Shown here: positions 1 through 64,000 of the stretch, piece by piece
Layout: every line of letters begins with the position of its first letter
How positions within the stretch are numbered: position 1 is the stretch's first letter
Assembly: GCF_000479335.1 (NCBI RefSeq)
Contig: NC_022584.1
Span: 1,178,001 to 1,242,000, forward strand
Length of the DNA: 64,000 nt
From: Streptococcus ilei
GTDB taxonomy: Bacteria; Bacillota; Bacilli; Lactobacillales; Streptococcaceae
Direction of reading: 5' to 3'
The notes under the pieces: model-generated
Database searches by the model: none
Seen by the model: the letters and a program-made list of their open reading frames with translations, nothing else
What the model was told of the DNA's origin: nothing
Made by a program: the position numbers and the translations under genes

Positions 1-295
1 TTGCATCCCCTTTCTTTTTTGTAACATTCTATCTTATCGCATAATATTGGATATTCTTTCATAATCCGACTACAAACAAAAATAAACCAAAAAGTCTGTC
101 CCTATTATGCTATATTTAACTCTAGAAGTATTCATCCATCTAATTAATAAATATATCATATTTCACAATAAATGAATACTATCAAAGATTCATCCCCTTT
201 CACTTCATCATTTAGTGTTGCTTAGATTTATCAAAAACAACCAAATTTGTATTAATTTCAAGTATCACCTAGTTACAAAAATTTGGGGTGAACAG
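1..295. other. AT-rich left flank without a gene
   Basis: No convincing reading frame is seen on either strand. The only recognisable item is one GGGGTGAA octamer at 285-292. The same octamer is repeated three times next to the integrase tail at 7532-7562, in the same position relative to a terminator and an rpsI tail. It may mark the end of a further integrated element that extends to the left of the window. Confidence 0.5.
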
Positions 296-333
296 AAAAA
301 GCATCCCGTATTTTTGATACGAAATGCTTTCAA
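296..333 (-). terminator. Terminator behind rpsI tail copy 1
   Basis: On the minus strand a hairpin (arms AAAGCAT..GTAT and ATAC..ATGCTTT) is followed by a T run (A run at 296-300). It lies directly after the displaced rpsI 3' end at 350-400, as a ribosomal-gene terminator would. Confidence 0.65.
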
Positions 334-349
334 TAAGTTTAAATAAGTT

Positions 350-400
350 TTAACGTTTACTAAATTGTGATGCTTTACGAGCTTTTTTCAAGCCTGGTTT
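350..400 (-). repeat. Displaced rpsI 3' end, att-like copy 1
   Basis: Read on the minus strand this is [20 protein letters not shown], identical to the C-terminus of S9 encoded at 7640-7690 but with different synonymous codons. Homology stops upstream of the first Lys. A terminator follows at 296-333. This is what an attachment-site duplication looks like after site-specific insertion into the 3' end of rpsI. Nothing recognisable lies between this copy and the gene remnant that ends at 566. Confidence 0.8.
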
Positions 401-565
401 GGAAAGTATGGGTTTCAGATGGACTAAAAATAGCGTAATATCAGGGCTTTTCAGAACGATATCTACTAATTGATTTCATAAAATTTGAATCAATATTTTT
501 TAAACGGGGAAATAGTTTAGGTCTCTAAGCATTAAAATAATACACCTAACTTTGGTCACCGTTTT

Positions 566-919
566 TTAGTTATTCACTCTTTTTTCGGATAGTGTTTTTA
601 AAGTTATGATGTAAAATGCCGCAATTAAAACACTATACATCATAATCAGAGGATAGACAATTAAGGATAGAATCAATCCCACTCCTTTAATTATTAGGTC
701 AGGTATCAATAACTTCCTATATTGTGCGGTAGCTTCAAGTAATTCTTTCTGATCTATATTGGGTTTATCAATTACTTTATGTAAAAAACAGTTTGCTACC
801 GTTGAAACAATAACGATCAGTCCATAAAAGAGCTGTGCCGTATGATTCATGAAATGACTACTAACTATTCCAGTAGCATAGGGCATAAATGAAACAAAAA
901 ATAAAAGATACAAATTCTT
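566..919 (-). pseudogene. C-terminal fragment of a TMEM175/DUF1211-like membrane protein
   Basis: About 115 residues with three or four hydrophobic segments. The start of the frame (LLFFVSFMPYATGI) resembles the internal helix of bacterial TMEM175/DUF1211 potassium-channel-like proteins, which carry a similar F-x-S-x-x-P-F/Y-A-T pattern. The N-terminal part of that family, including the RxxxFSDG motif of the first helix, is absent, and only a TTG could serve as start. It is in the same frame as the XRE fragment upstream, separated by one TGA. I read it as a deletion-created relic. The family assignment is by motif resemblance only. Confidence 0.5.
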
Positions 920-1054
920 TCAAATTTCTCCCTTTTCAATTTGCCTAACTTGACCTGCATTACCTAGGTCGCTTTGCTTTAAATTATACTTTTTTCTTAA
1001 ACATTTAATACGAGTAGGTATTTCTTGTGAGTAATTTTCATCAAAAAATTTCAT
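920..1054 (-). pseudogene. N-terminal fragment of an XRE-family HTH regulator
   Basis: A 44-codon frame starts at ATG 1054 and ends at TGA 920-922. It translates to an XRE-type helix-turn-helix half (IPTRIKCLRKKYNLKQSDLG, then a Q-x-E-K-G-E turn), the usual start of Cro/C1-like regulators. It stops where the second half of the domain should begin. The sequence after the TGA continues in the same frame into the TMEM175-like fragment, so both are best explained as two broken genes joined by a deletion. Confidence 0.55.
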
Positions 1055-1097
1055 ATATAATCTCCCTATAATCATGGAAAAGTAGTAAAAATAGTTG

Positions 1098-1436
1098 TTA
1101 TCCTAGTTGATTAAAAAAATCTCTGATTTCCTCATCTTTTATAAAATAATATATAATTTTCCCCTCTCTTCTAGTGTCCAAGATGTTTTGATTGGCTAGT
1201 TTACGAAGATGGTGGGAGGCAGATGCCATACTGAGATTTAATAAACAGGCTATATCGCAGACACAGAGTTCTTCGACGGCAAGGAGATAAAAGATGATAT
1301 TTATCTGTTTATTATCGGTAAATTTTGATAAAATGCGAAGTGATTTTTGGACTTTTTCCTTTTCAAGGTAGTTCGTTGCGGTTGTAACATTTTGTTGATT
1401 TATAACATCCACTTGACAGATACTATCTTTTTTCAT
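1098..1436 (-). CDS. cadX: ArsR/SmtB-family cadmium sensor (CadX/CadC type)
   Basis: A 112-residue winged-helix metal sensor. The alpha-3 motif ELCVCD carries the two-cysteine signature of CadC/SmtB-type sensors, an additional Cys lies near the N-terminus (DSICQV), and the DNA-recognition helix (S-M-A-S-A-S-H-H-L-R-K-L) is followed by the beta wing RREGKIIYYF. Such proteins leave their operator when Cd, Zn or Pb binds. I chose ATG 1436 because AGGAGA lies at the right distance; a longer frame begins inside cadD. It follows cadD by 11 bases on the same strand, the CadD-CadX arrangement known from staphylococcal and streptococcal plasmids and islands. It probably autoregulates through the palindrome at 2072-2093. 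Confidence 0.85.
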   Translation of the reverse strand: MKKDSICQVDVINQQNVTTATNYLEKEKVQKSLRILSKFTDNKQINIIFYLLAVEELCVCDIACLLNLSMASASHHLRKLANQNILDTRREGKIIYYFIKDEEIRDFFNQLG

Positions 1437-1447
1437 AATTTTTTCTC

Positions 1448-2062
1448 CTAGCCTAACACAGCCCATAGCATGTCAAAGCTGTTGTTTTCAATCAGGATAT
1501 ACATCCCCAATCCTAAATAGACAACGGCAATAAACCATCTGCTATATTTTTCCAAAGTTTCTCCAACAGAAGGGACTTGTGCTAATTTTTGGGCAGAAAA
1601 AACCAAGAGATAAATCATGACTAGAAAAGTAAGTAAAGTCACTATCAAATTCGCTAAATTTAAGGTGGTAAAATATGGGACAAAGACACCAATATTGTCA
1701 GCGCCACAACTTGCAAAAGTAATCATAGCGACTAGAAAAATCAGGTTTTTATTGTCTTTTCGCAAACCATCTTTTGCAATAGCTTCTCCATCAGAATCTC
1801 CTAAAAGCAAAACTTTGAGGCCTAGGAAAATTGGAATCAAACCGAGTAAACCTAAAATCTCTTTACTAGGAATATAATTTAAGACAAATGCAAAAAGCAA
1901 ACTTAGGAATATTAGACTAACAGAGCCTAGAAATTGTCCTAAATAGATGTTAATGATGTCCTTTCTGCTTTTTCTTTTGGCAAAAAATAACATTAGGATA
2001 ATAAGTAAGTCTACGGCTGTCCCAGAATACAGGATTATTGAAGTAACAATATTTTGAATCAT
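1448..2062 (-). CDS. cadD: CadD-family cadmium resistance membrane transporter
   Basis: A 204-residue integral membrane protein with five to six hydrophobic helices, matching the CadD family (about 200-210 residues) that gives cadmium resistance in Gram-positive bacteria. The conserved central part ITFASCGADNIGVFVPYF contains the family-typical Cys-Gly-Ala-Asp-Asn motif in a membrane segment, a likely metal path. ATG 2062 is preferred over an upstream ATG because GAGGTG sits before it and the operator lies just upstream. It is first in a two-gene operon with cadX. The island context (att copies, IS remnant) suggests horizontal acquisition. Confidence 0.85.
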   Translation of the reverse strand: MIQNIVTSIILYSGTAVDLLIILMLFFAKRKSRKDIINIYLGQFLGSVSLIFLSLLFAFVLNYIPSKEILGLLGLIPIFLGLKVLLLGDSDGEAIAKDGLRKDNKNLIFLVAMITFASCGADNIGVFVPYFTTLNLANLIVTLLTFLVMIYLLVFSAQKLAQVPSVGETLEKYSRWFIAVVYLGLGMYILIENNSFDMLWAVLG

Positions 2063-2071
2063 AAAACACCT

Positions 2072-2123
2072 CATTCAAATATATTTTTGAATGTATTCTA
2101 ACATTAACCTTTGTAGATGTCAA
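2072..2123 (-). promoter_or_regulatory. cadD-cadX promoter and operator
   Basis: On the minus strand TTGACA (2118-2123) and TAGAAT (2095-2100) are spaced by exactly 17 bases. Directly downstream is a perfect palindrome with arms CATTCAAA (2072-2079) and TTTGAATG (2086-2093), six bases apart. Its AT-rich TTCAA..TTGAA form resembles CadC/ArsR-family operators. Binding there would block the transcription start. Confidence 0.8.
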
Positions 2124-2236
2124 CTTAAAATCCACCAATTAATAATTGCATGTCAATATTTGTATTGTGAAACTAGTTTCAGAAATATATAGTCTTAAAG
2201 TATGTCCACTGCCAATGGTTTTTTCAATATTTAAAA

Positions 2237-2261
2237 GGAGAGAACCAATTTGGTCCTCTCC
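2237..2261 (-). terminator. Terminator of the P-ATPase operon
   Basis: On the minus strand a 12-bp stem (GGAGAGGACCAA with TTGGTTCTCTCC, one wobble) is followed by TTTT. It lies about 100 bases after the ATPase stop. No gene is seen between here and the cad promoter. Confidence 0.6.
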
Positions 2262-2361
2262 AGGGTATAATTTTCCACCAACCCACTACAGTTGACAAAG
2301 AACCGTTATTCTCAAATGAGACAACTCCTTTTAGTTTTTATAACCTCAGCTTCTCGGTCTC

Positions 2362-4434
2362 TTACCTACTTTTAATAGAAAGACTACGAAGGACGATTCT
2401 TAAAGTAGTCAGATTGTGCAATATCGAAAGATTAGATGGGCTTAACCAATTTAACAACCCAAATCCAATTAAACTTCCATTTATTACAACTGTTTCTTGA
2501 ATATTTCTTTGAATTAATTTCTGCAACGATTCAGATAAAGAATTCAATTCCTCGAAGAAATCTAAACGATTATCTAATAATAAAATATCACTCATCTGCT
2601 TAGAAATATCAGCACTTTCATTCATCACAACCCCAATATCTGCAAGCGTCAAGGCAGCAGAGTCGTTTAACCCGTCTCCAACCATCAAAATAGTTCGGCC
2701 AGCTTTCTGTAATTCCTGAACCAACTGAAACTTACCATCTGGTTTTAAATCAGTATAAACGTTGTCAAATGGCAGATCTTTAACCAACTCTTCTGTTCTA
2801 GCCAACGTATCACCAGTTGCCAGAATCAGTTTTTTCCCTTGGCGCTTTAGCTTTTTCAATGCAACTTTCGCCTCGCTTCTCAAGGGAGTGTGGATACAAA
2901 ACATCCCAATTAATTCTTTCTTATAAGCCAAAAACAATAAATTGTAATGAGTCTTATATTGCTCAATCAAGGCCAGCTGCTCAGAACTAATTCTTACCTG
3001 TTCGTCTTGCATTAGTACATAATTTCCAATGACAACCGATTGACCATCAATTTGCGATTTAATCCCTTTGCTTGCAACATACTGAAGCTTGCCATGCATT
3101 TCTTCGTGTTCAATGCCTTCAATTTCAGCTTGTTTAACAATTGCATTGGCAATAGGATGATAGATATGTTCCTCCAAACATGCACTTATTCTTAAAATAT
3201 CTTTCTCAGTATAATCTCCGAAAGGAAGAACCTTTTCAACCAAAGGATAACTCGTCGTGATGGTACCCGTTTTATCAAACAAGAAAGTATCCACTTCCAG
3301 ATATTTTTCTAATACATCACCATCTTTAATAACCATTTCTCGATTTAGACCTTCCTTTATGGCCGTAAGGTAGGCTACAGGTGTGGATATTTTTAGAGCA
3401 CATGAAAAATCCACCAATAAAAAGGAAATGGCTTTTGAAAACGAACCTGTTAACAGATAAGTCAAACCAGCACCTAAGAAGTTATATTTTACAACCTTGT
3501 CTGCCATCCTAATAAAATGACGTTGTTTTGTCTTCTTACTCTCTTCAGATTTTTTCATCAGATTGATGAGTTGCAAAATACGACTGTTTATCTGATTATC
3601 AGTCACACGAATTCTTAACTCTCCTGTTTCCAAAACAGTATTCGCACATACAGAATCTCCCTCTTTCTTTTCAACAGGGAAGCTCTCTCCAGTCAAGGAA
3701 CTCTCATTGACCATGCCTAATCCTGAAACCACTTGGCCGTCAAACAAGATTTCATTACCTTGGGAGACAACTAATACATCACCTACTTGAACATCAGAAC
3801 TCTTGATGCTGATGACCATGTCTCCCCGCACTAAGAAAACATCACTTTCTTTAGCAAGAAGGCTTTGTTCCAAATCTGTTGCTGTTTTTTTTAAAGACCA
3901 CTGATCCAGATGATTACCCAAATCAAGCATAAACATGATGTTGCTAGCTGTCTTGGATTGGTTCATAAACAAGGACAACAAAATGGCCGAACAGTCCAAG
4001 ACCTCCATGGTTAGTTCCTTGCGCGCTAAAGTTTGATAGGCTTCTTTGACATAACCCAAAGCCTGATAACAAGTCCAAATATAACGAATAGGGTAGGGTA
4101 CAAAACTTCGAAACAGCAAACGCTTAATCGCTGCACCCGATACAATTGAATAAGCACTCTCTTCTCTACGAATGGGAAGAGTCATCAAGTCCGAAACTTT
4201 CCCCTTGTCAATTTTTTTTAAAAAGGCCTCTGCATTTTCTAATACAGAGAAGCCTTCTTTCATACGTAGAGTAAAGTGCTGCTGATCCATATAAAACTGA
4301 ATAGAGTCGATCCCTTTTTCATCTTTAGCCAAGGAACGAAGATAATCTTGAATATCCAAGGTCAGTGAAAACGAGGACGATAATCGGATATGTTGATATC
4401 CTCTGTGTAGCACTTTAAAAGACATATTATTCAC
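2362..4434 (-). CDS. P1B-type heavy-metal-transporting ATPase with SCALK metal motif
   Basis: A 690-residue membrane pump (687 if the ATG at 4425 is used; the GTG at 4434 overlaps the upstream gene). Actuator motif TGES lies at about 248-251, phosphorylation motif DKTGT at 387-391, the P1B-specific HP dipeptide in IYHPIANAIV, and hinge GDGLND further on. The transmembrane metal motif reads S-C-A-L-K at about 344-348, not the CPC/SPC of copper or zinc pumps. The N-terminus (about 1-85) looks like a degenerate HMA domain without a CxxC pair. The metal cannot be deduced; Zn, Mn, Fe and Co are possible. It is translationally coupled to the small membrane protein upstream, and the cad operon next door suggests a metal-stress island. 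Confidence 0.85.
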   Translation of the reverse strand: MNNMSFKVLHRGYQHIRLSSSFSLTLDIQDYLRSLAKDEKGIDSIQFYMDQQHFTLRMKEGFSVLENAEAFLKKIDKGKVSDLMTLPIRREESAYSIVSGAAIKRLLFRSFVPYPIRYIWTCYQALGYVKEAYQTLARKELTMEVLDCSAILLSLFMNQSKTASNIMFMLDLGNHLDQWSLKKTATDLEQSLLAKESDVFLVRGDMVISIKSSDVQVGDVLVVSQGNEILFDGQVVSGLGMVNESSLTGESFPVEKKEGDSVCANTVLETGELRIRVTDNQINSRILQLINLMKKSEESKKTKQRHFIRMADKVVKYNFLGAGLTYLLTGSFSKAISFLLVDFSCALKISTPVAYLTAIKEGLNREMVIKDGDVLEKYLEVDTFLFDKTGTITTSYPLVEKVLPFGDYTEKDILRISACLEEHIYHPIANAIVKQAEIEGIEHEEMHGKLQYVASKGIKSQIDGQSVVIGNYVLMQDEQVRISSEQLALIEQYKTHYNLLFLAYKKELIGMFCIHTPLRSEAKVALKKLKRQGKKLILATGDTLARTEELVKDLPFDNVYTDLKPDGKFQLVQELQKAGRTILMVGDGLNDSAALTLADIGVVMNESADISKQMSDILLLDNRLDFFEELNSLSESLQKLIQRNIQETVVINGSLIGFGLLNWLSPSNLSILHNLTTLRIVLRSLSIKSR

Positions 4435-4705
4435 CTGTCAGGCTATCTAATTGTTCTTCTTTCTTTTCCTGTTCGTATAAATATTTAGCGTCTTGTAAAA
4501 CATCATCACCGTGTTGTTTTACAACAGAAACAGATGCATCCAGTCCATCTTTCAATTTGTAAGCTTTAGCCAAGGCCTTAGAATAGCCTTTCTTAGCTTC
4601 TTTACTTGCTAAGACTTTCAAGCCAAGCGTCCCAAATGCTACCCCTCCTAAGAAGAGAGATGATTTTTTCGCAACTTTTACGACGTTTAATACTTCTTTT
4701 AACAT
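4427..4705 (-). CDS. Small glycine-zipper membrane protein coupled to the P-ATPase (DUF6110/PacL-like)
   Basis: A 92-residue protein: a short basic start, one hydrophobic segment at about 15-33 with a glycine-zipper pattern (GGVAFGTLGLKVL), then a long charged and probably helical tail rich in Lys and Glu. It resembles small proteins (DUF6110, and DUF1490 in mycobacteria) encoded next to P1B ATPases. Mycobacterial PacL proteins of this sort act as membrane scaffolds or chaperones for their pump. The stop overlaps the ATPase start region, so the two are made together. A good AAGGAGG ribosome site precedes the ATG. The family link is by pattern and context, not alignment. Confidence 0.65.
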   Translation of the reverse strand: MLKEVLNVVKVAKKSSLFLGGVAFGTLGLKVLASKEAKKGYSKALAKAYKLKDGLDASVSVVKQHGDDVLQDAKYLYEQEKKEEQLDSLTGE

Positions 4706-4885
4706 GTTTATTTCCTCCTTGTAACTATTGTAGCGAAAAATGACAGCAAAAGCAATTGCTGATATCTGATATATAGATAAAATTCTCTATACTGATATTT
4801 AATTATATTATGATGAAAACAATATACTTTATTTTTTGATACTGTCAATAATTATGTGTAAACACTTAAGTAGAGTTACGGAGTG
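4706..4885. other. Upstream region of the ATPase operon and IS boundary
   Basis: Holds the AAGGAGG ribosome site of the small membrane protein and AT-rich sequence. I see no -35/-10 pair good enough to call. The 30 bases nearest the transposase remnant probably belong to the IS end. Confidence 0.4.
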
Positions 4886-5467
4886 TTAATTAAATAAGCT
4901 TTCAAGTGTATCAGAACATTGACCAAACCCTTTATGGATTCGTTGACTTTGCTTGAAATTATAATCTTCAAACAACGTAACTAAGTAACGTTCCAGAGCC
5001 TCCTCATTAGGAAAAAGAACCTTCTTTTTCGTTTGATGTTTGATTTCTTTGTTAAGAGACTCAATGAGGTTTGTCGAATACATGCTGTGCCAAATCTGGT
5101 AGGGAAACTGATAAAAAGTTAAAAGATTATCCGTCTTCTCCAGACTTTCCATGACTTTCCTATACTTTGGTTTCCATTCGGCGAGAAAGTCCTCTAAAGC
5201 TTGTCCTGCCATTTCTAAATTTTCAGCACGATAAATCATTATAAATTGCCCCAGAATAACCGCTCTATCTGCTCGTTTCACTTTACTAGCTAGATTTCGA
5301 CTAATATGAATTAAGCAACATTGTTGTTTAGCTAATGGGTGAGCCTGACTGATAATCTGCTCAAGCCCCTTAAAGCCATCTGTAACTACAAGAGAAATCT
5401 GTTGGATTCCTTGGTTTTGAAGCTTGTCTAACAGGGTGGACCAAGAAGCATTGTTTTCTTGAGGCAA
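4886..5467 (-). pseudogene. IS256-family (mutator) transposase, C-terminal half
   Basis: 193 codons remain of a family of about 390. The remainder contains the second catalytic Asp in SLVVTDGFKGL, the C/H region around QQCCLIHISRN, and the catalytic Glu in STNLIESLNKEIKH, which is typical of IS256-type elements. The N-terminal half with the first catalytic Asp is missing beyond 5467, so the element cannot move by itself. It lies just outside rpsI-tail copy 2, so IS insertion and later deletion probably destroyed the gene-proximal end, including any integrase, of the neighbouring element. Confidence 0.85.
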
Positions 5468-5542
5468 CTGTGCATAGCATATCTCTATGCGACTAAAGTC
5501 GCTAGAGCTATCCTAATTGCGCACCGCCAGTTCTCATAGAAA

Positions 5543-5571
5543 AAAACACCTTGCAAGATGCAAAGTGTTTT
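5543..5571 (-). terminator. Terminator behind rpsI tail copy 2
   Basis: Hairpin with arms AAAACAC..TTGCA and TGCAA..GTGTTTT, T-rich on the minus-strand exit. It occupies the same position relative to the rpsI tail as the hairpins at 296-333 and 7580-7614. Confidence 0.7.
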
Positions 5572-5599
5572 CGTTTGTATTCTGCTGTCCAGCAACGAA

Positions 5600-5650
5600 T
5601 TAACGTTTAGAGAACTGGCTAGCTTTACGAGCCTTTTTCAAGCCTGTTTT
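5600..5650 (-). repeat. Displaced rpsI 3' end, att-like copy 2
   Basis: On the minus strand it encodes [20 protein letters not shown], one residue different from native S9 (Pro to Thr at the edge). Several codons are synonymous variants (GCT AGC CAG TTC TCT for A-S-Q-F-S). It is the far boundary of the roughly 2-kb remnant that begins at the integrase tail beside rpsI. Confidence 0.8.
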
Positions 5651-6003
5651 CTAGTATTTTTATATCTATTGGCAGATTATCCGACTTATCCCCATCAACA
5701 TCTGACTCTAACTCAACCTCTGAAGAAATCCTAATATTGCGTACTTTGATATATTCGATATTATTGTTACCTACTAGATCCCCTTTTTAATAAATCTGGG
5801 ATAGCCGATAATTTAGAAATGATGGATGAATCCTTTAAAATCAAGATATTTCCATATTCATCTGTATTTTCATCAAATAGTTTTTTGTCTGCATAGTAAT
5901 TGGATAGAAGAACTAAGACCTGAGTAGCTTCACCTTCATAATTGCCATTTTTGCTTTCAAAAGGTAATAATTGCTTGTTCATAGCTTGGCGAATCAGTTG
6001 CAC
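5625..6003 (-). pseudogene. Unknown element gene, one-base frameshift, reads into the att copy
   Basis: A 78-codon frame (GTG 6003 to 5767) ends ...AIPDLLKRGSSR. In another frame the sequence continues open as KGDLVGNNNIEYIKVRNI and runs acidic to ...ILENRLEKGS, stopping at 5625 inside rpsI-tail copy 2. Restoring one G in the G4 run at 5780-5783 joins them as ...DLLKKGDLVGNN.... The frame also stays open upstream of 6003 into the TetR remnant boundary. I do not recognise the product, and no membrane segment or catalytic motif is visible. It is probably the last gene of the decayed integrated element. Confidence 0.45.
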
Positions 6004-6035
6004 CAGCCAAATTAATTGTCTTGACCGACGAATAA

Positions 6036-6389
6036 AGCGACTTCTTTCAAGGATTCGACCATAAGGAAACAGTTGGCAGATTCTATAAAAGTGTCGATGT
6101 GATTCGGCACGCTCATCAGACTCGCTACACAGAGCTGGTACATAATATCTGCTATAATTTTCTGGAAGATTTGGTCAAGCGGTCTTTTAGCCGTGTGACA
6201 GGCATACAGGAAAAACACTATTTATTTACTTTTTGCACGGGAGGCTTTAAGATGTTGCTGGACGCCTTTCTTGATAATCACTCAGAGTCGCCAGAGTGTC
6301 TGGGCTGGGATATGGCAAAGATATACCGCTGCCTGAAACTGTTCTTTGACGCTGATAAACGCGACATATCAATTAAAATGTCGCACTAA
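6036..6389 (+). pseudogene. C-terminal fragment of a TetR-family regulator
   Basis: An open frame without a plausible start follows a TAA at 6033. It encodes a helical domain in which FYKSVDVIRHAHQ, then EKHYLFTFCTGGFKMLLDAF and the acidic SESPE turn resemble the ligand-binding half of TetR/AcrR regulators (pattern H-Y-x-x-x-F-x-x-x-G-x-x-x-L). The helix-turn-helix half is missing. It faces the intact DUF1269-like gene and ends 66 bases before it. Confidence 0.5.
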
Positions 6390-6394
6390 AATGA

Positions 6395-6423
6395 TTGAAA
6401 AGTGATTGAAACTGTATTATAAT
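6395..6423 (+). promoter_or_regulatory. Promoter of the DUF1269-like gene
   Basis: TTGAAA (6395-6400) and TATAAT (6418-6423) are spaced by 17 bases, 32 bases ahead of the ATG, with AAAGAGG as ribosome site. Confidence 0.7.
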
Positions 6424-6455
6424 GAACGTATATATTTAGAAAAGAGGTACTAACT

Positions 6456-7064
6456 ATGGAAAACCTAGTAGTTTCAGTCTTTAACACTGAAAGCGAAGCT
6501 TATCAGTCCTTTGCGGATTTGAAGGCTTTCCGCCAAACTCAGACGACCAAGGTTGCTCAAATCGCCTTGGTCAAAAATGAAAACGGTCATATCGTTGAAA
6601 AAGAACGCTATGACTTTGAAGATTCAACGACGGATGCAGCCCTAAAAGGTGGCTTGCTCGGTGCAGTTATCGGGCTTTTGGGTGGTCCTATCGGCGTCTT
6701 GTTTGGTTATGGTATGGGTAGCCTCTATGGTTTGGCTGCTGGTGATGCCATTGATACGGCTGAAACTGGCCTGATTGACGTTGTTTCTCAGAAATTGACT
6801 AACGGTGAAACAGCCGTTGTTGCCTTGGTGCAAGAAGACAACGAAGCAGTCATCGATGCTTACTTCACCAAGTACGACACCCAAATCATGCGTTGGGATG
6901 TAGCAACCGTCGTAGCCGAAATCGAAGCAGCTCTGCAAGTCCAAGAAGACCTCTACAACCAGGCACGTGCACAAATGAAGGCTGAACGTAAAGCCGAACG
7001 CAAGGATAAACTTGAAGAATTCAAGGCAAATGTCAAAGCAAAATTTGACAAATTGAAAGCCTAA
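6456..7064 (+). CDS. DUF1269-like glycine-zipper membrane protein
   Basis: A 202-residue protein: an alpha/beta N-terminal half (VVSVFNTESEAYQSFADLK), a glycine-rich hydrophobic hairpin at about 64-95 (GGLLGAVIGLLGGPIGVLFG), a second soluble part (TAVVALVQEDNEAVIDAYF), and a basic coiled-coil tail rich in K-A-E-R. This layout is that of DUF1269-type proteins of unknown function. In contrast to its broken neighbours it is intact, has a strong promoter and uses highly expressed codons, so it may be resident or selected cargo. Some related proteins are linked to stress in the literature, but nothing here proves a role. Confidence 0.7.
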   Translation: MENLVVSVFNTESEAYQSFADLKAFRQTQTTKVAQIALVKNENGHIVEKERYDFEDSTTDAALKGGLLGAVIGLLGGPIGVLFGYGMGSLYGLAAGDAIDTAETGLIDVVSQKLTNGETAVVALVQEDNEAVIDAYFTKYDTQIMRWDVATVVAEIEAALQVQEDLYNQARAQMKAERKAERKDKLEEFKANVKAKFDKLKA

Positions 7065-7071
7065 CGTCTAA

Positions 7072-7103
7072 GCGTCTCATAAATTTAAATGTGACTGAGA
7101 CGC
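7072..7103 (+). terminator. Possible terminator after the DUF1269-like gene
   Basis: Perfect 8-bp arms GCGTCTCA and TGAGACGC with a 16-base loop, immediately after the stop codon. The sequence beyond is AT-rich but lacks a clear T run. Confidence 0.45.
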
Positions 7104-7308
7104 CATTTAAAATTTATGTGCGTCGGATTCTCACAGTTAAATAATTGCGTTGACAAAGCCGTTACAGCCGTTCTTCCATTCTTTGAAAAGAATGTTTAAT
7201 AGACAAGAAATCTGGACTAGTATTGGTCTGGATTTTTTTGTGAATATAGAGGTCATAGCTTTTTGACTATGCTTCGTTATAATTAGAAAAATTTTAAGTT
7301 TTATCAAG

Positions 7309-7530
7309 ATGAAATCAGTCAGACGAAGACATCCCGAATTAGCACCAGCATCACCACACAAACTAAGACATACTGGTGCTACTCTTGCTAAACAAGCAGG
7401 TGTTTCTCTTGAAGCCTTCTCAGAAGCTCTTACTCATAGTGATAAAGAGATTACAAAAACTTACGTTAATATCAAAGATAAAGTCAATCAGACTGTAGGT
7501 GATATTGCTTTTCGTAGTTTAAAAAATTGA
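7309..7530 (+). pseudogene. Tyrosine integrase, C-terminal catalytic remnant
   Basis: 73 codons with the catalytic core HKLRH (H17, R20), LTHSDKE (H43) and nucleophile Tyr52 in TKTYVN. This is the last part of a phage/ICE-type tyrosine recombinase, normally about 380-400 residues. The N-terminal arm-binding and core-binding domains and the first catalytic Arg are missing, and the frame shows no real start upstream. It points at rpsI and ends 110 bases from its stop, the usual place of an integrase acting on a 3'-end attachment site. Confidence 0.85.
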
Positions 7531-7531
7531 T

Positions 7532-7562
7532 GGGGTGAATATGGGGTGAATTTTGGGGTGAA
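7532..7562. repeat. Three GGGGTGAA direct repeats (integrase arm-site type)
   Basis: The octamer lies at 7532-7539, 7543-7550 and 7555-7562, period 11-12 bases, just after the integrase stop and beside the attachment site. Short direct repeats at one helical turn spacing are typical of integrase arm-binding sites. A single copy lies at 285-292 beside the first rpsI tail. Confidence 0.6.
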
Positions 7563-7579
7563 CTTTGATTTTTTGAAAC

Positions 7580-7614
7580 AAAAAAGACATCCAAGAAATA
7601 ATTCTTGAATGTCT
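7580..7614 (-). terminator. rplM-rpsI terminator
   Basis: Minus-strand hairpin with arms AGACAT..CAAGAAT and ATTCTTG..ATGTCT followed by TTTTTT, 26 bases past the rpsI stop. Confidence 0.8.
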
Positions 7615-7639
7615 GTAAACGTTGATATAATCGTATTGA

Positions 7640-8032
7640 TTAACGTTTTGAGAATTGTGATGCTTTACGAGCTTTCTTAAGACCTGGTTTCTTACGCTCA
7701 ACTTTACGTGAGTCACGTGTAAGAAGTCCTGCGCGTTTCAATGAATCGCGGAAGTCTGGGTCTACTTGAAGAAGGGCACGAGCGATACCGTGACGGATTG
7801 CTCCTGCTTGACCAGCGTATCCACCACCTACAACGTTAACGAAAACGTCGTATGAACCTGCAGTTGAAGTAACTGCGAATGGTTGGTTGATTACAAGACG
7901 AAGGTCAGCGTGTGGGATGTACTCTTCAACATCTTTTTTGTTAACAGTGATTTTACCAGTTCCTGGAACAAGGCGAACGCGTGCAACAGCGTTTTTACGA
8001 CGTCCAGTACCTGCATATTGTGCTTGTGACAT
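7640..8032 (-). CDS. rpsI: 30S ribosomal protein S9
   Basis: 130 residues, full family length, with the start [18 protein letters not shown], the [19 protein letters not shown] core and the basic tail ending [12 protein letters not shown], which in the ribosome reaches the P-site tRNA. It follows rplM by 18 bases in the standard rplM-rpsI operon. Its last 51 bases (7640-7690) are the attachment site of the element family stacked to its left. Two further copies of that segment, at 5600-5650 and 350-400, keep the same peptide, so each insertion restored an intact S9 C-terminus. Confidence 0.98.
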
Positions 8033-8050
8033 ACTTTATTGTTCCTTTCC

Positions 8051-8497
8051 TTAGATAAGTCCTGAAATATCAAGAACTTCTGGTTGTTGTGCAGCGTGAG
8101 TGTGCTCAGCTCCAACGAATACTTTCAATTTCATACCTTGAGCGCGGCCAAGAGTATTGTGTGGAAGCATACCTTTAACTGATTTCTCAATCAAACGAAC
8201 TGCATTTTTAGAACGAAGTTCACCAGCAGAGATTGATTTCAATCCACCTGGGTGGTTTGAGTGAGTGTAGTAGATCTTATCAGTTGCTTTTTTACCAGTC
8301 AATTTAACTTTTTCAGCATTGATAACGATTACGAAGTCACCTGTATCAGTGTGAGGTGTGAATGTTGGTTTGTTTTTTCCGCGAAGCACGCTTGCAACAA
8401 CTGCTGAAAGGCGTCCAAGAGGTACATCAGTTGCGTCAACAACGTACCATTTGCGTTCTACTTGGCCTGGTTTAGCCATGAATGTAGTTTTGTTCAT
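8051..8497 (-). CDS. rplM: 50S ribosomal protein L13
   Basis: 148 residues. The start [20 protein letters not shown], the conserved [18 protein letters not shown] and the [17 protein letters not shown] region are typical of L13, an early assembly protein of the large subunit. It is first in the rplM-rpsI operon and has a structured leader upstream (8510-8600) that probably mediates feedback control. Confidence 0.98.
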
Positions 8498-8504
8498 GAT
8501 TTCT

Positions 8505-8637
8505 CCTATTATGAATATCGTTTTTGTTTACAGGGCGGATGTTCCGGTCCGCAAGTTATTTGAAAGGTTCCGGGGCCTTACAAATGGGGTAAACAATACC
8601 GCCTACTATTGTATCAAATTTTTAAGATAAAAGTCAA
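8505..8637 (-). promoter_or_regulatory. rplM promoter and L13-type leader
   Basis: On the minus strand TTGACT (8632-8637) and TACAAT (8608-8613) are spaced by 18 bases, followed by a roughly 100-base untranslated leader. The leader folds around GCGGA..TCCGC and GGCCCCGGAACC stems. Its place directly before rplM fits the L13 leader class of Firmicutes, an autoregulatory ribosomal-protein site; the class assignment is from position and not from a model search. Confidence 0.6.
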
Positions 8638-8650
8638 CCAATTTAAAAAA

Positions 8651-9514
8651 TTATTTGCGATTTTCTTTTCCTATAACAAAGCCGATGAGAGAATTAGGAC
8701 CGACGTGAGCAGCAATGACGGGACCTAGTGGCATGATCAAGACTTGGGAGATAGCTGGATTCTCCAACAATTGATCCTTGAGCTCCTCTGCTCCTGCCAA
8801 ATCATCTGTATAGGAAACCAAGGCTGTGCTGTGACCGATATCTTCCTGGATCAGAGAAAGCATTTCCCGCATAGCTTTTTTACGTCCCCGAACTTTGGCT
8901 ATAGGGGCTAACTTGCCTTCTGCATCAATCCAAAGAAGGGGTTTGATGTTGACCAAACTTCCGACGATGGCTGAACTCTTAGAGAGACGTCCTCCGCGCA
9001 TCAGATGGTAGAGATCATCCACCAAGAAATAGGTCCGCAACTTGGGAGCGACTTCCATCAGTTCTTCCTTAACTTGATCCAAACTCTTTCCGGCATCACG
9101 CGCCTCAACTGCTAGCATAGACAAGTAGCCCTCTCCAATCCCTGCAGCTTTTGGATCGATGATTTCGATCACAGCTTCTGGGTATTCTTCAAGGACCAAG
9201 TCTCTTGCCATGATCGCACTCTGGTAGGTCCCTGACAAGACTGAAGAGAAGGCGATATAAAGGAGGTCTTCCTTGCGCTGAGCATAGCCCTTGAAAATCT
9301 CTTGGAATTGCCCAACATTGACCTGGCTGGTCGTTGGTTTAGCACCCTTTTGCATTTCTGCTAATAATTGGGGGCTAGTAAGTTTATCTGGACCTACTGT
9401 CTCATAATGAGTCCCATCGATTTGGATCGACAAACCGACGATTTCTACATCATGCTCCTGTGCCCATCTTTCATCTAAATCTGCAGTTGAATCTGTTAAA
9501 ATTTTAAAGGTCAT
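8651..9514 (-). CDS. DegV-family fatty-acid-binding protein
   Basis: 287 residues with the two-domain DegV fold signatures: N-terminal [10 protein letters not shown], the fatty-acid carboxylate motif [18 protein letters not shown], the RGGRLSK region and a C-terminal [17 protein letters not shown]. In Gram-positive bacteria such proteins (FakB type) bind a fatty acid for phosphorylation by the kinase FakA; whether this one serves FakA is inferred. Its start overlaps the end of the upstream yacP-like gene by four bases, so the two are translated together. Confidence 0.9.
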
Positions 9515-10026
9515 TTACTTGCTCCCATCTCTTTTTGTAGTTGACGTAGGCCCTCTTGGTCAAAAGGCCGTATCGGTGGTTTTTGATCGTTGACGGCTCC
9601 TCGCGCCTGGTTCAAATCAGCTTTGACAACGGCGACTCTCTTCTCCAGCTCACGCGCCGAAACACGGAGCGCTCCTTGAGCAAAGACCGTCCATTGCTCA
9701 TTCAAGTCACTCGTCGCGACTGATACTTGGTGAAGGGGGGTATTGAGCTCTGCCGCCAAGCGTTCAATGTAGTCATCGGCGGTTTCATCCTCCGCTGTGA
9801 AGACCACTTGGACTTGAAATTCCTCATAGGTCTGACGAATCCCTGGCATATATTGGGCATCAAACACACAAATCACGCGAATGCCTTCAAAGCTGGCATA
9901 GTGACTAAGCTTTTCTAGGAGGATCGTTCGTGCGGCATCTAGCTCACTCTTCTTAAAGAGCTGACGGGTTTCCTGCCAGAAGGCAATCATATTGTAGCCG
10001 TCCACTAACAAAATCTTTTCCTTCAT
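9511..10026 (-). CDS. NYN-domain endoribonuclease (YacP/Rae1 family)
   Basis: 171 residues beginning [12 protein letters not shown], the first metal-binding Asp of PIN-like NYN nucleases, with further acidic residues in VICVFDAQY and [10 protein letters not shown]. In Bacillus, Rae1 (YacP) is a ribosome-dependent mRNA endonuclease. It lies between rlmB and degV on the same strand, 30 bases after the former, as in many streptococci. Confidence 0.88.
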
Positions 10027-10055
10027 CGACTCCCCCTTCCTAGGATTTTCTTCTA

Positions 10056-10784
10056 TTATAGTTTATTGCGAAAGACCTCATACATGAGGATTGCTGCCGC
10101 GACACTAGCATTCAGACTTTGGACATGCCCCTGCATCGGAATCGCGATCATTTCATCCACTTGCTTTTTAATATTGGACGAAATGCCCTTGCCTTCGTTT
10201 CCAATGATGAGGGCCAACTTCCCACTGGTATTCCATTTGTGAGAAGGCGTTCCATTCATATCGGTCCCAAAGATCCAAAAACCTGCTTCTTTGAGCTTAT
10301 CCAAGGTTTGGCTAAGGTTGGTCACTCGAGCAATAGGGACATGCTCTACTGCTCCAGTTGAGGTCTTGGCAACAACAGGTGTCACCCCAACAGCACGGTG
10401 CTTGGGAATGATGACTCCAGCCACCTGGGTAGCGTCGGCTGTTCGGAGAATGGATCCTAAGTTATGGGGATCGGTCAAGCCATCCAAAATCAAGAGCAAG
10501 GGATTGTCTTGATCAGCTACCTGGGCCAAGATATCATTCAAGTCCGTATAGGCAAATTCTGAAACTCGCAAGACAAAACCTTGGTGGACAGCCCCTTCTG
10601 TCATTTCTTGTAAGGTCTTCTTAGGAGTCCAAGAAATGGACACCTTCTTATCTGCAGCCAGATCCTTGATTTTTTCTACATTCTTTCCTCGCAAATCGTC
10701 CTGGATATACAATTTATTTCCTGTATTTGCGATCAGTGCTTCTGTGACGGCATGAACGCCGTAAACAATATCGTTTTTTTCCAT
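10056..10784 (-). CDS. rlmB: 23S rRNA 2'-O-methyltransferase, TrmH/RlmB family
   Basis: About 242 residues from ATG 10784 (MEKNDIVYGVHAV). The N-terminal L30e-like substrate-binding domain is followed by the SPOUT knot: LLILDGLTDPHNLGSILRTA, then LALIIGNEGKGIS and IPMQGHVQSLNASVAAAIL. These are the three TrmH motifs binding S-adenosylmethionine. The family methylates a guanosine of 23S rRNA (G2251 in E. coli). A 13-codon longer frame exists upstream, but MEKNDIVYGV matches the family start. Confidence 0.9.
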   Translation of the reverse strand: MEKNDIVYGVHAVTEALIANTGNKLYIQDDLRGKNVEKIKDLAADKKVSISWTPKKTLQEMTEGAVHQGFVLRVSEFAYTDLNDILAQVADQDNPLLLILDGLTDPHNLGSILRTADATQVAGVIIPKHRAVGVTPVVAKTSTGAVEHVPIARVTNLSQTLDKLKEAGFWIFGTDMNGTPSHKWNTSGKLALIIGNEGKGISSNIKKQVDEMIAIPMQGHVQSLNASVAAAILMYEVFRNKL

Positions 10785-10888
10785 GAAACTAGTATAACAC
10801 AATTGCCATATCTGGTGAAACATTTGGAGTAGCCCACTTTGCTTGTGGTATAATAAAACTAGTTTAGAAAAAGGAAAGAATCAGCATT

Positions 10889-11854
10889 ATGCCACTTATT
10901 CACCGAACCATCAAGATGGTCCTCGCCACCTGTTTGGCCATCTTGCTTGCAGAGTTTTTAGGTCTGGCCTACGCCACCTCTGCGGGGATTATTGCCATCC
11001 TCAGCATTACCGATACCCGTCGCAGTACAGCTAGATTGGCCTACAACCGCTTTATGTCCATGCTTCTAGCCCTGTTCCTTGGAAGCTTAGCCTTTCAGAT
11101 TCTCGGCTACAATCTCTGGGCTCTTGGTCTTTATCTGGCTACCTATGTCCCACTTGCTTTTCTACAAGGCTGGGAAATTGGCATCACACCAAGTTCCGTC
11201 CTGGTTACCCATCTCCTGCTAGAAAAATCCACTTCTCTAGCCCTATTAGGAAATGAAGTGGCTATTTTCCTAATTGGAACCAGCTTTGCTCTCCTTGCCA
11301 ATCTCTATATGCCTTCTCGACAAGAAGAAATTGATCGCTATCACGAGATTGTTGAGGAACAACTCAAGAAGATTCTCTATCGGTTTGCAGAATTTCTGGG
11401 AAAAGGAGATGGAAGCAACGATGCCAGCTTGATTCGTGAGCTAGATACTATCTTAAAAGAGGCTCTCGATTTGGTGTATCTAGACCATTCCAACCACCTC
11501 TTCCATCAGACCAACTATCATATCCACTATTTTGAAATGCGCAAGCGCCAAAATAATATCCTGCGAGACATGGCCAACAACGTAAACAACTGCCAATTAG
11601 CCGCGAGCGAGAGTCTTATTTTGGCTCAACTCTTTGCTAAAACAGCCAGCCAACTCAGTCAGGAAAATCCAGCTCAATTCCTTCTTGATGAAATCAATCG
11701 CTATCTAGCAGTCTTTCGTGAACGACCTCTTCCTCGATCTCGTCAAGAATTTGAAACCCGAGCGACCCTTTTGCAACTCCTGCGAGATCTTGAAACCTTC
11801 ATCTCCTTCAAGGTCGAATTTTATCAAAATTATCAGAAGGAACTTCAAGCTTAG
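10889..11854 (+). CDS. Aromatic acid exporter family (DUF939/ArAE_1) membrane protein
   Basis: 321 residues. The first half has about five hydrophobic helices (MVLATCLAILLAEFLGLAYA, GIIAILSITDTRRS, MLLALFLGSLAFQILG, GITPSSVLVTHLLL, VAIFLIGTSFALLANLYMP). The second half is soluble and helical (EEIDRYHEIVEEQLKKILYRF to the end). This layout is that of the ArAE_1 family with its C-terminal domain. Substrates in Gram-positive bacteria are unknown. It is transcribed alone, divergent from rlmB, and closed by a terminator. Confidence 0.8.
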   Translation: MPLIHRTIKMVLATCLAILLAEFLGLAYATSAGIIAILSITDTRRSTARLAYNRFMSMLLALFLGSLAFQILGYNLWALGLYLATYVPLAFLQGWEIGITPSSVLVTHLLLEKSTSLALLGNEVAIFLIGTSFALLANLYMPSRQEEIDRYHEIVEEQLKKILYRFAEFLGKGDGSNDASLIRELDTILKEALDLVYLDHSNHLFHQTNYHIHYFEMRKRQNNILRDMANNVNNCQLAASESLILAQLFAKTASQLSQENPAQFLLDEINRYLAVFRERPLPRSRQEFETRATLLQLLRDLETFISFKVEFYQNYQKELQA

Positions 11855-11880
11855 CTCTATCTTTAGATCTATAAAAAATA

Positions 11881-11910
11881 GACTGGAAAGATTTTTCCAG
11901 CTCTTTTTTC
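11881..11910 (+). terminator. Terminator after the ArAE-type gene
   Basis: Stem CTGGAAA with TTTCCAG (loop GATTT region), then CTCTTTTTTCTTTG, about 30 bases after the stop codon. Confidence 0.75.
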
Positions 11911-11958
11911 TTTGTCATCAATTTATAACGAATTTTAAGAGAAAAACCTCCATATATA

Positions 11959-11987
11959 TTGAAAGCGCTGTCATAAAGTGTTATGAT
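11959..11987 (+). promoter_or_regulatory. Promoter of the M14 surface peptidase overlapped by a cre site
   Basis: -35 TTGAAA (11959-11964), 17-base spacer, -10 TATGAT (11982-11987). TGAAAGCGCTGTCA at 11960-11973 fits the catabolite-responsive element consensus TGWAANCGNTNWCA without mismatch and covers the -35, so CcpA would repress when a preferred sugar is present. The promoter at 29469-29497 has the same design. Confidence 0.75.
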
Positions 11988-12025
11988 AGGGGTGCATACA
12001 TGTAAAGAACAAAGGAGGTCTCTTT

Positions 12026-15000
12026 ATGCATTCTTCTTATAAGAAGCGTTTGTACACAAACGCACTCAGTCTCTCTACCGCTGTCCTATTAGCCTTCCTC
12101 GCACAAGGCCAAGTTGCTGCGGACACTGTTGAACCAGCAAGTCCTGCTACACCTGTCGAAAACGTCCTCAAGCCAGAGGAAACCAGTACTAGTCCGGCAA
12201 GCAGCACAGAGGCAACAAATCCTGCCCCTGCAACAGAAGCGACTGCTAGTCCAGCTGGGACAGGAGAAAGCTCTCCTACCGCTTCAGACACAGCGAGTCC
12301 TACAGCCAAAGTAGAAGCCCCTGTAACAGAGCGGGCTGCAAACGCAGAGCCTACTATCAGTCTTACTGATAGCCCTATTTACATGTCTGAAAAAGGGATG
12401 CTGACGGATACCGTCAAGGATCAAGCTCAGGCTGCTGGAAAGATCAACTGGACCTTGGACGACAAACCACTAGAAGAATGGAAAACTTGGGATATGGAGA
12501 CAGGTACTCTGTCCAAAGATCCCTTCATCACAGTTGAAGAGAACAAAAACGGAAATGATTTGGATCTAACCTTTACTGTCAAGGAACTCTTTGGTGAAGA
12601 TTTAAGTCTTCGGAGCCCTAATAATATCCGTCGGACCTATCGGAACTATATCGGTGAACACACTTTGGTTGGAACCAGCGCAGATCTTGGACTAACTATT
12701 CGCAAGAATCTAACCTTCCGTCCATATAAAGATTTCCATACCCACGAGGAGATGCTAGCTTCTATTGAACAGACAAAGGCAGAAGCCAAAACAGACCGTC
12801 TGGTTCAGCTCGAAACTCTTGGCAAGAGCGCCCAAGGACGGGATATGAAGATGGGAATTGTGAGTAAGGACCAAGCAAGTATTGACCACTATCTCTCATC
12901 TACCAATCCAAAAGCTTTGACCAAACCAAGTGAAATGCTGGCAGCTCTGAAGGACAAAACCTTAGATTACAAACTGCCTGTCCTAGTTCATAATACGCAT
13001 GCGGATGAACAACCTGGTATTGATATCATCACCGGTCTCTTCCGTACCTTCGCCACAGAAGATCAAGTCACTTTTAAAACGACAGACGAAGCTGGTAACG
13101 TCAAGAATGTGACTCTGGACATCCCAACTCTCTTAAATAAATTTATCTTCTTGTTTGACTTCACGGAAAACCCAGACGGGGATGCTCTCAACTTGCGTGC
13201 TTTGGCCAATGGACTGGATCCAAACCGGGATGCTAGCTACCAAACCAACCCAGAAGTGCGTACCGTCATCCAAATGATCAACAAGTGGAATCCAATCGCT
13301 CTCTATGATATCCATGGATTTGTCAAAGAATTCTTGATCGAGCCTGCAACACCTCCACATGATCCGAACTTTGAATACGACCTCATGTCCAACCTCATGT
13401 TGGAAAATGCCCGTCATATGGGACGGGCTGGAGTTGCCAATTCCAAATACGATAGCTACATCATTCCAAAACTAGACTGGGGAGATGGCTGGGATGATTC
13501 CTTCTCTGGGTATACAGGTGTCTATGCTGTCTATCACGGTATCCTAGGCCATACGATTGAAATTCCAGAATCCAACCAAGAATCTTATTATGCTGGTCGT
13601 AATGCTGTCCTCGGAGGCATTGACTTCCTCAACAAAGATCCAGACAAACTCCTTGAAATGCGTCTCAACTTCTACTTACGTGGTCTCAACAAAATTGAAG
13701 ATCCAAAAGCAGAAAACGAACTGGTCGGTCCAAATGGGGAAATCGTTGGACGTGTGAAAAATGGTCGTCCGAAATTCTTCCCAGACTACTATGTCATCCC
13801 AATGAGCCTCGACAAGGACAATGACGCCCAAGAAGCCTTCAATATGATCGACTACTTCAAACGAAACGGTGTCCTCGTTAAAGAACTCAAAGAAGATACA
13901 GGCAGCTACAAAAAAGGGGACTTAGTCATTGATATGGCCCAAGCCAAACGGGGCTATGCCAACCATATCCTCTATAAAGGTTCGAATGAATCCGCCTGGG
14001 CAGCCATGTATGCAGAACTTCTCGTTAACTTCCCTGATATGAAAGGCTTCAAGGCAGAACCTGTATTCAAGGACGGTCTCTTTGCTGGAAAACTTGGAGA
14101 AGTCACAACCACTCGCGCGACTCGGACCTCTGAGATCGATCCAAAAGCACCTTACTACGTCATCGCCAATACATCAGCTAGCGCTGTTCAAGCAGTAAAC
14201 AAGGCGATTTCCCAAGGCAAATCTGTTTACCTAACAGATGATGGTTACATCGTTGACCGCGATACCTTCGCATCGCTCCTTCCAAATTATGCTATTTACG
14301 GTGAAGCCCTCTACAAGGTTCCAAACGGTCCAACCTTAAAACCACTGAAAATCTACTCACCTAATTATCACTACAATTGGACTGGAGTAGATGCGCCTGC
14401 TCATACTAGTTTGGTTCTTGAAAAATTAGGTTTCCAAATCGTCGATACTCCTGAAGAGGCCGATGTCATTGTGCTTGAAAACAATCGCTATGATGCCTCC
14501 ATCTTCGGCAAGAAACCAACCCTCGTCATCGGCGGGGAAGCCATGCAGAAACTGGAAAAATTGGGAGTTCTTTCAGGATTTGATGCTGAAAAACTAAAAG
14601 GTGGCAGTGACTACGAGGGCTTGATGAAGGCCATCATTGATGACCAAGACCCACTGACCAGTGGTTACAAGAAGAACGCCCTCTTCTACTCCAACTCAGG
14701 AAACTGGATTGAAAAAGTTCCAAGCAACTTCAAGACCTTGATGAGTATCGCTTCAAGCGACTACTACATTGCGGGCTGGTGGCCAAAAAATGAGGTCCTA
14801 GCCAATAAGGTCATGGCCATTTCTGGGGAACTTCTCGGCCAACCACTCTTTGTCTATGCTGGAAATCCAACCAATCGCCAACACCCTGTCCACTTCTTCC
14901 GCTGGGTAACCAATGCGATCTTTGGTAGTAAGTTGGCTACCTTGACAGACTACGTTCCAGCTAAAGACCCAGATCAAGTGGTAGTTCCAATTCATAACCA

Positions 15001-15256
15001 AACAACCACTCAACAGCCAATCTTGGCCAAGAAGGACACTCCTACAGTTCTCCTTCCACAAAAAGAAACTACAGCTGAAACTGGAGAAAGCGTACAAGCC
15101 TTGGCCTACCAAGTTGGACAAAGCTTCCAAGAAAATCCAGCCAAGCCACAATTGCCACAAACTGGAGATCACTCAAGTGGACACTTTATCCTTTCAAGCT
15201 TCTTGCTAGCCGTTAGCGGTGGATTCCTCCTCTTGAAAAAGAAAGAAGTTGAATAA
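12026..15256 (+). CDS. LPXTG-anchored M14-family zinc carboxypeptidase
   Basis: 1076 residues. Signal peptide about 1-32 (hydrophobic LSLSTAVLLAFLAQG, cleavage near VAAD), a Pro/Thr/Ala/Ser-rich stalk to about 105, then an M14 domain. Zinc ligands H325 and E328 are in HADE and H430 in YDIHG; NPDG and LDPNRD match the substrate-binding stretch, and the catalytic Glu is E512 in HTIEIPE. About 450 further residues follow, then LPQTG at 1043-1047, a membrane helix and KKKE, the sortase A signal. It should trim C-terminal residues of peptides or glycopeptides outside the cell; the substrate is unknown. The RBS AAAGGAGG is strong and the promoter carries a cre site. A structured element lies 80 bases downstream. 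Confidence 0.9.
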   Translation: MHSSYKKRLYTNALSLSTAVLLAFLAQGQVAADTVEPASPATPVENVLKPEETSTSPASSTEATNPAPATEATASPAGTGESSPTASDTASPTAKVEAPVTERAANAEPTISLTDSPIYMSEKGMLTDTVKDQAQAAGKINWTLDDKPLEEWKTWDMETGTLSKDPFITVEENKNGNDLDLTFTVKELFGEDLSLRSPNNIRRTYRNYIGEHTLVGTSADLGLTIRKNLTFRPYKDFHTHEEMLASIEQTKAEAKTDRLVQLETLGKSAQGRDMKMGIVSKDQASIDHYLSSTNPKALTKPSEMLAALKDKTLDYKLPVLVHNTHADEQPGIDIITGLFRTFATEDQVTFKTTDEAGNVKNVTLDIPTLLNKFIFLFDFTENPDGDALNLRALANGLDPNRDASYQTNPEVRTVIQMINKWNPIALYDIHGFVKEFLIEPATPPHDPNFEYDLMSNLMLENARHMGRAGVANSKYDSYIIPKLDWGDGWDDSFSGYTGVYAVYHGILGHTIEIPESNQESYYAGRNAVLGGIDFLNKDPDKLLEMRLNFYLRGLNKIEDPKAENELVGPNGEIVGRVKNGRPKFFPDYYVIPMSLDKDNDAQEAFNMIDYFKRNGVLVKELKEDTGSYKKGDLVIDMAQAKRGYANHILYKGSNESAWAAMYAELLVNFPDMKGFKAEPVFKDGLFAGKLGEVTTTRATRTSEIDPKAPYYVIANTSASAVQAVNKAISQGKSVYLTDDGYIVDRDTFASLLPNYAIYGEALYKVPNGPTLKPLKIYSPNYHYNWTGVDAPAHTSLVLEKLGFQIVDTPEEADVIVLENNRYDASIFGKKPTLVIGGEAMQKLEKLGVLSGFDAEKLKGGSDYEGLMKAIIDDQDPLTSGYKKNALFYSNSGNWIEKVPSNFKTLMSIASSDYYIAGWWPKNEVLANKVMAISGELLGQPLFVYAGNPTNRQHPVHFFRWVTNAIFGSKLATLTDYVPAKDPDQVVVPIHNQTTTQQPILAKKDTPTVLLPQKETTAETGESVQALAYQVGQSFQENPAKPQLPQTGDHSSGHFILSSFLLAVSGGFLLLKKKEVE

Positions 15257-15283
15257 GTTCCAGGTTTAGACTTGGATGGCATG

Positions 15284-15315
15284 AAAAGAACCTTCGCAGA
15301 TGCGAAGGTTCTTTT
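15284..15315 (+). terminator. Terminator of the M14 peptidase gene
   Basis: Perfect 15-bp arms AAAAGAACCTTCGCA and TGCGAAGGTTCTTTT with a two-base loop; the flanks make it usable on both strands. Confidence 0.85.
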
Positions 15316-15334
15316 CGGAAATAAAATATTTTTC

Positions 15335-15472
15335 AAAACTTTCCTTAGGTGAGTACGGACGTCAGCGAACTTCTTCGAAGTTCCATGACTTAGTTTTGAG
15401 CCTAAGGTCTCAAAACTCCCGAGTGCTTGAAACAATAATGTTTCAAGCACTTTTCTCACAGCGGAAAGTTTC
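15335..15472 (+). ncRNA. Structured element, copy A (downstream of an LPXTG gene)
   Basis: About 138 nt closed by an outer stem AAACTTTCC (15336-15344) with GGAAAGTTT (15463-15471) and GTGAG (15349-15353) with CTCAC (15455-15459). Inside are three hairpins: GAACTTC/GAAGTTC (15367-15383), TTTTGAG/CTCAAAA (15394-15415, loop CCTAAGGT) and GTGCTTGAAAC/GTTTCAAGCAC (15423-15450). The loop CCTAAGG complements CCTTAGG at 15343-15349. Copy B at 32472-32612 has the same plan with compensatory base changes. Whether it acts as RNA, as a DNA repeat or as a processed 3' end is unknown. The following bases to 15585 show nothing recognisable. Confidence 0.55.
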
Positions 15473-15585
15473 AGTTTATACTTGACTGATTCTAAAGTAA
15501 TAGAAATCTTCTATAAATTTTTCAGAATATTTAATGAAAATACTATTCTACATCTTAAATTCTAACAATGATGCAAAGTTCCTTC

Positions 15586-17253
15586 TTATTCTTGTAGTTC
15601 CAGCACGATGGTTTGGTAAGGGGCCAATTCTAATACCTGGTCTTCTTCTTGGAATAGTCCCGTGACATTATTTAAAATGACAGTTTCAATCGGAGCTGGC
15701 AAGTCCAAGCTAGCTTGACGATTTTGAAAATTGCTGACAATTAAGAGACGCTTCTCCCCACGACGTTCGAAGGCGATGATGTTTTCACGATCCCGATAAG
15801 CTGGGATCATATCTCCAAACCGGATGGTATTTCCATAGAGAGGATGGCGATACAAGGCCGTCAGCTGACGATAATAATTCAAGATGGAGTCTGGGTCCTT
15901 TTCCTGGTCTTCCACATTGATGGAATAATCCGGTTTGGGACTGATCAACCAAGCTGGTCCATCGCTAAAGCCCAGACCTGGCTCTGCTGTCCACTGCATC
16001 GGCGTCCGCGCATTGTCTCGGCTGTAGTTGGCAATCGCCGCCAAGGCTTCTTCCTCGCTCAGACCGGCCTCTTTAGCCACATGGTAGCCATTAATCGTTG
16101 CGATATCATCAAAATCCTCCACTGATTCAAAGACTTGGTTTTCCATCCCAATTTCTTGGCCTTGATAGATAAAAGGAATTCCCTTGCGCAACACTTGAAT
16201 GGTTCCTAGGGCTTTTTTACTGGTATCGTTTACAGGACCTTCTGCGATATAGTGGGACACACCACGAGGCTCATCATGATTTTCAATGATGGTTGAGAGG
16301 ACCCCAATGCTATCCGCGCGCTCATGCGCTTGAAAAATACTTTCCTTAAGTTCATCTGCTGTTGGAAGAGTATGGTCAAACCAGCCCTTTCCTTCCTGAC
16401 CTAGCATGGTTTGCTTGAAGTCAAAAATCGAAGAAAAGACACCATCTTTTCCGATAAAGAAATGCAATTCTTCGTCGGTTTCATTGAAAACTTCCCCTAC
16501 AGTGAAGGCATTGTACTTAGCAAAGGTTCGCTCCTTTAACTCTTGCAAGAAGGGTTCAATCGGTTGGGCATTCACCAATGATTCCGGTACTGGGACCAAG
16601 CCATTGGCACGATCTGATGGAAGCGAACGCCATTCCAGATCCTTTTTGATATTGATAATGGCATCGATCCGAAAGCCCGCAATCCCCTTGTCCAACCACC
16701 AGTTGATCATAGTGTAAATTTCTTCGCGCAGGACAGGATTTTGCCAATTGAGATCCGGCTGATCCTTATGGAAAGAATGGAGATAGTATTTGTTGGTGCC
16801 AGGAACCGGTTCCCAGACACTGCCTCCAAAATAACTTTCCCAGTTATTGGGCTCCTTGTCACTTTCGATAAAATAAAAGTAATCCGCATAAGGGCCATCA
16901 GGATCCGCTAAAGCTTTTTGGAACCACTCGTGATGGCTGGAGCAGTGGTTGACCACCAAGTCCATAATAATGGAAATGCCACGCTTCTTGCCTTCCGCAA
17001 TCAACTCTTCCATGTCTTCCATAGTCCCAAAGAGGGGATCAATGGCATAGTAGTCTGAAATATCATAGCCCTGATCAATAAAAGGACTCTTGTAAATAGG
17101 GGATAGCCAGAGAATATCGATTCCAAGTTTTTCAAGATAATCTAGCTTTTGAGTAATTCCTTTCAGGTCCCCAATCCCGTCGCCATTGCTGTCCTTAAAG
17201 CTTTTCGGGTAGATCTGGTAAGCGACTTTTCCCTTCCACCAATCTTTTTCCAT
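15586..17253 (-). CDS. GH13 alpha-glucosidase (oligo-1,6-glucosidase type)
   Basis: 555 residues, cytoplasmic (no signal). The (beta/alpha)8 barrel motifs are GDLKGI near the start, DLVVNH, nucleophile D197 in GFRIDAI, acid/base E254 in TVGEVFN and D327 in ENHDEPR. Region V reads QPDLNW (165-170), typical of alpha-1,6 oligosaccharide hydrolases such as isomaltases and dextran glucosidase, but the residue after the nucleophile is Ala, more usual in alpha-1,4 enzymes. It may therefore split both linkages. It follows msmK on the same strand, so it probably degrades sugars brought in by MsmK-driven ABC transporters. It is not close enough to DexB to be called so. Confidence 0.85.
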   Translation of the reverse strand: MEKDWWKGKVAYQIYPKSFKDSNGDGIGDLKGITQKLDYLEKLGIDILWLSPIYKSPFIDQGYDISDYYAIDPLFGTMEDMEELIAEGKKRGISIIMDLVVNHCSSHHEWFQKALADPDGPYADYFYFIESDKEPNNWESYFGGSVWEPVPGTNKYYLHSFHKDQPDLNWQNPVLREEIYTMINWWLDKGIAGFRIDAIINIKKDLEWRSLPSDRANGLVPVPESLVNAQPIEPFLQELKERTFAKYNAFTVGEVFNETDEELHFFIGKDGVFSSIFDFKQTMLGQEGKGWFDHTLPTADELKESIFQAHERADSIGVLSTIIENHDEPRGVSHYIAEGPVNDTSKKALGTIQVLRKGIPFIYQGQEIGMENQVFESVEDFDDIATINGYHVAKEAGLSEEEALAAIANYSRDNARTPMQWTAEPGLGFSDGPAWLISPKPDYSINVEDQEKDPDSILNYYRQLTALYRHPLYGNTIRFGDMIPAYRDRENIIAFERRGEKRLLIVSNFQNRQASLDLPAPIETVILNNVTGLFQEEDQVLELAPYQTIVLELQE

Positions 17254-17277
17254 TTCTTGTCTCCTTTAATAAATAGA

Positions 17278-17304
17278 AGGCCAAGACATGCGTCTCAGCC
17301 TCTA
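17278..17304 (-). terminator. Possible intercistronic hairpin msmK/glucosidase
   Basis: Minus-strand arms GGCTGAGAC and GTCTTGGCC pair with two wobbles over a four-base loop, then TTCTATTT. It could be a weak terminator that lowers glucosidase expression relative to msmK, or an mRNA stabiliser. Confidence 0.4.
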
Positions 17305-17317
17305 TATTATTCAAATT

Positions 17318-18448
17318 TTAGTATACTGTTTTTTCAGTTTCTTTATCGAAGAAGTGAGCTTTGTTCAAGTCAAATCCAAGTTCGATAGTTGCACCTGTTT
17401 CATGGTAGTCACGCGCATCCACTTTAGCGATGAATTCGTTGTCACCAACTTGGCAGTACAAGTGAGATTCAGAACCAAGCAACTCAGATACAGAGATGGT
17501 TGCTTTTACTACTGATTCTGGGAATGTTTCAAGGAAAGCAGCCTCTGTATTCACATCTTCTGGACGGATACCAAAGATCAATTCTTTGCCTTCATAACCT
17601 TTTTCACGAAGAACTTTCAAAGCACCTTCTGGAACTTTCAAATTCAAACCGTTAGCAACGATGTAGCCATTTTCCAATTTCACGTTAATGAAGTTCATCG
17701 CTGGGCTTCCGATGAATCCAGCTACGAATTTGTTCACTGGGTTTTTGTACACTTCTTGCGGAGAACCAATTTGTTCAACACGTCCAATTGTACCAGTACC
17801 AGCAGGGTTCTTAGTTGCTGACATGATAACGATACGGTCTGCCAATGTCATCGCTTCTGTTTGGTCGTGAGTTACGTAGATAGTTGTAGCTCCGATACGA
17901 CGGTGGATTTTAGCGATTTCAGCACGCATGGATACACGCAATTTGGCATCTAAGTTTGACAAAGGTTCGTCCATCAAGAACACTTTTGCATCACGGACAA
18001 TGGCACGACCCATAGCCACACGTTGACGTTGACCACCAGAAAGGTCAGCTGGTTTACGATCCAAAAATTCTTTCAAGCCAAGGATTTCTGCTGCTTCTTG
18101 TACACGTTTGTCGATATCTTCCTTGCTGTATTTACGCAATTTCAAACCAAAGGCCATGTTGTCATAAACAGTCATGTGTGGGTAAAGAGCGTAGTTTTGG
18201 AATACCATGGCGATATCACGGTCTTTAGGTGCCACGTTGTTTACAACAGTACCATCGATCGAACATTCACCTTCTGTGATGTCTTCAAGACCAGCGATCA
18301 TACGAAGAGTTGTTGATTTACCACATCCTGAAGGACCTACGAAAACGATAAACTCTTTGTCTTTGATGTCCAAGTTGAAGTCTTCAACTGAATAGTGCTC
18401 GCTGTTTGGATATTTTTTGTAAATATTTTTAAGATTTAATTCTACCAT
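17318..18448 (-). CDS. msmK: Carbohydrate ABC transporter ATPase MsmK
   Basis: 376 residues. Walker A GPSGCGKST (38-46), signature LSGGQRQRVAMGRA, Walker B FLMDEPLSNLD, then the C-terminal OB-fold regulatory domain (IFGIRPEDV). It belongs to the MsmK/UgpC group; in streptococci one such ATPase energises several sugar ABC importers, whose operons often lack their own ATPase. No permease gene lies beside it here, which fits a shared subunit. The ATG is preceded by AAAGGAG. Confidence 0.92.
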   Translation of the reverse strand: MVELNLKNIYKKYPNSEHYSVEDFNLDIKDKEFIVFVGPSGCGKSTTLRMIAGLEDITEGECSIDGTVVNNVAPKDRDIAMVFQNYALYPHMTVYDNMAFGLKLRKYSKEDIDKRVQEAAEILGLKEFLDRKPADLSGGQRQRVAMGRAIVRDAKVFLMDEPLSNLDAKLRVSMRAEIAKIHRRIGATTIYVTHDQTEAMTLADRIVIMSATKNPAGTGTIGRVEQIGSPQEVYKNPVNKFVAGFIGSPAMNFINVKLENGYIVANGLNLKVPEGALKVLREKGYEGKELIFGIRPEDVNTEAAFLETFPESVVKATISVSELLGSESHLYCQVGDNEFIAKVDARDYHETGATIELGFDLNKAHFFDKETEKTVY

Positions 18449-18485
18449 GATGGTACTCCTTTGATTTTTATAATTCTATTGTAAA

Positions 18486-18500
18486 TGAAAACGTTTTACA
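18486..18500. promoter_or_regulatory. cre-like palindrome upstream of msmK
   Basis: TGAAAACGTTTTACA, read on the minus strand as TGTAAAACGTTTTCA, is one base longer than the usual 14-base cre core but keeps the central CG and both TG/CA ends. It lies 38-52 bases upstream of the msmK start, next to a TACAAT box. Weak but plausible for a sugar gene. Confidence 0.45.
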
Positions 18501-18530
18501 AAGCTATGGCAAGTCTCACAAAAAAGAAAA

Positions 18531-18559
18531 AGAGTTTTGTGCAAGTTGCACAAAACCCT
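18531..18559 (-). terminator. Terminator of the pnp-to-PucR-like cluster
   Basis: Minus-strand perfect arms TTTTGTGCAA and TTGCACAAAA with a one-base centre, then CTCTTTTTCTTTTTT. It follows the stop of the PucR-like gene by about a dozen bases. Confidence 0.8.
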
Positions 18560-18571
18560 CTATTTATTCCG

Positions 18572-19432
18572 TTACATCACATCCTGTAGAACCAAATGGT
18601 AACAAAGAGCTAGATCTGTCAGGTTTTTCAGTTGGAGACCCGTTAGCTCTTCCCATTTGTCCATCTTGTATTGAAGGGAATTCCGATGGAGATAGAGTTG
18701 CTGAGCCGCCTTGGTCACAACTGCTCCGTTATCCCACAGTGCAACAATGATATCCTGCAACTGGTCTTGACTCCCGATCAACTGATGCAAGCGTTCTTTG
18801 ATAGGATGGAGATCCAAATCTGCCTGCTCGATTCCCCACAGATAGAGTTGAGAAAAGCGGTAGACACCTTGGTGCCCTTCTCGGATCCAGGCTCTAAAGG
18901 CTGCCCATTCTGCTCGGATGACAGGAGACACTTTTCCATCTTTTGACTCTGTCCATACCTGCCCGACCATGATGGATAAGCGAATATTAAAGTCATACTC
19001 CATGGCAGAGACGGTATCTTTTAAGATATCAGCCACAGTTAGCGACTGCTCTTGATCCAGAATGAGCACATAATCTTGTCCACTCAGTTGCAAGGTTGCT
19101 CGAAAGTTTGGCAAGAGCGTCTGCATCATCTCTAGCCAAGAAGCAATACCTTCCGCTGTCGAATGTGAGAGGTGACAATAGACGAGTTGCATCTTTTTAA
19201 TGACTTGAGGGGCTTCCCCTTTCCCATCTATCAGGTATTGGTACCATGGATTGGGGGCAAGATCTTCCTCACTAGCCAACCAGGCAATCAAATGTTTTTC
19301 TCTCTCGGTCAGATCTTCTTCCTTCAATTGCAACCATTGCTGGGCCTGCAGGGGAATGGCTACAAAACCAGCTGGTGGATTGGGTTGATCCGTTACCTCT
19401 GCCTGAGGGAACCACTCTCTGATATCTTTCAC
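18572..19432 (-). CDS. PucR/CdaR-like transcriptional regulator
   Basis: About 286 residues from GTG 19432. The C-terminus holds a PucR-type HTH_30 domain (VVTKAAQQLYLHRNSLQYKMDKWEE). The N-terminal two thirds have no motif I recognise. The GTG overlaps the mrnC stop (TAGTG), so translation is coupled; a start 12 codons further upstream would lie inside mrnC. The regulated genes are unknown. It is the last gene of the pnp-cysE-cysS-mrnC string. Confidence 0.7.
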   Translation of the reverse strand: MKDIREWFPQAEVTDQPNPPAGFVAIPLQAQQWLQLKEEDLTEREKHLIAWLASEEDLAPNPWYQYLIDGKGEAPQVIKKMQLVYCHLSHSTAEGIASWLEMMQTLLPNFRATLQLSGQDYVLILDQEQSLTVADILKDTVSAMEYDFNIRLSIMVGQVWTESKDGKVSPVIRAEWAAFRAWIREGHQGVYRFSQLYLWGIEQADLDLHPIKERLHQLIGSQDQLQDIIVALWDNGAVVTKAAQQLYLHRNSLQYKMDKWEELTGLQLKNLTDLALCYHLVLQDVM

Positions 19433-19827
19433 TACTTTGTCCCTTCTTCCACTTTTTGAATACACCAAGCCACCAATTCCTCTAAGCGGTTGATTTCATC
19501 TGTCAAGTGCAAGTAACCCATGACCGCTTCAAAACCTGTCGACATACGATAGGTTACGACGTCGGCATTTTTTGCCTTGGTGTGACTATTGGTGTTACGG
19601 CCGCGCTTATAGATTTCAACTTCTTTCTCTGTCAAAACATCTTCCTCAAGCATGGTCGCAATCAGATTAGCTTGCGCCTTGGCAGAGACATACCTAGTCG
19701 CAGTCTGGTGGAGTTTGTTAGGCTTGGTCATCCCTTGCAAAATCAAATGCTTACGGATATACATGGAATAAACCGCATCTCCCTCAAAGGCTAGGGCAAT
19801 CCCATTAATCAGATTGACATCAATCAC
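19432..19827 (-). CDS. mrnC: Mini-ribonuclease III
   Basis: 131 residues, an RNase III catalytic domain without the dsRNA-binding domain. [20 protein letters not shown] carries the conserved catalytic Asp of Mini-III and [11 protein letters not shown] continues the fold. In Bacillus it matures 23S rRNA ends. It overlaps cysS upstream by eight bases and the PucR-like gene downstream by the TAGTG junction. cysS-mrnC is the standard order in Firmicutes. Confidence 0.92.
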
Positions 19828-21163
19828 GTGTCCACCTTACACCTTCTTTTGTATCCAAGAGCTTGATTCCTTGCGCAGCCAATTCATCGCGAATTTCATC
19901 TGCTCGCGCAAAATCTTTCTTAGCCCGCGCTTCTTGGCGTTCAGCGATCAAGGCTTCAATATCCGCATCCAAGACTTCTTCGACAAAGACCACTCCAAAG
20001 ACTTCTAACATCTTTGCCAAGGCCTCCTTGACATCTTGGTTGTAATGTCCTGAGTTGATCCATTTGGCCAATTCAAAGACGACGGTGATTCCGTTTGCCG
20101 CATTGATATCTTCATCCATAGCCGCTACAAACTTGTCCACAAAGCTTTGCAAGTCTGCTGGATCCACTTCTCCTGTGAAAGGTTGCTCGTAGGTATTTTT
20201 CAAATACTTGAGGTTGGTCTCCGCATCGCGCACAGCTTTTTCTGTGAAGTTGATGGGTTTGCGGTAGTGCTGGGTCGCAAAGAAGAAGCGAAGCACTTGG
20301 CCATCGATAGTCTTGAGAGCATCATGCACAGTGATAAAGTTGCCTAAGGACTTGGACATCTTGACATTGTCAATATTGACAAAGCCATTGTGCATCCAGT
20401 AATTGGCAAAGGTCTTGCCTGTTTTAGCCTCTGACTGAGCGATTTCATTGGTATGGTGCGGGAATTCGAGATCGGCTCCACCCCCATGAATATCAATGGT
20501 ATCTCCTAAAATCCCCGTTGACATGACCGAACATTCGATGTGCCATCCCGGACGACCAGGCCCCCAAGGGCTTTCCCAAGAAACTTCACCTGGCTTGGCA
20601 GCTTTCCAAAGGGCAAAGTCGACAGGATTTTCCTTGCGAGCCGTCTCTTCGTCTGTCCGACCTGAAGCACCTAGCTCCAAGTCTTCTAGAGTTTTATTAG
20701 CCAATTTGGCGTAGTTGTGGGATTTTTCCACACGGAAATAAACATCCCCTTGACTCTCGTAGGCATAGCCTTTTTCGATCAAGTCGGTGACAAAACGAAT
20801 AATATCATCCATAAACTCAACCACACGAGGGTGACGGGTAGCAGGCTTGACCCCCAGAGCCGTCACATCCTCACGAAAAGCCGCTATGTACTTGTCTGCC
20901 ACTTCCTGAGGCGTAATGCCTTCTTCCTTGGCACGGTTGATGATCTTATCATCCACATCTGTAAAGTTGGAAATGTAGGTAACTTCGTAGCCACGATACT
21001 CAAAGTAGCGACGAATCGTGTCAAAGGCTACCGTTGAACGGGCATTCCCCACGTGGATATAGTTGTAAACAGTTGGCCCACAAACATACATCTTGACCTT
21101 GCCGTCCTCGATAGGGTCAAAATCCCGCAAGCTGCGGGTCATGGTGTCGTAAATTTTAATCAT
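19820..21163 (-). CDS. cysS: Cysteinyl-tRNA synthetase
   Basis: About 447 residues from ATG 21163. Class I synthetase with the zinc-site Cys in [13 protein letters not shown] variant IHVGNARS and KMSKSLGN. The middle [20 protein letters not shown] holds zinc and active-site residues. GGGAG precedes the ATG at 8 bases; a GTG three codons earlier is less well placed. The cysE-cysS neighbourhood joins cysteine synthesis with its charging. No T-box leader is seen upstream, so control is probably through the operon. Confidence 0.95.
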
Positions 21164-21180
21164 GCGGTCCACTCCCTTCT

Positions 21181-21702
21181 CTATTTCTGACTTTTTCGGC
21201 TGAAAACCAGCTCTGCAAAAGGGCCAAATTGTCTGAGGCTATCCAGTTGGTAAAAGCGCTGCCCTTCCTCTTGGGTAAAGAGGGGAACCCCCTTTCCTAG
21301 GATAAGGGGCGCTATCTGAATAATGAGGTGGTCGAAAAGATCCGCATCCAAGAGCGGTCCTACCAAGGAATTACCACCAATCACAAAGACATTTTTGCCT
21401 TTGTCAATCTGGTGAACAAAGTCCACCACATCCCCAGCTACTGGCTGGTAATTGCTGACAGGCAGATGCCTATCATGCGTAAAGACATAGTTTTCCGTAG
21501 CTTGATAAAAACTTTCTACATCTTGCAAATCTTGGATTTCCTCAAAGGTCCGCTTGCCCATGATGGTGATATCCATTTGCCTGTAAAAGTCATCATAGCC
21601 TGTATCCTCTACAGAACCAAGCTGATGCAGCCAGTCTATCCTGTGCTGGCTGTCTGCCAAGTAGCCATCCATGGTGATACAGCCGTAAAAATATACTGCC
21701 AT
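21181..21702 (-). CDS. RibD C-terminal/dihydrofolate-reductase-like protein
   Basis: 173 residues starting AVYFYGCITMDGYLAD, the beta-strand and NADPH-binding start of the RibD_C/YyaP group, with ITIMGKRTFEEI and VFVIGGNSLVGPLL forming the rest of the dinucleotide fold. Such stand-alone reductase-like proteins have no agreed substrate. It sits inside the cysE-cysS cluster, 9-22 bases from its neighbours, so it is co-transcribed with them. Confidence 0.8.
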   Translation of the reverse strand: MAVYFYGCITMDGYLADSQHRIDWLHQLGSVEDTGYDDFYRQMDITIMGKRTFEEIQDLQDVESFYQATENYVFTHDRHLPVSNYQPVAGDVVDFVHQIDKGKNVFVIGGNSLVGPLLDADLFDHLIIQIAPLILGKGVPLFTQEEGQRFYQLDSLRQFGPFAELVFSRKSQK

Positions 21703-21724
21703 TCTTGTAGTTTCCTTTCCAGTT

Positions 21725-22591
21725 CTACACTTTTGGTTTCAGATAAACCACCTGGGTCTGTTTGACAAAGCCAATCTTTTCATACAAGCGTTTTGCACCT
21801 AGGTTGCTGTCTTCTACGGCAATCTGAAATGCCTTGTCATTTTGCTCAATCAGTTGGTTGATAAGGGATTTTGCTAGATAAGTTCCATAGCCTTTTCCAC
21901 GTTCAAGTTCAGCTATTGCCAAGCCAAAGAGGTAATTCGTATTACTCGACAAATCAACCGTGCAAGTTCCAATAACCTGACCGTTTTTTAATAAAATATA
22001 TAGGAGACTTTCTGGATCCTTCAGAGCTTTAGCGACATATCTATCCACAACTTCTCTAGATTCATGGTCCTCTGAGAATGCCTGAAATTTTAACTGACTA
22101 ATTTGATCCTGATACGAACGATCTGCTAACAAAACTTCCAGATTGGAAACATTTGCTAACGGATAAGGTCTTCTATCCTTACCTAACCAAGTTTCTGTCT
22201 CTTCATCCTCAACCAGTCCCCAGTTGCTGGCGAAATCAGGATGGCGCTCTAGAAAAATACGCTCAGTCTGAAAGGTAACAGACTCAATTGGATAAGAGGC
22301 CGTTTCTTTCTCAAAACTTCTATACAAAGCCCGCGCAATGCCTTGACAACGATGGTTGGGGTGGACCAGTATCGCCACTTCCACATCTAGGTCATCTGCA
22401 TAGACTGTTAATAGGCCAACAAGTTCGCCTTTTTCATAATAAAGGAAAAAGGCGGGCATATTTGGGTCAAAATTAAGCATGTTAGAGAGATAGGGCTCCC
22501 GAAAAGTTCCGTCATAGTTCTGACAGGCAGCAATCAGGGCCTTGACTTCCAATAGTTGGTGGTCATTCAATGTATTGATTGCTTGAATCAT
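21725..22591 (-). CDS. GNAT-family N-acetyltransferase, two-domain
   Basis: 288 residues with two GNAT-like halves. The first has VAILVHPNHRCQGIARALYRSF (acetyl-CoA motif R/Q-x-x-G-x-A), the second FGLAIAELERGKGYGTYLAKSL and the closing NLGAKRLYEKIGF. Tandem GNAT proteins usually keep one active site. The substrate is unknown. It lies 13 bases downstream of cysE on the same strand. Confidence 0.85.
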   Translation of the reverse strand: MIQAINTLNDHQLLEVKALIAACQNYDGTFREPYLSNMLNFDPNMPAFFLYYEKGELVGLLTVYADDLDVEVAILVHPNHRCQGIARALYRSFEKETASYPIESVTFQTERIFLERHPDFASNWGLVEDEETETWLGKDRRPYPLANVSNLEVLLADRSYQDQISQLKFQAFSEDHESREVVDRYVAKALKDPESLLYILLKNGQVIGTCTVDLSSNTNYLFGLAIAELERGKGYGTYLAKSLINQLIEQNDKAFQIAVEDSNLGAKRLYEKIGFVKQTQVVYLKPKV

Positions 22592-22603
22592 GTGGCTATC
22601 TCC

Positions 22604-23221
22604 TTACAAGCTAGAAGACCGATGACTGGCTTCCTTGGCGTGCTCCATCTTATTCACGTAGTATTCGCGTTTTTCTTCTTCTTGGTGAATGATTGGCTCA
22701 TCCTTTTTGCCGTGAACCCGAACAATCTTGGCAGGGACTCCGACAACGGTCACATCACTCGGTACATCGGAGACCACAACCGCTCCTGCTCCTACTTTGG
22801 CCTTGGCTCCAATCTCAATTGGGCCGATGACCTGGGCATGAGCGGAGACCAAGGCTCCTTCACGGACCGTTGGATGGCGTTTGCCGATATCCTTCCCAGT
22901 TCCTCCAAGGGTCACCCCGTGGTAGAGCATGGCTCCTTTTTCAACAATAGCCGTTTCCCCGATGACAAGGCCTGCTCCATGGTCGATAAAGACACCTGAA
23001 GCAATGGTCGCACCTGGATGGATCTCAATCTGGGTCCAAAAACGCCAGAACTGACTATGCATCCGCGCCAAGAGCTTAAAACCATGATTCCACAAAAAGT
23101 GAGAAACACGGTGAGCAGCTAGAGCTTTTACCCCAGGATAGGTCAAGAGGACTTCCAGCGAGGTACGTGCTGCTGGGTCATTTTCTTTTACAATATCAAT
23201 GGTTTCACGCCACCATCCCAT
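22604..23221 (-). CDS. cysE: Serine O-acetyltransferase
   Basis: 205 residues, left-handed beta-helix hexapeptide enzyme. The N-terminal helical part is followed by EIHPGATIASGVFIDHGAGLVIGE with the catalytic Asp-His pair, then GGTGKDIGKRHPTV and the PAKIVR end. It makes O-acetylserine from serine and acetyl-CoA for cysteine synthesis. It is directly downstream of pnp (24 bases), as in pneumococcus. Confidence 0.95.
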   Translation of the reverse strand: MGWWRETIDIVKENDPAARTSLEVLLTYPGVKALAAHRVSHFLWNHGFKLLARMHSQFWRFWTQIEIHPGATIASGVFIDHGAGLVIGETAIVEKGAMLYHGVTLGGTGKDIGKRHPTVREGALVSAHAQVIGPIEIGAKAKVGAGAVVVSDVPSDVTVVGVPAKIVRVHGKKDEPIIHQEEEKREYYVNKMEHAKEASHRSSSL

Positions 23222-23245
23222 ACCGTGCTCCTTTCTTTTGATTGC

Positions 23246-25462
23246 TTATTCTTTCGTTTCTTGGCTTGCATCTTTAGCAAAGTCTTTTTTTGGTTTGTGG
23301 TGACGAGGACGATCACCATGACGATGAGCCTTATCCCCTTTTTCTTCTGCATGTTCTGGTTTTGGTGGACGAGGAAGAAGAGCCTTCATCGAAGCATCGA
23401 CACGGCCTTTTTCATCGATCTTAATTACCTTGACATCCACTTCATCACCGATTTCTACCAAGTCTTCGACACGGTTGGTACGTGTCCAAGCCATTTCAGA
23501 GATATGAACGAGGGCATCTGTCTTATCAAAGAGGTTTACAAAGGCACCAAATTTCTCAATCCGAACCACTTTGGCATGGTAAACTTCATCCACTTTCGCT
23601 TCACGAACCAAGCCAGCAATGATTTCTTTGGCACGGTTAATCGCAGCTTGATCACTCGAGTAGATAGACACGTTACCTTCTTCGTCGATATCAATCTTAA
23701 CGCCTGTTTCAGCGATGATCTTGTCGATGGTTTCTCCACCTTTACCGATGACAATCTTGATCTTGTCCACATCAATCTTGATGGTATCAATTTTCGGAGC
23801 AGTTGGAGCCAATTCTGGACGAACTTCTGGAATCGTTTCTTCAATCACATCAAGAATTTCAAAACGAGCTTTCTTGGCTTGAGCAAGAGCCTCCGTCAAG
23901 ATTTCTGCAGTAATCCCTTGGATCTTGATATCCATTTGAAGGGCTGTAATCCCGTCACGCGTACCTGCAACCTTAAAGTCCATATCTCCAAAGTGGTCTT
24001 CCAAACCTTGGATATCTGTCAATACGGTATAGTTACTTCCATCAGAAATCAGTCCCATGGCAATCCCTGCTACTGGCGCCTTGATTGGCACACCACCAGC
24101 CATAAGGGCAAGCGTTCCCGCACAGATAGAGGCTTGAGAAGAAGAACCGTTTGATTCCAAGACTTCTGCTACCAGACGGATCGCGTATGGGAATTCTTCC
24201 AAGCTTGGCAAGACTTGCTCAAGAGCACGCTCACCAAGAGCACCGTGACCAATCTCACGACGACCAGGCGCACCGTAACGACCCGTTTCACCAACAGAGT
24301 ATTGTGGGAAGTTATAGTGGTGCATAAAGCGTTTCTTGTACTCTGGATCCAAACCATCGATGATTTGCGTTTCACCCATTGGCGCCAACGTCAAGGTAGA
24401 AAGGGCCTGCGTTTGTCCACGAGTAAAGAGACCTGAACCGTGCACACGGGGAACGAAGTCAACAACCGCTTCCAAAGGACGGATTTCATCGACCTTACGA
24501 CCGTCAGGACGAACCTTGTCTTCTGTAATCAAACGGCGCACTTCTGCGTGTTCCATTTGTTCCAAGATTTCAGCCACATCCCGCATGATACGGTCAAATT
24601 CTTCGTGGTCTGCATATTTTTCTTCGTAAACGGCTGTGACTTGGTCTTTGACTGCTTGAGTTGCAGCTTCACGAGCCAATTTTTCTTCTACTTGGACCGC
24701 TTTTTGAAGGTCACTGTTGTAGGCTGCGATGATTTCAGCTTGCAATTCCTCATCTACATGAAGCAATTCAACTTCTGCTTTTTCTTTGCCGACTGCCGCA
24801 ACGATTTCTTCTTGGAAGGCAATCAATTCTTTAACGGCTTCATGCCCTTTCAAAAGAGCTTCCAACATGATTTCTTCTGACAATTCTTTGGCACCAGACT
24901 CTACCATGTTGATAGCGTGCTTGGTACCAGCTACTGTCAATTCAAGAAGCGAGCGCTCTGCTTGTTCTTGGGTTGGGTTGATGATGATTTCCCCATCGAC
25001 ATAACCTACTTGTACTCCAGCGATTGGGCCGTCAAATGGAATATCTGAGATAGACAAGGCCAAGGATGAACCAAACATGGCTGCCATTGGTGCAGAGGCA
25101 TTTTCATCGTAAGAAAGGACAGTATTGATGACTTGCACTTCGTTACGGAAACCTTCCGCAAACATCGGACGGATCGGACGGTCAATCAAACGCGCTGTCA
25201 AAGTCGCATCTGTTGAAGGACGTCCTTCCCGCTTCATAAAGCCACCAGGGAACTTCCCAGCTGCATACATTTTTTCTTCGTAATTGACTTGGAGTGGGAA
25301 GAAATCCCCAGTTGCCATCTTCTTAGACATGACAGCTGCCGTCAAGACAGTTGACTCACCGTAACGTACGACAACAGAACCATTTGCTTGCTTGGCAACC
25401 TGGCCAGTCTCTACGATCAACTCACGACCCGCAAAAGTCGTTTTAAACACTTGTTTTACCAT
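23246..25462 (-). CDS. pnp: Polyribonucleotide nucleotidyltransferase
   Basis: 738 residues from ATG 25462 ([15 protein letters not shown]) after AAAGGGG. Two RNase PH domains, the second with [15 protein letters not shown] and the catalytic Asp-rich [10 protein letters not shown], then KH ([19 protein letters not shown]) and S1 ([16 protein letters not shown]) domains, and a basic/His-rich tail. It degrades RNA 3'-5' with phosphate. The frame is open 45 codons further upstream, but that stretch falls in a repeat and lacks family similarity. The leader contains three tandem structured units. Confidence 0.96.
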
Positions 25463-25521
25463 TTTAATCCCCTTTGGATGGATAATATTATACGACTTGC
25501 CTACAAAAATCAGGATACAAA

Positions 25522-25860
25522 GGGCGTGAAGAATCCCGTATGAAAATAGGAGATTGACGCAGTGTGCCACGCACACAAGGAAATCTCTCTTTTTCACTAG
25601 GGATTTAGCCCGTGTTCAACTATCAAGATATTTTGGACGGTTCGGCTTGCCGAACATTTCTGTAGAAAAATAGGAAGGTGACGCCGCACTCGATGAGTGC
25701 TAGGAAGCTTATCTTTTTTCCTAAGAAATGAGGCCAAAATTCAATTCCCAAGATACTAAGCCGTTAAACAACTCAAAGGAAAATAGGAAATCCAACGACG
25801 GAGCGACCGCTCCTAGGAAGATTTATCTTTTTCCACAGAGTTGTAGGCGGGTTCAATTAC
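25522..25860. repeat. Three tandem structured repeat units upstream of pnp
   Basis: Units 25522-25620, 25630-25748 and 25757-25860 share a core (AAAATAGGA, GACG or similar, a variable hairpin, AGGAA, ATCTTTTT, GTTCAAYT). Each is closed by a different perfectly paired outer stem: AATCCC/GGGATT, CATTTCT/AGAAATG, ACAACTC/GAGTTGT. The inner hairpins also differ: GTGTGC/GCACAC, GCACT/AGTGC, GGAGC/GCTCC. Unit 2 has an added GTTCGG/CCGAAC hairpin. Changing sequence with kept pairing points to selection on structure. On the minus strand they would sit in the pnp leader. The family may be one of the known streptococcal intergenic repeats; I cannot name it. 25861-25960 shows nothing more. Confidence 0.65.
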
Positions 25861-25960
25861 ACCTGATAGCATAGGATTTCAAGCATCCATCTGTATCTTA
25901 TATCCTCATCTTTGTATCCAAGCACGTATAACCTTTATTTTACCATATTCAAGCCCAAAA

Positions 25961-25985
25961 GAAAAAGGCTTAAAAAGCCTTTTTC
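25961..25985. terminator. Bidirectional terminator
   Basis: GAAAAAGGCTT and AAGCCTTTTTC pair over a short loop. It would end the SH3b lipoprotein gene before the pnp leader. The stretch 25986-26112 has no other feature. Confidence 0.75.
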
Positions 25986-26112
25986 GAGGAATATTTGATT
26001 TCCACTTATTTTAAAATTCTAGAGCTAGATATAGGTGCTATCTATTTTAAAGTTTACATGAAATCTCTACTCACTACACAACTAAGTGCTTCCTAGGTAA
26101 ATGACAATTCTA

Positions 26113-27432
26113 TTAATCCACACGATAGAAGAAGTCCTCTGGGTTCCAAATGTACTGCTGCCCAATCCAAATTCGATCTTTTTTAGTATCTGACGGATCA
26201 CTATTCTGGTTACTATCTGGTTTGATAGATGTCCCTGCTGGTAAAAACGAAATTGCTGCTCCACCAGCTGTATTCGGTTTTGAACTGTGGATAGCTCCAG
26301 TAATATAGCTATGATCAGGATTAATGTTATTGACGACCCCACTACCATCTGTAAAAAATTGATTTCCGGTCAAGCCATCTTTATCAAATTCCAAAGTCCA
26401 TCCCAAGCCATTTCGCCAAGTCCCCGAAATACTTGAAAAATCTCCGTTCTGAATCTCTTGAATATTCATCCCGACACTTCCCTTATTTGAGGTAGCCGCA
26501 TTAGAACCTTCCACTCTCGTCGTGAATTCAAGCGCAATCCACCCCTGGCCAGACTGGAGCTTTCCCCAGGTATAACCGTCAGCTGAAACCTTCTCTGTGA
26601 TCGTATAAACACCTTGTGGGATCATTCCAACTTCCTCTCCCTTGATCGATGCTTCTTTACGAATCCGAAGATCTGAAACTCCTACGCGGACTTGAAAACT
26701 ACTTGTTTGCGACTCTGAGTTACTTGCTTGGCTCGTCGCCTTCTTACCGGTCTCTAGTTCTTTCCATCCAAATTTTGCTTGATCCAATTCTTTTGCTGTA
26801 ATCCCCAAGGCTTTTTCTGGCTTCTGGCCGTCCCCATTTTTTATTTGGATCTGATTGACAGTCTCAAGCTTTCCTTTTTGGAACTTGTAATGAATTAGAT
26901 TCACCTCTGGTTGAAGAGACGAAAAGCTAGCATAAATGACTGAACCATCCTCAAAAATTTGGAAACCTGAACGAGAACCGCCAGAGGAAGCTACAAAAGC
27001 CGTATGTAGCAATTCTGGTTGCTGGCCTTTTAGATAATAAATCGCTGATACTGTTTGGCCATTTCCAATCAAGAGCTCATCCCGCCCATCTTTATCCAAA
27101 TCCGTATAAAAATAAGAAAGACTTGGTTTTCTACCCAGGGTTTGAAGATACCTAGCATAAACATACTCATCGGATTGAGGATCTATTTCTTTTAGTTTGG
27201 TCTCTAAACCTGCACTATCACCTGCCTCGATAGCCCTAGAGTAGGCCTGATAACGTTCAAGAACCGTTTGATAGTACTCATGCCCAGACGATGTTTTCTT
27301 AGTTTCTTTTCCATCTGCTACTTCACTCTGAACTGTAGAAGGTTGCGTCCGAGGACGTCGCTTAGGTCCACATGCCACCAGGGTTAGCAACGTCATCGCT
27401 GCCAAGCTAACTTTATAGATTTTTTTCATCAT
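26113..27432 (-). CDS. SH3b-domain lipoprotein with DUF6287-like C-terminus
   Basis: 439 residues. Lipoprotein signal with lipobox LVAC (Cys about 21), a linker, a domain at about 50-230 with FYTDLDKDGRDELLIGNGQ (a calcium-loop-like D-x-D-x-D-x-x-x-E/L pattern), a bacterial SH3 domain at about 245-310 (VSDLRIRKEASIKGEEVGMI to WIALEF), and a C-terminal domain starting MNIQEIQNGDFSSISGTW, typical of DUF6287 in Lactobacillales lipoproteins. It is extracellular and membrane-anchored and may bind wall peptides through SH3b; the function is unknown. It is a single gene facing away from pepF. Confidence 0.8.
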   Translation of the reverse strand: MMKKIYKVSLAAMTLLTLVACGPKRRPRTQPSTVQSEVADGKETKKTSSGHEYYQTVLERYQAYSRAIEAGDSAGLETKLKEIDPQSDEYVYARYLQTLGRKPSLSYFYTDLDKDGRDELLIGNGQTVSAIYYLKGQQPELLHTAFVASSGGSRSGFQIFEDGSVIYASFSSLQPEVNLIHYKFQKGKLETVNQIQIKNGDGQKPEKALGITAKELDQAKFGWKELETGKKATSQASNSESQTSSFQVRVGVSDLRIRKEASIKGEEVGMIPQGVYTITEKVSADGYTWGKLQSGQGWIALEFTTRVEGSNAATSNKGSVGMNIQEIQNGDFSSISGTWRNGLGWTLEFDKDGLTGNQFFTDGSGVVNNINPDHSYITGAIHSSKPNTAGGAAISFLPAGTSIKPDSNQNSDPSDTKKDRIWIGQQYIWNPEDFFYRVD

Positions 27433-27605
27433 ATACTCCCTAAAACTTTCTCCATTTTATTATACCAAACGAAGTTCAAAAAGCTAGAAAATCCTTGTTT
27501 TCTTATTGGCTCAGTCAGGCTTTGACAAGATCCCCCATCCACCTATCATTCTGCCCTTTTTTCTGCTATACTTAGTATAGTTATTTGATCAAAAAGGAGA
27601 ACACT

Positions 27606-29402
27606 ATGGAATTAAAAAAACGTTCTGAATTTCCTGAGAACGAACTCTGGGATCTCACAGCCCTCTACCAAGACCAGGAAGACTTCTTACGTGCCATTGA
27701 AAAGACGCGTGAGGAAATCAATGAATTTGTCCGCAACTACAAGGGCAAGCTCCACACTTTTGAAGACTTTGAAGCTGCCTTTGCGGTCTTGGAACAGATT
27801 CAGATCCAACTCAGCCACATCGGCAACTACAGCTTTATGCCACAAACGACGGACTTTGGTGATGAAGCTTTTGCTGAAATTGCCCAAGCGGGGATGGATT
27901 TCGAAACTTGGGCCAGCGTCGAGCTTTCCTTCTTTGATGATGCCTTAGTCGAAGCGGATGAAGATGTCCTCGAGCGCCTAGGGAAACTCCCTCATCTTAC
28001 GTCTGCTATTCGCCAAGCTAAAATCAAAAAAGCTCACTACTTGGGAGCTGATGTGGAAAAGACTTTGACTAACCTTGGTGAAGTCTTCTACGGACCACAA
28101 GACATCTACACCAAGATGCGAGCAGGTGACTTTGAAATGGCTGATTTTGAAGTGGATGGAAAAGTTTACAAGAATAGCTTTGTCACCTATGAAAACTTCT
28201 ACCAAAACCATGAGAATGCAGAAGTCCGTGAAAAAGCCTTTCGTTCCTTCTCAGAAGGATTGCGCAAGCACCAAAACACTGCTGCTGCCACCTATCTAGC
28301 CCAAGTCAAGTCTGAAAAACTGATCTCAGATATGCGAGGCTACGACTCTGTCTTTGACTATCTCTTGGCTGAGCAAGAAGTGGATCGTTCTATGTTTGAC
28401 CGTCAGATTGACCTCATCATGAAAGACTTCGCTCCGGTCGCTCAAAAATTCCTCAAACACGTGGCCAAGGTCAACGGCCTTGAAAAAATGACCTTTGCTG
28501 ATTGGAAGTTGGACTTGGACAGCGCGCTCAACCCAGATGTCACCATTGATGACGCTTATGACTTGGTCATGAAATCTGTGGCACCACTTGGTGAAGAATA
28601 TTCTCGCGAAATCGCCCGCTACCAAACCGAACGTTGGGTCGACTTTGCGGCCAACGAAGGCAAGGATTCCGGTGGTTATGCGGCTGACCCCTATCGCGTC
28701 CATCCTTATGTCCTGATGAGTTGGACAGGGCGCATGAGCGATGTTTATACCCTGATCCACGAGATCGGACACTCTGGTCAATTCATCTTCTCAGACAACA
28801 ACCAAAGCTACTTCAACGCCCACATGTCGACTTACTATGTGGAAGCTCCTTCTACCTTTAACGAGCTCCTCCTTAGCGACTACTTGGAACAGCAGTTTGA
28901 CGACCCTCGTCAAAAACGCTTTGCCCTAGCTCACCGTTTGACAGACACCTACTTCCACAACTTCATCACCCACTTGCTGGAAGCAGCCTTCCAACGCAAG
29001 GTCTATACTCTGATCGAAGAAGGTGGGACCTTTGGAGCTAGTAAGCTCAACAGCATCATGAAGGAAGTCTTGACCGAATTCTGGGGCGACGCTGTAGAAA
29101 TCGATGATGATGCAGCTTTAACCTGGATGCGCCAAAGCCACTACTACATGGGGCTATACAGCTATACCTACTCAGCTGGCCTAGTTATCTCAACCGCCGG
29201 TTACCTGCATTTGAAGAACTCCGAAAATGGCGCCAAAGATTGGCTGGACCTTCTCAAATCTGGTGGCAGCAAGACCCCACTTGAGTCTGCTATGATTATC
29301 GGAGCAGATATCTCAACGGACAAACCACTCCGTGATACGATTCAGTTCTTGTCTGATACGGTTGATCAGATTATCGCTTATAGTGAAGAGTTGGGAGAGT
29401 AA
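27606..29402 (+). CDS. pepF: Oligoendopeptidase F
   Basis: 598 residues from ATG 27606 after AAGGAG (a 7-codon longer frame lacks a ribosome site). M3B metallopeptidase with zinc motif HEIGHSGQF (H385-E386-H389) and the third ligand Glu in YYVEAPSTFNELLL. It is cytoplasmic and cleaves medium peptides. Closed by a strong terminator at 29414-29445. Confidence 0.95.
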   Translation: MELKKRSEFPENELWDLTALYQDQEDFLRAIEKTREEINEFVRNYKGKLHTFEDFEAAFAVLEQIQIQLSHIGNYSFMPQTTDFGDEAFAEIAQAGMDFETWASVELSFFDDALVEADEDVLERLGKLPHLTSAIRQAKIKKAHYLGADVEKTLTNLGEVFYGPQDIYTKMRAGDFEMADFEVDGKVYKNSFVTYENFYQNHENAEVREKAFRSFSEGLRKHQNTAAATYLAQVKSEKLISDMRGYDSVFDYLLAEQEVDRSMFDRQIDLIMKDFAPVAQKFLKHVAKVNGLEKMTFADWKLDLDSALNPDVTIDDAYDLVMKSVAPLGEEYSREIARYQTERWVDFAANEGKDSGGYAADPYRVHPYVLMSWTGRMSDVYTLIHEIGHSGQFIFSDNNQSYFNAHMSTYYVEAPSTFNELLLSDYLEQQFDDPRQKRFALAHRLTDTYFHNFITHLLEAAFQRKVYTLIEEGGTFGASKLNSIMKEVLTEFWGDAVEIDDDAALTWMRQSHYYMGLYSYTYSAGLVISTAGYLHLKNSENGAKDWLDLLKSGGSKTPLESAMIIGADISTDKPLRDTIQFLSDTVDQIIAYSEELGE

Positions 29403-29413
29403 GTACAATTTTC

Positions 29414-29445
29414 AGACTTAGTTTATTCTAAGTCTGATTTTTTTG
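29414..29445 (+). terminator. pepF terminator
   Basis: Perfect 9-bp arms CAGACTTAG and CTAAGTCTG followed by ATTTTTTTG, 12 bases after the stop. Confidence 0.9.
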
Positions 29446-29468
29446 TTAAAAAAATCACTATGCAGTGA

Positions 29469-29497
29469 TTGAAAACGATTTCAGTTTGTGTTATGAT
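29469..29497 (+). promoter_or_regulatory. Promoter of the excalibur lipoprotein overlapped by a cre site
   Basis: -35 TTGAAA (29469-29474), 17-base spacer, -10 TATGAT (29492-29497). TGAAAACGATTTCA at 29470-29483 matches the cre consensus perfectly over the -35. GTGTTATGAT around the -10 is identical to that of the M14 peptidase promoter at 11959-11987. Confidence 0.75.
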
Positions 29498-29530
29498 GTT
29501 CTTGGGTAAATATTCAAAAGGAGTATTAAT

Positions 29531-30232
29531 ATGAAAAAAGGATTATTTTTTATGGTTGCTACTATACTATTAGTAGGGGCGTGTTCAACGGAGACGGAGG
29601 TCCCCAAGGATAAAACGAAAACGCAAGTCAGTCTTGTACAGAAGACAAATAACAAGAACAATGATGAGGTAAGTAAAGAAAAAGTTAAAGAAGCGAAAAA
29701 GGCTGAAGAAGCAAAAAAAGCCGAAGAAGCGAAAAAGGCTGAAGAAGCAAAAAAAGCTGAGGAAGCGAAAAAGGCTGAAGAAGCAAAAAAAGCTGAGGAA
29801 GCGAAAAAAGCTGAGGAAGTGAAAAAGGCTGAAGAAGCAAAAAAGGCTGAAGAAGCTGAGAAAGCCGTTCAAACATTAGAAGCGAACCAAGTAACTGAAA
29901 ACGTTGCTCCTGCTCAAGCCGCTATCTCAAATGTAGCAGATCAAGGAATAAAAGATAGCTTAACTTACCGAGTGGGATTAGTACAAAATGCTATTAATAT
30001 CCGAGCGCAACAAGCTGCTGAAGCTGAACAAGCTCGACAAGCACAACAAGCTGCCGAAGCTGAACAAGCTCGACAAGCGCAACAACAACAAGCATTTGCT
30101 TCACAACCTCAACAAGGGGCTTATAGAAATTGTCGTGAAGCACGCGCGGCAGGTGCTGCACCACTTTACAGAGGACAACCTGGATATGGTTCTCATCTTG
30201 ATAGAGATGGTGACGGTGTTGCCTGTGAATAA
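29531..30232 (+). CDS. Lipoprotein with K-A-E-E-A repeats and excalibur calcium-binding domain
   Basis: 233 residues. Lipoprotein signal with lipobox LVGAC, a long charged helix of about ten K-K-A-E-E-A repeats (about 55-110; the DNA is a 15-base tandem repeat that can change length), an Ala/Gln-rich segment (QQAAEAEQARQAQ twice), and a C-terminal excalibur domain: NCREARAAG, then LDRDGDGVACE with the D-x-D-x-D-G calcium loop and paired Cys. It probably reaches out from the membrane on a helical stalk. The next gene starts inside its end. CcpA control is suggested by the promoter. Confidence 0.85.
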   Translation: MKKGLFFMVATILLVGACSTETEVPKDKTKTQVSLVQKTNNKNNDEVSKEKVKEAKKAEEAKKAEEAKKAEEAKKAEEAKKAEEAKKAEEAKKAEEVKKAEEAKKAEEAEKAVQTLEANQVTENVAPAQAAISNVADQGIKDSLTYRVGLVQNAINIRAQQAAEAEQARQAQQAAEAEQARQAQQQQAFASQPQQGAYRNCREARAAGAAPLYRGQPGYGSHLDRDGDGVACE

Positions 30233-30671
30233 GAAATTTCTCACCATTCTATTGTCAATTTCACTTCTTTTACTTGCTTTCCTTTTCCTTATTGTTAGAA
30301 AAAAGGAAGTAAACACTCCAACTACCTATAAAGAAGCTATCCAATATGTTCAGAAGGTATCTTTATCTGACATTCGGTCCAAAATTAAGCACAAGGAGAA
30401 GTTTACACTCTTTATAGGACGAGAATCTTGCCCGTACTGCCAAAAATTTGCTCCAAAGCTAGCTGTAGCCATTCAAAAATGTAATAAGATTGTTTATTAT
30501 CTGGATAATGACTCATCTGAGCGAAAAGAAATTACAAAATTTGCCCATGACTTAGACGTCAAGACGGTCCCAAATCTTTCAAATTTTGTTCATGGTTCAA
30601 AAGTAAATCAATTAGATAAAGGTAGCAAAGCAAGTGTGGAAGAAATTTTGGATTTTATCACAAAAGAATAG
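30207..30671 (+). CDS. Membrane-anchored thioredoxin-like protein (bacteriocin transport accessory type)
   Basis: About 154 residues from ATG 30207; GTG 30225 is an alternative. One N-terminal helix (FLTILLSISLLLLAFLFLIV), then a thioredoxin fold with CxxC in FIGRESCPYCQKFAPKL and the cis-Pro region KTVPNLSNF. This matches PedC/BrcD-like bacteriocin transport accessory proteins, which are believed to make disulfides outside the cell. It overlaps the excalibur gene by 26 bases, so the pair is coupled. The excalibur domain has two Cys and is a natural client, though this is inference. No bacteriocin gene is seen. Confidence 0.75.
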   Translation: MVTVLPVNKKFLTILLSISLLLLAFLFLIVRKKEVNTPTTYKEAIQYVQKVSLSDIRSKIKHKEKFTLFIGRESCPYCQKFAPKLAVAIQKCNKIVYYLDNDSSERKEITKFAHDLDVKTVPNLSNFVHGSKVNQLDKGSKASVEEILDFITKE

Positions 30672-30720
30672 TTAATCGAAGTCAATTTCTTCTAAACAAA
30701 TATGATTGAATTTCTGACAT

Positions 30721-30755
30721 AAAAAAAGATTGGAACATAGCTCCAATCTTTTTTT
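30721..30755. terminator. Bidirectional terminator
   Basis: AAAAAAAGATTGGA and TCCAATCTTTTTTT pair over a seven-base loop. It serves both the thioredoxin-like gene and trxA, which converge. Confidence 0.9.
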
Positions 30756-30756
30756 C

Positions 30757-31071
30757 TTAACTCAACTCAGCCACAATGGCCTTGATTTGGTCTGCTGTGT
30801 GTACACCTGCTACTTGTTTGACAACTTGCCCATCTTTTTTAAAGAGCAAGGTTGGGATGGACATAATGCCGAAAGCACGCGCCGTTTCTGGATTTTCGTC
30901 CACATCCATTTTCAGGATTTTTAATTCATCTTCTGAAAGTTCTTGGGATAATTTTTCTAGGATAGGGGCTTGCATGCGACATGGACCACACCAGGTCGCC
31001 CAAAAGTCTACCAAGACCAATCCTTCTTTTGTTTCAGCTTCAAATGTTGCGTCTGTAATTGCTTTTACCAT
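30757..31071 (-). CDS. trxA: Thioredoxin
   Basis: 104 residues with active site WATWCGPC (C28, C31), the cis-Pro loop SIPTLLFKKDG and the usual length. It reduces cytoplasmic disulfides. It is 12 bases downstream of the DUF4649-like gene on the same strand. Confidence 0.95.
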   Translation of the reverse strand: MVKAITDATFEAETKEGLVLVDFWATWCGPCRMQAPILEKLSQELSEDELKILKMDVDENPETARAFGIMSIPTLLFKKDGQVVKQVAGVHTADQIKAIVAELS

Positions 31072-31083
31072 TTTCTTTCTCCT

Positions 31084-31308
31084 TTAGTTTTTGTATTGAT
31101 CGAGGTCTTGCTTCATCAAATAGAAGAAGACATCTCCGTAAGTTCCGTGGTAATCAAGTTCGTGACCATTATAGGTCAATTTTTGTACTGGATAGTAATC
31201 CGCCACACCAATCAAGCAGGTCTGTTGGGAGCGTTCAAACTCTTCATAGGAATCAAAATGCATGACTCTTTCTTGTTTTGCACCATCTAGATATGTAATT
31301 TCAATCAT
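31084..31308 (-). CDS. Small DUF4649-like protein
   Basis: 74 residues, soluble and acidic: IEITYLDGAKQERVMHFDSY, then VQKLTYNGHELDYHGTYGDVF. This short beta-rich protein next to trxA is common in streptococci (DUF4649) and has no known role. Together with trxA it probably forms an operon. Confidence 0.7.
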   Translation of the reverse strand: MIEITYLDGAKQERVMHFDSYEEFERSQQTCLIGVADYYPVQKLTYNGHELDYHGTYGDVFFYLMKQDLDQYKN

Positions 31309-31424
31309 ATCAGTAACCTCTATTTCTTAAGATACACTCATTGTAACTCTGTTTATTACATCTGTCAAATAAAACGATTTACTCAGAATGATGAATCTTG
31401 TCCGAAAAAAAGACAATAAAAAAA

Positions 31425-31599
31425 GAGGCTGGGACAAAAGTCCTATCCTCTCAATTGTCTTTGGATTGTCGAGCAAGACGCAGTGGTTGAGTGGGCTCTA
31501 CTACACTGATTTCATCAGCTTTTACAGCCCTACTCAACTGTGCGGAGGTGGGACGACGAAATCGAATTCTAACGAATTACCGATTTCTGTCCCACTCTC
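31425..31599 (-). repeat. Hairpin-ended intergenic repeat, copy 1
   Basis: 175 bases, inverse orientation of the copy at 45945-46117 and nearly identical to it. The ends form GAGGCTGGGACAAAA with TTCTGTCCCACTC, and the middle contains a second hairpin built from GTTGAGTGGGCTCT and AGCCCTACTCAAC around CTGATTTCATCAG. It carries no coding frame and behaves like a MITE or a long terminator. Confidence 0.8.
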
Positions 31600-31666
31600 T
31601 CCATTCTTGCTGGATAAAACGGTTCTAGACAAGGCGCCGAGCCGAAGATAATATTGAAATTCTAGT

Positions 31667-31698
31667 AAAAAAAGAAAAGCCCCCTGAATCCAGAGAGC
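31667..31698 (-). terminator. Third tandem terminator after rpsO
   Basis: Minus-strand arms GCTCTCTG and CAGGGGGC (wobbles) around GATT, then TTTTCTTTTTTT. Confidence 0.6.
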
Positions 31699-31730
31699 TG
31701 ATTTGAGCTCGGGATAAACTCCTAGTGAAA

Positions 31731-31755
31731 ATAAAAAATCTCCCCGAAGGGAGAT
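31731..31755 (-). terminator. Second tandem terminator after rpsO
   Basis: Minus-strand ATCTCCC and GGGGAGAT arms around a TTC loop, then TTTTTATTTT. Confidence 0.75.
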
Positions 31756-31820
31756 GAATCTGGTTTATTTTACCTTACGATGCTAGGAACCGAAGCCGAA
31801 GATAATACTGAAATTCTAGT

Positions 31821-31853
31821 AAAAAAAGAAAAGCTACTCTACAATAGAGTAAC
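31821..31853 (-). terminator. First terminator after rpsO
   Basis: Minus-strand GTTACTCT and AGAGTAGC arms around ATTGT, then TTTTCTTTTTTT, about 45 bases past the rpsO stop. Confidence 0.75.
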
Positions 31854-31897
31854 TTAACTTTTTTGTATTCAATCGAACACGGCCTTTGTATCTTGAA

Positions 31898-32168
31898 TTA
31901 ACGACGAAGTCCAAGAGAGTTGATCAACTCACGGTAACGGTTAACGTCGTTCTTACGAAGGTAAGCCAACAAGTTACGACGGCGACCGATTTTCTTCATC
32001 AAACCACGGTAAGTAGCGTGGTCTTTTTTGTGTTGTTTAATGTGGTCGTTCAAGTGGTTGATTTCCCAAGTAAGGACAGCAACTTGAACTTCTACTGAAC
32101 CGGTGTCACCTTCGTGACGTGCGTATTGTGCAATGATTTCATTTTTTTTTCTCTTTTGAGATTGCCAT
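31898..32168 (-). pseudogene. rpsO: 30S ribosomal protein S15, frameshifted at an A9 run
   Basis: The start MAISKEKK (ATG 32168, RBS AAGGAG) and the rest ([20 protein letters not shown] to [12 protein letters not shown]) give the full 89-residue S15, but in different frames. The run after GAG, at 32142-32150, has nine A on the coding strand where eight would keep the frame; as written the ribosome meets TGA after M-A-I-S-K-E-K-K-K. The span is 271 bases, exactly one more than 90 codons. Promoter, leader and the remaining sequence are intact. The likely explanations are a base-calling error in the homopolymer, or a real A9 rescued by slippage. S15 binds 16S rRNA early in assembly, so real loss would be costly. 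Confidence 0.9.
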
Positions 32169-32287
32169 GATAAGCTCCTTTTCTTTATGCTCTATCCGAG
32201 TGGCAGGTCTGGCATAGCCTGCTACCAAGAAAGAGTTAGTTGTCTATTCGACTTATTCATTCTACCAAGATTTCATCTTTCTGTCAA
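32169..32287 (-). promoter_or_regulatory. rpsO promoter and putative S15 leader
   Basis: On the minus strand TTGACA (32282-32287) and TAGAAT (32259-32264) have a 17-base spacer. The leader contains TGGTAGCAGG and CCTGCCACTC arms around CTATGCCAGA shortly before the ribosome site. S15 leaders in several bacteria are bound by S15 for feedback; this assignment is by position and shape only. Confidence 0.65.
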
Positions 32288-32354
32288 ACACTTATGCTCC
32301 CTTCAAAAACAGAAATACGCTTTTTTGAATCATTTATTCTAGAAGCCCTTTAAC

Positions 32355-32390
32355 AGAAAAAGACAAGAATCTTTTCAGATCATTGTCTTA
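32355..32390 (-). terminator. Distal terminator of the Cna-type adhesin
   Basis: Minus-strand hairpin GACAATGATCT and AGATTCTTGTC around GAAA, followed by TTTTTCTG. 32362-32390 repeats 32636-32664 with two changes. Between this and element B (32391-32471) the sequence is AT-rich and empty. Confidence 0.7.
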
Positions 32391-32471
32391 GAATAGAGAC
32401 AAATTTTTTAAAAATAAAAAAGTTAGATAATTACCCGAAAATGACTTTTATTTTTAGCCATTTAAGAAGAT

Positions 32472-32612
32472 CAAAATTTTCCGCTGTGAGAAAAATGCCT
32501 GAAACATAATTGTTTCAGGCATTCGGAATTATTGAGACCTTAGGCTCAATAATTAGACATGGAACTTTGATGAAGTTCGCTGACGTCTGTACTCACCTAA
32601 GGAAAATTTTTC
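32472..32612 (-). ncRNA. Structured element, copy B (downstream of an LPXTG gene)
   Basis: Minus-strand counterpart of copy A at 15335-15472. The outer stem is AAAATTTTCC with GGAAAATTTT; hairpins are GAACTT/AAGTTC, ATTATTGAG/CTCAATAAT with loop CCTAAGGT, and ATGCCTGAAAC/GTTTCAGGCAT. Unpaired parts (CCTTAGGTGAGTAC, GACGTCAGCG, TTCTCACAGCG) are almost unchanged while stem bases have changed on both sides. It lies 68 bases behind the Cna_B adhesin gene, on its strand, between two near-identical hairpins. Confidence 0.55.
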
Positions 32613-32635
32613 AGAAGACTTTATCTTCAATCTGA

Positions 32636-32664
32636 GACAATTATCTTTTCAGATCATTGTCTTA
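32636..32664 (-). terminator. Proximal hairpin after the adhesin gene
   Basis: GACAATGATCT and AGATAATTGTC around GAAA, 16 bases after the stop. It lacks a T run, so it may be leaky or an RNA-stabilising hairpin. It is the twin of 32362-32390. Confidence 0.5.
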
Positions 32665-32679
32665 TTTACATTGTAATTG

Positions 32680-34791
32680 TTAGTCAGCTTTCCGTTTACC
32701 ACTTAACAGCATCGCTGCAGCAACAAAAGCTAACAGTACACTTGCTCCAAACAAGCCATAAGAAGTAGCTTCACCAGTTGATGGAAGAATTTTTCTCTTT
32801 CCTTCTGTTGGTGTAGTTGGAGTTTCTGGTTTCTCCGATGTGCTTGGTGTGGTGGTCGATGGAGTCGTAGATGCTGGTGGAGGTGTAGTCGTAGACGGTG
32901 GCGGGGTTGTCGTAGATGGTGGGGGTGGAGGCGTACCTGGAGGGGTTGTAGGTGGTGTATGACGGTTGGTTACCGTAAAACCATCGATAGTTGCTGTATA
33001 CCCTGCTACTGGATCCTCTGTAATCGTGTAGACAATCTTCTTGCCTTCCTTGTATACTGGTAGATCCGTAAAGCTTGCCTGCCAATTGTCAGTAGCGATG
33101 ATTTCTTTTACGGCCACTTCTTGACCATCCGCAAGCAGACGGACTGTTACCTTATCTGGTCGAAGGCCATCTTTATTTTCCTTATCATCCCAGACTTTCT
33201 TGACAGCTACTTCTGTCACTTCTGGTGTACGGCTATTGGTAATATTCGTTCCTTCAACACTTGTTTCATACCCTGCAACAGGTTCTTCTGAAACTGTGTA
33301 GGCAATGAGATTACCAGCATCGTCAACAACATCAAGATTGTCGAACTGATAGAGCCAATTGCCTTCCGCATCTGGTTTCACTTCTTTAGAAGCTACTTTT
33401 ACACCGTTCGCTAAAAGATTGATGGTGATGACTGATGGGCGTTTACCATCATGATTGTCATTGTCATTCCAGGTTTTCTGACCAGAAATGCTGGTTTTTT
33501 CTTTTTTGTTGATGACTTCACGCGAAATCGCAAGGTCATTCCCAAAATCTTCTTTGCTGATCTTAATTGGCTCTTCTGAGAGGACGTATCCTGTCGGAGC
33601 TTGAATCTCTTGAACAGTATAAGCTTGCTTGATCAAGCCAGCAACGGTTCCTGTACCCTTCTCATCTGTGGTAATGGTTCCGACTTGCTCACCAGTGTCA
33701 TCTGCTGTCACAGTAAAGACAGCACCTGCAAGTGCTTGACCATTTTCTCCTTTTTTATGGATTGTGAAGGAATATTTCTCACCATTGAAGGCTCCTTCAA
33801 AGAATTGGTATAGAATATCTGCTTCTTTGTGTTGCTCTTTGACTTCTGTGGCAGTCATCGTCGCATTGTTTTTATATTCTGTATTGATGGCTGGGACCTT
33901 GTCCAAATAGACATCATAGCGAATGGTCATCCCTTGCTCAGGAGCTAGATCCCCGATATGAACAGTTAAAGAACGACCGTCCTCACTGACAACCGGAGAA
34001 TAATGGCTGGTTACATTTGTGGTATCCCGCAAATGATAGGCACCATCTTCGTCACTGATCTTCCAAGTTCCTGTATGGATATTAACTGAATCTACCTTGA
34101 TTTTACCATCTGTAAAGGCTAATTGGTCCTTAATATCAATATTATGGAGGGCAGTGTGACCTTGATTGATGTTCAAGGTATAAGTCAATTTCAATTTATC
34201 GCCTGAGTTTGTCCAGCCCCATTTGCTAAAGACCTCTGGAGTTGGAGGATACTCACCTGGATTGACTCCTTTATAATCAACCTTTCCACCTGAAATGACT
34301 GTTTTATCAACTGAAAGCGTAAAATCAAGTGTTGTATTTCCCTTAATCACGGAGTGGTCCACACGAGCAAAGAAACGCAACTTCCCTGTTACATTGGCCA
34401 TTTTTTCAGGATAGTCTGTATAGGTCACCGTGATGACTTTTCGTTGATCATCTACTGTCGCAGTTGCAACTTTTTGGCCAGTTGGATCCAATAGGTCAAT
34501 GGTATCTGTTTCAAAAACCTTAAAACCATCTCCAAGTTGGATGACTGTTTGATCGCCTGCTTTTACACGACCATTCGGTAAAACAAAGTTTGCTTCAACA
34601 TTGAAACTTTCCCAAACACCGAGTGGTTCTGTTAAGTCACCGCCAGTTGCTTTAGAGATGTTCACAGAGCTTACAACATCATTGATCGTATCGGCATGTG
34701 CTTTAGTAACCCCATTAGGTTTAGCAAATCCTAAAGCTGCTAATAAAAACAAGGCAACTGTTGTCACAACAGCATAGAGCCACTTTTTCAT
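32680..34791 (-). CDS. LPXTG surface adhesin with collagen-binding-like and Cna_B domains
   Basis: 703 residues. Signal peptide about 1-33 (VVTTVALFLLAALGFA..AHA). Residues about 40-340 resemble the paired collagen-binding/adhesin Ig-like domains of Cna-type MSCRAMMs. A SpaA-like domain follows (FTIHKKGENGQALAGAVFTV), then two Cna_B repeats (KTWNDNDNHDGKRPSVITI and KVWDDKENKDGLRPDKVTV, each ending Y-T-V/I-x-E-x-P-V-A-G-Y), probably with intramolecular isopeptide bonds. A Pro/Thr spacer leads to LPSTG at 669-673, a membrane helix and KRKAD. It is sortase-anchored to the wall and should bind a host protein; collagen is only a guess. Its promoter is at 34887-34915. Confidence 0.9.
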   Translation of the reverse strand: MKKWLYAVVTTVALFLLAALGFAKPNGVTKAHADTINDVVSSVNISKATGGDLTEPLGVWESFNVEANFVLPNGRVKAGDQTVIQLGDGFKVFETDTIDLLDPTGQKVATATVDDQRKVITVTYTDYPEKMANVTGKLRFFARVDHSVIKGNTTLDFTLSVDKTVISGGKVDYKGVNPGEYPPTPEVFSKWGWTNSGDKLKLTYTLNINQGHTALHNIDIKDQLAFTDGKIKVDSVNIHTGTWKISDEDGAYHLRDTTNVTSHYSPVVSEDGRSLTVHIGDLAPEQGMTIRYDVYLDKVPAINTEYKNNATMTATEVKEQHKEADILYQFFEGAFNGEKYSFTIHKKGENGQALAGAVFTVTADDTGEQVGTITTDEKGTGTVAGLIKQAYTVQEIQAPTGYVLSEEPIKISKEDFGNDLAISREVINKKEKTSISGQKTWNDNDNHDGKRPSVITINLLANGVKVASKEVKPDAEGNWLYQFDNLDVVDDAGNLIAYTVSEEPVAGYETSVEGTNITNSRTPEVTEVAVKKVWDDKENKDGLRPDKVTVRLLADGQEVAVKEIIATDNWQASFTDLPVYKEGKKIVYTITEDPVAGYTATIDGFTVTNRHTPPTTPPGTPPPPPSTTTPPPSTTTPPPASTTPSTTTPSTSEKPETPTTPTEGKRKILPSTGEATSYGLFGASVLLAFVAAAMLLSGKRKAD

Positions 34792-34886
34792 AAACGATTT
34801 TTCTCCTTTTTACGTTTAGTAGATAAGTCCAGCCAGTAACGAAGATGATTCCCTATTACAGATTTTCACAAAACCTATCTTTTCTC

Positions 34887-34915
34887 ATTATAGTTGATTT
34901 GCTTTGATAGTACAA
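34887..34915 (-). promoter_or_regulatory. Promoter of the adhesin gene
   Basis: Minus-strand TTGTAC (34910-34915) and TATAAT (34887-34892), spacer 17. A leader of about 90 bases follows, with AAAAAGGAG before the ATG. Confidence 0.65.
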
Positions 34916-34967
34916 GCAATTTTATATATTTTTTGTCTGTAACGTTCATTTTTTTGACACAAACAAA

Positions 34968-35000
34968 AAACTAGCTCCCTGTATCCTCAGTTTGCTAGCT
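34968..35000 (-). terminator. Probable terminator of the rsuA-like gene
   Basis: Minus-strand GCTAG and CTAGC arms with a long loop, then TTTTTTG. The stem is short, so this is tentative. Confidence 0.4.
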
Positions 35001-35010
35001 TTCCCTTTGT

Positions 35011-35739
35011 TTATAATGGGATTCCAAAGACCTCTAAAGAAGCCAATTCAGAGAGTTGGAGCCTACGCCACTGCCCCAAATTGAGAGCGGGATCTAGACT
35101 CAATGGCCCCATGGAAATCCGCTCGAGATCGGTGACTTCCTTGCCACAAGCTGTGACCATGCGCTTGACCTGGTGGAATTTTCCTTCAGCGATGCGAATC
35201 TGAACCAAGCAACTATCGGCTTCTCGATCAACTTCCAGAATTTCCAAATCAGCTGGCAGGGTAGTGAAATCCTTCAATTCTATTCCTTCTTTGAAGCGGA
35301 CAACATCTTCCTGGGTCATGATTCCAGCCACTTGAGCACGGTAGACCTTGTCCACATGCTTCTTAGGCGATAGCATGGCATGAGCCAGCTTACCATTATT
35401 GGTCAAGAGGAGTAAGCCATGGGTATCAATATCCAGCCGTCCGACAGGAAAGACTTCCTTGCGTCTGGCTGTATCATCTAGCAAATCTAAGACTGTTTGA
35501 TGGTGGTCGTCTTCCGTTGCTGAAATGACCCCCTTGGGTTTATTGAGCAGATAGTAAACAAACTCTTCATGGAATAAACTTTCTCCCAGATAGCTCACTT
35601 GGTCTTTATCTGGATCAATGTGAACCTTGGCAGATGTCTCCACCTTTCCATTGACCTGAATCTTTTTTTGCTTGAGGACTTGCTTGACTTCTGTTCGGCT
35701 TCCCACTCCACAGTCCACTAAATATTTATCTAGACGCAT
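35011..35739 (-). CDS. 16S rRNA pseudouridine synthase, RsuA family
   Basis: 242 residues from ATG 35739 after AGGAG. N-terminal S4 domain (MRLDKYLVDCGVGSRTEVKQ), then the catalytic VGRLDIDTHGLLLLTN with the active Asp and LRKG-like end (EGKFHQVKRMV). E. coli RsuA modifies U516 of 16S rRNA. It is probably the streptococcal equivalent; RluB/E-type specificity cannot be excluded by reading. Confidence 0.88.
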   Translation of the reverse strand: MRLDKYLVDCGVGSRTEVKQVLKQKKIQVNGKVETSAKVHIDPDKDQVSYLGESLFHEEFVYYLLNKPKGVISATEDDHHQTVLDLLDDTARRKEVFPVGRLDIDTHGLLLLTNNGKLAHAMLSPKKHVDKVYRAQVAGIMTQEDVVRFKEGIELKDFTTLPADLEILEVDREADSCLVQIRIAEGKFHQVKRMVTACGKEVTDLERISMGPLSLDPALNLGQWRRLQLSELASLEVFGIPL

Positions 35740-35910
35740 GCTTATCTCCTTCATTCTTCTTATCATTATACCATGAACTGGCCTAAGATTCTTTCCTTTC
35801 CTAGTTTACAGCCCGTCTAGTCCATCAGCACCCCTCAATCAATTGGGAAACTTTCATTCTAGAAGGAATTATGATATGATGGTTTCTAGAAAAAAGGAGT
35901 GAATGAGAAC

Positions 35911-36525
35911 ATGTCTGCAATTGAAACCATTACAAAAGCTGCCCATCTAATTGATATGAATGATATTATCCGCGAAGGCCATCCGACTTTAAGAGCTATC
36001 GCAGAAGAGGTCACTTTCCCACTGTCAGATCAAGAGATCATTCTTGGGGAAAAAATGATGCAGTTCTTACACCATTCACAGGATCCTGTCATGGCGGAAA
36101 AATTGGGTCTTCGAGGAGGAGTTGGACTCGCTGCCCCTCAATTAGACATTTCTAAACGCATCATTGCTGTCCTCGTCCCAAACCCAGAGGATGATGAAGG
36201 AAATCCTCCAAAAGAAGCATACTCCATCCAAGAAGTCATGTACAATCCTAAAATTGTCTCCCACTCAGTCCAAGATGCGGCTCTAGGAGATGGCGAAGGG
36301 TGTCTCTCTGTGGACCGCAATGTTCCCGGTTATGTAGTTCGCCACGCGCGTGTAACAGTTGACTACTTTGACAAAACAGGGGAAAAACACCGCATTAAAC
36401 TCAAAGGCTACAACTCCATCGTCGTTCAACATGAGATTGACCACATCAATGGGGTCATGTTCTACGATCGGATTAATCCAAAAGATCCTTTTGCTGTCAA
36501 AGAGGGCATGATCATTTTAGAATAA
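35911..36525 (+). CDS. def: Peptide deformylase
   Basis: 204 residues from ATG 35911 ([13 protein letters not shown]), the start used in other streptococci; a GTG four codons upstream overlaps the ribosome site. The motifs [17 protein letters not shown] (metal Cys) and QHEIDH (metal His and catalytic Glu) are all present. It is a type II enzyme by its long insert. It removes formyl from new proteins. Confidence 0.95.
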
Positions 36526-36529
36526 GAAA

Positions 36530-36552
36530 AAAGACCGATCGGTCTTTTTTTA
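36530..36552. terminator. def/mscS bidirectional terminator
   Basis: AAAAAGACCGA and TCGGTCTTTTT form a perfect palindrome between the convergent genes. Confidence 0.9.
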
Positions 36553-37404
36553 TTAGGGTGTGACAGAAAAAGTTGTTGGAATCTCAATCCCATTTTGTAA
36601 GAGGGCATCATGATAGAGTTTATAATAAAGATGGTAAATGGCCACTTGGCTCCCCGACTGGACCATCATAGCGACGCGGAAGGAATAGCGACCCGTTCCC
36701 TTTTCGATTTGAGGTCCTAAAATCGTTGGACCATCTAAGATTTCTGGATGTTTCTGTGCCTGTTCATCGTTGACTTGCTGGAAGATTTGATAAATCTGAT
36801 CGAGATCAGTTTGAGCAGAAATCGGCATATCAATTAAGACGCGCTGGTTGCCCCGAGAGAGATTGCTGACAACCATAATATTGCGATTGGGGATAAAATG
36901 CAAGGTCCCATCTGCATCTCTCACCTGGGTTGTCCGAATGCCGACACTCGACACTGTCCCAGCGATGGTAATCGGACCATTCGTCACTCGAACAGTATCT
37001 CCAACATCCAATTGGCGCTCAAGGAGAATAAAGAAACCATTGACCAAATCCGATAAGAAGCCTTGAGCTCCCATCCCAATGGCAACTCCTGCAATTCCCG
37101 CTCCAGCTAAGAGACTAGAAACAGGTAAGCCGAGGATGGAAAGAATCCAGTAGATCAGAATAAAATAGAGGCAGTAATTCAACAGACTCTCTACCAAGCG
37201 CAAGATAGTATTCTTACGCGCTTCATCTTGGCCCACATAATTCAATGACGGTTTTAAAATCCGTTTCACCAAGCTACGAAGTAGTTTTTTTGCAAGTAAA
37301 AATAAGATAAATAAAATAGCTAAGGAAATCAATTTCGAAACCAATTCATCCATGATTTTGGTCCAATCAAACTGACTGACATAGCGAGAAAAAATATTCT
37401 TCAT
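36553..37404 (-). CDS. Small-conductance mechanosensitive channel (MscS family)
   Basis: About 283 residues. An N-terminal helix and two more hydrophobic helices are followed by the pore helix VSSLLAGAGIAGVAIGMGAQGFLSDL, with the Ala/Gly pattern of MscS TM3, and the beta domain (LERQLDVGDTVRVTNGPITIAG, PNRNIMVVSNLSRG). It protects against osmotic downshock. The start is uncertain: ATG 37404 or TTG 37416. Confidence 0.9.
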   Translation of the reverse strand: MKNIFSRYVSQFDWTKIMDELVSKLISLAILFILFLLAKKLLRSLVKRILKPSLNYVGQDEARKNTILRLVESLLNYCLYFILIYWILSILGLPVSSLLAGAGIAGVAIGMGAQGFLSDLVNGFFILLERQLDVGDTVRVTNGPITIAGTVSSVGIRTTQVRDADGTLHFIPNRNIMVVSNLSRGNQRVLIDMPISAQTDLDQIYQIFQQVNDEQAQKHPEILDGPTILGPQIEKGTGRYSFRVAMMVQSGSQVAIYHLYYKLYHDALLQNGIEIPTTFSVTP

Positions 37405-37554
37405 ACCTTCTATCAATCTCCTTCTCTCTTTTTCTAATGGTTTGATTATATCAGATTTTAGGCTATAGAACCAGCACCCTTATTTAAATAACCATTGATT
37501 TTGCGCCCTTTCTATCGTATAATGGACGATAAACTTTCGAAAAAGGAGGTCCTT

Positions 37555-38772
37555 ATGGTTAAACGGCTCATTCAAACTTGGAACAAAACCAACCTTATGA
37601 AGCGGATTGCAATTGGAATCTTCGTTGGGGCTCTCTTAGCTCTGCTTCTTCCTCAAGCATCTGCAATTGGTCTATTAGGGGAAATCTTTGTAGGAGGCTT
37701 GCGGGCAATTGCTCCTCTTTTAGTCTTTGCCCTTGTCGCTAACGCCCTCTCCCAACACCAAAGGGGAACCCAAACCAATATGATGTCAGTCATTGTCCTC
37801 TACCTCCTGGGAACTTTTGCGGCAGCCCTGGTAGCGGTCCTGGTTAACTACGTCTTTCCTATTACCATTTCTTTAACGGGAACTAGTGCTGATGGAACTT
37901 CTCCCGATGGACTAGGGGAAGTCATCAGCAACCTTCTCTTAAAAATTGTGGACAATCCCCTCAATGCCCTTATCCAGGCTAATTATATCGGGATTTTATC
38001 CTGGGCCGTAGTCTTTGGTGTTGCTATGAGAGAAGCTAGCGAGCACAGCAAGGATCTCCTGCAAACCCTAGCAGATATTACTTCCAAGATCGTCGAATGG
38101 ATTATTAACCTAGCTCCATTTGGAATTCTAGGCTTGGTCTATACAACGATTGCTGGACAAGGCTTTGATGGACTCAAGAGCTATGGGCTCCTCTTACTTC
38201 TCTTAGTTGGCACCATGTCCTTCGTTGCTCTCGTCATCAACCCGATTTTTGTCTACATCATGATTCGCAAAAATCCTTATCCACTAGTCTTTAAATGTCT
38301 ACGAGTGAGTGGATTGACTGCCTTCTTTACTAGAAGTTCCGCTGCTAACATCCCTGTCAACATGAAACTTTGTAAGGAACTAGGTCTCAATCCCGATACT
38401 TACTCAGTTTCTATCCCTCTGGGATCTACTATTAATATGGCCGGAGCTGCCGTCACTATTAACACCTTGACCCTAGCTGCTGTCAATACCTTAGGCATTC
38501 AGGTCGACTTTGGGACTGCCCTGGTCCTCAGTATCGTTGCAGCCGTCTCAGCCTGTGGGGCTTCTGGAGTAGCTGGTGGTTCCCTCCTCTTGATTCCTGT
38601 CGCCTGCAGCCTCTTTGGTATCGACAATGATATTGCTATGCAAGTAGTCAGCGTGGGCTTCATTATTGGTGTCATCCAAGATTCTTGTGAAACAGCCCTC
38701 AACTCATCAACAGACGTCCTCTTTACAGCTATTTCTGAAATGAAAGATTGGCCCAAAGAAAAACGCTATTAA
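37555..38772 (+). CDS. sstT: Serine/threonine sodium symporter
   Basis: 405 residues from ATG 37555 after GGAGG. A dicarboxylate/amino acid:cation symporter fold with the [14 protein letters not shown] motif, the [17 protein letters not shown] hairpin and [16 protein letters not shown] near the end, as in SstT. It imports serine or threonine with Na+. Confidence 0.92.
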
Positions 38773-38778
38773 TTCAGA

Positions 38779-38811
38779 AAAACCAGATCACACGATCTGG
38801 TCTTTTTCTTT
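38779..38811 (+). terminator. sstT terminator
   Basis: AACCAGATC and GATCTGGT arms, then CTTTTTCTTTTTTC. Confidence 0.9.
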
Positions 38812-38926
38812 TTTCATAAAGTAGCTTTTGCTTTCCCTAAACATCGGAGGCGAAAGAGCGAATAAAGCAATTAGATGATATTTACGTTTTCAGAAGTTTC
38901 CATGAAAATTCCCCAGCAATCCCCAA

Positions 38927-40345
38927 CTAGTCACTCAAAGAGAAACGGTTGGTCATCAAGTTGCTTGCATCTAATAAGACCTTATCCAACAAGCGATCCG
39001 TCGCTTCTTGAATCTGATCACTCATGGCTTGATTTTCTTTTTCAAAGTCAACGATATCCCCTGCTGCCAAGGCTTGATCCACTCGTCCAATCCGGGCATG
39101 TCCAAGGGCCATAGTGCTTTCTTGGTAATCTTCTAAATCTCCAACATGATGACTATAGTGGGCATCTGCCAGACCAGCAATAATTCGATTGGTCCAATAG
39201 AAGGAATCCGTCGTCACTTTTTCTGTTGTGTTGGCAAAATAATCCGGTGTCGTATCTACCTGCGTAAAGAAAGGAACGGCCGTATTGAAAGGCATAGACC
39301 CATAGCAAAGCCATTGAATTCCTGTTGTTTCTTGAGGACGATTTGGTCGCAATTGGAGAATAGCCGTCTGACTAGTCCGGTTGATGCCAATGGTACGGAA
39401 GGTCCGACGACTATGAGCATCCCCTTCTGAACCATAGGGATCATAAGCTGAATCCTGATAGTGACTGCTAAGGACATACTTGACATCTTCAATCGTAATC
39501 TTGCGATAAGGTTTTTGACACCAAGGAAGGAAGAAGGAACGAGGATCTTGCTCCACTTCTGGGTTGAGGAAACGTTGAATATCCCAAGCACGTGGTGTGT
39601 TGTAATTACGGTCCTTGTCTCGTTGGCTACCAAAAGCATAACGAGGGTTAAAGGACGAACCATCGAAATCCAAGGCCAAGTGGTACCGTTCCACTAAATC
39701 TTTCAAGTCTGGATCACATAAAAACTCTTCCGGGCGATCAAACTCAAAGCGATCACTTCCCAATTGATTGGGATTGGTCACATAGGCATCGTCAGGTACA
39801 CGGCGGGCCATCCAGTGATGACCTCCGATAGTTTCCAACCACCAGATTTCATTGACATCGCTGATAGCCACTCCATTAGACTCATAAGTCCCGTATTCCT
39901 CTAGGAGTTTTCCCAAGCGTAGTACGCCCTCACGAGCAGTCTGGACATAAGGAAGAACCAAGGTCAACATGTCTTCCTCTCCAATTCCACTTTCTACCAG
40001 AGGATCCGCCCCCAAGACTCGGCTATTGGTCGTAATGGTCTCTGTCTCACTCATGGCTACATTGTAACGATTGATCCCTGCTTCTCCCCAGATACCATCT
40101 TTTGGAATGGCATCCGGAACTGCTGTGTAACGAACAGGATTGTCGGGCAGGTCTATCTCAAAACGAGATAAGACTGACCGATAATGACGGGGTTGATCCT
40201 CTGGTTGAACGACGATAAATTTCTTAGGAGTAAACACTCCATTTTGAGAGTCTTCCGTGCGAGCTACAATTGTTGAACCATCATAACTGGCATCTTTTCC
40301 GACTAGAATGGTGGTGCAAGAATCTGACGAACGATTAGGGGTCAT
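38927..40345 (-). CDS. C69-family dipeptidase
   Basis: 472 residues. The N-terminal Cys10 in [14 protein letters not shown] is the nucleophile exposed by removal of a short propeptide in this Ntn-hydrolase family, and [11 protein letters not shown] follows as usual. PepDA/PepDB-type enzymes of lactic acid bacteria hydrolyse dipeptides. No signal peptide is seen, so it acts in the cytoplasm. 38812-38926 shows nothing else. Confidence 0.9.
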
Positions 40346-40425
40346 ATGCTTTCCTACTTTCCGTTTAAACTGACTGTATTATAGCAAAAAGCGTGCCTGA
40401 TGGAAAGGCACGACTGACTCTTTGC

Positions 40426-42762
40426 TCATTTAAAAGTAACAATTGTTGCTCCGCTTCCTCCTGCATTTTGAGGAGCATATTCAAAGCTTTTCACATGCTT
40501 ATTGCGACGAAGGTACTTGGTGACCCCTTCCCGGATGACCCCTGTTCCAATTCCGTGGATGATATCGACTTGGGCCATATTATTGAGAAGGGCTTGGTCG
40601 ATAAAGCTGTCTAATTCTTCCATAGCTTCCTCATATCGTTTGCCACGAAGGTCCAAGCGAGCCCGAGGCCCATTCGTGTTTGAACGTTTGACCACGTGGA
40701 CCTGACGTTTTTTCGGTTGAGAAACGTCCTTTTCAGCTTTCAGGAGATTAAATTCTTTTTCTTCCAAGATCATTTTTATTAGTCCCACTTGGGCTTCCCA
40801 ACGACCATCCTTGAGCTGCTTGGTAAGACTTCCCCTTTGCCCATAGCTGATTACCAAGATCTCATCTCCTACTTTTGGAGCACGAGCTTTTTTAGCCTGT
40901 TTCAAGACCTTGTTTTTCGATAGGTCGACCGTTTCTGGAGCCAATTTCTTCAACTGAGACTTGGCTTCAATAATTTCATGGGGCTTCAGTTGCGATTTGG
41001 CATGGAGACCTTGTAAGATCTGGTCGCTTTCTGCTAGAGCCAAATCTACAATTTCTTGCGCCTCTTTGCGCGCCTTGTTGAGCTCTGTCTCCCGCTCTCG
41101 GGTCAATTCATTGTACAATTTCTTGAGGACGCGGTTGAATTTCAGATTTTCCTGTTCGACATCTCGAATGGACTCGAGGCGTTTGCGACTTTCCAGGGTC
41201 TGAGCTTCCAACTTTTCAATGATGCGGTTGACATCCCGATCCTGATTGGTCATTCCTTGCGCTTGACTCACGATTACTTCAGCTAAGCCTAAGCGACGCG
41301 CGATTTCAAAGGCATTGGATCGCCCCGGAACCCCCTGCATAAAGCGATAAGTTGGTCGTAAGGTATCGGTATCAAATTCCATGCTGGCATTCTGGACACC
41401 AAGGGTCTCAATCCCATAGGCCTTAAGTTCTGGATAGTGGGTGGTCGCCATGGTCTTGATCCCCCGCAAACGGAGATCTTCTAGAATAGCGATAGCTAGC
41501 GAGGCCCCTTCCTGAGGATCCGTTCCGGCCCCCAACTCATCTAGCAAGACCAAGGATTCCTCATCGACCTGCTCTAAAATAGAAACAATATTGGTCATGT
41601 GACTGGAGAAGGTGGAAAGACTTTGCTCAATCGACTGCTCATCCCCAATATCTGAGAAGATTTCTGTAAAGACAGCCACCTTGCTCCCAGACTCCGCTAG
41701 GATAGGCAGCCCTGACTGGGCCATTAATTGGGCTAGTCCCAAGGTTTTCAGCATGATGGTCTTCCCACCCGTATTAGGTCCCGTAATCACAATCTCTGTA
41801 AGGTCTTTGCCAAAGTGGACATCATTGGGTACAGCCTTCTCGATCAAGGGATGGCGAACCTGCAAGAGCTGAATTTCACCTTGATCTGACAAGGCTGGAA
41901 TGGTCCCTTTTCGATCCTGTAAAAAGCGATGTTTGGCACGAACGAGGTCAATATGACCAATTAGCCAAGCATTGTTCCGGATTTCCCCCGCATGAGGACG
42001 AAGAAGGTTTGAAATTTCTTCCAATATCCGAAGCATCTCGAAGCGTTCATCCGCACGATGGTTAGCAATCTCTTCATTGAGATTGACGACCGCTCGAGGT
42101 TCGATATAGACGGTATTTCCACTAGCTGAAATATCATGCACCACACCGGCAATCCGATTACGGTAAGTGTTTTTAACCGGCAAGACATTTCGCCCATTTC
42201 TGCTAGCAATGATCTGATCAGCCAGCATTTCTGACTTGGTCTTCAGCAATTCTTGGAGAATGTCTCTTACTTGGTGTTCATTCTCTTGAATCCGTCGGCG
42301 AATTTTGGCCAAGGTTTCACTGGCAAAGTTTTCAATAAATCCAGCCTCATTAATAGCATGGAGACTTCCCTGCAACTGTGGAAGATCGACTAGATTTTCA
42401 AAAATTCGATCCAGTTTTTCCAAACGGACATTTTCTAATTCATCATAAAAATTTCGCAATTCATGGGTCACACGCAAGACTTTCTTCACCGCTAATAATT
42501 CATCAATATTGAGCGATGTTTCTAGTTCTAAACGTTTGGTCACTGGACGAATTTCTTGGATGGTGGGCACACTAAAGTGCGGATGCTCCACAAATATCTG
42601 AGCCATATCCGCCATCTCAAGAAAGGCGGTTTCAATTGCTTCTTTTTTTGTAAGCGGGGCTAATTCCTGCAACTCTACTTCACCCTGCTCCGTTTGCAAA
42701 TAGGGCTCTACTAAGTTTTTGACTTTTTGAAACTCTAAGGTTTCGAGAATTTTTTGATTCAT
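40426..42762 (-). CDS. mutS2: MutS2 (ribosome-collision and recombination ATPase/Smr nuclease)
   Basis: 778 residues from ATG 42762 ([11 protein letters not shown]) after GGAG. No mismatch-recognition domain; the core and clamp helices lead to the ABC ATPase ([13 protein letters not shown], then [19 protein letters not shown]), a coiled coil and a C-terminal Smr domain ([13 protein letters not shown] and [14 protein letters not shown]). In Bacillus MutS2 splits collided ribosomes; it is also linked to suppressing recombination. It follows cvpA on the same strand. Confidence 0.95.
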
Positions 42763-42857
42763 GTTTCTCCACAACAGAAAAGGAGGCTGATTTTGGTCTG
42801 AGCCTCCCCTTCCTTTCTATAATATCTCTCATGAACTTTACACATAATGAGAAGCGA

Positions 42858-43412
42858 TTACGCACCTAAGATTTTTACAACCCAAAGTTGTTTCAAGAGG
42901 CCTGCTGTAAGGGGGCTATACTGCACCATAAAACGAATGAGGAAACTTCCATGGAGTCGATCTTGAATGGCTGCCATAGGGATTGTTGATAAAATTGTGA
43001 ATCCCATTTGCAGAACAAAGTAGGTCACCAGGACAGCTAAAACACCACTGGCGATCTGAAACGGAAACTCCTCCCATTTTTCAGGCGTTGGAATCAAGGG
43101 AATAAAGAGTCCAATCACTCGACCAATCGCATAGACCGAAACAAACAAGATGAAATAAGCCAAACCAGCGTAAAAAACTTTGTCTAAGTGAAAGAGTTGG
43201 TCTGCACCATAAAAATAAGATTTTGAAGCTTGTGTTGCACTCGAAAATGGAATCCATAGACTAATGGTTTTTGCCAAGGACTGATAGCCTGAGCCTGCGA
43301 CCAACATGGCCACCATCATGGTTAAAAAATAATATCCTTGAAGCAAAAATCCTCGTGAATACCCAATATAAAAACTCCAAGCTAGGATGAATAAAATCAG
43401 GATTGAAAACAT
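42858..43412 (-). CDS. CvpA-family membrane protein
   Basis: 184 residues from ATG 43412 after GGGGAG. Four hydrophobic helices (ILILFILAWSFYIGYSRG, YFLTMMVAMLVAGSGY, VFYAGLAYFILFVSVYAIG, IASGVLAVLVTYFVLQMG), the CvpA/colicin V production family layout. Its role in Gram-positive bacteria is unclear. The neighbours zapA and mutS2 are conserved in streptococci. Confidence 0.88.
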   Translation of the reverse strand: MFSILILFILAWSFYIGYSRGFLLQGYYFLTMMVAMLVAGSGYQSLAKTISLWIPFSSATQASKSYFYGADQLFHLDKVFYAGLAYFILFVSVYAIGRVIGLFIPLIPTPEKWEEFPFQIASGVLAVLVTYFVLQMGFTILSTIPMAAIQDRLHGSFLIRFMVQYSPLTAGLLKQLWVVKILGA

Positions 43413-43422
43413 GCAGCTCCCC

Positions 43423-43713
43423 TTAATTAGATGATCTACCGACCAGGCCATCTAGGGCCTTGCGACGAAAATCTTCCAATTCTTTTTCCTTATCGTCAAA
43501 CTCAATCTCACGACTTAATTGTGTTGATAAACTATTGATTGCTAGTAAAATGGCCAGAGTCTCATCATCAGCAGCTGGCATTTGTTCTTTAATCGCTTCA
43601 TATTTTTCCTTCGCGACCCGTTCAACTTCTTCCATGAAGAGATTATCATGATTGGTTGTGAGAGTCAGCGATTTATTACCGAAAGTAAATTTGTATCTAT
43701 TTAAGCTGGACAT
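43423..43713 (-). CDS. zapA: Cell-division protein ZapA-like
   Basis: 96 residues: beta start NRYKFTFGNKSLTLTTNHD, then MEEVERVAKEKYEAI and a long helix (LAILLAINSLSTQLSREIE) that forms the coiled coil. This matches ZapA, which bundles FtsZ filaments. It is 11 bases upstream of the cvpA start. Confidence 0.85.
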   Translation of the reverse strand: MSSLNRYKFTFGNKSLTLTTNHDNLFMEEVERVAKEKYEAIKEQMPAADDETLAILLAINSLSTQLSREIEFDDKEKELEDFRRKALDGLVGRSSN

Positions 43714-43867
43714 AAAAAATCACCTCACGATATTATATCAAAATCTAGCCCGCTTGTCAGTAGGAAAATCCCCTTCCCATAGGAAATACTGGAGGTACTA
43801 GGGCCACAGTTTACCTTTTTTCGACCCAAGCGTGATACAATAGAGAAAGTAGGAAAGGACGTATAAA

Positions 43868-44347
43868 ATGACTATCTATGATTTCACTGTAATCGCCCAA
43901 GATGGGAGCCCCTTCTCCCTAGAAGCTTATCGAGGCCAAGTACTCCTCATCGTCAATACAGCAACAGGTTGTGGCCTGACCCCTCAATACCAGGGATTGC
44001 AAGAGCTCTATGAGCGCTACCATGACCAAGGATTTGAAATCCTGGACTTTCCATGCAATCAGTTTATGGGCCAAGCGCCGGGAAGCGCAGAAGAAATTAA
44101 TCAATTTTGTAGCCTCCATTATCAAACCAGCTTCCCTCGCTTCGCCAAAATAAAAGTCAATGGGAAAGAAGCCAACCCCCTCTACCAATGGTTAAAAGAA
44201 CAGGCTAGCGGTCCTTTGGGCTCCCGCATTGAATGGAATTTCGCCAAATTCTTGATTAATCGCCAAGGCCAGGTCGTCCACCGCTTCTCTTCAAAAACCT
44301 ATCCTCAAGCAATTGAAGCAAGCCTAAAAGAAGTTCTTTCAGACTAA
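43868..44347 (+). CDS. Glutathione peroxidase family thiol peroxidase
   Basis: 159 residues with the active site NTATGCGLTPQY (Cys35), the FPCNQFMGQ motif (second Cys and Gln) and WNFAKFL (Trp-Asn). With Cys instead of selenocysteine, such enzymes usually work with thioredoxin and reduce lipid or hydrogen peroxides. Divergent from zapA. Confidence 0.92.
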   Translation: MTIYDFTVIAQDGSPFSLEAYRGQVLLIVNTATGCGLTPQYQGLQELYERYHDQGFEILDFPCNQFMGQAPGSAEEINQFCSLHYQTSFPRFAKIKVNGKEANPLYQWLKEQASGPLGSRIEWNFAKFLINRQGQVVHRFSSKTYPQAIEASLKEVLSD

Positions 44348-44402
44348 ACTCGACTGGTCTTTTTCTGGCCTTTCATCTAGCTTTTATGATACAATAAGGA
44401 CT

Positions 44403-45293
44403 ATGGAAACAATTACATTGTCCCCTCAAAATGAGGATATCCAAGCATTTGTTGGTCAGTACCAAGACCATCTGGCACCTTCAAAAAATCCATATATCCG
44501 TTATTTTTTTAAGGCACCTGGTGCAACAATTTCGATTTACACATCAGGAAAAGTTGTCCTACAAGGTAGTCAGGCGACGCGCTATGCAGAGTTCTTCGGT
44601 TACCAACAAGATCCGATAGACCAAGCACAGGCAGGACAAGACTTCCCCTTAATCGGAACAGATGAAGTCGGAAACGGCTCTTACTTTGGAGGGCTTGCTG
44701 TAGTGGCTTCACTGGTCAGCCCGGACCAACATGCCCGCTTAAAAAGTCTAGGAGTTGGGGATTCTAAGACCCTGGATGATCGAAAAATTCGAGCTCTCGC
44801 ACCGATTCTCAAAAAAGAAATCCCACATCAGGCCTTACTGCTGACACCTAAAAAATACAATCAGGTCATCGCCTCTGGCTACAATGCGGTTTCTGTCAAG
44901 GTCGCCCTCCACAATCAGGCTATTTTTTTGCTCTTGCAACAAGGGGCAAAAGCTCAAAAAATTGTGGTCGATGCCTTTACGACCAAGAAAAACTATGATC
45001 GCTATGTTCAGGCAGAAGCGAATCAGGTCCCACAAGTCGTCACCCTAGAAGAGAAGGCCGAAGGAAAATACCTGGCGGTCGCTGTGAGTTCCATTATTGC
45101 TCGTGACCTCTTCCTCCAAAATCTGGAAGACTTGGGTCAAGAACTAGGCTATACCCTTCCTAGTGGGGCTGGTACTCCCTCAGATAAGGTTGCTGCTCAA
45201 CTATTACAGGCCTATGGCATTCAAGCCCTTGACTACAGTGCCAAACTTCACTTTAAAAATACAGAAAAAGCAAAAAAATTGATAGAAAGATAA
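44403..45293 (+). CDS. rnhC: Ribonuclease HIII
   Basis: 296 residues. An N-terminal TBP-like substrate domain (about 1-80) and the RNase H fold with GTDEVGNGSYFGGLAV (D-E pair), GVGDSKTLDD and VVDAF. It removes RNA from RNA-DNA hybrids. It ends three bases before lepB. Confidence 0.95.
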   Translation: METITLSPQNEDIQAFVGQYQDHLAPSKNPYIRYFFKAPGATISIYTSGKVVLQGSQATRYAEFFGYQQDPIDQAQAGQDFPLIGTDEVGNGSYFGGLAVVASLVSPDQHARLKSLGVGDSKTLDDRKIRALAPILKKEIPHQALLLTPKKYNQVIASGYNAVSVKVALHNQAIFLLLQQGAKAQKIVVDAFTTKKNYDRYVQAEANQVPQVVTLEEKAEGKYLAVAVSSIIARDLFLQNLEDLGQELGYTLPSGAGTPSDKVAAQLLQAYGIQALDYSAKLHFKNTEKAKKLIER

Positions 45294-45296
45294 GTT

Positions 45297-45935
45297 ATGA
45301 AACGTTCAAAAAAATCAAATAATCCAGTCCGTTCTTTCCTGAAAGAATGGGCGCTCTTTGGCCTCATTATTGGAGGCATTATTCTCTCGCGTATTTATCT
45401 GTGGACTCCCGTCCGTGTCGATGGCCATTCTATGGATCCAACCTTGGCAGACAGTGAATACCTTCTTGTTATCAATAAACTACCTATCGACCGTTTTGAT
45501 ATCGTAGTCGCTAGTGAAACAGAAAATGGAAAAACCAAAGAAATTGTTAAACGGGTCATTGGACTCCCTGGCGATACAATTGAGTACAAAAACGATGTCC
45601 TCTATATCAACGGCAAAGAAACTGACGAGCCCTACTTGAAAGAATACATTCAAAAATTCAAAGAGGATAAATTACAGTCAACCTATTCTGGAAAAGGGTT
45701 CGAAGAAAATGGAGAACTCTTCCGCCAAATGGCACAGATAGCCGAAGCTTTCACCGTTGATAAAGACGGAAGTGCGACCTTCACGAAAAAGCTCTTGGAT
45801 GATGAGTATCTACTCCTTGGTGATGATCGCATCGTTTCAAAAGACAGTCGCCAGGTTGGGGCTTTCAAGAAGGATCAAATCAAAGGAGAAGCCGTTCTTC
45901 GCCTCTGGCCACTCCTTCCATTCCAGACTTATTAA
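45297..45935 (+). CDS. lepB: Signal peptidase I
   Basis: 212 residues. One N-terminal membrane helix (LFGLIIGGIILSRIYL), catalytic Ser45 in DGHSMDPTL and Lys85 in IVKRVIGLPGD, then GDDRIVSKDSR. It cleaves signal peptides outside the membrane. Translationally coupled to rnhC (three-base gap), as in other streptococci. Confidence 0.95.
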   Translation: MKRSKKSNNPVRSFLKEWALFGLIIGGIILSRIYLWTPVRVDGHSMDPTLADSEYLLVINKLPIDRFDIVVASETENGKTKEIVKRVIGLPGDTIEYKNDVLYINGKETDEPYLKEYIQKFKEDKLQSTYSGKGFEENGELFRQMAQIAEAFTVDKDGSATFTKKLLDDEYLLLGDDRIVSKDSRQVGAFKKDQIKGEAVLRLWPLLPFQTY

Positions 45936-45944
45936 CCCATGATG

Positions 45945-46117
45945 AGAGTGGGACAGAAATCGGTCATTCGTTAGAATTCGATTTCGTCGTCCCACCTCCG
46001 CACAGTTGAGTAGGGCTGTAAAAGCTGATGAAATCAGCGTAGTAGAGCCCACTCAACCACTGCGTCTTGCTCGACAATCCAAAGACAATTGAGAGGCTAG
46101 GATTTTGTCCCAGCCTC
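45945..46117 (+). repeat. Hairpin-ended intergenic repeat, copy 2
   Basis: 173 bases, ends GAGAGTGGGACAGAAA and TTTTGTCCCAGCCTC. The inner hairpin has GTTGAGTAGGGCT and AGAGCCCACTCAAC. It lies between lepB and recD2 and may terminate the rnhC-lepB message. Confidence 0.8.
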
Positions 46118-46176
46118 TTTCAATATCTTCGTGAGAGATAACCTCTCTCTGATTACTACTTAAAAGGAAACTCTGC

Positions 46177-48612
46177 ATGGAATACTATTTCTCAGGAACC
46201 ATTGAGCGGGTCATTTTTGAAAATCAAAGTAGTTTTTTCCGTATCTTATTGTTGGATATCAACGATACAGATGCAGAGGACTATGATGACTTTGAAATTA
46301 TCGTCACTGGAACAATGGCGGATATCGTCGAAGGAGAAGATTATACCTTCTGGGGAGAACTGGTCCATCATCCGAAATATGGCCAACAGTTGCAAATGAA
46401 TCGCTATGAACGAGCCAAACCCACTAGCAAAGGCTTGGTGAAATACTTTTCTAGCGACCATTTTAAAGGGATCGGACTCAAAACGGCCCAAAAGATCGTC
46501 GATCTCTATGGTGAGGATACCATTGATAAAATTCTGCAAGCACCTGAAAAGCTAGCCTCCATCTCCGGACTTTCTAAAAAGAATCGCGAGGCCTTTGTCG
46601 AAAAACTACAGCTCAACTATGGTACGGAACGGGTCCTCGCCCAACTTGCTAACTATGGCATCCCTAATAAACTAGCCTTCCAAATCCAAGATTTCTACAA
46701 GGAAGAAACCTTGCAAATCGTCGAATCGGCTCCTTATCAACTGGTCGAAGATATTCAAGGCATGGGCTTTAAAATTGCTGACCAATTAGCAGAAGAATTA
46801 GGGATTGCCAGTGATGCACCTGAACGCTTTCGAGCTGGACTGGTTCATAGTCTTTTAACCCTCTCCTTAGAAACAGGGGACACCTACGTTGAAGCCAAAG
46901 AATTGCTCCAAGCCACCATCCAACTCTTAGAAGCATCTCGTCCAGTCGAGCTCGATCCAGCCAGCGTCGCCCAAGAATTGGCCAGTCTCATCGAAGAAGA
47001 CAAGGTGCAAAATATTGACACCAAGATCTTCAACAACAGCCTCTTCTTTGCGGAAGAAGGGATCCGAAGCCATATCGGTCGCCTGCTAGAAAAAGGAAAG
47101 CAAGAATCTTTCGACCCAGAAAAAATCGAACAAACGATTGATGACATTGAAGATGAACTCCACATTCACTACGACCCCATCCAACGGAAGGCTATCCAAG
47201 AAGCCATCCAGCAAAAAGTCTTTGTCCTTACAGGTGGACCAGGAACGGGGAAAACAACTGTTATCAATGGGATCATCGGGACCTATGCCCGCCTGCACCA
47301 ATTAGACCTTCGCAAGAAATCTCAATTACCAATCCTCTTAGCTGCTCCAACTGGTCGAGCAGCCCGTCGAATGAGTGAACTGACGGGCCTTCCGAGCGCC
47401 ACCATTCATCGTCACTTAGGAATGACGGGAGACGACGACACGAGTCACTTGGACGATTATCTTGATGCGGATTTTATCATTGTCGATGAATTTTCTATGG
47501 TGGATACTTGGCTGGCCAATCAGCTTCTCAGCAATATCTCTTCCAATACCAAACTCTTAATTGTTGGTGATGCTGATCAGCTTCCTTCTGTGAGTCCTGG
47601 ACAAGTCTTGTCCGATCTCCTACAGATTCCCAGCATCCCTCAAGTCAAACTGGAACATATCTTCCGTCAAAGTGAGGATTCGACCATCGTCACTCTAGCC
47701 AGTCAGATTCGCAAAGGCCAACTGCCTCCTGATTTCACAGAGAAAAAACCTGATCGTTCCTACTTTGAAGCGCCAAGTGAGCTCATCGCTCCCATGATTG
47801 AAAAAATCACCAGCGCTGCCCTTCGCAACGGTATTCCGGCTCGAGACATCCAGGTCCTCGCTCCGATGTATCGAGGTTCTGCAGGCATTGACCAGATTAA
47901 CAGTCTCATGCAAGAGCTTCTCAATCCATTAGAAACGGATGCTCTATTCTTTCAAGCACTGGACTGCCAGTATCGAAATGGTGACAAGGTCATCCACCTG
48001 GTCAATGATGCCGAAAGCAATGTCTTTAACGGTGATATTGGCTACATCACCGACCTCTTGCCAGCTAAGTATACCGAATCCAAGCAAGATGAACTCACCA
48101 TCCAATTTGATGGCAATGAATTGGTCTACCCCCGCAATGAATGGTACAAGATTCGTTTAGCCTATGCCATGAGTATCCATAAGTCTCAAGGGAGTGAATT
48201 CCCTGTTGTCATCCTTCCCTTGACCAATCAGAGTCGGCGCATGCTCCAACGTAATCTGATCTACACAGCCATCACCCGCTCCAAAAGCAAGCTCATTCTC
48301 CTAGGAGAATACACTGCATTTAACTTTGCGACAAAGAATACTGGAACTGCTCGCAAAACCTATCTGATTGAGCGTTTTTCGGATGGAACCCCTCAAGGTA
48401 GAGACTCTGCCTCACAGAGCCCTGTCCACCTGGAAGAGCCCATAAAAAAAACAGAGCCCCAAAGGGAGCCCCTCTCAGTTGAAAACCACTCTGACTCACC
48501 TGCTTCCCCAGCCTCTCAACAAGGCTATCGATTAACAGAGGACAACTACTTAAGCATTAATCCCATGATTGGCCTCACAGAGGAAGAAATTCAAGAATTC
48601 TTCAAAAACTAG
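46177..48612 (+). CDS. recD2: RecD2 ATP-dependent DNA helicase
   Basis: 811 residues. An N-terminal OB-like part and helix-hairpin-helix segments (about 90-215), then superfamily 1B helicase motifs: Walker A LTGGPGTGKTT (about 351-361), AAPTGRAARRMSE, DEFSMVD, GDADQLPSVSPG and the SIHKSQGSEFPVVI end motif. RecD2 unwinds 5'-3' without RecBC and helps repair stalled forks. The last 80 residues are polar and probably disordered. Confidence 0.93.
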   Translation: MEYYFSGTIERVIFENQSSFFRILLLDINDTDAEDYDDFEIIVTGTMADIVEGEDYTFWGELVHHPKYGQQLQMNRYERAKPTSKGLVKYFSSDHFKGIGLKTAQKIVDLYGEDTIDKILQAPEKLASISGLSKKNREAFVEKLQLNYGTERVLAQLANYGIPNKLAFQIQDFYKEETLQIVESAPYQLVEDIQGMGFKIADQLAEELGIASDAPERFRAGLVHSLLTLSLETGDTYVEAKELLQATIQLLEASRPVELDPASVAQELASLIEEDKVQNIDTKIFNNSLFFAEEGIRSHIGRLLEKGKQESFDPEKIEQTIDDIEDELHIHYDPIQRKAIQEAIQQKVFVLTGGPGTGKTTVINGIIGTYARLHQLDLRKKSQLPILLAAPTGRAARRMSELTGLPSATIHRHLGMTGDDDTSHLDDYLDADFIIVDEFSMVDTWLANQLLSNISSNTKLLIVGDADQLPSVSPGQVLSDLLQIPSIPQVKLEHIFRQSEDSTIVTLASQIRKGQLPPDFTEKKPDRSYFEAPSELIAPMIEKITSAALRNGIPARDIQVLAPMYRGSAGIDQINSLMQELLNPLETDALFFQALDCQYRNGDKVIHLVNDAESNVFNGDIGYITDLLPAKYTESKQDELTIQFDGNELVYPRNEWYKIRLAYAMSIHKSQGSEFPVVILPLTNQSRRMLQRNLIYTAITRSKSKLILLGEYTAFNFATKNTGTARKTYLIERFSDGTPQGRDSASQSPVHLEEPIKKTEPQREPLSVENHSDSPASPASQQGYRLTEDNYLSINPMIGLTEEEIQEFFKN

Positions 48613-48621
48613 CTAAAAATT

Positions 48622-48656
48622 CCCCGTAGGTCAAGTATACCTACGGGGTTTCTTCT
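48622..48656 (+). terminator. recD2 terminator overlapping the dinB stop
   Basis: CCCCGTAGG and CCTACGGGG arms followed by TTTCTTC. The right arm includes the TAG stop and last codon of dinB, which converges, so the two gene ends share this hairpin. Confidence 0.75.
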
Positions 48657-49753
48657 ATTAGAGATCCTTCATGGGTTTCCCGAGACTCGGAAGAAAAATT
48701 AGTGAGGGTCACCCCTAAAAGGCGAATACCTGAGGAGTTACTTTCTAGGCTCTGGTAGAGCTCCTGGGCCAGTCTCTGAATGACTTTAGGGTCTCTGGTT
48801 GCTTCCTCTAAACTTCGTCTCTTGGTCAAGGTCGTAAAATCGGCATAACGAATCTTGAGCACCAAGGTCTTACCAATTTTCTGATGCTTGGCCAAACTGT
48901 TCGCTACCTTTTCAGATAGGTTGGCTAATTCTTTTAGCACATCATCCTCGGCCACCAGCAATTTTCGGTAGGTGCGTTCCTTCCCAATGGACTTGCGAAT
49001 ACGATTGCTCTTGACAGGACTGTTATGGATCCCCCGAGCCTTTCGATAAAGATCAAAACCAAAGCGACCGAAGTGATCGATGAGAGTCATTTCCGGCACT
49101 TCTAAGAGATCTGCACCTGTATAAATTCCCAAATCATGAAGCCGCTCCACTGTCCGTTTTCCCACACCATGAAACTTAGCTACATCTAGCTGACTTAAAA
49201 AATCTTGAGCTTGCTCGGGTAAAATAACGGTTAGTCCTCGAGGCTTCTGGTAATCACTGGCAATTTTTGCAAGAAACTTATTGTAGGAAACTCCGGCAGA
49301 AGCAGTCAAATGCAATTCATTCCAAATATCATGCTGAATCAAGCGAGCTACCTTGACAGCAGACTGAAGACCAAGCTTATTGTTGGTCACATCCAGATAG
49401 GCTTCATCAATGCTCATGGGCTCAATCAGATCGGTGTAGCGTTTAAATATTTCTCTGACTTGGAGACCAACAGCCTGGTACTTCTCGTAGTTGCCAGGGA
49501 TGAACACTGCCTGAGGACACCGTTCATAGGCCTCTTTGGAACTCATAGCCGAATGGACCCCGTATTTTCTGGCTTCGTAATTGCAAGTCGATACCACTCC
49601 TCTTCCACCAGACAAACGGGGATCATGACCAATGATGACAGGCTTTCCCTTCAATTCTGGATGGTCGCGCTCTTCAACGGACGCAAAAAAGGCATCCATA
49701 TCGATATGAATGATCTTACGACTCGTATCATTTACTAAAGGAAATATGAGCAT
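48641..49753 (-). CDS. dinB: DNA polymerase IV
   Basis: About 370 residues from ATG 49753 after GAGGAGG. Y-family polymerase: [15 protein letters not shown], the [10 protein letters not shown] metal motif, [13 protein letters not shown] and the little-finger domain. It performs error-prone bypass synthesis. Divergent from pflB, the order seen in other streptococci. Confidence 0.93.
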
Positions 49754-49897
49754 GGGCAACCTCCTCTTTCATTATATCCCTATCACCGATTTTTTCCTAC
49801 TAATTTTCACTTTCCTCAAGACAAAAATATAATACAGTTTATTCATCTGTGCTGTTCTGTATTATAAAAGAATCCAAAATCTTTTTGCTATTCCCTT

Positions 49898-49925
49898 TGT
49901 GAAACCGATTTCTATGTGGTATACT
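49898..49925 (+). promoter_or_regulatory. pflB promoter with cre-like site
   Basis: TTGTGA (49898-49903), spacer 16, TATACT (49920-49925). TGAAACCGATTTCT at 49900-49913 matches cre except for the last base and overlaps the -35. AGAGGA lies before the ATG. Confidence 0.55.
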
Positions 49926-49978
49926 ACTATTGTAAGTGCAACAGATTTGTTGCTAGAAAGATATAAGAGGATTTAAAC

Positions 49979-52294
49979 ATGGTTGTTAAAACAGTTGTTG
50001 AAGCACAAGACATTTTTGACAAAGCCTGGGAAGGCTTCCAAGGGGAAGACTGGAAAGAAAGAGCCAGCGTCTCACGCTTTGTACAAGCTAACTACACTCC
50101 TTATGATGGAGACGAAAGCTTCCTAGCTGGACCAACTGAACGTTCTCTTCACATCAAGAAGATTGTTGAAGAAACAAAAGCACACTACGAAGAAACTCGT
50201 TTCCCATACGATACTCGTCCAACTTCTATCGCTGATATCGCAGCTGGATACATCGACAAAGAAAACGAAGTGATCTTCGGTATCCAAAACGATGAATTGT
50301 TCAAATTGAACTTCATGCCTCGTGGTGGTATCCGTATGGCGGAAACTACTTTGAAAGAAAATGGATATGAGCCAGATCCAGCTGTGCATGAAATCTTCAC
50401 TAAATATGTAACAACAGTTAACGACGGTATCTTCCGTGCTTATACTACAAACATCCGTCGTGCACGTCACGCTCACACAGTAACTGGTCTTCCAGATGCA
50501 TACTCACGTGGACGTATCATCGGGGTTTATGCTCGTTTGGCCCTTTACGGAGCTGACTACTTGATGGCTGAAAAAGCAAACGACTGGAATGCGATCACTG
50601 AAATCGATGAAGAATCAATCCGTCTTCGTGAAGAAGTAAACCTTCAATACCAAGCACTTCAAGAAGTTGTTAAATTGGGTGACCTTTATGGTGTAGACGT
50701 ACGTCGTCCTGCCTTCGATACAAAAGAAGCAATCCAATGGACAAACATCGCCTTCATGGCTGTCTGCCGTGTGATCAACGGTGCTGCTACTTCTCTTGGA
50801 CGTGTGCCAATCGTTTTGGACATCTACGCTGAACGTGACTTGGCTCGTGGTACTTACACTGAGTCTGAAATCCAAGAATTCGTTGATGATTTCGTTATGA
50901 AATTGCGTACTGTTAAATTTGCTCGTACAAAAGCTTACGACCAATTGTACTCAGGTGACCCAACCTTCATCACAACTTCTATGGCTGGTATGGGTAACGA
51001 CGGACGTCACCGTGTTACGAAGATGGACTTCCGTTTCTTGAACACTTTGGACAACATCGGTAACTCTCCAGAACCAAACTTGACAGTTCTTTGGACTGAC
51101 AAATTGCCATACAGCTTCCGTCGCTACTGTATGCATATGAGCCACAAACACTCTTCTATCCAATACGAAGGTGTAACTACTATGGCTAAAGACGGATACG
51201 GTGAAATGAGCTGTATCTCATGTTGTGTATCTCCACTTGACCCAGAAAATGAAGAACAACGCCACAACATCCAGTACTTCGGTGCTCGTGTAAACGTGCT
51301 TAAAGCTCTTCTTACTGGTTTGAACGGTGGTTACGACGACGTTCATAAAGACTACAAAGTATTTGACATCGATCCTATCCGTGACGAAGTTCTTGAATTC
51401 GAATCTGTTAAAGCAAACTTCGAAAAATCACTTGACTGGTTGACTGACACTTACGTAGATGCTTTGAACATCATCCACTACATGACTGATAAGTACAACT
51501 ACGAAGCTGTTCAAATGGCCTTCTTGCCAACTCACCAACGCGCAAACATGGGATTCGGTATCTGTGGATTCGCTAACACTGTTGATACTTTGTCAGCAAT
51601 CAAATACGCTACTGTTAAACCAATCCGTGACGAAGATGGCTACATCTACGATTACGAAACAATCGGTGAATACCCACGTTGGGGTGAAGATGACCCACGT
51701 TCTAACGAATTGGCAGAATGGTTGATCGAAGCTTACACTACTCGTCTTCGCAGCCACAAACTTTACAAGAACGCTGAAGCTACAGTTTCACTTTTGACTA
51801 TCACTTCTAACGTTGCTTACTCTAAACAAACTGGTAACTCACCAGTCCACAAAGGGGTATTCCTCAACGAAGATGGTTCTGTGAACACAAGCAAATTAGA
51901 ATTCTTCTCACCAGGTGCTAACCCATCTAACAAAGCGAAAGGTGGATGGTTGCAAAACTTGAACTCACTTGCTAGCCTTGACTTTGGTTACGCAGCTGAC
52001 GGTATCTCATTGACAACTCAAGTATCACCACGTGCTCTTGGTAAAACTCGTGACGAACAAGTAGACAACTTGGTAACTATCCTTGATGGATACTTCGAAA
52101 ACGGTGGACAACACGTTAACTTGAACGTTATGGACTTGTCAGACGTTTACGAAAAGATCATGAGCGGTGAAGATGTTATCGTTCGTATCTCTGGATACTG
52201 TGTAAACACTAAATACCTCACTCCAGAACAAAAAACTGAATTGACACAACGTGTCTTCCACGAAGTTCTTTCTATGGATGATGCATTGAGCTAA
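49979..52294 (+). CDS. pflB: Formate C-acetyltransferase (pyruvate formate-lyase)
   Basis: 771 residues. Adjacent catalytic Cys in [16 protein letters not shown] and the glycyl-radical site [10 protein letters not shown] near the C-terminus. It converts pyruvate and CoA to acetyl-CoA and formate under anaerobic, low-sugar conditions and needs an activating enzyme not in this window. The codons are those of a very highly expressed gene. The YCV after the radical Gly differs slightly from the common YAV. Confidence 0.96.
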
Positions 52295-52313
52295 GATTCA
52301 AATAGATTTTTCA

Positions 52314-52339
52314 AACCAGTCGGAAACGGCTGGTTTTTT
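52314..52339 (+). terminator. pflB terminator
   Basis: AACCAGTCG and CGGCTGGTT arms (one wobble), loop GAAA, then TTTTCTTG. Confidence 0.88.
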
Positions 52340-52434
52340 CTTGTCCTGTCTTGACTAAATCCGTGGTAACACTAGTACAAATCAGTGAAATTTTGATATA
52401 ATGGAAGCAATCTATTAACAGAACAGGAAGAACA

Positions 52435-53193
52435 ATGGAAGCGTCTAAAGATATGGACCGCGTGATTGATGTCCTCATGTTGGCAGGAACCCTCCTTTTA
52501 GAGAGTGGTTCTGAAATCCATCGAGTGGAGGATACCATGATCCGGATTGCTCATTCTCAAGGAATCGATGATTGCAATGCCTTAGCGATGCCAGTCGCTA
52601 TTTTCTTTTCAATCGAAAATGCCAATATCACGCGGATGAAGCGGATCCTGCGGACCAATTACAATATCGAGAAGGTCTGTGATGTCAATCAGATTTCTCG
52701 CCAATTAGTCTCTGGGCACATCAATCTCGAAGAAGCCTACCAAGCCTTGAGCCAATTGAAACAGAAAGCAGTCCCTTATACCAATCTGCAGTTAACCATC
52801 GCGGCTACTCTTAGTGCCCCTTTTTTCTCTATTATGTTTGGCGGGAATTTTTATGATGCGATTGGAGCAGGTATTGCGACCGTCTTTGCCTTTGCTTTCT
52901 CTCTAGTAGTTGAGAAATACGTGCGCATCCCTTTTGCCACTGCTTTTGCAGCAGCCTTTGTCTTTGGCTTTTTGGCCCATATTTGGTCTCAATATAGTGG
53001 TTTTCCTTCCAATACTGATCTCATTATTGCCGGTTGTGTCATGCCTTTCGTTCCTGGGATTGCCATGACCAATGCCGTCAGGGATCTGATGAACAACCAC
53101 CTCAACTCTGGGATGAGTAAACTCTTTGAGACCCTGCTCATTACTCTTGCCCTTGGTGCCGGAACGACCGTCGCTCTTGTCCTTATGAAATAG
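52435..53193 (+). CDS. ThrE-type exporter, N-terminal subunit (YjjP-like)
   Basis: 252 residues. A soluble N-terminal region with AGTLLLESGSEIHRVEDTM and NALAMPVAIFFSI, then about five hydrophobic helices (LTIAATLSAPFFSIMFGGNF to LGAGTTVALVLM). This is the N-terminal part of threonine/serine exporter ThrE, here a separate gene. The C-terminal part follows after four bases. Related two-subunit exporters move threonine, serine or succinate. Confidence 0.85.
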   Translation: MEASKDMDRVIDVLMLAGTLLLESGSEIHRVEDTMIRIAHSQGIDDCNALAMPVAIFFSIENANITRMKRILRTNYNIEKVCDVNQISRQLVSGHINLEEAYQALSQLKQKAVPYTNLQLTIAATLSAPFFSIMFGGNFYDAIGAGIATVFAFAFSLVVEKYVRIPFATAFAAAFVFGFLAHIWSQYSGFPSNTDLIIAGCVMPFVPGIAMTNAVRDLMNNHLNSGMSKLFETLLITLALGAGTTVALVLMK

Positions 53194-53197
53194 AATC

Positions 53198-53665
53198 ATG
53201 AATCTAATCGAATTTTTAATCCAAGCGGTGGCTAGTTTGATTGCCATCATCACTTTTTTAATCGTCCTCAACGTGCAACGCTCGATGTTAGTCCCTGGAG
53301 GAGTTCTAGGAATGGCTATCTGGTTGCTCTACTATATCTTGAAAGGACCTACCAATGTTATTGTCGCGACGTTTATTGCAGCGATTGTGGGTTCTTGTAT
53401 CAGTCAAATTTTAAGTATTATCTATAAGACACCTGTCGTTGTCTTTATGCTGGCTATTCTTGCTCCCTTGGTTCCTGGATATATTTCCTATCGGACCACC
53501 TCCTTCTTTGTTAGCGGCCAATATCGGCAAGCCATGACCAGCGTAACCTTGGTGGTTATTCTAGCCTTGGTCATCTCTATCGGGATGGCTAGCGGGTCTG
53601 TCGTCTTGAAACTCTACCATTCTTATCAACGCCATCAAAAAAGAAAAATGACCAATGCCAACTAG
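53198..53665 (+). CDS. ThrE-type exporter, C-terminal subunit (YjjB-like)
   Basis: 155 residues with four or five hydrophobic helices, including VQRSMLVPGGVLGMAIWLLYY and MLAILAPLVPGYISYRTTSF. It matches the second half of ThrE and must work with the preceding gene. It has no recognisable ribosome site of its own beyond the overlap zone, so coupling is likely. Confidence 0.85.
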   Translation: MNLIEFLIQAVASLIAIITFLIVLNVQRSMLVPGGVLGMAIWLLYYILKGPTNVIVATFIAAIVGSCISQILSIIYKTPVVVFMLAILAPLVPGYISYRTTSFFVSGQYRQAMTSVTLVVILALVISIGMASGSVVLKLYHSYQRHQKRKMTNAN

Positions 53666-53677
53666 CATTGGTTTTTC
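53651..53677 (+). terminator. Terminator of the exporter genes
   Basis: ACCAATGC and GCATTGGT arms followed by TTTTC. The left arm overlaps the last codons of the gene. Confidence 0.8.
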
Positions 53678-53768
53678 AAAACTTATCTATGTAATCGCTT
53701 GCATTTTTATTTAAAAGGAGTACAATGATAGTGAAAAAACAAATCCTTTAAAGTATGCGAGGTGCTGT

Positions 53769-54002
53769 ATGATGCTAAACAAGTATATCAAGTATCTTCC
53801 TTGGATGATCCTAGGAGCCCTCCCCTCCTATCAATCAGCGACTATCTATGCCCGTAATTCATTTGACTTGTTCTATCTGACCTTGAACTTTCTGATTGTA
53901 TACATCGCTTTAATCGTCTTCTACGAAAATGTTCTAAGAGACAAATGCAAAGAACTCTTCATACGGGTTATGAGTAACCCTAAGAAAGATAAGCAAGCAT
54001 AA
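53769..54002 (+). CDS. Small two-helix membrane protein, unknown
   Basis: 77 residues (or 76 from the second ATG). Two hydrophobic stretches (YLPWMILGALP and FYLTLNFLIVYIALIVFY) and a basic tail (NPKKDKQA). A TATGCG-AGGTGCTGT leader gives only a weak ribosome site. I do not recognise a family. It stands alone between a terminator and a repeat; being intact and with streptococcal codons it may be real. Confidence 0.55.
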   Translation: MMLNKYIKYLPWMILGALPSYQSATIYARNSFDLFYLTLNFLIVYIALIVFYENVLRDKCKELFIRVMSNPKKDKQA

Positions 54003-54013
54003 GAGTTGAAGTG

Positions 54014-54290
54014 AGTGGGACAGAAATCGGTAATTCGTTAGAATTCGATTTCGTTGTCCCACCTCCGCACAGCTTCAACAGTCTGGGAGACTGTTGAAGG
54101 TTGCAGATAAAGGAAACATAGTTTCCGTCAACATAGGGCATCTTTGAAGCTTAAAAAGCGAACAAAGACTTAGGATACTTGATTCGCAAGTTCTATCCGC
54201 CACCTCAAAGCAGTGCTTTGAGCACTCGACCACTGCGTCTTGCTCGACAATCCAAAGACAATTGAGAGGCTAGGACTTTTGTCCCAGCCT
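54014..54290 (+). repeat. Hairpin-ended intergenic repeat, copy 3 with a different core
   Basis: The ends are the same as in copies 1 and 2 (GAGTGGGACAGAAATCGG and GACTTTTGTCCCAGCC, plus about 50 bases inside each), but the central hairpin is replaced by about 170 bases. The new core contains CTTCAACAGTC/GACTGTTGAAG and CTCAAAGCA/TGCTTTGAG hairpins. No coding frame is present. Confidence 0.75.
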
Positions 54291-54452
54291 TTTTTGTTTT
54301 TCGTCCTCTTTTTTTCAAAAAATCCCCTTGCCCAACTCGGTCCTAAGAATGATTTCCAGACTGTTCTGGCTTTTTCAAGGGAGTTTTGCTCTCAAATATG
54401 GTAAAATAGTAACGAAATATACTAGTAGATATCAAATTAAAAGAGGTTATTT
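54291..54452 (+). promoter_or_regulatory. mvaS upstream region
   Basis: TTTTGC...TAAAAT ahead of AAAAGAGG forms a plausible but imperfect promoter at about 54378-54406. Nothing else is seen. Confidence 0.35.
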
Positions 54453-55631
54453 ATGACAATCGGTATTGATAAGATTGGATTTGCGACCAGCCAGTATGTC
54501 TTGCGCTTAAGTGAGCTAGCGGCTGCTCGAAATACTGATCCAGAAAAACTCAGTAAAGGGCTCTTATTGAAAGAACTGAGTATTGCCCCTATTACAGAGG
54601 ATATCGTCACACTTGGAGCAAGTGCCAGCCATAGTATTTTAACCGAAGAAGAAAAAGAAGAAATTGATATGGTCATCCTTGCGACCGAGTCAGGAATTGA
54701 CCAGAGTAAGGCTGCTGCTGTTTTCGTTCACGGTCTCCTAGGAATCCAACCCTTTGCTCGGAGCTTTGAAATGAAGGAAGCCTGCTATGCTGCAACGGCC
54801 GCTTTGGACTATGCTAAACTTCATGTTGAAAAGTTCCCACAGAGCAAGGTCTTGGTCATTGCCAGCGATATTGCAAAATATGGGATCGACACCCCTGGAG
54901 AACCGACTCAAGGAGCTGGATCTGTCGCTATGCTAGTGACGCAGAACCCACGTATCCTAGCCTTTAATGATGATAATGTAGCTCAGACCCGTGACGTCAT
55001 GGATTTCTGGCGTCCTAACTATTCCAGCACTCCCTTTGTCAATGGGATTTATTCGACCCAACAGTACTTGGATTGCCTGAAAACAACTTGGACAGAGTAT
55101 CAAAAACGAACTGGCTTAACCTTGGATGATTTTGCAGCGGTCTGCTTCCACCTTCCTTATCCCAAGCTCGCCCTCAAGGGCTTAAAAAAGATTCTTGACA
55201 AGAGTCTTTCTCCTGAGAAACAAGCCCAATTGCAATACAATTTTGAACAATCCATTCTCTACAGCCAAAAGGTTGGGAATATCTATACAGGTTCCCTCTT
55301 CCTAGGTTTGCTTTCTCTCTTAGAGAATCAGCCTCAACTAGTGGCTGGCGACCGCATCGCCCTCTATGGATATGGAAGTGGCGCAGTCGCTGAGATTTTT
55401 AGTGCTCACTTAGTCGAAGGATTTGAGCAAATGCTCCATCCAAACCGTTTGGCAGAGTTGGATCAGCGAAAAGCTCTTACGATTGCCGAATATGAGAAGA
55501 TCTTCTTCGAAGAGGCACAATTAGATGCTGAAGGCAATCAAACCTTCCAAGGTTACCAAGATCAAACCTTTGCCTTATCAGAAATCAACGAACACCAACG
55601 AACCTATGTAAAGGTAGAACACCATGGTTAA
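54453..55631 (+). CDS. mvaS: Hydroxymethylglutaryl-CoA synthase
   Basis: 392 residues. Catalytic Cys111 in FEMKEACYAATAAL (same position as in the enterococcal enzyme), GIDKIGF start, and GSLFLGLLSLL and GYGSGAVAEIF in the C-terminal half. It condenses acetyl-CoA with acetoacetyl-CoA, the first committed step of the mevalonate route. Overlaps mvaA by eight bases. Confidence 0.95.
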   Translation: MTIGIDKIGFATSQYVLRLSELAAARNTDPEKLSKGLLLKELSIAPITEDIVTLGASASHSILTEEEKEEIDMVILATESGIDQSKAAAVFVHGLLGIQPFARSFEMKEACYAATAALDYAKLHVEKFPQSKVLVIASDIAKYGIDTPGEPTQGAGSVAMLVTQNPRILAFNDDNVAQTRDVMDFWRPNYSSTPFVNGIYSTQQYLDCLKTTWTEYQKRTGLTLDDFAAVCFHLPYPKLALKGLKKILDKSLSPEKQAQLQYNFEQSILYSQKVGNIYTGSLFLGLLSLLENQPQLVAGDRIALYGYGSGAVAEIFSAHLVEGFEQMLHPNRLAELDQRKALTIAEYEKIFFEEAQLDAEGNQTFQGYQDQTFALSEINEHQRTYVKVEHHG

Positions 55632-56892
55632 ATTAACTGGTTTTTCAAAAGCAAGTCCAGCAGAGCGTATCGAGAAACTGGCTCAGGCCGGACTCCTTTC
55701 AGAAGAAGGACTACAAACAGTAAGGGACAATGACACATTGCCCCTTTCTCTTGCCAATGAAATGGTCGAAAATGTCCTCGGCACCTTAGCCTTGCCCTTT
55801 GGTATAGCTCCTGGCTTCCAGATAGATGATCAGGAAATTCAGGTCCCAATGGTGACGGAAGAACCCTCTGTCATTGCTGCTGCTTCTTATGCTGCAGGGT
55901 TGATCAAGCGTTCAGGTGGGTTTCAGACCCAGGTTCACAAGCGTCAAATGATTGGGCAAGTGGCTCTCTATGATGTCAGCAATAAAGAAAAGGCCAGTCA
56001 GGCGATTACAGAAGCTAAAGAAGAACTGCTCCAACTGGCCAATCAAGCCTATCCTTCCATCGTTAAACGGGGAGGTGGGGCACGAGATCTCTGGACAGAG
56101 GTGAAAGGTGACTTTCTCATTTGCTACCTATCCGTTGATCCAAAAGAAGCCATGGGGGCTAACATGCTCAACACCATGTTGGAAGCTCTGGTCGACCCTT
56201 TAGAAGAGTTATCCGGGGGCCAAGGCTTAATGGCTATTTTGTCCAACCTAGCAACAGATGCCCTCGTCACTGCAAGGTGTCACATAGACTACCGCTTTCT
56301 CAGTCGTGATCCCAAGGAAGCTGCCGAAATTGCTCAGAAAATAGCTCTGGCCAGTCAATTAGCGGCTGTTGATCCTTATCGAGCAGCGACTCACAACAAG
56401 GGAATTTTCAATGGCATCGATGCTGTCGTCTTAGCAACTGGAAATGACTGGCGGGCGATTGAAGCAGGTGGCCATACCTATGCCAGTCGAACAGGACAAG
56501 CTCTAGGACTATCTAACTGGATGGATCATCCAGAACAGCAAGTCCTAGAAGGTCAGCTGACCCTTCCCATGCCTATCGCTACCAAGGGAGGCTCCATCGG
56601 ACTCAATCCAAGTGTTCAAGTGGCTCATGAACTACTTGGAAATCCTGACGCCCAGACTCTTGCACGGATTATTGTATCCGTTGGCCTAGCTCAAAACTTT
56701 GCAGCGCTTAAGGCCTTGGTCAGCACCGGTATTCAACATGGGCATATGAAACTCCAGGCTAAGTCACTCGCCCTGCTTGCTGGCGCTACTCCGTCAGAGG
56801 TAGCTCCCGTGGTGCAAGCCCTGCTAGAGGATAGACCCTTTAACCTAGAAAAAGCTCAAGCTGTTTTAGAGAAAATTCGTCAAAATAACTAA
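55624..56892 (+). CDS. mvaA: Hydroxymethylglutaryl-CoA reductase (class II)
   Basis: 422 residues. ENVLGTLALPFGIAPGF (catalytic Glu), EAMGANMLNTMLEAL (NAD(P)H site; the more common first residue is Asp), ATHNKGIFNGIDAVVLATGNDWRA and GHMKLQAKSLA (His near the C-terminus). It reduces HMG-CoA to mevalonate. Coupled to mvaS. Confidence 0.95.
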   Translation: MVKLTGFSKASPAERIEKLAQAGLLSEEGLQTVRDNDTLPLSLANEMVENVLGTLALPFGIAPGFQIDDQEIQVPMVTEEPSVIAAASYAAGLIKRSGGFQTQVHKRQMIGQVALYDVSNKEKASQAITEAKEELLQLANQAYPSIVKRGGGARDLWTEVKGDFLICYLSVDPKEAMGANMLNTMLEALVDPLEELSGGQGLMAILSNLATDALVTARCHIDYRFLSRDPKEAAEIAQKIALASQLAAVDPYRAATHNKGIFNGIDAVVLATGNDWRAIEAGGHTYASRTGQALGLSNWMDHPEQQVLEGQLTLPMPIATKGGSIGLNPSVQVAHELLGNPDAQTLARIIVSVGLAQNFAALKALVSTGIQHGHMKLQAKSLALLAGATPSEVAPVVQALLEDRPFNLEKAQAVLEKIRQNN

Positions 56893-56924
56893 AAAATCCT
56901 TCCGTGTAAACGGAGGGATTTTTG
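56891..56924. terminator. mvaA/fni bidirectional terminator
   Basis: AAAAAATCCTTCCGT and ACGGAGGGATTTTT pair over GTAA, between the two converging mevalonate operons. Confidence 0.88.
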
Positions 56925-56938
56925 CTAGTTTCTTGAAG

Positions 56939-58947
<2,009 letters not shown>

Positions 58948-58958
<11 letters not shown>

Positions 58959-59898
58959 GGGATAAATCCTTGGTCTTGGAGACAATGATACGGTAGTCTT
59001 GTTCAAAAAGTGGAACCAACTGCTCCAGATCCTCTTCTAGACAGAGAACTTTCACATTGGGGCCTGCATCCATGGTGAAGTAGCATCGTTTCCCTTCTTC
59101 ACGAAGAGAGCGCACGAACTCCATGGCCTCATAGCTCTTATCCGTCAAATAGGAGAAGGGTGGACTTGCAGTCTTGGTTGTAGAATGCATGAGAAGAGCA
59201 TTCCGTTCGGTCAATTCTCCTACTTTTTCAAAATCATTGTCCTTCAGATAACCCAGCATATCTTGGTAATCTTGGGCTGACTGGCTAATCCATTCTTGGA
59301 AATTGGCAGAGGTTTCTGTGCACCGTTTCATTCCTTCCCGACTGGAAAGAATCTTTTGCTGGTCGTTTAACACCAGCATGATCATGGCCAGTTTGAGATC
59401 CGTTTCTACTTGGTAGATTGCTCCAGTATCCTTGTCCCAAGCAGCCAAAGGCCCAAAGAAGGAACGAGATGACGAGCCGGAAGCAAACTTAGCCGCTTGA
59501 GCTTGTTCTGCCTGAGTCATGCCCAGTTGGTAATAGCGATTGCAGGCTTTTACCAATGCAGACAAACCACTAGAACTAGAAGAAAGTCCTGCAGCTGTCG
59601 GCATATTGTTGCTGGTATCAACCCGAACAAAGCCTGTCTCCCCTTCTGGTTTAAAGCGGTCGATGACTGCTCCAATCTTGGCCTGCTCCGCTTCATTCTG
59701 GAAGACCCCATCAATATAGAAGGCATGAGCCTTGGCTTCAGGTCCCAAAGGGCTGAGGCGAGTCTCCGTATACATATTTTCCAAGGTCAAGGAAATGGAA
59801 CTAGTTGATGGTACCATCGCTTCACTGTTTTCCTTACCCCAATACTTAATAATGGCGATATTGGCATACGATTTCACACTTACAGGTTTTCGATCCAT
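58948..59898 (-). CDS. mvaD: Diphosphomevalonate decarboxylase
   Basis: 316 residues. YANIAIIKYWGKEN start, phosphate loop NMPTAAGLSSSSSGLSAL, ASGSSSRSFFG, and MDAGPNVKVLC. It yields isopentenyl diphosphate. Overlaps mvaK1 by 19 bases and mvaK2 by 11. Confidence 0.95.
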
Positions 59899-60758
59899 AA
59901 CTCCTCCACTCCTTTATTTCTTAGTTCTTTTGCGATCATCTCTGCTTGTTCCTGATCTGCAGCAAGGGCAATGATACAGCCACCGAGCCCGCCACCGCTC
60001 ATTTTGGCTCCCAAAGCTCCACTCGCTAAGGCTAGTTCCACCAGTTGATCCGCTTCTGGACAACTCACTCCTACTGCCTGCAAATAATGATGACAGTCTG
60101 TTAAGATACGTCCCAAGGTGGGAGCATCTTTTTGGGCAAGAGCTTTTTCTGCTTGCTCAGTTAGAAGTCCAATTTCATGGAAACTTGCCAGGGCCTCTGT
60201 ACCCAAATCCTTGACCTTCTGAATGGCTTCTTTGGTATGGCCACGGATACCTGTATCTGCAATAACCAGCTTGGCACCCAAATCAACCTCTAATTCACTA
60301 AAACCGACATTTCGAATGAATTTAATCGGCTGATCGCTGAGACAGGTCTTGGCATCCAGCCCACTTGGATTCACATGGGCAATCATTTCCGCTCGATTAA
60401 CCAAGATTTCCAAAGTCTCTTGACTCAAATCTCGCCCAAAGTAATCAAAGACTGCTCGAATTGCCGCAATACTGACAGCAGCCGAGGACCCCATCCCCCG
60501 CTGGGACGGAATCATGGAGTCAATCCGGCAAGCGATAGCCGCCTCCTCAATCCCCAAATGCTCTAAAGAAGCGTAAACGGCCATAGATAAGCTATCATTC
60601 TCAAAAAGGACCCACGGACGCTCCGCAGGTACAATCTGACAAGTGACCTGAATGTTAAGGAGGGGCAAGGCAATGGCTGGATAGCCATAAACAACCGCAT
60701 GCTCTCCTATTAAAATAATCTTGCTATGTGCTTGTCCGACACCTATCGATCTAGTCAT
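59880..60758 (-). CDS. mvaK1: Mevalonate kinase
   Basis: 292 residues. SIGVGQAHSKIILIGEHAVVYGYPA start, ATP loop QRGMGSSAAVSIAAI and KMSGGGLGGCIIAL. It is the first gene of the mvaK1-mvaD-mvaK2-fni operon; with mvaS-mvaA in the opposite orientation the whole pathway from acetyl-CoA units to IPP/DMAPP lies in 6.3 kb. Confidence 0.95.
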   Translation of the reverse strand: MTRSIGVGQAHSKIILIGEHAVVYGYPAIALPLLNIQVTCQIVPAERPWVLFENDSLSMAVYASLEHLGIEEAAIACRIDSMIPSQRGMGSSAAVSIAAIRAVFDYFGRDLSQETLEILVNRAEMIAHVNPSGLDAKTCLSDQPIKFIRNVGFSELEVDLGAKLVIADTGIRGHTKEAIQKVKDLGTEALASFHEIGLLTEQAEKALAQKDAPTLGRILTDCHHYLQAVGVSCPEADQLVELALASGALGAKMSGGGLGGCIIALAADQEQAEMIAKELRNKGVEELWIENL

Positions 60759-60830
60759 ATGTCTCTCAGTTATCTTCGTTCTTTCTGCTATAGATTGCTT
60801 AATACAATCCTCTCTCCTTCCATTTTAATA

Positions 60831-60866
60831 TAAAAAAAGAAAAAAAGCGATGGCTAAACCACGCTT
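60831..60866 (-). terminator. Terminator of the serine hydrolase gene
   Basis: Minus-strand AAGCG.TGG and CCA.CGCTT arms, then a long T run (60831-60844 on the complementary strand). Confidence 0.7.
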
Positions 60867-60877
60867 CTTTCTCCGTC

Positions 60878-61831
60878 TTAGGAAGGATTTTTTCCGGTTC
60901 CTTCCATTTCTCTTTTGATGAGCTCCATGAGTTGATTCCGATCCAGGATCCATTGGGCCCGCTCATCTTTTTCATAGGTCCGATTGGATAGGAAAATAGC
61001 TGCCAATTGGAGCTTGCGATTATAGAGAAGGAAGGTTCCTGTATAACCTGTATGGTCCAACCAGTCTCCTTCCAGATTCCAGGCCAGAGAGCGCATCTTC
61101 CCTTTTTCTAAAGCATAGTTCTGCGATAAAATCTCTGCAAAAGGATCCTGTAAGTAATGCTCCAGGAAAATTTCCATATCTCTAATGGTCGAAAACAGAC
61201 CTGCACTTCCGGCATGGACTCCCAGTACACGCGCTTTCGGATCATGGACGACACCAGCTGGAACGCCACGAAGGGTTGGCACCGCTTGAGAAACCGGGCC
61301 AAAAGTAGTCTCCTTCATTTGCCAAGGTGCAAAGACTTGCTCCTGAAAAATCTGGGCCAAATCCTGACCATACCACTTCTCCAGAAGAAAGCCCAACAAA
61401 AGAAAATTGACATCTGTATAGTGGAACTGGCGATTGTCCTTGAGCTTCAAACGGTGCAGGGCTTCTTTTAAGCCCTCAGCATCCAAGTCATCTCGTCTAG
61501 GGATGAAAGGATCCAGCCCAGAAGTATGGGTTAAAAGCTGACGGATGGTCACCTCTGCCTGCTCCATATCCGGATAGTGAGAAGCTAAGGGACGATCGAT
61601 ATCAATTTGCCCTTGTCGGACCAGAAAAGCAAGAACCGTTCCAACTCCGACGACCTTACTCACACTGGCTAAATCATAGGTCAAGCCAGGAATAACTGGC
61701 TCTTGCTTGTCTGGATCAGCTAGTCCCAAGTAATACTCCTGCCAGCTTCCTTTCTGATAGAGCGCAAGAGAGGCACCTGGGTAGATGCCTGCTCCTATTT
61801 GCTCTTGAATTTTTTGGATGATTTTTTCCAT
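60878..61831 (-). CDS. Serine hydrolase of the class C beta-lactamase/PBP4 family
   Basis: 317 residues without a signal peptide. Motif SxxK is SVSK (56-59), the second motif YTD stands for YxN, and the third is LDHTGYTG (HxG). These enzymes act as esterases, peptidases or D-aminopeptidases; substrate unknown. With no export signal the role is probably cytoplasmic. It is 35 bases downstream of cppA. Confidence 0.85.
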   Translation of the reverse strand: MEKIIQKIQEQIGAGIYPGASLALYQKGSWQEYYLGLADPDKQEPVIPGLTYDLASVSKVVGVGTVLAFLVRQGQIDIDRPLASHYPDMEQAEVTIRQLLTHTSGLDPFIPRRDDLDAEGLKEALHRLKLKDNRQFHYTDVNFLLLGFLLEKWYGQDLAQIFQEQVFAPWQMKETTFGPVSQAVPTLRGVPAGVVHDPKARVLGVHAGSAGLFSTIRDMEIFLEHYLQDPFAEILSQNYALEKGKMRSLAWNLEGDWLDHTGYTGTFLLYNRKLQLAAIFLSNRTYEKDERAQWILDRNQLMELIKREMEGTGKNPS

Positions 61832-61866
61832 TTTTCTTCACTCATTTCAATCAGCCAAAGACTTGC

Positions 61867-62601
61867 TTAGGCTTCGAACCACCATTCAATCTTGCTTGGA
61901 TCCTCAACCAAGACAAATTGTTGCCTTTTTGGTACAAAAGTCACCTGATCTCCAAAGCAGGAGGCTACTTCACTTGCTACAAATGGTTCTAGAATGACCT
62001 TGACCTGACAAAGGTCCCAAGTCTGTCCATTAGCTAGTGTGAGGTCCGGACCATCTGATGCTTCTAAGTCTAAATACTCTTCTAAGCCAGGTAGTTGTTG
62101 ATAGAAAGCTGTAGAAGTCTCTACATTAGGTACACGAAGAACTATCTTTTCTACGAAAAACTCCGTCAAGGTTGTAAACTCTTCATTCGCTTGAAAATCT
62201 GGAACTTCCTCAATTTCAGTTAAACTGTCCACTTGCTCTTCCGCATGGAGCAAGATACGATCTCCTTCTGGCGAAAGAGCTTCAAAGGCATAGCCATTTT
62301 CCCCTCTGAAGAGGCGATCAACTTGATGACCACGAGCCAGAAGCCACTCAATTTCTTGCGGGTTGGTCACGCGAATCTTTAAGCAAGCCAAGCGTTTTGG
62401 TCCCTCAACCTTACGGGTTCTCATACTAGGGGATTCCTCTAAATAGAGGCGGTCTGTCTTCGATTGATCTCCAAGGGATAATAAAGCCCCATCTTCCAAC
62501 AGGGTTTTCATTCCTAAGACCTTTTCAAAAAATTCTTGATTGACATTTCGATTGTTTGTTTTTAATACGGGTGAAATACTACTAATCTTATTTATGCACA
62601 T
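61867..62601 (-). CDS. cppA: CppA-family protein
   Basis: 244 residues from ATG 62601 (MCINKISSISPVLKTN) after GGAGG; a longer frame of 27 codons lacks support. Two glyoxalase/VOC-like halves: SPVLKTNNRNVNQEFFEKVLGMK and VEKIVLRVPNVETSTAFYQQL, ending WWFEA. The family is annotated as streptococcal C3-degrading proteinase CppA, but its fold looks like a VOC protein and it has no secretion signal, so the protease name should be treated with care. Confidence 0.88.
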   Translation of the reverse strand: MCINKISSISPVLKTNNRNVNQEFFEKVLGMKTLLEDGALLSLGDQSKTDRLYLEESPSMRTRKVEGPKRLACLKIRVTNPQEIEWLLARGHQVDRLFRGENGYAFEALSPEGDRILLHAEEQVDSLTEIEEVPDFQANEEFTTLTEFFVEKIVLRVPNVETSTAFYQQLPGLEEYLDLEASDGPDLTLANGQTWDLCQVKVILEPFVASEVASCFGDQVTFVPKRQQFVLVEDPSKIEWWFEA

Positions 62602-62662
62602 AATTCCTCCAAGTCTTTTATATTTTAAAAGATTTTCTTTTTTTTTACAAGAAATCTTGTGC

Positions 62663-62703
62663 AAAAAAGACAGATTTCTCAAAATTTTGAATCTGTCTTT
62701 CTT
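62663..62703 (-). terminator. Terminator of the DUF308-like gene
   Basis: Minus-strand AAAGACAGATT and AATCTGTCTTT arms around TCTCAAAATTTTG, followed by a short T run, next to the stop codon of the gene at 62707. Confidence 0.75.
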
Positions 62704-62706
62704 TAC

Positions 62707-63987
62707 TTAATATACTGTTCGTGTATGGACCCGCCCGTTTGGAGCTTCAAATTCGTATTCTAAGTAATCCTGATAGGTCCCTGGTGCAATCACTCCACGC
62801 ACATCTAATACAGCCGTTCCCGCCTGTCCCACAATGGAATCTGCTAACAGGCAGCAATTCGTAGACAGAACAAAGTAAGATTTAAAACGCGAAGAAGTAA
62901 ATTTATATAGCTCAGCCCCTAAATCATATTTCAATTTGTAAGCGTAGGTCGGCTGACCGTCTTCCAGTAACCTACTAGGTGGATCCCAAGGTTCTAACAA
63001 CTGATCAATTTCAGCTAGACGCTTCTCTACTGCCTGATTCTCTTCTTCGGTAAGGGATAGGCTGTAGCCAAACAGCGTCTTTTGACTCTCTTTTTTACAT
63101 AGTTCGATGTATGGTTCCTTATCCACTTTAAACAGTACGCCATCCCCAATCGTCCCAAATAGACGCTCTGAAAAGGGATCGTAACTTCCGTAAGAAATGA
63201 CCTTCCCCTGATAACAAATATCTACATGCCCAATCGCTCCAAATAAGTTGCTGTCAGAAGTATGAACCAAAATTTCTAATTCCCTTGCCTCTTCTTCTTT
63301 TTTCACCAATCGATAAGGGCCTGTGTGTCCCGCCGAGCTCCCTTTTTGAAGAAACTGGTTAAACCGTTTTAACTCCTTAGCAGGGATAAAGGCTGCAAAG
63401 ATAACCGGTAGGCTAATACGAAAGCGACGTTTTAACTCTTGGCCTTGTTGGTCTTTGTCAAATAAAATACCATCTCGAATATTAGAAATCCCCAACAAGA
63501 CCAGATAAGCCCCCAAGAGGATAAATTGGAAGTGCCCATCTGAACCAGGTTCCAAGACAGTTGCTAGACCAATCCCACCGTTTAAAAGCGCATCCCATAA
63601 ATAGAGCCAGCCTCCTTTTACCCGATTGGCCTTATAAAGCCAAAATGTGATCCCATAGACAATGGCACTCCCCAACTGATATGCCCCTAAACAAATCACA
63701 ACTAAGTTTACGGGCAGACTACTCAGTCGATTCAACCAGATCAACGCAAGTGAAAGAAAAATAAACCAAATAGAGTGGCTATAGGAAATAGACTTGCTAC
63801 GTAACAAAAAGCGAAGAAGAAAGCTTCCTAGTCCATCAACTAAAAAGTAAATGGCTAATAGATCCAAGGAAAATTTTGTGAAACCAACACCGTTTCGAAA
63901 AATGAGGATCCCAAAAATGACGGCAAGAACCCCAAACAATAAAGTCCGTCTTCTTGCAACTTCTTCAACAGATAATTTTCTCACCAT
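62707..63987 (-). CDS. HdeD/DUF308-like membrane protein fused to a possible permuted-papain domain
   Basis: 426 residues. Residues about 13-180 form six hydrophobic helices in the HdeD/DUF308 style (LFGVLAVIFGILIFRNG, YFLVDGLGSFLLRF, LVVICLGAYQLGSAIVYGI, LLGAYLVLLGISNIRDGI). The C-terminal half is soluble. H254 in FGAIGHVDICYQGKVISYGSYD precedes C378/C379 in YFVLSTNCCLLADSIVG, the His-before-Cys order of permuted NlpC/P60-DUF4105-like folds. If so, it would be a membrane-bound thiol hydrolase. I rate the membrane part as secure and the enzyme part as a hypothesis. GGAGG lies before the ATG. Confidence 0.65.
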   Translation of the reverse strand: MVRKLSVEEVARRRTLLFGVLAVIFGILIFRNGVGFTKFSLDLLAIYFLVDGLGSFLLRFLLRSKSISYSHSIWFIFLSLALIWLNRLSSLPVNLVVICLGAYQLGSAIVYGITFWLYKANRVKGGWLYLWDALLNGGIGLATVLEPGSDGHFQFILLGAYLVLLGISNIRDGILFDKDQQGQELKRRFRISLPVIFAAFIPAKELKRFNQFLQKGSSAGHTGPYRLVKKEEEARELEILVHTSDSNLFGAIGHVDICYQGKVISYGSYDPFSERLFGTIGDGVLFKVDKEPYIELCKKESQKTLFGYSLSLTEEENQAVEKRLAEIDQLLEPWDPPSRLLEDGQPTYAYKLKYDLGAELYKFTSSRFKSYFVLSTNCCLLADSIVGQAGTAVLDVRGVIAPGTYQDYLEYEFEAPNGRVHTRTVY

Positions 63988-64000
63988 GACACCCTCCTTC

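What the first reader, a model, noticed from the sequence alone, without database searches (positions are those of the whole stretch)
15335..15472. Covarying structured element behind two different LPXTG genes (copy A)
This 138-nt element and the one at 32472-32612 share an architecture of a closing stem and three hairpins. Stem bases differ on both sides and still pair (TTTTGAG/CTCAAAA versus ATTATTGAG/CTCAATAAT; GTGCTTG/CAAGCAC versus ATGCCTG/CAGGCAT), while loops and joints are nearly invariant. In both, the loop CCTAAGG can pair with CCTTAGG in the 5' arm as a pseudoknot. Each copy lies just downstream of, and on the sense strand of, a sortase-anchored protein gene. This is the best candidate for an undescribed RNA or mobile element here.
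Basis: partly seen in the sequence, partly recalled or inferred. Interest (0 to 1): 0.8.

Follow-up and report, generated by a model that had tools for sequence, protein, structure and literature searches.

The report
Mobile repeat that splits transcription terminators
The two structured elements are copies of a small mobile DNA repeat of streptococci that has the same ends as a known transposon family, sits in the stop signals of genes and leaves a copy of the stop-signal hairpin on each side; a relative is already catalogued as a small RNA.

Summary
The 138-nt element is the core of a ~246-bp repeat with 22 near-full-length copies at 86-100% identity in this genome. It matches Rfam RF02616 (SSRC8, "Streptococcus sRNA 8"), found in 170 of 197 Streptococcus genomes; both window copies score under that family's cut-off. 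Covariation is real (28 of 48 pairs), but wobble pairs are rare and show no RNA strand. The pseudoknot shows no covariation; the LPXTG link is not supported.

It is best read as a MITE. Its ends (CAGATTGAAGACAAAGTC / TAGAATGTAGACAAACTA) match, left to left and right to right, those of IS1182-family elements of other streptococci. Both insert at intrinsic terminators and duplicate the whole hairpin flush with their ends: 31 of 40 repeats, 13 of 25 IS; 18-38 bp. The A-tract stays outside on the left, the T-tract outside on the right, so transcripts from either neighbour should cross the element and stop at the far hairpin. Sites without the element carry one terminator. Cruciform cutting is inferred. 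No IS1182 partner was detected in this genome.

The parts
32389..32634 (-). MITE copy B, full element between its terminal CAG...CTA ends (246 bp)
   Evidence: ends recognised by the terminal repeats and by the flush hairpin duplication
32620..32634 (-). left terminal repeat CAGATTGAAGATAAA of copy B
   Evidence: sequence; same as left ends of IS1182-family elements
32389..32403 (+). right terminal repeat of copy B, read inward on the + strand: TAGAATAGAGACAAA
   Evidence: sequence; 3 mismatches to the reference 15-mer
32635..32662 (-). upstream copy of the duplicated terminator hairpin (A side outside, no T-tract)
   Evidence: AGACAATGATCTGAAAAGATAATTGTCT, 26 of 28 identical with the downstream copy by eye
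32361..32388 (-). downstream copy of the duplicated terminator hairpin, followed by the T-tract (32360 downwards)
   Evidence: AGACAATGATCTGAAAAGATTCTTGTCT then TTTTTC
32472..32612 (-). structured core of copy B: closing stem and three hairpins
32361..32680 (+). stretch around the Rfam RF02616 (SSRC8_2) match of copy B (window 32375-32650, + strand), 66.0 bits, model 1-281, below cut-off
   Evidence: G000:C1:1210375-1210650
32680..34791 (-). gene upstream of copy B: LPSTG protein with Cna_B, SpaA and collagen-binding domains
15316..15557 (+). MITE copy A, approximate extent; both terminal repeats eroded
   Evidence: alignment by eye and consensus; not among the 40 copies with recognisable ends
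15335..15472 (+). structured core of copy A (the finding)
15284..15315 (+). terminator hairpin left of copy A; no matching hairpin found on the right
   Evidence: position; flanks
15359..15424 (-). partial Rfam RF02616 match in copy A, 55.5 bits, model 145-210, below cut-off
   Evidence: G000:C1:1193359-1193424 minus
12026..15256 (+). gene upstream of copy A: LPQTG protein with a weak zinc-carboxypeptidase match

Best explanation
[quoted passage not shown] SHOWN: it has the same left and right terminal repeats as autonomous IS1182-family elements; both lie at intrinsic terminators; both are flanked flush by a duplicate of the whole terminator hairpin, whose length follows the hairpin; A-tract and T-tract are not duplicated but stay at the two outer sides. 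INFERRED: the transposase recognises the hairpin as a structure (an extruded cruciform), joins the element's 3' ends at the two 5' feet of the stem-loops, and repair copies the hairpin to both sides, which explains a duplication of variable length. INFERRED: on either strand the first hairpin met by RNA polymerase lacks its U-tract, so transcription from either neighbour runs through the element and ends at the far hairpin, which still has one; the insertion is therefore mild for the host and the element is transcribed from host promoters. The S. pyogenes 'sRNA' SSRC8, whose Rfam model runs from hairpin to hairpin, is best read as such a read-through product. The internal helices are kept near-perfect mainly at DNA level (quasi-palindrome correction), not necessarily for an RNA function.
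For: Repeat nature: 22 near-full-length copies at 86-100% identity plus longer, divergent and partial ones in this genome. Ends: over 40 of 107 copies with both ends recognisable the consensus is left CAGATTGAAGAcAAAGTC and right TAGAATGTAGACAAACTA; IS loci found by a Pfam search, blind to ends, carry MITE-like ends in inverted order around the transposase in 25 of 30, with the same left (AAAGTC/AAAGCC/AAAATC) versus right (mostly AAACT, AAACA) difference. Transposase: NF033551 IS1182 family, 443.9 and 448.8 bits against a cut-off of 270, for two of the IS; PF13751, PF05598, PF01609. Duplication: MITE 31 of 40 and, with stricter end patterns, 21 of 26, 18-34 bp, correlation with hairpin span 0.65; IS 13 of 25, 20-38 bp, as hairpins; in other streptococcal species 20 of 27 loci exceed the 99% null (chosen by a model that favours two hairpins). 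Tracts: IS, A in the 8 nt left of the hairpin 5.3 (left copy) v 1.4 (right copy), T right of it 1.5 v 5.2; MITE 4.8 v 2.2 and 2.2 v 5.5. Empty sites: L077 has a single terminator where L059 has the element between two copies, flanks 96-97%. Context: 0 of 107 copies between divergent genes. DNA-level upkeep: G-T 30 v A-C 44 in about 2,775 pairs. [quoted passage not shown] it cites Siguier et al. that some IS1182 members target palindromes.
Against: Mobility is inferred from sequence; no movement was observed. No IS1182 transposase (PF13751, E<=1e-10) was found in this genome, so it would have to move with a partner elsewhere or in the past. 67 of 107 copies have at least one end too eroded to recognise. 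12 of 25 IS with paired ends do not show the duplication: by eye they have unlike hairpins or only one. At three of the four close empty-site pairs the duplication is not clean: L120/L099 keeps the left copy but has a different right hairpin, L124/L076 and L047/L065 have only the right hairpin; a fifth 'empty' site, L080, holds what looks like an element remnant. The interior has no shown origin from the IS interior. The conserved loops and the 117-nt inner module are not explained by mobility alone.
Confidence: 0.88

Rival explanations
1. A functional non-coding RNA (the SSRC8 sRNA or a 3'-UTR regulator) that happens to be repeated; the covarying helices are selected as RNA.
For: Rfam RF02616 match; SSRC8 gave Northern signals and its ends were mapped by circular RACE in S. 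pyogenes (PMC3675131, passages and section 17); strong covariation with near-invariant loops.
Against: Multi-copy, terminator-bound, with transposon ends and target duplications. Wobble pairs are rare and not biased to one strand. No link to a gene class was found for LPXTG; other classes were not tested. The Rfam outer helix is made of the two duplicated host hairpins.
Confidence: 0.07
2. A member of the pneumococcal BOX or the S. suis BOX-type repeats (boxE-boxF).
For: Same composite plan: 5' part, 1-3 tandem inner modules, 3' part; Croucher 2011 gives boxE and boxF mean sizes of 115 and 133 nt in S. suis, close to the two halves here.
Against: BOX loci have other ends (ATACTCTTCGAAAATC...GATTTTCATTGAGTAT) and the core profile hits none of 30 BOX loci at E<=1.
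Confidence: 0.03
3. A retroelement or group IIC-intron-like element that inserts behind terminators.
For: Insertion at terminators, mostly in sense orientation (38 v 17 in codirectional settings, p = 0.006); structured interior.
Against: Inverted terminal repeats shared with a DDE transposon and a target duplication; no group II intron family reached its threshold in the window.
Confidence: 0.01
4. The inverted orientation of one hairpin copy at some loci shows that the hairpin flips during insertion (hairpin-capped intermediates).
For: 15 of 50 loci with matching hairpins have the right hairpin as reverse complement of the left, 22 direct, 13 uninformative; L162, L168, L176 and L184 show it clearly.
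Against: Six of the 15 look like one orthologous site (AACAATCCC...) and L023 is probably misaligned. In the 13 IS duplications no asymmetric base fits only the inverted reading: 11 informative ones are direct, 2 perfect palindromes. Later template switching between inverted arms fits better.
Confidence: 0.15

Closest known systems
IS1182 family (NF033551), streptococcal members with ends CAGATTGAAGACAAA
   Same: Terminal repeats including the left/right difference, terminator target, whole-hairpin duplication.
   Different: The repeat is 244-296 bp between its ends in 40 copies and so too short for the ~486-aa transposase; interior not derived from the IS as far as seen.
IS1272 of Staphylococcus (IS1182 family; Wan 2017, PMC5678879, passages seen)
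   Same: Stem-loops of unlike sequence as targets, structure-dependent model.
   Different: IS1272 replaces the stem-loop and leaves no duplication; here the stem-loop is duplicated, the outcome that paper draws as hypothetical pathway b.
Rfam RF02616 SSRC8_2 (Tesorero 2013, PMC3675131, passages and section 17 seen)
   Same: Homologous over most of the model; its outer helix corresponds to the two duplicated hairpins.
   Different: Described as a regulatory sRNA with partial homologs in other streptococci; the passages seen do not call it a repeat or mobile element.
BOX of S. pneumoniae and BOX-type repeats of S. suis (Croucher 2011, PMC3049150, sections 3, 4 part 1, 7 and 12 seen)
   Same: Short intergenic repeat with a modular A-Bn-C plan and strong fold.
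   Different: Other ends, no core similarity found, not set in duplicated terminators in the 30 loci viewed.
IS1202 family (PMC10132070, passages seen)
   Same: Long target duplications (16-28 bp in one subgroup) whose target was not found.
   Different: Ends are TGT...ACA; considered as mobiliser and dropped.

Membership tests
MITE of the IS1182 family | Terminal inverted repeats shared with an autonomous IS of the family | tested here: met
   transposase named. Copy B meets it; copy A's ends are eroded
MITE of the IS1182 family | Same target choice and type of target duplication as that IS | tested here: met
   31 of 40 MITE copies and 13 of 25 IS with flush hairpin duplication
MITE of the IS1182 family | Too short to encode the transposase | tested here: met
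   244-296 bp between ends; IS with a duplication are 1,064-1,692 bp
MITE of the IS1182 family | Autonomous partner in the same genome | tested here: not met
   no PF13751 match at E<=1e-10 in G000; 85 of 197 genus genomes have one. A partner in the same genome is usual, not required, for a MITE
MITE of the IS1182 family | Mobilised by the transposase | not testable with these tools
   needs a transposition assay
Rfam RF02616 SSRC8_2 | Score at or above the gathering score of 72 bits | tested here: inconclusive
   5 of 37 matches in this genome reach it, copy B 66.0 and copy A 55.5 do not; 24 of 197 genus genomes have one over it
Rfam RF02616 SSRC8_2 | Expressed as a discrete small RNA | not tested
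   no RNA data for this genome; published for S. pyogenes
BOX repeat | BOX ends and boxA/boxC sequence | tested here: not met
   core profile finds none of 30 BOX loci at E<=1; ends differ
BOX repeat | Composite A-Bn-C arrangement | tested here: met
   family members with 1-3 inner modules; the two window copies have none
S. suis boxE-boxF repeat | Sequence match to boxE and boxF | not testable with these tools
   models are on an FTP site not held here
Group II intron | Conserved intron domains | tested here: not met
   the only Rfam hit in the window at gathering score is L13_leader

The most novel reading that the evidence does not exclude
A genus-wide class of transposons and MITEs that parasitise intrinsic terminators by splitting them: the transposase reads the hairpin as a four-way junction, copies it to both sides and leaves A-tract and T-tract outside, so that host transcription from either side is steered through the element and stopped at the far end. 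The element thus gets host-driven transcription on both strands at little cost to the host, and at least one catalogued streptococcal sRNA family (SSRC8) is the product. A bolder addition, not excluded: the conserved loops and the 117-nt inner module form an RNA or ssDNA signal that helps the transposase find or act on the element.
Probability: 0.55. Interest if true: 0.75.

Novelty: new variant of a known kind. Interest (0 to 1): 0.62.

Why it matters
It gives a sequence-level answer to how an IS1182-type transposon chooses its target: the intrinsic terminator hairpin, duplicated whole, with a duplication as long as the hairpin. That outcome was drawn only as a possibility in the one structure-dependent model seen (PMC5678879). 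It also warns that an Rfam sRNA family, and other '3'-UTR' RNAs, can be read-through products of terminator-bound repeats, and that covariation in palindromic repeats need not mean selection on RNA. For annotation it names a repeat found, by its Rfam model, in 170 of 197 sampled Streptococcus genomes.

Tried and rejected
LPXTG association: tested, not supported (one search gave 6 by the same pattern in 107 copies). Pseudoknot: tested, not supported. BOX identity: tested, not found. IS1202 family as mobiliser because of its long duplications: the ends differ, and a search with PF09299 as its proxy rang nowhere, controls included, so it shows nothing. Search for the mobiliser by ends within loci already fetched and within this genome (27 matches with up to 2 mismatches, 14 of the loci viewed) gave no IS, but a 57-bp element of two left-type ends between two terminators. 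Full-length coding version inside the long forms: none seen. Plasmids and phages: no match for one copy. A regular-expression count of helix 2 over all copies failed (0 copies matched) and is not used. Empty-site search with the flank of L008 found only one other genome, itself with a match.

Literature: ten searches, judged from listings and passages, gave no paper that describes this repeat as mobile or a terminator hairpin as target duplication. The library lacks most subscription journals; ISfinder was not available. Siguier et al. 2014 is not held.

Rows dropped before counts: 133 copies reduced to 107 by flank similarity; 58 of 127 short copies for covariation; 26 and 40 of 107 with recognisable ends; L187 and L189 left out as partial matches; 74 of 134 loci without a hairpin on both sides and 10 more without a match left out of the flip count. 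The 30 IS loci are the best-scoring of many, and L304-L306 are near-identical. The six end variants used were listed, whose own patterns came from the MITE and also give both ends in 25 of 30.

Full report
1. Observation. Copy A and the reverse complement of copy B align end to end and fold into the same closing stem with three hairpins. Rfam at gathering score shows only an L13 leader in the window. A search of the genome with copy A gives 52 matches, among them 22 nearly full-length at 86-100% identity; a profile of the core spans 28 of the 30 loci taken from it. So this is an interspersed repeat, not a pair.

2. Anatomy. Aligned with flanks, the repeat extends beyond the core by about 36 nt on the left and 85 nt on the right. 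In the 40 of 107 non-redundant copies with both ends recognisable the ends are CAGATTGAAGAcAAAGTC (left) and TAGAATGTAGACAAACTA (right, read inward) and the element is 244-296 bp long. Longer forms exist: a 117-nt module, present in 131 of 197 Streptococcus genomes, sits one to three times between the two halves (L236 has three). The same site can hold the short form in one strain and a longer form in another (for example L057 and L118, flanks 96-98%).

3. Structure. 28 of 48 pairs have changes on both sides, more than in any of 500 shuffles. But of about 2,775 pairs 30 are G-T and 44 A-C on the given strand; helix 2 has 520 Watson-Crick pairs, no G-T and one A-C, although five of its nine pairs change type. 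Pairs therefore change mostly by full double substitutions, without the wobble intermediates that selection on an RNA strand would be expected to leave. I infer upkeep at DNA level, for instance by template switching in quasi-palindromes. The pseudoknot is not supported.

4. Flanks. In many copies the terminator hairpin left of the element is repeated to its right. Own left and right flanks match beyond the 99th percentile of mismatched pairs in 31 of 107. With both ends of the element fixed, the duplication is flush in 21 of 26 or 31 of 40, 18-34 bp long, and its length follows the hairpin (r = 0.65). In 27 loci of other streptococci, chosen by an Rfam model that favours two hairpins, 20 exceed the null. 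At sites without the element there is one terminator; the cleanest pair is L059 (occupied) and L077 (empty). At L120/L099 only the left copy matches; at L124/L076 and L047/L065 only the right hairpin remains. No copy of 107 lies between divergent genes.

5. Rfam. A permissive scan brought up RF02616 (SSRC8_2) on the opposite strand. In this genome it has 37 matches at E<=1, 5 over its cut-off. In the genus 170 of 197 genomes have a match at E<=0.001, 24 over the cut-off, and 0 of 14 control genomes; in the order 20 of 148, of which 17 are Streptococcus and one other genome has 12 matches. At E<=1 three control genomes rang weakly. The outer helix of the model pairs the two flanking hairpins, that is, the target duplication is built into the family. 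SSRC8 was detected by Northern blot and its ends mapped by circular RACE in S. pyogenes (PMC3675131).

6. The mobiliser. [quoted passage not shown] this pointed to the IS1182 family. A search with PF13751 found it in 85 of 197 genus genomes, not in this one. Of the 30 best loci 25 have MITE-like ends in inverted order around the gene, and 13 of these 25 are flanked flush by a duplicated hairpin of 20-38 bp, for example AAACGGATAACGCACCAAATATGGTGCGTTATCCGTTT (L321). Two transposases tested are IS1182 family by NCBIfam. Left and right ends of the IS differ (AAAGTC v AAACT or AAACA in most) and the MITE keeps that difference.

7. How it works. For both IS and MITE the A-tract lies only outside the left hairpin and the T-tract only outside the right one. 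The hairpin alone is the target. A duplication as long as the hairpin, whatever its length, is hard to reconcile with a fixed stagger on linear DNA and easy with cutting at the foot of an extruded cruciform; this step is inferred. It follows, also inferred, that RNA polymerase from either side passes a hairpin without U-tract, crosses the element and stops at the far hairpin. SSRC8 has the extent such a transcript would have after processing at the near hairpin.

8. Flipped hairpins. Among 50 loci with matching hairpins 22 are direct, 15 inverted, 13 uninformative; six of the 15 are probably one site and one is doubtful. The 13 IS duplications include none inverted. I read the inverted ones as later conversion between inverted arms.

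9. LPXTG. The window's two genes carry real sorting signals. Over 63 non-redundant upstream genes the pattern fits 5, by eye 3 real, against 0 of 40 control genes (p = 0.15).

10. Verdict. A terminator-splitting MITE of the IS1182 family, related to an Rfam sRNA; new in its combination, not in kind.

Noticed in passing
window 8521-8600, minus strand: Ribosomal protein L13 leader (RF00555), 61 bits.
   Followed up: no
L027, L028, L029 (G000 about 1896314, 1662569, 73956): A divergent version of the element (77% identity) lies in a stretch that is identical in three places of this genome, next to a reading frame that looks like a tRNA-binding domain; the next frame downstream continues in all three.
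   Followed up: partly
L286/L297 (G000:C1:1751314-1751368): A roughly 57-bp element made of two left-type terminal repeats facing each other, between two unlike terminator hairpins.
   Followed up: partly
L043, L130, L138 inner module: The tip of the inner module is replaced by another repeat-like sequence (GGAGCAGGACAGAAG...), so the module seems to take up further sequence.
   Followed up: no
L236 (G127): Three tandem 117-nt inner modules in one element; tandem modules also in G010.
   Followed up: partly
L173, L175, L176, L181, L074, L080: At what looks like one orthologous site both hairpins change together between strains while staying reverse complements of each other.
   Followed up: partly
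G314 (another family of the order): 12 RF02616 matches outside Streptococcus, the only such genome with many among those listed.
   Followed up: no
G000:C1:103748 and 1805356: Two pneumococcal-type BOX elements in this genome (pattern match).
   Followed up: partly
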